A stretch of 24,791 bases of DNA from a virus. Below are positions 1-24,791 of this stretch, one piece after another. The position numbers and the translations under genes were made by a program. Where the stretch lies: IMG/VR virus record IMGVR_UViG_3300046680_000014, positions 1 through 24,791 of that record. One strand, 5' to 3'. Every line of letters begins with the position of its first letter. The first letter of the stretch is position 1. Under the pieces are notes generated by a model, which did no database searches, was not told where the DNA came from, and saw only the letters and a program-made list of their open reading frames with translations.

Positions 1-258
1 CACTTCCATCTTGTGGAGTGCGTTGACTTCCGCGTGGATCACTTCCGGCTTGGTGCGCAGCTTGCGAATGTCGCCGTCCCAATTGTCCGGTTCAATCTCG
101 CAGTTGTTGTCTTCGCCGGGTTCCGTGCCGTTGTAGCCAATCGAGATGACCCGATCACCATCAACGACTAGAGCACCAACTTTCAGACGCCGTGCCTTTG
201 ATAGTCGGGCATAGCGTTCGGCGCAATCCATGTGCGCCAGAATCATTTCTTCTTTCAT
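1..258 (-). CDS. dCMP deaminase (C-terminal part beyond window)
   Basis: Probable deoxycytidylate deaminase, which converts dCMP to dUMP and so feeds thymidylate synthesis in the cytoplasm. Only the first 86 residues are present. The N-terminal half shows the cytidine/dCMP deaminase core (KVGALVVDGDRVISIGYNGT) and the zinc and proton-shuttle motif HAEVNAL near residue 75. The second zinc motif (PCxxC) would lie outside the window, so it cannot be confirmed. The start is the ATG at 258-256, which overlaps the stop of the upstream HAD gene as ATGA, implying coupled translation. Its place after two HAD phosphatases and downstream of NrdA/B fits nucleotide metabolism. A ComE-like deaminase is the main alternative name for the same fold. 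Confidence 0.85.
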   Translation of the reverse strand, partial: MKEEMILAHMDCAERYARLSKARRLKVGALVVDGDRVISIGYNGTEPGEDNNCEIEPDNWDGDIRKLRTKPEVIHAEVNALHKMEV

Positions 259-752
259 TCTTCCCCGAATCCACTCAGGATATTATCGGCCTTGCGCCAT
301 TGTTGGAACCCGATTCCATCGTACAGATCGCACTGGACCAGAGAGTCCATCAACGGTTCCATATCCGATTCATCATCGAGGATGACAAACCGGAAAAACT
401 CTGAGTAATGCTTCTTGATCCACACATTAATCTCGCGACCACGACCAAACGTAAGACCGTCAGTGCCATTGTGATTCGGAGTACACCAGTCCGACCCACG
501 CCACATAAAGTTGCCAAGGCCCGGACAGTTGGCATTCAAGATGGCCTGAATCGCCCATCGGTCATATTCAATACGCCATGATGACGAGATAACCAGTTGA
601 GCATTATTATCGACGCACAGCTTCTTCACCAGCAAACAGGCGATGGGGTCAAGATACGAGTAGACTCCACCCGTATTGCCGACTGCGACACATGCTCGCG
701 GATTACAGAGAACCCCGTCGAAGTCCAGAAAGATTATGTTAGGGAGTTCCAT
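255..752 (-). CDS. HAD-superfamily phosphatase, RNA-repair (SAK) type
   Basis: A 165-residue HAD hydrolase. Motif I is LDFDGVL (Asp10 nucleophile, Asp12 acid/base), motif II is VISSSWR near residues 55-60, a basic GRGREINVW stretch follows, and motif IV is VILDDESD with Asp126/Asp127. The ISSSWR pattern resembles the HAD domain described in multi-domain 'Swiss Army Knife' RNA-repair proteins, so a 3'-phosphatase or nucleotide phosphatase role is plausible but inferred. The stop overlaps the dCMP deaminase start by 4 bases, and its own ATG lies inside the end of the preceding small gene (19-base overlap). The phage also encodes a Pnk-like kinase and an RNA ligase at the other end of the window, and this HAD could supply the missing phosphatase half of Pnk. 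Confidence 0.8.
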   Translation of the reverse strand: MELPNIIFLDFDGVLCNPRACVAVGNTGGVYSYLDPIACLLVKKLCVDNNAQLVISSSWRIEYDRWAIQAILNANCPGLGNFMWRGSDWCTPNHNGTDGLTFGRGREINVWIKKHYSEFFRFVILDDESDMEPLMDSLVQCDLYDGIGFQQWRKADNILSGFGEE

Positions 753-964
753 TCTTCATCCGTTGGTGGGTCATTCAATTCGTTGAGAAAATCGACCAGC
801 GTCTTCTCGGGATGCATCCGGCACATCGTCTCAGCGTCAAACAGACCACGGCGGATCGTATGTGCCGTCACCCAATCGATGTCCCGATAGACGGCCATCA
901 ACTGGTCCTTGTTGTGGATGATCAACAGACGCTTGGCATCGTTGTACTGGACGCGGATTCTCAT
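734..964 (-). CDS. Hypothetical small protein
   Basis: A 76-residue protein of unknown function that I do not recognise. It starts MRIRVQYNDAKRLLIIHNK, suggesting a short beta-rich N-terminus. A helical middle contains the phrase HPEKTLVDFLNEL, and the tail is acidic (DPPTDEEW). There is no signal peptide, membrane segment or obvious metal site. Its reality is supported by context: the ATG at 964 overlaps the stop of the upstream HAD gene as ATGA, and the next gene starts inside its last codons. It lies between two HAD phosphatase genes in the nucleotide-metabolism cluster transcribed from the promoter at 1700-1728, but nothing shows that it acts with them. Confidence 0.7.
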   Translation of the reverse strand: MRIRVQYNDAKRLLIIHNKDQLMAVYRDIDWVTAHTIRRGLFDAETMCRMHPEKTLVDFLNELNDPPTDEEWNSLT

Positions 965-1473
965 GCTGAGAGGTCGCAGCCCGACACGTAGTGACGCAGT
1001 TCGCGATAGGACGAGAGGAAGTCACCCGGCGTGTGATGGACGCCATGTCCACCCTTGTTGCGCCACTGGATGATGTTCAGGTCTTTGTCATCGATCAGGA
1101 TGTCGCCCGGATTGCACCACTTCTGCTTGTCGATGGCATAGGGACCGACATTCATTTTGATGTCGCTCATGCCGTGTAGATACAGCCAATCTTGCTTCTC
1201 TTGGAGTGCTGTCGGATGTGTGGATCGACGCGGAAGCGCCGTCAACATCTCGACTTCATACCCGAAGTGATCGGCCACATCGAGGACTTCGTGAAGGAAT
1301 TGCAGATGACCTTCGAACGGCAAACAGTCGCGGAAGAACCCGTCGCGCTTCGTGTCGAAGACCTTCCAGAAGTTTTCTTCGCCTACTTCTTTGGGATGAC
1401 GGCCATGCAGTGCTTCAAAATGGGTGTCGAAGTCAACAAACACGCCGTCCATATCCAAATAAATTTTTCTCAC
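961..1473 (-). CDS. HAD-family 5'(3')-deoxyribonucleotidase-like protein (GTG start)
   Basis: A 170-residue HAD protein resembling the NT5C / 5'(3')-deoxyribonucleotidase group, which dephosphorylates (deoxy)nucleoside monophosphates. Motif I is YLDMDGVFVDFD (Asp7, Asp9). A motif II-like LTALPRR follows near residues 77-83. Motif IV is ILIDDKDLNI (Asp128/Asp129), followed by the GGHGVHH tail typical of this group. No ATG precedes motif I; the start is GTG at 1473-1471, overlapping the upstream stop as GTGA. The 3' end overlaps the next gene as ATGA. In a nucleotide cluster with dCMP deaminase it may adjust dNMP pools. Substrate specificity cannot be read from the sequence, and another small-molecule phosphatase role is possible. 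Confidence 0.8.
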   Translation of the reverse strand: MRKIYLDMDGVFVDFDTHFEALHGRHPKEVGEENFWKVFDTKRDGFFRDCLPFEGHLQFLHEVLDVADHFGYEVEMLTALPRRSTHPTALQEKQDWLYLHGMSDIKMNVGPYAIDKQKWCNPGDILIDDKDLNIIQWRNKGGHGVHHTPGDFLSSYRELRHYVSGCDLSA

Positions 1474-1670
1474 TGTTTCTCGCCTACGATTGCGCCGATG
1501 CCGGTCTTGAAACCGAACTCGTCTTGAATTTCAAAAATGACTACATGGTTGATCACTTGTTGCGTTTCTACCGGATGTGTCAGGACTGTCTCTTGGTTGT
1601 AACTCACACTGAGAGTGTCGCCCAGTCGCATGATGATCGGCGCGACATCCGTTTCTTTTAGAATCTTCAC
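1470..1670 (-). CDS. Hypothetical small protein (GTG start)
   Basis: A 66-residue protein of unknown function, predicted to be mostly beta strand (alternating hydrophobic stretches such as VINHVVIFEIQDEFGF). It has no motif I recognise. The start is GTG at 1670-1668, since the nearest ATG in frame is 13 codons further in. A nearby ATG at 1680 is in a different frame. It is the first gene after the sigma70-like promoter at 1700-1728, with a leader of roughly 20 bases, and its stop overlaps the GTG start of the nucleotidase-like gene. That tight coupling is the main argument that it is real. Confidence 0.65.
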   Translation of the reverse strand: MKILKETDVAPIIMRLGDTLSVSYNQETVLTHPVETQQVINHVVIFEIQDEFGFKTGIGAIVGEKQ

Positions 1671-1699
1671 TTTTCTTCATCACCTAGTTGAGATGACGC

Positions 1700-1728
1700 A
1701 TTATACCACGTCTGTCATTCAAGTTCAA
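1700..1728 (-). promoter_or_regulatory. Sigma70-type promoter
   Basis: On the minus strand TTGAAC (1728-1723) and TATAAT (1705-1700) are separated by 17 bases. A TGG just before the -10 gives an extended -10 (TGn). The -10 is followed by GC, as at several other promoters here. The predicted start is near 1693, about 23 bases before the GTG at 1670. The -35 overlaps the last codons of the upstream gene (ending at 1715). It would drive the small gene, both HAD genes and dCMP deaminase. Confidence 0.8.
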
Positions 1729-2194
1729 TAAAAACACACTTGGGAATGATGCGAGATGACCGACAGATCATCAGTTGCAGGTTTCCCGACACCAACCGGT
1801 ACTGCTTGTTGTGGTTGACCTTGCTGACCGCGACAATCGGCGCAATGACCTTGCCAGTATTGAACGTGTCGATCATGTCGGAAACGATGCCGACCGGATC
1901 AGAGACGCGTCCCTCGAACAGTTCGCGATTCACGTCAGCCGGGGTCAAGGTCCACCATGACCGACTGTCGTCAAGCTGACGCCAGATTGCATCGGACAAC
2001 GGACGAACCTTTCCATGATCATAGGCACGATGAACGGCGACCATCTTCTCGCGCATCATCGCCTGACGTACTCCCGGAAGGATTCGCTTACCGCCAAGAT
2101 ACGATGGCGTGATGCGGTCCACAAAAGGAATAAAGGCGTCCCGTTCGTCAAAAAAGGACGCCTTATCCCAGAATAGTTTCTGGGAGTCAAACAT
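1715..2194 (-). CDS. Conserved phage protein, possibly ParB/sulfiredoxin-like
   Basis: A 159-residue protein. The C-terminal part reads YRLVSGNLQLMICRSSRI, which resembles the 'G.x.RL' core of ParB/Srx-like domains in phage proteins (usually G-N-x-R-L-M), but here Gln replaces the usual Arg. That assignment is therefore weak. The N-terminal half (FIPFVDRITP, SDAIWRQLDD) is unrecognised. I start it at the ATG 2194-2192, which overlaps the nrdA stop as TAATG; a longer reading would begin inside nrdA and is unnecessary. It is co-transcribed with nrdB and nrdA and lies immediately before the promoter at 1700-1728. It could be a regulator or a DNA-associated protein; the function is unknown. Confidence 0.75.
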   Translation of the reverse strand: MFDSQKLFWDKASFFDERDAFIPFVDRITPSYLGGKRILPGVRQAMMREKMVAVHRAYDHGKVRPLSDAIWRQLDDSRSWWTLTPADVNRELFEGRVSDPVGIVSDMIDTFNTGKVIAPIVAVSKVNHNKQYRLVSGNLQLMICRSSRIIPKCVFIELE

Positions 2195-3894
2195 TACTGA
2201 CAAGCCTCGCACTCACCCTTGGCAGCTTGAACGCCAGCTTGCGTATAGATGTAGTACAGCGCAAGCATGTTCGGATCGAGGAAGGCTTCTTGGTGAATCT
2301 CTGCGATGTACGCTTCGTCTTCTTCCGCTGCGAAGAACAGGTTGACCGACTGCCACTGGTCAATCCAACGTCCACGCGTCGATGCCAACCGGATCACTGC
2401 GCGCATGTCGATTTCGAAAGCAGTCTTGAAGACCTTCTTCTCGTCTTCCGACAGCCACGTAACGTGCTGCACTGAACCTTGCTTGTCCGCGATGTCTGCA
2501 ATGACCTTCTTATTGTAGACACCACGCGCCTTCATGATCGCCAGAAGAATCGGGTTGATCCGATCCATCTCACCGGCAGCACCAGAGGCCGTATAGACGT
2601 ATGCCGGGTCCGGGTTGATACCTTCGGACACACCACCCATCAGGTTCGCTGTGGACTTCGTAGGAGCGATTGCGATACGGTGCGTATTGCGGACACCGTG
2701 ACCCTTACACCATTCCGGTTCACCCAGAGCGGACGCCATCATCTGCGATGCGCGAAGACTTTCGTCCCAGATATGCTTGGCAATCTCACTGTTCTTCATG
2801 TGCGCTTCGAACGATTCGAAGGCAATCATGTTCTGTTGCAGATACGTGTGGAACCCGCACTGTCCAAGACCCAACGCACGACCCTTCTCGGTGAAGCGCA
2901 CAGCCTTCTCAAGACCGGGGATCAACTTGGCACGTTGAATGAATTCTTCTGCGATACAGTCGAGGAACCACGTCGCCCAATACACAGCGTCAGTATCTTT
3001 CCATTCATCGTACTTCGCAACGTTCATCGAACTCAGAACACAGGTGAACGTGTGGTCCTTGTCGTTGAACAGCATGATTTCGCTGCACAGGTTGCTGTTG
3101 TTGATGAATAGGTCATGCTGGACATACATCTCGGGACGATGACGATTCGCCTTGTCCACGAAAAAGAAGTAGCCCTTACCATGAACCATTTTCAGCTTCA
3201 GCATCTTCTTGAAGCGTCGATGCGTATCTGCGTCGCCTTCTTCGAGAAGTTCAATGAACGCGTCCGTGATGATCCAGCCAATGTTCGCGTCATCCGGGTT
3301 GTTATAGATGAAGTCGCACACTTCATCGAAGTCACCATGATCCGCTTCGAGGTAGCCAGCATATGCGCCGCGTCGTGCCGTACCTTGCGCAACGTCACGC
3401 ATGTCACGAATCTCGGATTGGAAGACAGGGGACACGCCCGATGCCTTGCCGCCGACACTGATCTTCGAACCACGTTGACGGATGCCGCCCAGATAGCCCG
3501 ATGTACCGAATCCATTCTTCGTCAACATCGCGACTTCGAGACGGTGTTCATAGAACCCATAGATCGAATCATCGATGTAGCCACCCGAACATGAGACAGG
3601 AAGGCCACGGTTCGTACCAGTGTTCGCGAGAACCGGCGTCGAAGGACTCAACCAACCTTTCCATAGGAGTTCGAAGAACTTCTCGTTGGCAATTTCTTCC
3701 CCGCCAAACTTACGCAGATGCGATGCCGCAGTAGCAGCGATACGTTCGAACTGACCACGTACAGAGCGACCTTCGACTTCATACTCGTACTTGTCTTTGA
3801 ACATCTGGTATCCAGCGGTCGTATACCAGTCGGGAACCAGACCTTGCTCTTGGAGTGCCTTGCGTTCTTCACTCAGTTGTTCATAGACGTTCAT
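2194..3894 (-). CDS. nrdA: Ribonucleoside-diphosphate reductase, large (alpha) subunit
   Basis: Class Ia ribonucleotide reductase R1, which reduces NDPs to dNDPs with NrdB. At 566 residues it is much shorter than E. coli or T4 NrdA (over 750). It begins directly before the catalytic region, with no room for an N-terminal ATP-cone. Key residues are present: the redox Cys102 (PVSCSGG), the finger-loop NLCSE with Cys270 and Glu272, Cys285 (CVLSSMN), the APTKSTANLMGG loop, the radical-transfer pair Tyr547-Tyr548 (LALYYIYT) and the C-terminal CEAC (Cys562/Cys565) that is re-reduced by a thioredoxin or glutaredoxin. The start ATG at 3894 overlaps the nrdB stop as ATGA; an in-frame extension to 4032 would run inside nrdB and is rejected. 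Confidence 0.97.
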   Translation of the reverse strand: MNVYEQLSEERKALQEQGLVPDWYTTAGYQMFKDKYEYEVEGRSVRGQFERIAATAASHLRKFGGEEIANEKFFELLWKGWLSPSTPVLANTGTNRGLPVSCSGGYIDDSIYGFYEHRLEVAMLTKNGFGTSGYLGGIRQRGSKISVGGKASGVSPVFQSEIRDMRDVAQGTARRGAYAGYLEADHGDFDEVCDFIYNNPDDANIGWIITDAFIELLEEGDADTHRRFKKMLKLKMVHGKGYFFFVDKANRHRPEMYVQHDLFINNSNLCSEIMLFNDKDHTFTCVLSSMNVAKYDEWKDTDAVYWATWFLDCIAEEFIQRAKLIPGLEKAVRFTEKGRALGLGQCGFHTYLQQNMIAFESFEAHMKNSEIAKHIWDESLRASQMMASALGEPEWCKGHGVRNTHRIAIAPTKSTANLMGGVSEGINPDPAYVYTASGAAGEMDRINPILLAIMKARGVYNKKVIADIADKQGSVQHVTWLSEDEKKVFKTAFEIDMRAVIRLASTRGRWIDQWQSVNLFFAAEEDEAYIAEIHQEAFLDPNMLALYYIYTQAGVQAAKGECEACQ

Positions 3895-4904
3895 GCTTGT
3901 GCGGCCTCTGCTTCTCGTTGTGCTTTTGTTTTCCAGACGAAGGCTTCTTCGTCCCAATCTCGGTGATACTGTGCGCCCATACCACTGAAGAAGTCGTTGA
4001 ACGTGTAACTGTTGATCGCTTTGTAGAACCAATCAGCAATCGGGTTGTACTTCACTTCTTCAAGCTTCTCGTAGCCCAGATAGCCCAACACTTCGTTGAC
4101 CCGCGACATCGCGAAGTTCTTCAACTGATGTGCTGTGATGCCGGGGATGTTTCCCTTCTCGAAGATCATGTCTGCGATGCGGCACTCATGCTCATACAGC
4201 GCTTGCGCCATCTCGAAGATGCGACCCTTCAGGAACTTGAGATACGCTTCAGACGGGTTCTTTTCTTCCAACAGCTTCTTGAACACCCATGCGCCAGCCA
4301 GCGAGTGCAGGTTTTCATCGCGGACGCTGAAGTTGATGCCACGCACCACGTTCAGTAGCTTGTTCTTGCCCTGTTGCTGAAAGTGCTTCAGGAATGCGAA
4401 GTTGGTGTAGAGAATCCCACCTTCAATCATCGAGAAGCCAGCGAGGGATACCAGATCGTCCGTGTCGTTGATCACGGAGTCAATGAAGTCCATGCGCGCC
4501 GACAGAACCGGATCGGATGTGTAGCTGCTATAGAACTCGTCCGTGTGAAGGAACGTTAGTTCGTTGATCTTCTGGTAGAACCGCTTGTGAATCGCCAGTT
4601 CGAACATACCGAACGTTGCGGCCATCTCTTGGAACTCAGGACGCGGGAAGCGACGTTTGAAGCGTCCCATCCAGTAATCCGCACCGGCCTTCAGTTCGTA
4701 CTTCGTGAACAGCTTGAGCGTCGTTGTGACGCCATGCTTTTCCGATTCGGACATGTGGACCAGAACGTCCTGTACATCCTTCTCGACCTTGACTTCATCA
4801 GGAAGCCAGAAGATCGAGAGTTGCTTCTTTGTGAATGCTTCGACTTCTGGGTACTGCGTGATCAGACTGTCGGTTTTCTGTTGAATATTCGGCGTTGCCA
4901 TCAT
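3891..4904 (-). CDS. nrdB: Ribonucleoside-diphosphate reductase, small (beta) subunit
   Basis: Class I ribonucleotide reductase R2 (337 residues, usual length), which houses the metal centre and radical for NrdA. Likely ligands are Glu70 (FTKYE), Glu102, His106, Glu161 (MIEGG), Glu197 and His200 (RDENLH), with the radical Tyr110. In ELAIHKRFY the spacing is Glu-x-x-x-His rather than the Glu-x-x-His of E. coli R2, and the first ligand seems to be Glu rather than Asp. Two adjacent ATGs (4904 and 4901) follow AAGGGA; the first gives an ATGA overlap with the Rz1 gene, while the second has better spacing. It is directly upstream of nrdA with a 4-base overlap. Confidence 0.96.
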   Translation of the reverse strand: MMATPNIQQKTDSLITQYPEVEAFTKKQLSIFWLPDEVKVEKDVQDVLVHMSESEKHGVTTTLKLFTKYELKAGADYWMGRFKRRFPRPEFQEMAATFGMFELAIHKRFYQKINELTFLHTDEFYSSYTSDPVLSARMDFIDSVINDTDDLVSLAGFSMIEGGILYTNFAFLKHFQQQGKNKLLNVVRGINFSVRDENLHSLAGAWVFKKLLEEKNPSEAYLKFLKGRIFEMAQALYEHECRIADMIFEKGNIPGITAHQLKNFAMSRVNEVLGYLGYEKLEEVKYNPIADWFYKAINSYTFNDFFSGMGAQYHRDWDEEAFVWKTKAQREAEAAQA

Positions 4905-5176
4905 TTCCCTTGTGAAGATGACTGTGTTTGTTGCGGACTGGTCACTTCACGAAGGGAGTCGTTACGCATTGCACAGATATTGTATTGCGTCTGAATATGC
5001 GTGATATAGGTCATGGCCGTACCAAGCGATGCGTCGTCATCGATATGTTCGATGTCGGGACATTGATGGGTCAGGTTAGCGGGCGTTGCAATCGGCGCAA
5101 GTTCCGGCTTAGGCGGGGCAACCCCGCAAGCGGCCAGTGATGCACAGATCGCAACGAGTGCGATCAGTTTTTTCAT
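4901..5176 (-). CDS. Rz1: Outer-membrane spanin lipoprotein (Rz1-like)
   Basis: A 91-residue lipoprotein with a lysine-rich N-terminus, a hydrophobic stretch and the lipobox LAAC, which gives a mature protein starting at Cys17. A proline-rich segment follows (PPKPELAPIATP). The C-terminal half has the NxCxxR-like phrase YNICAMRNDSLREV seen in o-spanins. With the i-spanin it would span the periplasm and fuse the inner and outer membranes at lysis. The gene overlaps the Rz stop by only 4 bases (ATGA), so it is in tandem rather than nested inside Rz as in lambda. It is followed, again with a 4-base overlap, by nrdB, an unusual partner for a lysis gene. Confidence 0.88.
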   Translation of the reverse strand: MKKLIALVAICASLAACGVAPPKPELAPIATPANLTHQCPDIEHIDDDASLGTAMTYITHIQTQYNICAMRNDSLREVTSPQQTQSSSQGK

Positions 5177-5565
5177 TGTGGTGTAGATGCAGCAACAGGG
5201 GCCGATGCAACTGTGCCATGACGTGCGGCGTTCAGTTGGTCAGCATTGGCGTTGATCAGTGCAGTTCCCGAAGCGGGAAGTTTGCAGTCCGTGTAGATTT
5301 GCTTCTGAAGTTCGGTCGTGACATTCTTGGTGATCGTCGTGTTGACGATCTTCAGATTGTCCAGTTTGTCCTCAAACTTCTGCGAAATATCGTTGCGACG
5401 ATCAGTCTCAGCGTTGATCTTGAGTTGCATCGCAGCTTGGTCCTTCGCCGCGAGAAGTTGATCCGACACCGACTGTTCGTGACGACCGTAGAAGTACGAA
5501 CCACCGATAGCGCTGATCAATGCGAGAGATACGACCGCGAACTTTATTTCTGACAGAGTGAACAT
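5173..5565 (-). CDS. Rz: Inner-membrane spanin (Rz-like)
   Basis: A 130-residue type II membrane protein. One membrane segment lies at about residues 8-26 (KFAVVSLALISAIGGSYFYG), followed by a long charged helical or coiled-coil region (to about residue 90) and the typical i-spanin ending CKLPASGTALINAN...LNAAR. It partners with the lipoprotein encoded next to it to disrupt the outer membrane at the end of infection. The ATG at 5565 follows a T4 late-type octamer at 5592-5599, as expected for a lysis gene. No holin or endolysin is visible beside it. The Ala/Pro-rich last 15 residues probably contact the o-spanin. Confidence 0.9.
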   Translation of the reverse strand: MFTLSEIKFAVVSLALISAIGGSYFYGRHEQSVSDQLLAAKDQAAMQLKINAETDRRNDISQKFEDKLDNLKIVNTTITKNVTTELQKQIYTDCKLPASGTALINANADQLNAARHGTVASAPVAASTPQ

Positions 5566-5591
5566 GATATGGATTCCGAATCAGGGTTTGT

Positions 5592-5599
5592 TATTTATC
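5592..5599 (-). promoter_or_regulatory. T4 late-type promoter octamer
   Basis: On the minus strand GATAAATA matches 7 of 8 positions of the T4 late promoter TATAAATA. It sits about 27 bases before the Rz start codon and overlaps the last bases of the MazG-like gene. The same octamer, GATAAATA, precedes the virion-protein gene (11429-11436). Placement before a lysis gene fits late expression. Recognition would need phage gp55-like sigma and clamp functions that are not in this window. Confidence 0.65.
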
Positions 5600-6107
5600 A
5601 GAACTTCTTGCCGTTCTCACCAAGACGGTTTTCCTTCTTGTGGTCCGGGCGGATAGCGTTGTATTCCAACTTCTCTGCAATTGCGCCGCCAAGGTCCAGA
5701 CCCAGACGACCACACAGATCACCAATACGGATCACAGCGTCAGCCAGTTCGACTTCGATCATCTTGCGGTGCGGAAGCTTGTCGTCCATCAGGTTCTTGC
5801 GTGCGCCTTCCATCGCTTCGCTGACTTCGGAGACAACCAGCATCAACTTTTCACCGATGTTCGGTACAACCAGTTCGCCGGTCTTCAGGTCATGCCACCA
5901 ACCAGCTTTGAGGGATGCAGCGTGCGAAACTTCGGTGATCAGATTGCCAGCGTCGATCAGATCGCGATACTGGTGGTCTTTGGTGTATTCACCGGCGCTA
6001 ATGATGTCAAAGGTTTGGTCGATGGGCTTGGAGATGGTGGTCATTCTGTACTCTTTAATAGTTTGTTTGATGATAGCGAGGACGCGTTGATCTTCGACTT
6101 GGTTCAT
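5598..6107 (-). CDS. MazG-like nucleotide pyrophosphohydrolase
   Basis: A 169-residue protein with an all-alpha NTP pyrophosphatase domain of the MazG/dUTPase-like type. The metal-binding pattern is EKLMLVVSEVSEAMEG (Glu94, Glu97, Glu100) and, after a spacer, EVELADAVIRIGD (Glu120, Asp123). The C-terminal KLEYN..R.DHK is also typical of phage MazG-like proteins. Such enzymes hydrolyse (d)NTPs, or in some proposals (p)ppGpp, to NMP and PPi. The start at 6107 gives an ATGA overlap with the upstream gene but has no clear ribosome site. An internal ATG at 6044 (MTTISKP) has GAG at a suitable distance and could be the true start. It closes the primase-thyX transcription unit. Confidence 0.87.
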   Translation of the reverse strand: MNQVEDQRVLAIIKQTIKEYRMTTISKPIDQTFDIISAGEYTKDHQYRDLIDAGNLITEVSHAASLKAGWWHDLKTGELVVPNIGEKLMLVVSEVSEAMEGARKNLMDDKLPHRKMIEVELADAVIRIGDLCGRLGLDLGGAIAEKLEYNAIRPDHKKENRLGENGKKF

Positions 6108-6388
6108 GCAGGGATGTATCGTCGTTCAAATTGTTCGGCGGTATCGACGTAGTTATCGAATCCACCAATCACCACGTAGTCACCGGGATTCACGCGGACC
6201 CAATCATTCGGGTCCATCGTCTGAGTGCGGCGGAAGCAAATACCGTTGTCATGATCACTCAGGTATTCGAAGTTCCAACGTTCCGCCCAAGCGATGAATT
6301 CTTCGACCGCTTGACCATCATCTTCATCAGGGTCAAGCGGTAGTTGCATCGCTTCGATCACCGGAACGTGTCGAAGGGTGTACTTCAT
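6104..6388 (-). CDS. Conserved small phage protein
   Basis: A 94-residue protein of a kind common in tailed phages. The N-terminus has the phrase VPVIEAMQLP, the middle contains an acidic helix (DEDDGQAVEEFIAWAERW), and the C-terminus has NPGDYVVIGGFDNYVDTAEQFERRY, similar to the 'GDYIV.G..GEF....FE..Y' ending of many small phage proteins. No enzyme function is assigned to that family as far as I know. ATGA overlaps on both sides (with the gene ending at 6385 and the MazG-like start at 6107) support translation. It is cytoplasmic, with no signal or membrane segment. Confidence 0.78.
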   Translation of the reverse strand: MKYTLRHVPVIEAMQLPLDPDEDDGQAVEEFIAWAERWNFEYLSDHDNGICFRRTQTMDPNDWVRVNPGDYVVIGGFDNYVDTAEQFERRYIPA

Positions 6389-6729
6389 TTCACTTCTTCG
6401 ATGTTGAAGGTGTATCCGTCGATGAAGTAATACTGCTTGTCATGACGGTTGTATTCAACGTCAGCGATTGCTACGTACTCTTTACCATCGACGTAGAAGC
6501 CTTGACGGTACTCGTCAGCGCCGCAGTTGTACGAACCCACGCAGTCAAGCGAAGCCCGATCACGCAGGGTTTCATACAGTTCGCATTCCGCGTCTTCGAG
6601 GGATTCGAAGACGTTGTTCTTTGGGTCTTGATCCCATGCAGCAAGTTGCGCTTCGCGTCGTGCCAGTTCACGCTTGGCGCTTTCAAGATTCAACAGGATG
6701 TTTTCGCGAGTTTGAATGAATTGGTTCAT
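6385..6729 (-). CDS. Hypothetical protein with N-terminal coiled coil
   Basis: A 114-residue unknown protein. Residues 5-35 form a charged amphipathic helix (ILLNLESAKRELARREAQLAAW) that could be a coiled coil. The second half has two Cys (DCVGSYNCGADEY) and a beta-rich tail (EYVAIADVEYNRHDKQYYF). Two cysteines are not enough to claim a zinc site. The start ATG at 6729 overlaps the thyX stop as ATGA and the stop overlaps the next start likewise, placing it firmly in the thyX-MazG operon. I do not recognise a family. Confidence 0.72.
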   Translation of the reverse strand: MNQFIQTRENILLNLESAKRELARREAQLAAWDQDPKNNVFESLEDAECELYETLRDRASLDCVGSYNCGADEYRQGFYVDGKEYVAIADVEYNRHDKQYYFIDGYTFNIEEVK

Positions 6730-7412
6730 CGTGTTTGTAATATGTGCTTGTGGTATGCATCAACCGTGACTGGTACGATGGGTTCGATAAGTTTCAACAT
6801 TGCTTCGGCATACACACGAATCTCTTTCTGTGCATGGGAGTGCAGACGCAGACCCAAGAACTTGATCAGATTGTGCAGATTTACCGTTGCAAACATATGG
6901 CTGTAGGTATTCAATGGCAACACACCACGGGCCAGTTCACGCGGACAACCCATTTCGATCAGATCATGGTATGTCTGGAAACAATCTTCGCACTGCCGAA
7001 GGATCATGTTTCGGATCACATCAGCTTCGGGATGCCGTTCGTCCGTGCGCATCTGCTTGTTGTCCTTCGACTGTTCCGTGATGTCAGCCGGGATCGGGAC
7101 GTAGAATTCTTCCGGTAGTTCAGCATAGCGACCGGAGATTTCGTTGTAGGCCCATGTGCGATGACGATGCCACTGACGGAACACGAAGATCGGGGCTTTC
7201 ACTTCAAACGTGAACGTGACCGCTTCAAATGGGCTTGTGTGGTGATTCTTGACCAGATAGTTGATAAGCTTGGCATCTTTGCCAGCGTCCTCGCCAGTGC
7301 GCCATTCTGCGTCATAGCTGACGCGTGCGTTGCGGACGATGGAGAGGTCAGAACCCATATGTTCGATCAAACGAACTTTGCCGTGGTCGAGAAGATCAAT
7401 TGCTTGTTGCAT
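6726..7412 (-). CDS. thyX: Flavin-dependent thymidylate synthase
   Basis: ThyX makes dTMP from dUMP using methylene-tetrahydrofolate, FAD and NADPH. At 228 residues it has the family's usual length. The signature reads RHRTWAYNEISGRY (residues 83-96) against the canonical RHRxxSxNExSxR, so the first Ser is Ala88, while Glu91, Ser93 and Arg95 are kept. Other hallmarks are HHTSPFE, VKAPIFVFRQW, PRELARGVLP and LGLRLHSHAQKEIR, which hold the FAD- and dUMP-binding arginines. T4 itself uses the unrelated ThyA-type enzyme, so this phage differs from T4. The gene lies upstream of two small genes and the MazG-like gene with 4-base overlaps, fitting dNTP supply together with NrdA/B and dCMP deaminase. 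Confidence 0.96.
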   Translation of the reverse strand: MQQAIDLLDHGKVRLIEHMGSDLSIVRNARVSYDAEWRTGEDAGKDAKLINYLVKNHHTSPFEAVTFTFEVKAPIFVFRQWHRHRTWAYNEISGRYAELPEEFYVPIPADITEQSKDNKQMRTDERHPEADVIRNMILRQCEDCFQTYHDLIEMGCPRELARGVLPLNTYSHMFATVNLHNLIKFLGLRLHSHAQKEIRVYAEAMLKLIEPIVPVTVDAYHKHILQTR

Positions 7413-7417
7413 GTGCT

Positions 7418-7765
7418 TTATAAAAATCCAAAATCTGTTGTAGTTCTTCGATACCTTGCGTGTTGCAGGAGGGTTTGAAGATCGGAATGATATTTACGCC
7501 ACTCGTCAGGACTGAAGACGATCAGGTCCAAGGCGAACTCACGGTTCATATCACTATTCGTGAAGTCTCTGAATGCCGATTGCTTCTTATCGAGAATCGC
7601 GCGGCCAAGTCCATACGTCAGATCGCGTTGGACACACTCTTTCAGCGCCTTCTCGTCCAGCGTCAGTTGCTTCTCGAACGGACCATCGAGGACGTACCGG
7701 GCATGAAGGAACGTATCGTCCGGCATCAGACGCAGGAGTTCAGCGCGATAGTCCGCGTCCGTCAT
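7418..7765 (-). CDS. Hypothetical protein
   Basis: A 115-residue protein of unknown function, largely helical and rich in charged residues (DADYRAELLRLMPDDTF; KALKECVQRDLTYGLGRAILDKK). It ends with a basic tail (LLQHARYRRTTTDFGFL). No membrane segment, signal or metal site is visible. I start it at the ATG 7765-7763 because this overlaps the upstream stop as ATGA; an alternative ATG four codons earlier (7777) lies inside the preceding gene. The stop is 5 bases before thyX. It has the look of a conserved phage protein, but I cannot name it. Confidence 0.7.
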   Translation of the reverse strand: MTDADYRAELLRLMPDDTFLHARYVLDGPFEKQLTLDEKALKECVQRDLTYGLGRAILDKKQSAFRDFTNSDMNREFALDLIVFSPDEWRKYHSDLQTLLQHARYRRTTTDFGFL

Positions 7766-7992
7766 TGTTGATAGCATTCCGGGTCAACGAATTCTTCGCG
7801 ACGCAGATCGATGTCGAGAGGATGAAGACCCATCGCGGCGGCATAGCCGTCGATCCAGCCCTCTGCGCGGACGACACCCTTCTCATGGTAGTAGTCGCCA
7901 TAGCGGACAACCTCGCGGCCATACATGACCACTGAGGCCCATTCGTAGTCCGCACCAGCGCGCGGCACATGTGTTCTGACTGTGAATTTCAT
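7762..7992 (-). CDS. Hypothetical small protein
   Basis: A 76-residue protein with no recognised family. It begins MKFTVRTHVPRAGADYEWASVVMYGREVVRYGDYYHEKG, suggesting a small beta-rich domain, then a helix (AEGWIDGYAAAMGL) and an acidic tail ending in CYQQ. It starts one base after the primase stop codon and its own stop overlaps the next gene as ATGA, so it belongs to the primase operon. There is no evidence for a role in replication beyond this position. Confidence 0.7.
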   Translation of the reverse strand: MKFTVRTHVPRAGADYEWASVVMYGREVVRYGDYYHEKGVVRAEGWIDGYAAAMGLHPLDIDLRREEFVDPECYQQ

Positions 7993-7993
7993 T

Positions 7994-9058
7994 TCAACAC
8001 TTCTTCCATCTGTCGAATTCTAGTTTTGCCTGTAGCCCGGAATACGTCCGGGAATCAATTTCCTTCATGTAGTCCACACCGTCTTTCGCCATGTCGTTGA
8101 TGTCTTTCTGCGTCAGACGTGGATTCCAGACGACCACGTTGTTACCATTCGCAATCGCCCGTTCCTGTATTCTACACACATCTTTGTTCCTTGGTTGATT
8201 ATCGAACACGATTGTTGTATCGCTCAAACCAAGGAAGTTGATCTTCCCCATACCCGTCCCGCCGACAGCAACAGCATTGGGAATGAACATCGAGTCAATC
8301 GGACCTTCTACCACGTACACCTTCTTGCTACGGTCGATGTCGTTGATGCCGAAGATCAGAGGCACATCATCTTTGACCTTGACGACCACGTACCGCAAAC
8401 TCTCACCCCGGATGGCCCGACAGGTGACGCCCGTCAGTTGACCCTTGGTGTCATAGAACGGCATCACAATGCGCGGTTCCTGAGACTTGATCCGACCTTC
8501 ATACCGTGCCGACAACTGAACGATGTCGAGCATATTCGGGATGAAGTACATCTTGTGCAACTGGTCCTTTGGAATCTTCCGATCCAGCGCATACCGGACA
8601 GCTTCATGCTCACCCGGCAGACGGTCTAAACGGTCCATCAGGCCGTCGAGAAGGCTTGGCGGCGGTGCAACTACCTTCTTGGCAAACCGGGCCGCTGTAT
8701 CGGTCTTGGCGAGGTTCTTGATCAGTTCATCGTCTTCTACTCGTTCTACCTTCTCTACTTTCTTGCGGACACCTTGGTTCTTCTCTTGATAGCACTCACG
8801 GCGGTACTCACCGTAGACGACAGGATCGACCGATTCGAGGAACGCGCCGAAGTGCATCGATGCGCCGCAGTTATGGCAGCTATAGAACAACTTCTGTTCT
8901 TTGGCGAACAGGTATCCGCGTGCCTTGTACTTGTTGGTCTTTGAATCGAGACAGATAGGACACCGGAAATTCCACAGAGTGGCGTCCTTCTTCTTGAACT
9001 GCGAGAGACGGCCAGCAATGTAGCTGACATACTTCACGTCGATGTAGAGCGCTGTCAT
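7994..9058 (-). CDS. 61: DNA primase, T4 gp61-like
   Basis: A DnaG-type primase of the T4 gp61 group (354 residues, close to gp61's length), which makes RNA primers for the lagging strand with the gp41-like helicase. The N-terminal zinc ribbon has Cys33-Cys36 (CPIC) and Cys61-Cys64 (CHNC). The Toprim region has VYVVEGPIDSMF with catalytic Glu251 and Asp255, and IVFDNQPRN with Asp286 in place of a full DxD, which resembles other T4-type primases. It is the first gene after the promoter at 9094-9122, with a leader of about 29 bases, so it may be expressed apart from the helicase gene 6 kb away. Confidence 0.95.
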   Translation of the reverse strand: MTALYIDVKYVSYIAGRLSQFKKKDATLWNFRCPICLDSKTNKYKARGYLFAKEQKLFYSCHNCGASMHFGAFLESVDPVVYGEYRRECYQEKNQGVRKKVEKVERVEDDELIKNLAKTDTAARFAKKVVAPPPSLLDGLMDRLDRLPGEHEAVRYALDRKIPKDQLHKMYFIPNMLDIVQLSARYEGRIKSQEPRIVMPFYDTKGQLTGVTCRAIRGESLRYVVVKVKDDVPLIFGINDIDRSKKVYVVEGPIDSMFIPNAVAVGGTGMGKINFLGLSDTTIVFDNQPRNKDVCRIQERAIANGNNVVVWNPRLTQKDINDMAKDGVDYMKEIDSRTYSGLQAKLEFDRWKKC

Positions 9059-9093
9059 GAACCAGAAATGCCTTGTGAGAAACGATAAACAGC

Positions 9094-9122
9094 ATTATCG
9101 CACAAGTCCGGGAATGTTGCAA
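9094..9122 (-). promoter_or_regulatory. Sigma70-type promoter for the primase unit
   Basis: On the minus strand TTGCAA (9122-9117) and GATAAT (9099-9094) are spaced 17 bases, with TGC before the -10 (extended -10). The spacer contains ATTCCCGGA, shared with the promoter at 22402-22430 (and partly with 18316), and GC follows the -10. It sits between the terminator at 9137-9158 and the primase ATG. The expected start is near 9087. Confidence 0.8.
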
Positions 9123-9136
9123 GCCCCAGAAACGAC

Positions 9137-9158
9137 AAAACCGCCCGAAGGCGGTCTT
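9137..9158 (-). terminator. Rho-independent terminator with UUCG loop
   Basis: In the minus-strand RNA the stem ACCGCC / GGCGGU closes a UUCG tetraloop and is followed by UUUUGU. It lies 16-37 bases after the stop of the membrane/coiled-coil gene (9174) and just before the primase promoter, so it would end the late virion unit and insulate the early unit. The U tract is short, so read-through is possible. Confidence 0.8.
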
Positions 9159-9173
9159 GATCCCATGTCTGGG

Positions 9174-9671
9174 TTATCCTGCATGTCCAATCCCGAAGAC
9201 CGGTAAAAGTTTCTCGATGATGAATCCCACGGCCAGAGCACCACCCATCAGGATGTAGCGCCAGCGTTCGAGGGCTTCCACCCGCTTGACCAGTGCTTCG
9301 TGCTGATTGTCCTTCTTCTTGTCACCGTTCTCGATGTCGTCCTTGACGCCCTTGATTGCGCCCATGAGACGATCCTCCGTCTTGGTGATGTCCGTCGAAA
9401 TCTCTTTAATGGTCGAAGCCAATTTCCCCTCCAACGCATTAATGTCCGTCTGTAGTTCTGCACGTCGCGTCTCTACAAGTCCGTGAATTTCGTTGTCAAT
9501 CTGTTCCAGTCGCGCAAGGCGTTGTTCGTGCAAGGCAAGCATCTTCGTGATGTCATTGCCAAGTCCAGTTAGTTTTTCAATCGCATTGTCAAGCTTCGTG
9601 ACAATCTGCGTGGTCTGCACCGTGTCACGCTTCAACAGCGCAACATCCATCTCCATTGAATTATCGCCCAT
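9174..9671 (-). CDS. Coiled-coil protein with C-terminal membrane anchor
   Basis: A 165-residue protein (from the ATG at 9671). Residues 10-135 are almost entirely a charged, heptad-rich helix (KLDNAIEKLTGLGNDITKM; ISTDITKTEDRLMGAIKG). A basic RVEALERWRY stretch follows, and then a C-terminal hydrophobic segment (ILMGGALAVGFIIEKLLPVF). This is a tail-anchored coiled-coil architecture, as in XhlA-like or other phage membrane-associated proteins. A lysis or membrane role is possible but unproven. A longer reading starts at TTG 9680, but AAGG is better placed for the ATG at 9671. It is the last gene of the late-type unit and is followed by a terminator. Confidence 0.78.
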   Translation of the reverse strand: MGDNSMEMDVALLKRDTVQTTQIVTKLDNAIEKLTGLGNDITKMLALHEQRLARLEQIDNEIHGLVETRRAELQTDINALEGKLASTIKEISTDITKTEDRLMGAIKGVKDDIENGDKKKDNQHEALVKRVEALERWRYILMGGALAVGFIIEKLLPVFGIGHAG

Positions 9672-9912
9672 GATTATCAACCTTCTTGCGCGGACTACGC
9701 TTCCTTGCAGGGCTTTTCGGCTTCACTGCGACCGTACCGGGGACTTCTTTCTTGGGACCGGGCTTACGCTTCGGTGTAGGCTTCTTCGGCTGTTCCTTTG
9801 GTTGTACTACCGGTTTAACTGGCGCAACAACTTCTGCCGGTTGAAACGGTTGAATCACCGTGGGTTGCTTCTTCGAGAAGAATGCTTTCACCTTATGGAT
9901 GATGGTCTTCAT
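9661..9912 (-). CDS. Small lysine/proline-rich basic protein
   Basis: An 83-residue, very basic protein with repeated Pro-Lys patterns (KEQPKKPTPKRKPGPKK; KSPARKRSPRKK) after a short amphipathic start (MKTIIHKVKAFFSKK). The composition resembles the tails of histone H1-like proteins, so non-specific nucleic-acid binding, or packaging or compaction of DNA, is a reasonable guess. No folded domain is visible. The start ATG at 9912 overlaps the upstream stop as ATGA, and its 3' end overlaps the next gene by 11 bases. It lies in the late-type unit, consistent with a virion or DNA-associated role. Confidence 0.72.
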   Translation of the reverse strand: MKTIIHKVKAFFSKKQPTVIQPFQPAEVVAPVKPVVQPKEQPKKPTPKRKPGPKKEVPGTVAVKPKSPARKRSPRKKVDNHGR

Positions 9913-10454
9913 ACGATTGGTTTACTCCGTGTTTGGATTTTAGGTTTCTTCTTGACGACGACAGTTGTGTTGTCATCGCCTGTGCCAGCCACGGCGGGAC
10001 CAGTAGCATTTGCGGCAACAGTACCGCCAGCCACAGCACCCGCATCCTCGCGGAACACCATGAATGACTTTAGGGGTAGGTCATCATTCAGGAAGGCTTC
10101 AACCAGTTCGGTATCCAGACCATCCATCTCACGTACTTCAAAGAACATTGATTCAAGATCGACGGGTTCGTGATCCATGTCGGCACACTCTTTCAGTAAC
10201 GCTAGTGCCGCAGCGTAAGACACATACTGCTTGTTTACCGGCGACTTCTCGATGATACGTTTCAGTCGGAAGCACAATCGAGTCAATGTCGTATAACAGT
10301 TTCTTTCATGTTTTGTTGGTAACTGATTGTATTTACGCAGAGGATTTCCGTGTGCATCGATAATCCCCAATGTGTATGCTTGCTGCTTGGGCCACGGCGT
10401 GGTGAGAATGCGCAAGATACGATGTGTGATGCGGTCGTCAATAGCGGTTTGCAT
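9909..10454 (-). CDS. Conserved T4-type phage protein of unknown function
   Basis: A 181-residue protein. The N-terminal half (RILRILTTPWPKQQAYTLGIIDAHGNPLRK... LTRLCFRLKRIIEK) matches a pattern I associate with a conserved family in T4-like phages of bacteria and cyanobacteria ('TTPF..W.A..LGIID..G'). No function is known to me. The C-terminal 50 residues are Ala/Gly/Thr-rich (AGAVAGGTVAANATGPAVAGT) and then basic, likely a disordered tail. I use the ATG at 10454, which has AGGA at good spacing, rather than the TTG at 10469. It is downstream of the Ig-like virion gene and a second conserved T4-type gene, suggesting a virion or assembly role by context only. Confidence 0.78.
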   Translation of the reverse strand: MQTAIDDRITHRILRILTTPWPKQQAYTLGIIDAHGNPLRKYNQLPTKHERNCYTTLTRLCFRLKRIIEKSPVNKQYVSYAAALALLKECADMDHEPVDLESMFFEVREMDGLDTELVEAFLNDDLPLKSFMVFREDAGAVAGGTVAANATGPAVAGTGDDNTTVVVKKKPKIQTRSKPIV

Positions 10455-10462
10455 GAGGTATC

Positions 10463-10867
10463 CTAACAACCTTGTCGGTTGAATTCGCGCAATGCCGTGA
10501 CCACGTTCATGTTGATGGAGATGTCGCTATCATGGAGAGTACGCTTCGTAGACAAATGAATCTCCGAAGGCAATCGATTGATATAGATCAGGAACGGGAC
10601 CAGTATCGGCCAGTGCTTCTCTGCGACACGATAGAACAACAGGTTCGTCGCGGCGTCATTGAATAGATTGTAGAGAACGACGAGATGGTTCAGGATCAGG
10701 TTGACCCGCATCTCGCCGCTTTCTTCGAATTTGTTCAGAAGTCGATTCAGGTATTTAAACCGTTGCAAGTCCTCGCGGAATTCTTGCACTCCTAAACAAT
10801 TAGGATCATCGTAATGCTTGATTGCGAAGAACTCGAAATTGTCTTCAGTTAAATCGACTTTAGTCAT
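10463..10867 (-). CDS. Conserved T4-type phage protein (YDDP..LGVQEF family)
   Basis: A 134-residue, mostly helical protein. Its core AIKHYDDPNCLGVQEFREDLQRFKYLNRLLNKF...LILNHLVVLYNLF...LLFYR...PFLIYINRLP is a pattern I recognise from a conserved uncharacterised family in T4-like cyanophages and related myoviruses ('HYDNP.C....EF.EDL.RFKYI.RL'). The hydrophobic stretches are amphipathic helices rather than membrane spans. It sits between the Ig-like virion protein and another conserved T4-type gene, all on one late-type transcript. Function is unknown; structural or assembly roles are possible from context. Confidence 0.85.
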   Translation of the reverse strand: MTKVDLTEDNFEFFAIKHYDDPNCLGVQEFREDLQRFKYLNRLLNKFEESGEMRVNLILNHLVVLYNLFNDAATNLLFYRVAEKHWPILVPFLIYINRLPSEIHLSTKRTLHDSDISINMNVVTALREFNRQGC

Positions 10868-10876
10868 CTTCTTTTA

Positions 10877-11395
10877 TTACGCGGTCACGATGCCCGTAGT
10901 AGCCGGAACCGTGAATGTGAGTGCAGCAGCGGCCACAGGCTGACCACCCGAACCAGCGACCACATCAACGACCTTCGACTTGCCCTTGCCGACCGTATTC
11001 AGGTCAATCGTGTTCGCCACAGTGATGCCCGTATTCGGAACATCGCCAGCCACGAGAACGTAGGTGAACGTGAGAATCTTGAACGTTGCGTCGAGACTGA
11101 CGAACTGTGCTTGACGGGTGTTCGCGCCGATAGTCAGGTCGATTGACGGCGTACCGGAAACCGACATAGCTTCAGTCGATGTCACAGTGAACGTCAGGGT
11201 GTCGCCAGCGTGATACGTGGCGTTTGCCGGGACTGCCAGCGTGAAGGTCGGCACAACGAGTGCATCGACGTTCTTCGTGGTCAGAGCGCGGATCGTGACA
11301 AGTACTTCGCCCGTAACCGGGTGTACCCAACCTTTGGCGGATGCAACCGCGTCAGGACGGAACGTTGGGGGAGTTGAGAGTGTCCATGAAGACAT
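10877..11395 (-). CDS. Ig-like virion decoration/structural protein
   Basis: A 172-residue secreted-looking beta protein with no signal peptide. After an N-terminal segment (STPPTFRPDAVASAKGWVHPVTGEVLV) comes one bacterial Ig-like repeat: FTLAVPANATYHAGDTLTFTVTSTEAMSVSGTPSIDL...FTYVLVAGDVPNTGITVANTIDLN, a pattern found in large adhesins and in phage capsid or tail decorations. Thr, Val and Ala dominate and there is no cysteine. The ATG at 11395 is preceded by AAAGGA at good spacing and, about 35 bases upstream, by the late-promoter octamer GATAAATA. It is probably on the capsid surface or tail and might bind cell-surface or mucus glycans, as proposed for other phage Ig-like proteins. Confidence 0.82.
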   Translation of the reverse strand: MSSWTLSTPPTFRPDAVASAKGWVHPVTGEVLVTIRALTTKNVDALVVPTFTLAVPANATYHAGDTLTFTVTSTEAMSVSGTPSIDLTIGANTRQAQFVSLDATFKILTFTYVLVAGDVPNTGITVANTIDLNTVGKGKSKVVDVVAGSGGQPVAAAALTFTVPATTGIVTA

Positions 11396-11428
11396 GGTTG
11401 TATCCTTTTGTGTGGTTGTAAACGACAA

Positions 11429-11436
11429 TATTTATC
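11429..11436 (-). promoter_or_regulatory. T4 late-type promoter octamer
   Basis: GATAAATA on the minus strand, 7 of 8 matches to TATAAATA and identical to the octamer before the spanin genes. It is about 34 bases upstream of the Ig-like protein's ATG, a proper distance for a late start. It directly abuts the -35 of the opposite-strand promoter at 11437-11465, so the two may interfere. Confidence 0.65.
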
Positions 11437-11465
11437 TTGACAAGAATCCCCATCATTGATATAAT
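11437..11465 (+). promoter_or_regulatory. Perfect-consensus sigma70 promoter on the opposite strand
   Basis: TTGACA (11437-11442) and TATAAT (11460-11465) are separated by exactly 17 bases, with TGA before the -10 giving an extended -10, and GC after it as in this phage's other promoters. All 12 hexamer bases match consensus. It points rightward, against every gene in the window, and would start an RNA near 11472 that crosses the non-coding stretch and runs antisense to the genes at 11595-13116. Confidence 0.75.
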
Positions 11466-11594
11466 GCTGTTCGGGGTTCATGTAGTTAAAAACTAGTTCA
11501 AGAACAAGTTCGAATAAAACTAGTCTTCTGAGCGAAGCGAAGTCGCCGTCAGGCGAAATATGATGTTCAATAGTGCGTGCATTGCATATAATAT
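11466..11594. other. Non-coding stretch with inverted/direct repeats
   Basis: There is no credible gene on either strand. The stretch contains two copies of ACTAGT (11492-11497 and 11519-11524) flanking an imperfect palindrome around GAACAAGTTC. It also has a G/A-rich GAGCGAAGCGAAG and a small hairpin TCGCC-GTCA-GGCGA (near 11543-11556). A weaker late-type octamer (minus-strand GCTAAATA, 11592-11599) lies at its right edge. It could be a small RNA driven by the promoter at 11437-11465, the leader of the Ig-like gene, or a protein-binding site. Confidence 0.45.
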
Positions 11595-11870
11595 TTAGCT
11601 TTTCTGAACATCCGACTTCAAAGATTCCAGTAACAATTTCGCAGTCGTTGCTGGCTTATCGCACCGTTCCCAATCGAATTTCCGACCCCACGACAGCCAC
11701 CATGTATCGCTCATGGGGTTCCGTGTCAGGAACAGGTAATCCCCACGCTTGCGCACGTTGAACGTCTTGGTCCCGATCAAGGGCCACTTCACGCCAAGTT
11801 CAAACAGACGCAATTGCACCTGTCGATTCCAGTACCAATTCCCCGTTTCAATTTTACATTCTTGTAACAT
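11595..11870 (-). CDS. Hypothetical protein
   Basis: A 91-residue protein of unknown function, rich in Trp (WYWNRQ, WWLSWGRKFDWERC) and basic residues. It reads as a small beta-type fold (TKTFNVRKRGDYLFLTRN) with a C-terminal helix (ATTAKLLLESLKSD). I do not recognise a family. The ATG at 11870 is preceded by AGGAAGAAAG, a good ribosome-binding site. It lies after a terminator (11903-11931) without its own clear promoter, so its expression may depend on read-through. A rightward RNA from the promoter at 11437 would be antisense to it. Confidence 0.7.
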   Translation of the reverse strand: MLQECKIETGNWYWNRQVQLRLFELGVKWPLIGTKTFNVRKRGDYLFLTRNPMSDTWWLSWGRKFDWERCDKPATTAKLLLESLKSDVQKS

Positions 11871-11902
11871 CTTTCTTCCTCAGTAGTCCTCTACTTATTC
11901 AC

Positions 11903-11931
11903 CAAAAAGAAAAAGGGAACCGAAGTTCCCC
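11903..11931 (-). terminator. Rho-independent terminator with UUCG loop
   Basis: The minus-strand RNA has GGGAAC-UUCG-GUUCCC followed by UUUUUCUUUUU, a classic strong terminator. It begins 7 bases after the stop of the 392-residue gene and ends that one-gene unit. On the plus strand there is no matching T tract, so rightward transcription would not be stopped well. Confidence 0.9.
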
Positions 11932-11937
11932 TGTTCC

Positions 11938-13116
11938 TTACTGCTTTGCTGCTCGGGTGATTACAGTCTGCTTGACACCCTTGTATTCATCGTGCTTCTT
12001 GATCGTCGTCTTCAGGTCCATCACTTCACCCACATCGCCAATCTTCTTCGAAGCAAACCAGATGAACGTCCGGCCATCTTCATCTTCGAAGCCCGTCACG
12101 AACGACATACCGAAGTTCGTTTCAACCGGCGTGCAGCGGACCAATTTCAGGCCCTTCAGGACGACGCGCTCGCCAACCGTACCAACCCACTCATTCGTCT
12201 TGACGGCGGCTTCAGCGGCCTTCTCAACCGACTTCAGGTACATGTTCACGCCAGCGACCACGAACGAGAACATCTTGACCGGCGCGTTCACTTGCTTGAT
12301 TGCCAGTTGCAGGTTGTAACCGAAGTCGTCACGCGGGTTCAGATCATTCAGGAAGGCCAGAACCTTCTCCACTTCGCCCGATTCATACACCGGCGTCAGT
12401 TCTGCCACCGGGTACAGTTCCTTGCGGTCCTTCGGGTTCGTCCGGGCAACCCATTCGACAGTCGCGATCATGTCGTCATTCAGTTCGCGGGCCATCTTCT
12501 TCGACTTGTAGCCCCACTTCTTGATCAGGACCAACGATTCAGCGATCAGGTCACGCACGCCGTAGACGAAGGCTTCACGCGGAGCACGTTCGCAATCTTC
12601 GTCCAACGTGTCACCCGACGACAGGGTATGGAAGCTTTCGAGGTAGGCCAGCAGCGATCCCACATCGATGTTCGGGAGGAAGTCTTTCAGGCACGACTTG
12701 CCAACCAACTTCTGTTCGCCCGTCTCGACGTTTTGCAGCAGGTACACCAGCGAACGACCACGTTTCATGTTGCAGTGTTCGCAGATCATCTTCGTCGTGC
12801 GCAGACCTTCAACGGCGTCGAAGTGGGGTTGCGTGTACACGAAGTTCGAACCCGGCACTTGCGACGGTTCAACCTTCGAGTGAATCGCCCAACCGCCGAT
12901 GCGCGGGATTTCGCCCGTCAGTTCAACCGACACAACGTTGATCGAGAACTTCTCGCGTTCGCCCAGAGCGTTTTCGCGGGTGAATTCGCGGGCTTCGATG
13001 CCCGTCTGAGCGACCGTGATCAGCGGAAGGCCAAGCTTCGTAGCCTTGTTGTTGAACTTCTTGACGCGGACGTAGAGGTCTTCGACACGGTATTCAGCGA
13101 TGTGCAGTTGGGTCAT
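11938..13116 (-). CDS. Large-phage protein with CxxC zinc site, unknown function
   Basis: A 392-residue protein. Residues 1-105 are beta-rich. A putative zinc site follows, with Cys112 and Cys115 (ICEHCNMKRGRSLVYLL) and a later GKSCLKDFL cysteine near residue 142. A helical middle comes next, then a C-terminal beta domain (GERVVLKGLKLVRC...DEDGRTFIWFAS...TTIKKHDEYKGVKQTVITRA) that looks OB-like. I have seen this C-H-x-C...G..CL.DF arrangement in proteins of large phages and plasmids, but no function is established to my knowledge. It has a private consensus promoter and terminator and GGAG 8 bases before the ATG, implying strong, separate, probably early expression. Codon use looks more GC-rich than in its neighbours. 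Nucleic-acid binding is a guess. Confidence 0.85.
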   Translation of the reverse strand: MTQLHIAEYRVEDLYVRVKKFNNKATKLGLPLITVAQTGIEAREFTRENALGEREKFSINVVSVELTGEIPRIGGWAIHSKVEPSQVPGSNFVYTQPHFDAVEGLRTTKMICEHCNMKRGRSLVYLLQNVETGEQKLVGKSCLKDFLPNIDVGSLLAYLESFHTLSSGDTLDEDCERAPREAFVYGVRDLIAESLVLIKKWGYKSKKMARELNDDMIATVEWVARTNPKDRKELYPVAELTPVYESGEVEKVLAFLNDLNPRDDFGYNLQLAIKQVNAPVKMFSFVVAGVNMYLKSVEKAAEAAVKTNEWVGTVGERVVLKGLKLVRCTPVETNFGMSFVTGFEDEDGRTFIWFASKKIGDVGEVMDLKTTIKKHDEYKGVKQTVITRAAKQ

Positions 13117-13148
13117 TTGGTGCGCTCCGTTGTTTAGCCAGTGAGTGA

Positions 13149-13177
13149 ATCATAAACAAAAAGCCCAAACGTGTCAA
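13149..13177 (-). promoter_or_regulatory. Strong sigma70 promoter embedded in a terminator
   Basis: On the minus strand a perfect TTGACA (13177-13172), a 17-base spacer and TATGAT (13154-13149). The predicted start is near 13142, 26 bases before the ATG of the 392-residue gene. The spacer is the 3' arm and U tract of the terminator at 13158-13208, so the same bases end one transcript and start the next. Confidence 0.85.
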
Positions 13178-13208
13178 CCCCTTTCGGAGAAAACATGTTT
13201 GGGCTTTT
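13158..13208 (-). terminator. Terminator hairpin, inverted repeat works in both directions
   Basis: The arms AAAAGCCCAAAC and GTTTGGGCTTTT (12 bp, extended by a few pairs past one mismatch) flank a loop of about 18 bases. In leftward RNA the 3' arm runs into UUUUUGUUU. On the plus strand the same repeat ends in TTTTGTGTGG. It ends the unit that starts at 14306 and lies between the coiled-coil gene and the promoter for the 392-residue gene. Confidence 0.85.
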
Positions 13209-13326
13209 GTGTGGTTGGCCGGTGGGGTATCCGCATACTCGGGCATCAGTTCCCTTTCGCTTCCCATCCTCCGTTTACTTTCCTTACCAATCACTTACCG
13301 GTAACTTCTTGCCGCTTGAATCGAGA

Positions 13327-13758
13327 TTAGTAGTCCAACCGGCTACCTTCTGCCGCTTCGAGGGCTTGCTGTTCGAACTCGTCACGAAGTTGTTCCAGTG
13401 CGCCACTACAGATCATCTTGTCGAGGGTCGCATCGAGACGCATCGGGTCCACACCGCCGAACAGATCGGCTGCACCATCGACGTTCGCGCCGACCGTTGC
13501 CGTGATTTCCAGAATGCTCGGGAGGATGAACTTCAGGAGAGTGTAGCGTTCGGCATCATCGAACAGTGCCGCGCCTTCTTCGGCCAGTGCGTCGTTTTCT
13601 TCTTCGAGGTCTTCAATCGCTTCGAGCATCACGGCGAGGGTCGAATCCAGTTGACGGATCAGGCCGTTGGCAAGATTCAGCCCACTGCGAAGGACTTCGA
13701 TGTCGCTTTCATTTGCGACGTTTGCATCAACTTCTTCGAACGACAGGTATTGCGACAT
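13327..13758 (-). CDS. Acidic coiled-coil protein, unknown function
   Basis: A 143-residue acidic, helical protein. Residues 25-65 have clear heptad character (LNLANGLIRQLDSTLAVMLE, AIEDLEEENDALAEEGAAL) and probably form a coiled coil. A hydrophobic helix (LLKFILPSILEITATVGANV) and a Gly/Asp-rich turn follow, and the tail is acidic and helical. No family is recognised. It is the last gene of the unit that starts with the structured RNA and tRNA-like gene. Its ribosome site is poor (GAGAAACACCTA before the ATG), and two stable hairpins (13790-13821) precede it, so translation may be regulated. The following 118 bases are non-coding up to the terminator. Confidence 0.72.
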   Translation of the reverse strand: MSQYLSFEEVDANVANESDIEVLRSGLNLANGLIRQLDSTLAVMLEAIEDLEEENDALAEEGAALFDDAERYTLLKFILPSILEITATVGANVDGAADLFGGVDPMRLDATLDKMICSGALEQLRDEFEQQALEAAEGSRLDY

Positions 13759-13789
13759 TAGGTGTTTCTCAGATTGAATGTGAGTGACA

Positions 13790-13821
13790 GGGACCGAAGT
13801 CCCCGGTACGGTCTAGGACCG
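13790..13821 (-). other. Tandem RNA hairpins between two genes
   Basis: In the minus-strand RNA, CGGUC-CUA-GACCG is followed by GGGAC-UUCG-GUCCC, directly after the stop of the HTH gene and about 30 bases before the coiled-coil gene. No U tract follows, so this is not a normal terminator. It is more likely an mRNA-stabilising, processing or translation-control element. Confidence 0.65.
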
Positions 13822-13823
13822 CT

Positions 13824-14036
13824 TTACAGGAACGACGGGTACGATTGACCCATCTTCCACGCAAACTTGCCCGATTTGTTCGTCGTGCTTTCGATGTTCA
13901 GACCATCGTCACGCAGTTCACAGACACGCGCGGACGGCTTGGTGATGCCGTAAGCCTTGGCTTGCGTCGGCGTCAGGAGACGGCCTTTACGCAGAATGGA
14001 TTCGATCTTCGACTTCTGGGTTGCTTGCTTCTTCAT
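13824..14036 (-). CDS. Small helix-turn-helix protein
   Basis: A 70-residue basic protein. Residues 10-50 match a small HTH pattern (KIESILRKGRLLTPTQAKAYGITKPSARVCELRDDGLNI) common in phages: helix, 'LT..QA...YGI' turn, then a recognition helix 'ARV.ELR..G..I'. It would bind DNA and may regulate transcription or replication. The ATG at 14036 is preceded by AGAGAAAG at suitable distance. It lies immediately downstream of the tRNA-like gene on the transcript from the promoter at 14278-14306, so its mRNA would need cleavage at the tRNA 3' end or would carry the RNA structures as a leader. Confidence 0.82.
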   Translation of the reverse strand: MKKQATQKSKIESILRKGRLLTPTQAKAYGITKPSARVCELRDDGLNIESTTNKSGKFAWKMGQSYPSFL

Positions 14037-14067
14037 GTCTACTTTCTCTACAAGGTTTAGGGATTAT

Positions 14068-14171
14068 GTGAACGGCGGGACTCGAACCCACAATTGTCTC
14101 CGGCTTCATGGACGGGCTTTGACTTCCCGCTATTATCCGCCAGACGCGTCTACCAATTTCGCCACGTTCAC
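14068..14171 (-). tRNA. tRNA-Leu-like gene with abnormal anticodon region
   Basis: A 104-base tRNA-like sequence. The acceptor arms GTGAACG (14171-14165) and CGTTCAC (14074-14068) pair perfectly. The D-arm GCGAAATTGGTAGACGC is nearly identical to that of bacterial tRNA-Leu, and the T-arm GTGGG-TTCGAGT-CCCGC is canonical. CCA is not encoded. The 54 bases between D- and T-arm (about 32 expected for Leu) hold no standard 7-base anticodon loop. TCTGG can pair with CCGGA, but around a 36-base loop. Alternatively GCGGG/CCCGT closes a 9-base loop containing TCAAA, reminiscent of a Leu-CAA anticodon. It may be a degenerate tRNA, an interrupted tRNA or a tRNA-like RNA with another role. Confidence 0.6.
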
Positions 14172-14174
14172 TGC

Positions 14175-14267
14175 GATTCGATGAAGCCAACCGCCTCAAA
14201 TGGCGCTTCATGCGCCGGGACGAGCGGAGTACCGAAGTACTTGAATCCGCGCGGCCTTCATCGAATC
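14175..14267 (-). ncRNA. Structured RNA upstream of the tRNA-like gene
   Basis: The minus strand carries a 12-base perfect inverted repeat, GATTCGATGAAG (14267-14256) with CTTCATCGAATC (14186-14175), which can be extended past a bulge. It encloses two further hairpins: GCGG(ATTCA)AGTAC-TTCG-GTACT-CCGC (14250-14224) and GGCGC-ATGAA-GCGCC (14216-14202). The result is a three-way-junction-like RNA of about 93 bases. The 5' arm begins within a few bases of the predicted transcription start, and the 3' arm ends 3 bases before the tRNA-like gene. No reading frame fits. T4 encodes small stable RNAs of unknown role beside its tRNAs, which is a possible parallel. Confidence 0.65.
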
Positions 14268-14277
14268 AACAAGTGTG

Positions 14278-14306
14278 ATTATACGCTCATTCCCACACTT
14301 GGTCAA
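14278..14306 (-). promoter_or_regulatory. Strong sigma70 promoter for RNA/tRNA-like unit
   Basis: On the minus strand TTGACC (14306-14301), a 17-base spacer and a perfect TATAAT (14283-14278). The predicted start is near 14271, just 4 bases before the structured RNA. It sits 10 bases after the stop of the small membrane-protein gene. Confidence 0.85.
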
Positions 14307-14315
14307 CTACTTTCT

Positions 14316-14501
14316 CTACTTTTCTTCGTCTTCTACTTCTTCATCACCCGCGCGTTGCAGACGCACAACACCGAGTTCTTCAAGCTTTTCCAATACTGCC
14401 GTTGCACCAACGCTTTGACCACGTTTGTAGCAAGCGTAACATGCCGCCAACATGAGTGCAATCTGAATCAGGTCCATCAGCGAAAGAAAGTGATCGTACA
14501 T
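14316..14501 (-). CDS. Small single-span membrane protein
   Basis: A 61-residue protein with one hydrophobic segment (residues 9-24, MDLIQIALMLAACYACYKRG), followed by a Gly/Ala helix (VGATAVLEKLEELGV) and a strongly acidic tail (GDEEVEDEEK). The layout, a short N-terminus outside and a charged C-terminus inside, is common among small T4-type phage membrane proteins. The function is unknown, and a holin would normally be larger or have more spans. The ATG at 14501 has AAGGA 5 bases upstream and lies 25 bases inside the end of the metallopeptidase-like gene, suggesting co-translation. Confidence 0.75.
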   Translation of the reverse strand: MYDHFLSLMDLIQIALMLAACYACYKRGQSVGATAVLEKLEELGVVRLQRAGDEEVEDEEK

Positions 14502-15151
14502 GTGAATCCTTCTTGGTTATCCCGAATCCGGGTGATGTGTTCGTAAACCTTCTTGTAGAGACGATTGCGAATGTCTTTCCAGTCGGTTCCGTGGAAGGCT
14601 TCGACGTACATCGCCCATGCGAGGGATTTCGTGTAGCGACCATTGCGAAGATGGTCCATGTAGTTGCCGGGGAAGAAATGAAATAGTTCGATGGCGATGT
14701 CATGTGCATAGGCGTCGATTTCATCAATCTCTGCCAGATACGCTTGCCTCTCATTCATCGGTTCTCCACCACCAAGCATATAGGCCATGATCGGCGCGCG
14801 GTCATCTCTAAACCGGTACTGGTACTGGTGAATCAGTTCGTGTGAGAGTGATTGAAAGATGGCATAGACCATGTGCCTCACCAGCTTATCCGACAGATAC
14901 AACTTGTCGCTAAACTTCGACACATGGACTTCGATCTTGATCGGAGTGTGATGGTCTTCAGGTTCAAAGACACCACTGATCCCACAATCATCCGTGGCGA
15001 TAGCGTCACCAATCATCACACAGCGCGCTTGAAACGGGCGTATGGCGGTCTGGATCAGCTTACGAAGGTCAGAGTGCAGGATCGTGTCACGACCCCGCAG
15101 AGCGTCATATAACGGTTTCAGTCGCTTGTTGATTTTGCGTGCAAGGTACAT
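14477..15151 (-). CDS. Putative zinc metallopeptidase (HExxH)
   Basis: A 224-residue protein. Residues 104-108 are HELIH in the context SLSHELIHQYQYRFRDDR, the zincin catalytic motif. Downstream, YLAEIDEIDAYAHDIAIEL (about residues 138-156) supplies a candidate third ligand, Glu141 or Glu144. The N-terminal 100 residues include a basic start (ARKINKRLKPLYDALRGRD) and a beta-rich section (IKIEVHVSKF). Similar HExxH proteins occur in T4-like cyanophages and are usually annotated as hypothetical or virion-associated. There is no signal peptide, so the site of action is unclear. Its ribosome-binding site GGGAG lies inside the hairpin at 15155-15180, and a late-type octamer overlaps the hairpin, pointing to late-only translation. 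Confidence 0.82.
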   Translation of the reverse strand: MYLARKINKRLKPLYDALRGRDTILHSDLRKLIQTAIRPFQARCVMIGDAIATDDCGISGVFEPEDHHTPIKIEVHVSKFSDKLYLSDKLVRHMVYAIFQSLSHELIHQYQYRFRDDRAPIMAYMLGGGEPMNERQAYLAEIDEIDAYAHDIAIELFHFFPGNYMDHLRNGRYTKSLAWAMYVEAFHGTDWKDIRNRLYKKVYEHITRIRDNQEGFTCTITFFR

Positions 15152-15154
15152 GAC

Positions 15155-15186
15155 TACTCCCGAAAGTGTTTACGGGAGTATTTAGG
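15155..15186 (-). promoter_or_regulatory. Hairpin hiding the ribosome site, with overlapping late-type octamer
   Basis: In the minus-strand RNA, UACUCCCG (15180-15173) pairs perfectly with CGGGAGUA (15162-15155) around a 10-base loop. The 3' arm contains the GGGAG ribosome site of the metallopeptidase-like gene (ATG at 15151). The DNA just upstream, CCTAAATA (15186-15179), matches 6 of 8 late-promoter positions. A start about 6 bases after it would fall near 15173, removing the 5' arm so that the site is free. Confidence 0.65.
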
Positions 15187-15187
15187 A

Positions 15188-16603
15188 TTACCACTTGATC
15201 GCATCAAAGTCGAACCCGGACTTCGGTTTTGCCTTGGCCTGTGCCATCTTGAAGTCATCGGACTCATATGCGGACTTGGCTTCTTTCGCCGCCGCGTCTT
15301 TCATGATGCCGTCTTGCGCCGTGGTTTCAACATCATAGAGACGCATCTTTGCCCGGTCGATACCGACCACGAACCGCTTGTAGTAGTTGATGTCGCCGAA
15401 CCGGTTCTTCAACTGCTTGATCATGATCTGGTTCATCTTCTCTAGTTCTTCAGTCGGGATCAACGCGAAGAAGATGTCAAGGGACATTGGCAAGCCCATC
15501 GATTCTGAAGTGTTCGTCATGTCGATGTCGCTGTTGTCCATACCATCACGGTTCACCTGAGTGGCCGTCACGATAGGCACATCAAATTCGACCGCCATGC
15601 CGCGCAGTTCTTCAGCCGTTGCCTTGACGATGGTGTAGCTGTTGGCATTGCCACCGGCCTTGTATCGTTGCGACAGACAGATGTTGATGTAGTCCACGAA
15701 GATGATGTCGGGGACAAACTTCTGCTTGATCTTTAGTTCGTTCAACAACGATTTGAAGTGACCAACGTGCGCCGATGATGTCGGATATTCCTTGATGAAC
15801 AATCGGCCTTGCGTCTTCGCCGTGATCTTGGACATGCGACCAAGGAACGAATCCTTGTCCATCTTCTTCAGATCGTCCAGCGTGACATCGAGCAAGTTCG
15901 CATCATTACGTTCCGCGATGCGTTCTTCCGCCATTTCCGCCGTAATGTACAGGACGTTGTAGCCACTCGACACCAAGAAGGAAGCCCAATCCGTCATGAA
16001 CAGTGACTTACCCGCGCCAGTTGGTGCGAGGATACACGTCAACGTCTTCTTGGGCGGACCACCCTTCGTGACCTTGTTCAGAAGGTCCAGATGGAACGGA
16101 ACCCGTTCTTCTTCGCGGTTATAGAACTCGAATCGCTTCTCTGCATCCGCGAAGTAATCGTGACCTACGTTGCTGTTGAATGCGACCGCCAGTGCATCTT
16201 GAAGCAACTGAGGGATGCCGTCTTCGCCGACTTCCTTGTCTTTCCCATCCATGATCTGGATCGAACGGGTGATCGCATTGTAGACGGCTCTTTCCTTGCA
16301 AAACTTTTCCGTCTCGTTGATCAGGAATTCGTTGACGGTATCTGTAGGGGCATACTCACTCAGTTCATTGATACATGCTTCGTAGGTGTCTTCTCCGACC
16401 CCACGATCATTTTGCAGCGAAATCTCAATGGCTTCCTTCGACGGGCACTTGTTGTACTGATCGATGAAGCCTGAGATTGTTTTGTACATCTGACCATCAA
16501 TCTGATCTGCGAAATACTCACGCTTGAGGAAGGGGAAAACCTTCCGCATGTAGTCTTCGTTGTAGATCAAACCTTGCAGAATCGTCTTTTCGATGCGTTC
16601 CAT
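15188..16603 (-). CDS. 41: Replicative DNA helicase, T4 gp41 (DnaB-like)
   Basis: A hexameric 5'-3' fork helicase of the DnaB/RecA-fold family (471 residues; T4 gp41 is 475). The N-terminal domain (1-150) is helical, as in gp41. The motor domain has Walker A APTGAGKS (residues 193-200), Walker B IIFVDYIN (300-307), the sensor TATQVNRDG and a C-terminal VGIDRAKMR region. It works with the gp61-like primase encoded about 6 kb downstream. The ATG at 16603 is 3 bases from the stop of the preceding small gene and has only a weak ribosome site, suggesting coupling. The order uvsX-small gene-helicase is the same as in T4-type cyanophages. Confidence 0.96.
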   Translation of the reverse strand: MERIEKTILQGLIYNEDYMRKVFPFLKREYFADQIDGQMYKTISGFIDQYNKCPSKEAIEISLQNDRGVGEDTYEACINELSEYAPTDTVNEFLINETEKFCKERAVYNAITRSIQIMDGKDKEVGEDGIPQLLQDALAVAFNSNVGHDYFADAEKRFEFYNREEERVPFHLDLLNKVTKGGPPKKTLTCILAPTGAGKSLFMTDWASFLVSSGYNVLYITAEMAEERIAERNDANLLDVTLDDLKKMDKDSFLGRMSKITAKTQGRLFIKEYPTSSAHVGHFKSLLNELKIKQKFVPDIIFVDYINICLSQRYKAGGNANSYTIVKATAEELRGMAVEFDVPIVTATQVNRDGMDNSDIDMTNTSESMGLPMSLDIFFALIPTEELEKMNQIMIKQLKNRFGDINYYKRFVVGIDRAKMRLYDVETTAQDGIMKDAAAKEAKSAYESDDFKMAQAKAKPKSGFDFDAIKW

Positions 16604-16606
16604 CTA

Positions 16607-16891
16607 TTATTGCTTATCAGGTTCGGGGGCAGTGGAAATCAAATCATGTAGGATGTCCCCAAGCATGTTTTCGAACGCAGGGTTCTTGGCAAACTTGTCT
16701 TCGGGTAGTTCCGCGTGATACAGAACTTCATAGTTGAACTTGAGAGTGGCGTAGTCATCATCAGACTTCGGTTCGATGAATCGGACGTAATCATACTTGT
16801 AGATTACGTCCGCATAGTCACCGGACTTGATCTTGATGCACCAGAATTCCTCGCCGTCGAGTTCGATCAGGTCATAATTCGGGTGCGCCAT
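16607..16891 (-). CDS. Small conserved protein between uvsX and helicase
   Basis: A 94-residue acidic protein (MAHPNYDLIELDGEEFWCIKIKSGDYADVIYKYDYVRF, then an acidic helical tail ...FENMLGDILHDLISTAPEPDKQ). The N-terminal half is a small beta-rich domain. I recall a similar small open frame in this position in T4-like cyanophages, but it has no assigned function. Spacing is tight: 1 base from the uvsX stop and 3 bases from the helicase start, so the three are one translational unit. A role in loading or modulating helicase or UvsX is plausible by context only. Confidence 0.8.
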   Translation of the reverse strand: MAHPNYDLIELDGEEFWCIKIKSGDYADVIYKYDYVRFIEPKSDDDYATLKFNYEVLYHAELPEDKFAKNPAFENMLGDILHDLISTAPEPDKQ

Positions 16892-16892
16892 G

Positions 16893-18020
16893 TTATGCCG
16901 CTTCCTCTACATCTTCAACTTCTACTTCTTCGAGGTCTTCAAAGATGTCGGCGATTTCATCGTCGGTCAACATCTTCGCTTCACCAAGCTTGTACTTATC
17001 TTCGACAAACTGTTGATACGCCTTCGTGGTCAGGATCGGCAACCAGAAGTCGGCCTTGTGGGTTTCCTTCCGGGTGAACGATGTTTCTTCAACCGCGCCA
17101 GTCTCTTGATCGACCTTGGCGTAGCGTCCGTTGCCCTTGACCGGCACAATGAACTTGCCTTCAATCGCCCAATCGAACAGGCCCGACCACTTCGACATAC
17201 CGCCAGTGAAACTGATCGTGACCGGAATCTTCGACTTCTCTTTCACGTAGCGCGACTTCTCTACGTTGATCACGAATTCGTAGCCGTTCAGAACCTTCTT
17301 AGCGCCTTCGCCTTCGGTGTCTTGCTGACGACCGATGATGAAGATGGTATCCGCCGAATAGATGCCGCCAGTGCCGCCAGAAACGACCGTCTTCGCGTAC
17401 ATCTCTTGTGTCTGGTACGTGTGCTGAATACCGACCAACGGGATGTCCTTCATACGAAGGTGCGGCGTGATCATGCGGAAGATCGACTTCATCTGTTTGG
17501 CGCGGGTCATGTCGGCCACGGACTTTTCGTTCGTAGCGTCTTCGACTTCTTTACGCGATGCCAGATTACCAAGCGAGTCGATTGCAATCAGAACCTTGTC
17601 GCCGCGCTTGATGCCGTCTTTGTTCTTCGCGTCGAAGTAGTTCATGACATCGAACTTGAACTGTTCCATGTCCATCACCGGGACGTGCAGAATGCGCGAT
17701 GTGTCGATACCAAAGGCATCAAAGTACGATTGCGGCGTACCGAATTCGCTGTCGTAGAAGATCACAACTGCGTCAGGGTACTTGTCCAGATAAGCCTTGA
17801 TCATCAGGAGAACGAAGCCGGTCTTGAAGTGTCGCGAGGGGCCAGCAATCAGCGTGACACCCGGCGCAAAACCGCCATTCAGCTTACCCGACAACGCCAC
17901 GTTGAACGCCGGTACTGGCGTACTGATCAAGTCCTTCGTGTTGTACGTCTTCGATTCAGTGAGGACCGCAGCTTCTTTAACCGTGGACTGCGCTTGCAGT
18001 CGTTGCAACAGTTTTGACAT
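16893..18020 (-). CDS. uvsX: UvsX RecA-like recombinase
   Basis: A 375-residue strand-exchange ATPase of the T4 UvsX group, acting in recombination-dependent replication and repair. Walker A is GPSRHFKTGF (residues 60-69), diverging from the usual GxxxxGKT in the same way that UvsX (GPSKSFKS) does. Walker B is KVLIAIDSLGN (142-152). VGIQHTYQT and SGGTGGIYSADTIFIIGRQ are the DNA-binding and loop regions. The C-terminal 25 residues are strongly acidic (DIFEDLEEVEVEDVEEAA), as in UvsX and RecA, where the tail tempers DNA binding. The start at 18020 lies inside the preceding membrane-protein gene (44-base overlap). Confidence 0.96.
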   Translation of the reverse strand: MSKLLQRLQAQSTVKEAAVLTESKTYNTKDLISTPVPAFNVALSGKLNGGFAPGVTLIAGPSRHFKTGFVLLMIKAYLDKYPDAVVIFYDSEFGTPQSYFDAFGIDTSRILHVPVMDMEQFKFDVMNYFDAKNKDGIKRGDKVLIAIDSLGNLASRKEVEDATNEKSVADMTRAKQMKSIFRMITPHLRMKDIPLVGIQHTYQTQEMYAKTVVSGGTGGIYSADTIFIIGRQQDTEGEGAKKVLNGYEFVINVEKSRYVKEKSKIPVTISFTGGMSKWSGLFDWAIEGKFIVPVKGNGRYAKVDQETGAVEETSFTRKETHKADFWLPILTTKAYQQFVEDKYKLGEAKMLTDDEIADIFEDLEEVEVEDVEEAA

Positions 18021-18288
18021 CTTGAGTCTTTTCTTTACGTTTGTAATATAGCATCAAGGAAATCCATAATATATTCGCCGTGCACATGCACATGCCCGCG
18101 ATGAACGACCAGCGTTGACCGAGGGAGGGATAATAGAACACGTTCCATCCGCCCCATGACGTGAAGTACAAAGTCGTCAGGAGTGAGACACCACGGACCA
18201 ACTTGTCTCGATACAGGGTCCAGCAGTTGTTCAGGACGAACAGTGAGCCGGAAAATTCGAACGCTGCATTGATGATGTCGTTGGTCAT
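17977..18288 (-). CDS. Small multi-span membrane protein
   Basis: A 103-residue protein with about three hydrophobic segments (FEFSGSLFVLNNCWTLY; VSLLTTLYFTSWGGWNVFYY; WSFIAGMCMCTANILWISLM) and a basic, disordered tail (YKRKEKTQDVK). The pattern '..L....Y.DK.V.GVS...T.YFT.WG.WN.FYYP.LGQ.WSF.AG' is a phage and bacterial family I recognise, with a PQ-loop-like flavour, but its transport or sensing role is unknown. The ATG at 18288 is the first gene after the extended -10 promoter at 18316. Its last 14 codons overlap the start of uvsX, which is unusual for a membrane protein and a recombinase. Confidence 0.8.
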   Translation of the reverse strand: MTNDIINAAFEFSGSLFVLNNCWTLYRDKLVRGVSLLTTLYFTSWGGWNVFYYPSLGQRWSFIAGMCMCTANILWISLMLYYKRKEKTQDVKTVATTASAVHG

Positions 18289-18315
18289 GTGAAGAACTCT
18301 CAGGAAAGAAACCGC

Positions 18316-18338
18316 ATTATAGCACAGATTTGGGAATA
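18316..18338 (-). promoter_or_regulatory. Extended -10 promoter
   Basis: A perfect TATAAT (18321-18316) preceded by TGC (extended -10) and followed by GC. The expected -35 position (AACACG) is poor. Upstream of the -10 it shares ATTCCC and TGTGC with the primase promoter (9094-9122). It would start near 18309 and drive the membrane-protein, uvsX and helicase genes. Confidence 0.65.
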
Positions 18339-18342
18339 CGTG

Positions 18343-18930
18343 TTAGACGTAATGCACGTATTGGCTGACTATGTACTTCGGGCCAGACACAGGTTTGTTG
18401 CCCTTGTGGGGGAACATGAAGTTCGGCGGGAAGATCACCGTGCGACCAAGTTTGGGCTTGATGATAGCATCTTCGCCCGCGATGCCCCTGAAAACCGTCT
18501 CGCCGCCTTCCGCGACATCGTTCAGGTACGAGAACATCGCCAACTGTCGGCGGGACGATGCAGCGTCCCCTACGTCCGCGTGCCAGCCGAACTGATCGAT
18601 GTCATTGGCATCGTACTTCTTCATGCGGATGGCTTCGATAGCGCACATCTCGAACGGGACCAGAAATTCGGACTTCGTGACTTCTTTGTAGAAGTTGTAC
18701 AGCTTCTTCTGTGCGTCCATCAGTGCGATGCGATACCGCGTGATGAAGTCCGGGTGCAGGGTGAGATTCAGTTCTTCGAACCGTCTTGATTCCGTGCCCC
18801 AATCGAACTCGGACACCCGCTTGTGATGCCCCATCTCTGCATTGTCGAAGTCGCGGATCAGGTCTTCACACAGATCAGCCGGGAGTACGTCATCGACTAC
18901 AAGGATATAGTCGCCAAGATTTTTCAACAT
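18343..18930 (-). CDS. 2-oxoglutarate/Fe(II)-dependent oxygenase
   Basis: A 195-residue double-stranded beta-helix dioxygenase of the prolyl-hydroxylase-like type common in T4-like phages. The iron ligands are His117 and Asp119 (FGWHADVGD) and His175 (FPHKGNKPV). Lys185 in SGPKYIVSQYVHY probably binds 2-oxoglutarate, a place usually held by Arg or Lys. A conserved FSYLNDVAEGGETVF precedes the distal His. The substrate is unknown; protein or nucleic-acid hydroxylation has been suggested for such phage enzymes. The ATG at 18930 overlaps the upstream stop as TGATG. It ends the polymerase unit, and the next promoter starts just downstream of its stop. Confidence 0.92.
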   Translation of the reverse strand: MLKNLGDYILVVDDVLPADLCEDLIRDFDNAEMGHHKRVSEFDWGTESRRFEELNLTLHPDFITRYRIALMDAQKKLYNFYKEVTKSEFLVPFEMCAIEAIRMKKYDANDIDQFGWHADVGDAASSRRQLAMFSYLNDVAEGGETVFRGIAGEDAIIKPKLGRTVIFPPNFMFPHKGNKPVSGPKYIVSQYVHYV

Positions 18931-19196
18931 CAGAACACCTTCTTATCAGAAACTTCGTTCCACCAGTCCACCAAGCGATTCTGGCGGACCAACAACCAAT
19001 CGAGCAAGTGATACTTGCGGGCCACGAAGAATCCCATCACGACCAGTAAGACGAGATTCCACGCCGGGACCAAGCCCCACAAGATGTCTCGTGTCAGATC
19101 ACCCAAGGTGACGAAGCCATCATGTACCCGGTTCAGGATGACGAAGATTGGGACACAGAAGACGCATGTTACGAGATAGATTTGAAAGTCGGTCAA
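18930..19196 (-). CDS. Small two-span membrane protein (TTG start)
   Basis: An 88-residue protein with two hydrophobic segments: residues 5-21 (IYLVTCVFCVPIFVIL) and about 40-57 (WNLVLLVVMGFFVA), then a basic/aromatic C-terminal tail. No family is recognised. The only start that covers the first span is TTG at 19196-19194, which overlaps the upstream stop as TTGA and has an excellent ribosome site (GAGGA, 7 bases away), so a TTG start is likely. It lies between a small unknown gene and the oxygenase in the polymerase unit. Confidence 0.75.
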   Translation of the reverse strand: MTDFQIYLVTCVFCVPIFVILNRVHDGFVTLGDLTRDILWGLVPAWNLVLLVVMGFFVARKYHLLDWLLVRQNRLVDWWNEVSDKKVF

Positions 19197-19630
19197 TGGA
19201 TTTTCCTCATGTTGGTGCGATGGATTTGTTTCAGTTCGTCCACGGCGTTTTCGAGTGCGACCATCTCAACCACGTTGATGTGCGCGAGACGTTCTGCCGG
19301 GTTTTCATAGTCAAAGATACTGACCATCTTCGAGACGTTGCCAAACATCATGTTCGCCCACATCACGGTCATACGCGCCATCACTTCGGCATCCTCGAAG
19401 ATTTCATGAAGATGGAAGTTCAACATCTGCGGCGGTTCGCCCGGATCGTTCATGAACAGTGCGATGGTCGGCCTGTACTTGAATCGTTGTTCCTGAGTGT
19501 CGAGGATACGCGTGCCATAGATGACCACATTCTTAACACTCAGGTTCGCATAGTTCTCGTACACGTACTCGTCATTCGGAAGGGGTTGTTCCCCTTCCAA
19601 TACTTCTTCGATTGGAGTTCCTTCAATCAT
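19193..19630 (-). CDS. Hypothetical protein
   Basis: A 145-residue acidic protein of unknown function. The first 25 residues are acidic (EEVLEGEQPLPNDEYVYENY). A beta-rich section follows (VKNVVIYGTRILDTQEQRFKY RPTIALF), then helices (IFEDAEVMARMTVMWANMMF; VVEMVALENAVDELKQIHRT). There is no membrane segment or known motif. The ATG at 19630 overlaps the last codons of the DNA polymerase gene by 8 bases and its stop overlaps the next TTG start, so it is translated as part of the polymerase unit. It might be a polymerase-associated accessory factor, but only its position suggests this. Confidence 0.72.
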   Translation of the reverse strand: MIEGTPIEEVLEGEQPLPNDEYVYENYANLSVKNVVIYGTRILDTQEQRFKYRPTIALFMNDPGEPPQMLNFHLHEIFEDAEVMARMTVMWANMMFGNVSKMVSIFDYENPAERLAHINVVEMVALENAVDELKQIHRTNMRKIH

Positions 19631-22118
19631 CGAACAGACCTTCGAGTGTTGCTACTTCTTTGTGGGACCAGCCAACCGGTTCTGTCAGCTTCTTCAACGG
19701 TTCGATGAACGATTTGTTGAACATCACATCGTAAGCCACGTACCGCGTCAGATTGAACTCAGCCGGGATTTTGTCAGTAAAGCCGACTACATTTTCCCGC
19801 AACGTGTTCGGTTCCTTCAGATAGACGAACTTCACGCGTCCACCTTCTTGAATCGGTTCACGGTCATTCAGGCCATGTTGCTTCAACAGATGGTTATACA
19901 ACAACGAAGCACGGACTTGGATCGGGCAGTGTGCCTTCACGTAGATCGAACTATTGGAACTGTACTTAGCCAAGTTGTTCACGCCGCGCGGGAACGCGAT
20001 GACTTCCGGGGGTTGCTGCATGTACATCGTCTCGACATCTCGGACGTACTGTTGCAACGATTCTTCCGTGCCGTTCAAGATCACTTCGATGCACTTCCGA
20101 AGCGGGTCTTTCACGATGTCTGGCGTTGATGATCGGACCAGTGCCAGACCCATCACCTTCAGGTCAGGTTCCTTGTATCGAACACCTTCGTTGTCGTGGA
20201 CCAGCAGCGCATAGTTCTTACCCGCGACGATCAGACCAACTGATGCGATGGCTTCACGCTTGAAGTTGATGAACCCTTGATTCCAGTTCAACGACTCAGA
20301 CAGATCGTCACACGCCTTGTTCAACGTGTTCTGCATCCGACCATCACAGACCTTGCACATGAAGTCCACGGTTTCATCCACCGTCTTGCCCGGATAGAAC
20401 TCGTTGATGAAGGGTTCCATCATGAAGTACGATGAATCCGTATCAGCCATCAACACGTAGTCCTTGTCGGTTTCCAGAAGCTTGTTCAGGAAGGTGTTAC
20501 CTGCTCGCATAGCGTTCTGGATGATCAACTGTCCAGACATCGTGATACCTTCTGCGATGCGCGGGTCAAAGAACCGGAAACTGCTCTGTGCCAGTGCGCC
20601 ATAGGCCGAGTTGATCGCGATCTTCAATGCTTGCTGCAAGTTCTGTTTCGCCGTGATCTTGTTTTCCATCTGGCGAATTTCTTCTGCCGTCATGGTTGCA
20701 CGGTTTGCCTCTAGTTGCTTTTTGAGCGCCAACATTTCGGTCTTCACTTCTTTACGACCGTTGTAATACTTCGACATCAGGAACGGCAAGAAGCCTTGCT
20801 TGCTCATGTCGTACATCGAACCATTCGGGGCCAGCGAGTGACCCGCCAGAACCTTGCTACGGTCCCCAGACAACAGTTCTGCTACCGATATGTCGATCAT
20901 GCGCCGCGCAATCGTCTCAGGCGACATGTTCAGCGCCATGATGATGTGCGGATACAGTGATGCCAAGTCGAACGACACAACCCAACGATGACGCCCGCGC
21001 GTGACTTCCTTGACGAACGCACCTTCAATCTGAACCTTCGTGCCAGCTTGCTTCATCGGGACCACGATGCCTTGTTCAAGCAAGTGGTTATAGATGATGG
21101 TATCCCACATCTTTACCGGGCTGTACACGTCATCGAAGTTGATCTTCGCCATGTACGCAATCGAGATGGCAAGTTCAATCAGCTTCAACTTCCCTTCTAG
21201 TCCGTCTACAAGTTCCACGTCAACGATGTTGTAGTCGGTGAATAGGATCGGGTCTTTCTCGTAGAACTCTCGGAACGATGGGTAAGGGTTCTCTACCTTG
21301 TTGCGACCGAGGACATGGAACGCCACGGTATCCAGCTTTTCGTTCTCGAACTTCAGGAACGCGAACTTACGGAACAGCGCCAGATAGTCCAGTGACGCGA
21401 TGCCGTAGATGTCGAATTCCATCTTCATCTTGCCCTGAATCTCTACGTCGCGATGCTTGATCACGCCAAAGGGACTCAGCTTCTTCGTGACTTCCTCACC
21501 CACGATCTTACGGGACCGCTGAATGAGATACGGAATATCGAAGTCATCCGTATTCCAGCCGGTGATGATGTCTGGCGGGTCACGATGGATGAAATTGATG
21601 AACCGGCACAACAGGTCCGTCTCGTCATTACACTTGACGTAGGTCACGTCATCGCGCTTGGGGGTGTATTCCCAACAGCCGAATGTCGTGATCTTCTTCG
21701 ACACCTTGTCACGACAGGTGATCAGGGTGATTTGTTCCTTTGGATCGAAGTAATCCGGGAAGCCGTAGTTGACGGTCGTTTCGATGTCAATCGACAGCAC
21801 CTTGATCTTGGACAGATCGTACTCAATCTCGCCCTTGTAGTTCTCTCCGATCCACTGGAACTGATATTGCGTGTTCCCGTATATTGGGAAGTTATCTACA
21901 TCTCTGTATTTCTTGAGGAAGTCTCGCGCACCATTGATGTCATCGAACACGTTCGGTTGCAGATGTTCATCTTCCAGTGACGTGAAACCGGTCGGCTTGT
22001 GGACGCGGGAGTACAAGGTAGGTTGGAACGGATACTTTTCGATGAACCGTTCCCCGTCTTCTATCCCGCGAACGAGAACATTATTGCCGTACTGTTTCGA
22101 ATTTGTGTAAAACCTCAA
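19623..22118 (-). CDS. 43: DNA polymerase, family B (T4 gp43-like; TTG start)
   Basis: The replicative polymerase with proofreading exonuclease (831 residues; T4 gp43 is 898). Exo I is SIDIETT (Asp111, Glu113), Exo II is NTDDFDIPY (Asp194) and Exo III is YNIVDVE (Asp300). The palm motifs are FDLASLYP (Asp384), KIAINSAYG (Lys499) and MADTDSS (Asp559, Asp561). The C-terminal ATLEGLFDD resembles the sliding-clamp peptide at the end of gp43. The N-terminus RFYTNSKQYGNNVLVRG aligns with the family start, and a stop lies in frame three codons upstream, leaving TTG at 22118 (or a rarer ATA) as the only option. GAGGGT lies 8-10 bases before it. Confidence 0.97.
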   Translation of the reverse strand: MRFYTNSKQYGNNVLVRGIEDGERFIEKYPFQPTLYSRVHKPTGFTSLEDEHLQPNVFDDINGARDFLKKYRDVDNFPIYGNTQYQFQWIGENYKGEIEYDLSKIKVLSIDIETTVNYGFPDYFDPKEQITLITCRDKVSKKITTFGCWEYTPKRDDVTYVKCNDETDLLCRFINFIHRDPPDIITGWNTDDFDIPYLIQRSRKIVGEEVTKKLSPFGVIKHRDVEIQGKMKMEFDIYGIASLDYLALFRKFAFLKFENEKLDTVAFHVLGRNKVENPYPSFREFYEKDPILFTDYNIVDVELVDGLEGKLKLIELAISIAYMAKINFDDVYSPVKMWDTIIYNHLLEQGIVVPMKQAGTKVQIEGAFVKEVTRGRHRWVVSFDLASLYPHIIMALNMSPETIARRMIDISVAELLSGDRSKVLAGHSLAPNGSMYDMSKQGFLPFLMSKYYNGRKEVKTEMLALKKQLEANRATMTAEEIRQMENKITAKQNLQQALKIAINSAYGALAQSSFRFFDPRIAEGITMSGQLIIQNAMRAGNTFLNKLLETDKDYVLMADTDSSYFMMEPFINEFYPGKTVDETVDFMCKVCDGRMQNTLNKACDDLSESLNWNQGFINFKREAIASVGLIVAGKNYALLVHDNEGVRYKEPDLKVMGLALVRSSTPDIVKDPLRKCIEVILNGTEESLQQYVRDVETMYMQQPPEVIAFPRGVNNLAKYSSNSSIYVKAHCPIQVRASLLYNHLLKQHGLNDREPIQEGGRVKFVYLKEPNTLRENVVGFTDKIPAEFNLTRYVAYDVMFNKSFIEPLKKLTEPVGWSHKEVATLEGLFDD

Positions 22119-22120
22119 AC

Positions 22121-22372
22121 TTATTCACCCTCAAATGCCAACTGCAACTGCCTGACCCATTCGTCATGTGCAGCCTGTGCAGCGACGGTGTTCTTTTTCG
22201 GCATCGCCGCGATGAACGCGAACAATGCTTCCTTGGTGTCAAATACATGTTCGGCGGTCTTGCCGCTGTGGAACTCGATGTACAGCGCGTAGCCACGGTC
22301 CTCATGACCACACAGAATGTCCACGATGTGGTTCGGATTGACGGCGGGCTTTCCCTTACGTTTTGTTGTCAT
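22121..22372 (-). CDS. Hypothetical small protein
   Basis: An 83-residue protein starting MTTKRKGKPAVNPNHIVDILCG, followed by a small alpha/beta domain (YALYIEFHSGKTAEHVFDTKEALFAFIAAMPKK) and a C-terminal helix. No family is recognised. I place the start at the ATG 22372, which has GAGG 6 bases upstream and lies 23 bases from the predicted transcription start; a longer in-frame reading would run back through the promoter and the kinase gene. It is the first gene before the DNA polymerase, whose TTG start lies 2 bases after its stop, so polymerase translation may depend on it. Confidence 0.78.
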   Translation of the reverse strand: MTTKRKGKPAVNPNHIVDILCGHEDRGYALYIEFHSGKTAEHVFDTKEALFAFIAAMPKKNTVAAQAAHDEWVRQLQLAFEGE

Positions 22373-22401
22373 GTTTTGCCTCAGTGGTGAGTGAAGCTTG
22401 C

Positions 22402-22430
22402 ATTCTACCATATCCGGGAATTCGTCGCAA
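22402..22430 (-). promoter_or_regulatory. Sigma70-type promoter for the polymerase unit
   Basis: On the minus strand TTGCGA (22430-22425), a 17-base spacer and TAGAAT (22407-22402), with TGG before the -10 (extended -10) and GC after it. The spacer has ATTCCCGGA, as at 9094-9122. The predicted start is near 22395. It begins 4 bases past the stop of the kinase gene. Confidence 0.75.
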
Positions 22431-22433
22431 CTC

Positions 22434-22922
22434 TCAAAGTTGGGAATCGACAGGTACGTGGAACACATAGTCCCAACCTTCGGCCTTCTTCGGTACTTCG
22501 TGCGTTTGGAACATCGATTCGAGGACGTAGATCGGGACACCACGACCGAACGCGCGACGTTCTTCATTGCGCTCGATGGACAGTTGCAGGTCCGGTTCAA
22601 AGAACAGGCAAATCTTGCGATAGTCCTTGCCGCCAGCTTCGTTGAACTTCTGCAACTTGGCCTTGCGCGAGCGTGCCGTCAGGTTCGTCTGGTCCCAAAT
22701 GATCGTCTTGACGCCGCATTCCACCATCGACTTCATGTGGGCGTCTGCGTTCTCTTGGGCTTGCTTCACGACATCTTTGAATACATCGTTGTACGTAGTA
22801 CCGCAAGCTTCGGCGACCGCTTCGATATAGATGTCAGACGAGACGACATCAAGGCCATACGGTGCGCGATACGTGGACTTGCCACAGCCGGGAAGACCGG
22901 CCAACATGATAAGTTCTTTCAT
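22434..22922 (-). CDS. Polynucleotide kinase-like P-loop kinase
   Basis: A 162-residue P-loop phosphotransferase resembling the kinase half of T4 Pnk. Walker A is GLPGCGKST (residues 9-17). Asp30 in VVSSDIY matches the catalytic Asp of Pnk. DQTN near residue 97 (the D-x-T-N motif) and the lid RNEERRAFGRGVP follow. T4 Pnk has an additional C-terminal 3'-phosphatase domain; here it is absent, and a separate HAD protein at 255-752 could fill that role. It would phosphorylate RNA or DNA 5'-OH ends for the RNA ligase encoded two genes upstream. The ATG at 22922 is 2 bases after the preceding stop. Other small-molecule kinases share this fold. Confidence 0.88.
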   Translation of the reverse strand: MKELIMLAGLPGCGKSTYRAPYGLDVVSSDIYIEAVAEACGTTYNDVFKDVVKQAQENADAHMKSMVECGVKTIIWDQTNLTARSRKAKLQKFNEAGGKDYRKICLFFEPDLQLSIERNEERRAFGRGVPIYVLESMFQTHEVPKKAEGWDYVFHVPVDSQL

Positions 22923-22924
22923 GA

Positions 22925-23188
22925 TTAGAGGAATTGAATGTTGCAGTACGAAGGGCTTACATCTTCGGGATAGTGGGTATCGCTATCCGTGCCACAAACA
23001 CCGAGCGACCGTAGCGCATTGAGGATGCTGCCGGTATGGTCACGACGCGTTCCCGGAAGGCCGGAAATCATCTCCAACACATCAACCAGAGTTCTCGCTT
23101 CGACTTGCGACAGGTCCAGACCATAAGCGGGTTCATCGATGATCGTGACGACTTCTTTCTTGATGAATGTTACTTTTGCAGTTGCCAT
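22925..23188 (-). CDS. Conserved small phage protein
   Basis: An 87-residue protein of a kind seen in several large phages: VTFIKKEVVTIIDEPAYGLDLSQVEARTLVDVLEMISGLPGTRRDHTGSI, then a helical NALRSLGVCG and a loop-rich tail (SPSYCNIQFL). The middle 'L.L...EA..L..VL..I.G....R..H..SI..AL...GV' is the conserved part. The function is unknown. The ATG at 23188 is 9 bases after the preceding stop, and its own stop lies 2 bases before the kinase start. It is in the RNA-repair module by position. Confidence 0.78.
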   Translation of the reverse strand: MATAKVTFIKKEVVTIIDEPAYGLDLSQVEARTLVDVLEMISGLPGTRRDHTGSILNALRSLGVCGTDSDTHYPEDVSPSYCNIQFL

Positions 23189-23197
23189 GTTCGTTGC

Positions 23198-23629
23198 TCA
23201 GTTGATTGCGAAAAAGTCGCAGAGTTTTGTCCGGTACTTCTGTCGTGCATTCTTGCGTTTGAAGATCGCTTGCGTATAACCAGCAACCGTGTCTTCGGGA
23301 TCGACTTCGTAGACAGTCAGATGAAGCCCAACATCATCCAAGTCCTTCATCCACTCGTCCTGATAAATCCAGCGACGCATCTGGTCTTGGGAGTCGAAGC
23401 CGAAGAAGTACCCACGTTTGCTGATGAAGGTCCACGGCGAAACCATCTCAGCTTCTTCGACATCGCCTTGCTCTTTGCGAACGATGTAGTTGATCTGGTT
23501 GACCAGCTTCGAATCTTCATCGGGTGCAGGATGGTGTTCGCTGAATTCCATCGGCATCGGTGTCAATCCACCTTGGCCGATGTACATGCCAGTACCATCG
23601 TCAGATTCGACGCGATAGATCAGGACCAC
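23198..23629 (-). CDS. Hypothetical protein (GTG start)
   Basis: A 143-residue protein with an N-terminus LIYRVESDDGTGMYIG, an HHPAPDED loop and SKRGYFFGFDSQDQMRRWIY, resembling a family of small phage and bacterial proteins ('YRVE..G.GMY...HP.P.D...FGF.S..Q...W') of unknown function. The C-terminal half contains a basic helix (AIFKRKNARQKYRTKL). The start is GTG at 23629, with GGGA 7 bases upstream. It overlaps the 3' end of the RNA ligase gene by 10 bases, supporting co-translation. No enzymatic residues can be pointed to. Confidence 0.72.
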   Translation of the reverse strand: MVLIYRVESDDGTGMYIGQGGLTPMPMEFSEHHPAPDEDSKLVNQINYIVRKEQGDVEEAEMVSPWTFISKRGYFFGFDSQDQMRRWIYQDEWMKDLDDVGLHLTVYEVDPEDTVAGYTQAIFKRKNARQKYRTKLCDFFAIN

Positions 23630-24791
23630 GATGGATTCCCAATGAAAGGCCGTACTTCATCGACCAACGTCTGTGACGATGTGAACGACAGAACCTTCTT
23701 CACGACAGCCTGATGGATGTCCTTCCCGTCAAGACCAGCGAAGATGATCGACTGCGACCACGGCTTGATGTTGTCTTTGATGAACAGGGCCATTTCCTTG
23801 CGCGTGTCGTAGTGCTTCTGAATCCAGCGCACAGTCTGTTCGGCATCAAGGAAAGCTGTCGTGATACCCATCGCCACAGTGCTCGTATAAGCCTCTACGC
23901 GGGCTTTGAAGGCGTCGTCCAGCAGCGGTAGTACATCGTCAAGCTTCTCGTTCAGGAACGTCGCCAGCACGTTCTTTTCAAGCAGCAGACCATCTTTCGC
24001 ACCGTGCTTGATGCAGTAGTCTTCGGCCTTGATCTTCACCATGCGACCGTCAAGATAACGAAGCACCACACCCTCGATACCGATCCACGACCGAACAGCT
24101 TCCATCACTCGGGTCGGACAGCGCGGCGCATTGATGCCGATGATGTCTTCGACGTGCCATGCCTTGACCAGCGGAATCTTGAACGCGCGAGCGATGTTCT
24201 TCAACGTCCGGTACGAGATGTACTCGCCAGTTTCATTCTTGCGCATACCCGTCAGGATCAGCGCATCTTCCGGGTAGTCGATGACGATCTGATTCTTTCG
24301 CGAACAGAACTCAAACACAGGCGTGAAGTGATCCACGTAGGCCGCAAAGAAGTCTTGATAGTCGTTGAACCGTTCTTCGCCGAGGGACGCGAGGAATTCT
24401 TCGGCCTGTTCGGATTGATCCGTGATTCCCATCTTCGTACACAGACGAACAGACCCGTTGATGCGAACCGGACGAATGAACGAACCATCAAGCTTGTCCA
24501 TCAAGACGTACTGGCTTGCGTCTTCCAGAAGGAATTCCGATGCCAGCGTTTCTTCACGTTCGTTCATGTTGAAGAACTTATGGTACGGACGGCTGATCAA
24601 CTTGCCATTGAGGTCAAACATCAAGCCACGGCATTCGCGCAGGATTGATGCAGTCTTCATTCCCAAGACCCATGCGTCATAGGATTCTGCATCCCACGTT
24701 TCCGGGTCTTTCGGGAAGTCGGGGAACGTGGTATCGAACGCGACCATGTAGTTGATGACCGTGAAGTCATCGCGCTCTGCAACTACAAATT
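23620..24791 (-). CDS. rnlA: RNA ligase, T4 Rnl1-like (5' end beyond window)
   Basis: An ATP-dependent RNA ligase of the T4 Rnl1 type, which seals 3'-OH/5'-phosphate RNA ends, classically broken tRNA anticodons. Numbered from the internal ATG at 24747: ECRGLMFD (38-45), RPYHKFFN (53-60), the adenylated lysine Lys85 in motif KLDGS, motif III FEFCSRKNQIV, motif IV IEGVVLRY and motif V VKIKAEDY. The frame stays open past that ATG to the window edge and reads ...DDFTVINYMVAFD, which fits the Rnl1 N-terminal region before ECRG, so the real start is probably upstream of 24791. Together with the kinase it forms a repair pair against host anticodon nucleases. Confidence 0.93.
   Translation of the reverse strand, partial: FVVAERDDFTVINYMVAFDTTFPDFPKDPETWDAESYDAWVLGMKTASILRECRGLMFDLNGKLISRPYHKFFNMNEREETLASEFLLEDASQYVLMDKLDGSFIRPVRINGSVRLCTKMGITDQSEQAEEFLASLGEERFNDYQDFFAAYVDHFTPVFEFCSRKNQIVIDYPEDALILTGMRKNETGEYISYRTLKNIARAFKIPLVKAWHVEDIIGINAPRCPTRVMEAVRSWIGIEGVVLRYLDGRMVKIKAEDYCIKHGAKDGLLLEKNVLATFLNEKLDDVLPLLDDAFKARVEAYTSTVAMGITTAFLDAEQTVRWIQKHYDTRKEMALFIKDNIKPWSQSIIFAGLDGKDIHQAVVKKVLSFTSSQTLVDEVRPFIGNPSWS

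What the first reader, a model, noticed from the sequence alone, without database searches (positions are those of the whole stretch)
14175..14306. Strongly promoted structured RNA of about 93 bases next to a tRNA-like gene
Seen: a near-consensus promoter (TTGACC-17-TATAAT) starts transcription within a few bases of a 12-bp perfect stem that encloses two more hairpins, one with a UUCG loop, and ends 3 bases before a tRNA-like gene. No reading frame fits. Known: T4 makes two small stable RNAs of unknown function together with its tRNAs. Inferred: this is a stable non-coding RNA, perhaps processed from the tRNA-like gene by host RNase P; it could be regulatory, a decoy for defence nucleases, or a leader of the HTH gene.
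Basis: partly seen in the sequence, partly recalled or inferred. Interest (0 to 1): 0.78.

Follow-up and report, generated by a model that had tools for sequence, protein, structure and literature searches.

The report
Phage tRNA-scaffold RNA pair without anticodon
A T4-like phage makes, from one strong promoter, a folded RNA of about 95 bases followed by a transfer-RNA-shaped RNA whose decoding arm has been replaced by another folded piece; many phages carry such swapped-arm tRNAs, and one of phage T4's two stable RNAs of unknown function looks like the same kind of thing.

Summary
Confirmed: on the minus strand, an 11/12 sigma-70 promoter precedes a 93-base RNA closed by a perfect 12-bp stem, ending three bases before a tRNA-like gene (14171-14067). 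The main result is the neighbour. It has a 7-bp acceptor, Leu-type D arm, T arm and A73, but its anticodon arm is replaced by a 54-nt hairpin domain. Three syntenic ~168-kb relatives keep the promoter and tRNA frame (15/15 pairs, 6 with changes on both sides). Each carries an unrelated domain in place of the anticodon arm, and a different upstream RNA (hairpin plus H-type pseudoknot). A pattern scan of viral contigs found 87 Leu-type frames of this sort; anticodon-like hairpins occur in them no more often than by chance. Ser- and class-I-type frames also occur. T4 shows the same order: rnaD, 6 nt, rnaC, where rnaC also has a covarying tRNA-like acceptor and T stem and a swappable middle. Best reading: a two-RNA cassette in which a tRNA frame gives processing and stability to fast-evolving RNA domains, most likely decoys or inhibitors of host factors. 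Architecture well supported; function inferred and untested; transcription not shown here.

The parts
14278..14306 (-). sigma-70-type promoter TTGACC-17-TATAAT; conserved in the three syntenic relatives, same spacing
   Evidence: alignment
14175..14267 (-). 93-nt structured RNA (module 1): 12-bp perfect closing stem, UUCG hairpin 14241-14228, GGCGC/GCGCC hairpin 14216-14202
   Evidence: (z -3.9); no homologue; replaced by a different RNA in L002-L004
14067..14171 (-). tRNA-Leu-like RNA lacking an anticodon arm (105 nt)
   Evidence: RF00005 41.6 bits, ARAGORN negative, 15/15 frame pairs and 6 compensated pairs in 4 syntenic phages
14165..14171 (-). acceptor stem, 5' strand GTGAACG
14146..14162 (-). 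Leu-type D arm GCGAAATTGGTAGACGC
14092..14145 (-). variable domain (module 2) in place of the anticodon arm; UCUGGC/GCCGGA closing helix with an inner hairpin
   Evidence: closing helix; fold of 14091-14145, z -1.7; not alignable with relatives
14075..14091 (-). T arm GTGGG-TTCGAGT-CCCGC
14067..14074 (-). acceptor stem 3' strand CGTTCAC and A73; no encoded CCA
13824..14036 (-). 70-aa winged helix-turn-helix protein (PF14090), 30 bases downstream of the tRNA-like gene, probably same transcript
13327..13758 (-). 143-aa protein of unknown family, next gene of the presumed operon
13158..13208 (-). 12-bp perfect inverted repeat AAAAGCCCAAAC..GTTTGGGCTTTT followed by T run: likely end of the operon

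Best explanation
The locus is a non-coding RNA cassette. One host-type promoter drives a transcript with two RNA modules and then an HTH gene. Module 1 is the 93-nt structured RNA. Module 2 is a tRNA-Leu-shaped RNA in which another folded domain stands in for the anticodon arm. Host RNase P would cut at 14171, making the 3' end of module 1 and the 5' end of module 2. The tRNA frame would then give module 2 a mature end, CCA and nuclease resistance. In effect it is a natural tRNA scaffold, like the artificial ones that hold an RNA in the anticodon position. It cannot decode. The inserted domain and module 1 are swapped between close relatives while frame and promoter are kept, so they are probably the working parts. 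The most likely job is to bind and occupy a fast-changing host factor, such as a defence nuclease, an RNA-dependent toxin or another RNA-binding protein. Shown: the anatomy, frame conservation with compensatory changes, module replacement, occurrence in many phages, and the T4 parallel. Inferred: transcription here, processing, stability and the binding function.
For: Frame: 15/15 pairs standard in four syntenic phages, 6 pairs with both sides changed, 0/500 shuffles reach the covariation score. Promoter kept. Domain replacement: frame identity 71-88%, but inserted domains align no better than shuffles in five of six pairs. Upstream RNA replaced by a hairpin plus H-type pseudoknot in the relatives, with three pseudoknot pairs changed on both sides. 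General class: 87 Leu-type frames in viral contigs, where about 2 are expected by chance pairing; an anticodon-like hairpin in 5 of 76, with 4.0 expected from shuffles; A73 in 36 of 47 distinct acceptors. T4: rnaD then rnaC 6 nt later; rnaC has a covarying acceptor and T stem and a replaced middle in phage Melville; rnaC is a detected late RNA of unknown function (PMC9697503; PMC3014915).
Against: No expression data for this phage. The inserted domains fold only modestly better than shuffles (mean z -0.89; z -1.7 here), so part of the variability could be relaxed constraint. No complementarity to the window beyond chance and no known target. T4 rnaC lacks the Leu D arm and A73, so it resembles this RNA in architecture, not in sequence. 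The binding function is a guess from variability alone.
Confidence: 0.55

Rival explanations
1. Intron-containing or decaying tRNA: the inserted domain is an unknown small intron that is spliced out, or the gene is a dying tRNA pseudogene.
For: The insert sits where tRNA introns sit. Two class-I-type frames in viral contigs (L315, His-like; L360, Phe-like) do look like insertions within an anticodon loop with flanking stems kept (sequences, read by eye).
Against: In the window and relatives no flanking sequences form an anticodon loop. Position 33 is T in only 19 of 76 nr members. Anticodon-like hairpins are at chance level. Compensatory changes in acceptor, D and T stems argue against decay. 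Inserts of these sizes are much shorter than group I introns (own knowledge).
Confidence: 0.13
2. Leader or attenuator of the HTH operon: the structured RNAs regulate the downstream gene in cis, and the tRNA-like fold is a processing site or a sensor.
For: HTH start codon 30 bases after the tRNA-like gene, no terminator between; same order in relatives.
Against: The upstream RNA and the spacer are not conserved; L003 and L004 add a further stem-loop before the HTH gene and L002 and the window do not. The tRNA frame is what is kept; whether similar frames elsewhere sit beside such genes was not examined.
Confidence: 0.15
3. Charged mimic: the frame is aminoacylated with leucine by host LeuRS, which ignores the anticodon, and acts through LeuRS, EF-Tu or another aminoacyl-tRNA user; the insert only blocks decoding.
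For: Leu-type D arm and A73. Leu and Ser synthetases do not read the anticodon (own knowledge), and Leu and Ser frames are among those found.
Against: Class-I-type frames of the same sort exist (22 candidates). Insert variability and T4 rnaC (U73, non-Leu D arm) do not need it.
Confidence: 0.1
4. Chance: a promoter-like site and a hairpin next to a stray tRNA-like sequence, without function.
For: The 93-nt RNA has no homologue.
Against: Promoter and tRNA frame kept in four phages with compensatory changes; fold z -3.9.
Confidence: 0.04

Closest known systems
T4 rnaD and rnaC (species 2 and species 1 RNA, bands D and C)
   Same: Two adjacent small RNAs, structured one first, tRNA-like one second, 6 nt apart in T4 and 3 here; sizes 119 and 139 nt against 93 and 105; rnaC has a tRNA-like acceptor and T arm and a long middle replaced in a relative.
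   Different: T4's pair lies in the tRNA cluster after tRNA-Arg; this one is alone near the gp41-like helicase gene with its own promoter. No sequence similarity; rnaC lacks the Leu D arm and A73, and its acceptor has two U-U mismatches in most members.
Elongated tRNA of Klebsiella phages Marfa and Potts1 (annotated tRNA-Ser, 131 nt, in Potts1)
   Same: T4-like phages; Leu-type D arm, T arm and acceptor, long non-anticodon middle.
   Different: Lies in a tRNA cluster; different insert.
Bacterial Y RNA (YrlA, RF02553)
   Same: A tRNA-shaped module without an anticodon arm (own knowledge).
   Different: YrlA has its ends at the Ro-binding stem (own knowledge); here the ends are at the acceptor. 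No YrlA match in the window, no Ro/TROVE gene in window or relatives.
tmRNA
   Same: Acceptor and T arm joined by a long insert, pseudoknots in some members.
   Different: No tmRNA match in the window; weak T-arm-only matches in L002 and L004; Leu, not Ala, type; no tag frame shown.
Theta ribozymes of gut phages (PMC10879173)
   Same: Small structured RNA joined to phage tRNAs.
   Different: They are postulated to trim the tRNA 3' trailer; this RNA lies at the 5' side, and no HDV-like family matches.
Artificial tRNA scaffolds for recombinant RNA
   Same: Passenger RNA placed at the anticodon position of a tRNA (own knowledge).
   Different: Man-made; used for stability and expression only.

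Membership tests
Functional (decoding) tRNA | 7-bp acceptor, D arm, T arm | tested here: met
Functional (decoding) tRNA | anticodon arm with 5-bp stem, 7-nt loop, U33 | tested here: not met
T4 rnaC-like RNA | tRNA-like acceptor and T arm with long non-anticodon middle, next to a second small RNA | tested here: met
   (architecture only)
T4 rnaC-like RNA | sequence similarity to rnaC | tested here: not met
   no match of 13900-14600 in 50,697 phage records, which include T4
T4 rnaC-like RNA | stable RNA seen in infected cells | not testable with these tools
   needs RNA from infected host
Y RNA (YrlA) | match to RF02553 and a Ro60 partner gene | tested here: not met
tmRNA | tmRNA model match or ARAGORN call | tested here: not met
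Known Rfam family (module 1) | any Rfam 15 match on 14175-14267 | tested here: not met
Intron-containing tRNA | flanks of the insert join into a normal anticodon arm | tested here: not met
   (inspection of the window and relatives; group statistics)
Theta / HDV-like ribozyme | HDV-like fold with cleavage at a tRNA 3' end | tested here: inconclusive
   No HDV-like Rfam match, position is 5' of the tRNA-like gene; the theta model itself was not run

The most novel reading that the evidence does not exclude
Phages, and some bacterial genomes, widely use tRNA frames as natural scaffolds: non-decoding RNAs in which the anticodon arm is swapped for fast-evolving RNA modules aimed at host factors. 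T4 species 1 RNA, unexplained for about fifty years, is one of them.
Probability: 0.35. Interest if true: 0.9.

Novelty: new variant of a known kind. Interest (0 to 1): 0.74.

Why it matters
T4's two stable RNAs are still listed as of unknown function (PMC3014915; PMC9697503). If rnaC and this RNA are tRNA scaffolds with exchangeable working domains, the question becomes testable: swap or delete the domain and look for a bound host factor. It might also explain many odd or undetermined tRNA calls in phage genomes, give a simple way to list such RNAs, and add a non-decoding role for phage tRNA genes beside supply and decoy roles in defence (PMC11555353, PMC13096335).

Tried and rejected
Direct homologues of the 93-nt RNA: none in phage records, none by a stem pattern in IMG/VR, no convincing match in three relatives' genomes. 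Known Rfam family: none. Y RNA: no Ro gene, no model match in the window. tmRNA: rejected. Tandem stop codons near the start of the insert (UAAUAG in the window) looked tag-like and are enriched (16 of 76 against 6.6), but with no frame preference, so left unexplained. Antisense pairing with the window's mRNAs: longest match 12 nt, within shuffles. The inverted repeat CAAGTGTG..CACACTTG around the promoter looked like an operator but is not kept in the relatives. Many bacterial-genome hits of the Leu pattern are tandem ordinary tRNA-Leu genes and were set aside. Short shared words in the inserts gave no common motif.

Full report
What was checked. The described features are in the sequence. 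On the minus strand TTGACC-17-TATAAT lies at 14306-14278 (11/12). A start near 14270 leads straight into a perfect 12-bp stem (14267-14256 with 14186-14175). The stem encloses a UUCG hairpin and a GGCGC/GCGCC hairpin. The RNA folds at -45.1 kcal/mol, z = -3.9. A perfect 12-bp inverted repeat at this spacing is rare in shuffled windows. Three bases later a tRNA-like gene begins (14171-14067; RF00005 41.6 bits), which ARAGORN rejects.

Setting. The window is a 24.8-kb viral fragment of a T4-like phage: gp43-type polymerase, DnaB-like helicase, primase, T4 Rnl1-type RNA ligase, class I ribonucleotide reductase. Upstream of the promoter ends a 61-aa frame. Downstream of the tRNA-like gene come a winged-HTH gene (PF14090) and a 143-aa gene. 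A terminator-like inverted repeat follows at 13208-13158.

Relatives. Three IMG/VR phages of about 168 kb share the neighbourhood (79-81% protein identity in the 224-aa gene). In all four, the promoter and its 17-base spacer are kept. In the relatives a different RNA of 62-71 nt follows: a GUUGAU..RUCAAC hairpin and an H-type pseudoknot. Between those three sequences, three pseudoknot pairs change on both sides. It cannot be aligned with the window's 93-nt RNA, and the 12-bp stem pattern occurs nowhere else in the viral collection.

The tRNA-like gene. All four phages have one at the same place, 105, 113, 140 and 130 nt including N73. Acceptor, D stem and T stem give 15 pairs. All 60 cells are standard pairs, six pairs have changes on both sides, and no slide or shuffle comes near. 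Between D arm and T arm, however, there is no anticodon arm. There is a domain of 54-89 nt that differs from phage to phage (frame identity 71-88%; inserts at shuffle level in five of six comparisons). In the window it is a hairpin domain closed by UCUGGC/GCCGGA. Phages L003 and L004 also carry a further stem-loop after the tRNA-like gene. The locus behaves as a set of exchangeable RNA modules around a kept promoter and tRNA frame.

A wider class. Of 122 pairings, 87 have an acceptor of at least 6/7 pairs, a T stem of at least 4/5, and no ordinary tRNA within; about two would be expected by chance pairing (own arithmetic). Acceptor pairing was a filter for this set, so it is not evidence for the stem; the unfiltered test is. 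Among 76 non-redundant inserts (the window and two relatives included), an anticodon-like hairpin (5 bp, 7 nt, U33, R37) occurs in 5; shuffles give 4.0. Discriminator 73, which was not selected for, is A in 36 of 47 distinct acceptors, as expected for a leucine-type frame. ARAGORN calls an ordinary tRNA over one of the 87, plus one spurious tmRNA call. Ser-type frames (15 of 22 matches, several near-identical) and class-I-type frames (22 of 125) also occur. A few of the latter look like true insertions in an anticodon loop, so the whole is mixed. A handful of the 87 (those with CUGUUUA loops, such as L091 and L124) do have a normal anticodon arm and a long variable arm; they were left out of the 76.

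The T4 link. In T4, rnaD (119 nt) is followed 6 nt later by rnaC (139 nt). rnaC ends in CCGGG-UUCGAAU-CCCGG-CGUUUCG-U. Across six T4-like phages the T stem changes as CCGGG/CCCGG, CCUGG/CCAGG, CUUGG/CCAAG. The acceptor, which has two U-U mismatches in T4, is a full 7-bp stem in Yersinia phage fHe-Yen9-01. Salmonella phage Melville keeps both ends but has a different middle. rnaC and rnaD are conserved in hundreds of phages, are made late and have no known function (PMC9697503; PMC3014915). A lab-evolved T4-like phage acquired a change in rnaD during host adaptation (PMC12685909). Whether the tRNA likeness of rnaC was noted in the 1970s papers I could not check; those papers are not held.

How it probably works. 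Inferred: RNase P cuts at the acceptor 5' end, which frees the upstream RNA and gives the tRNA-like RNA its mature end. The host adds CCA (none is encoded here) and may charge leucine, since LeuRS does not read the anticodon. The frame protects the RNA, and the inserted domain and module 1 do the work. Fast replacement of both points to a changing partner. Host defence nucleases and RNA-regulated toxins are the plainest candidates, because phage tRNAs already act against such systems (PMC11555353; PMC13096335). No target was found, so the function remains a proposal.

Limits. The window is a contig with no host, transcript or culture. The three relatives are close to each other. Literature was checked only in the open library, ten searches.

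Noticed in passing
L272:2458-2860, L288:6428-6800, L251:5310-5678 (also L180, L212): Cyanobacterial genomes carry tRNA-like frames, in tandem in L272, L288 and L251, with different acceptors that share one conserved ~50-nt insert (TCCTTRTTCA..CTTGCCTGCAAAGGCCGA..GAATNGAGGGTTATCG) where the anticodon arm should be; no Rfam family.
   Followed up: partly
L312, L318, L342, L351, L355, L363, L371 (viral contigs; coordinates): Class-I-type elongated tRNA frames share a variable hairpin followed by ACAGCAA or ACUGCAA inside the insert; several keep a GUU, GAA or GAU anticodon loop 3' of it.
   Followed up: no
L315, L360 (viral contigs): His-like and Phe-like tRNA genes with what looks like a short insertion inside the anticodon loop, too short for a group I intron.
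   Followed up: no
G002:C1 tRNA cluster (L011:2391-2512): A second, Ser-like elongated tRNA of 122 nt in the tRNA cluster of relative G002.
   Followed up: no
L003 and L004, between tRNA-like gene and HTH gene: An extra ~55-nt stem-loop CGGGTAG..CTACCCG with two inner hairpins, absent in L002 and the window.
   Followed up: no
window 11437-11465, + strand: A perfect consensus promoter TTGACA-17-TATAAT on the strand opposite to the neighbouring genes; the following 128 bases do not fold better than shuffles.
   Followed up: partly
window 13208-13158, - strand: Strong terminator-like hairpin whose loop holds a -35-like TTGACA with TATGAT after it: a possible overlapping terminator and promoter.
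   Followed up: no
window 14135-14130 (inserted domain) and Leu-type set: Tandem stop-like words (UAAUAG, UAGUAG) in the first 25 nt of the inserts, 16 of 76 against 6.6 in shuffles, no frame preference.
   Followed up: partly
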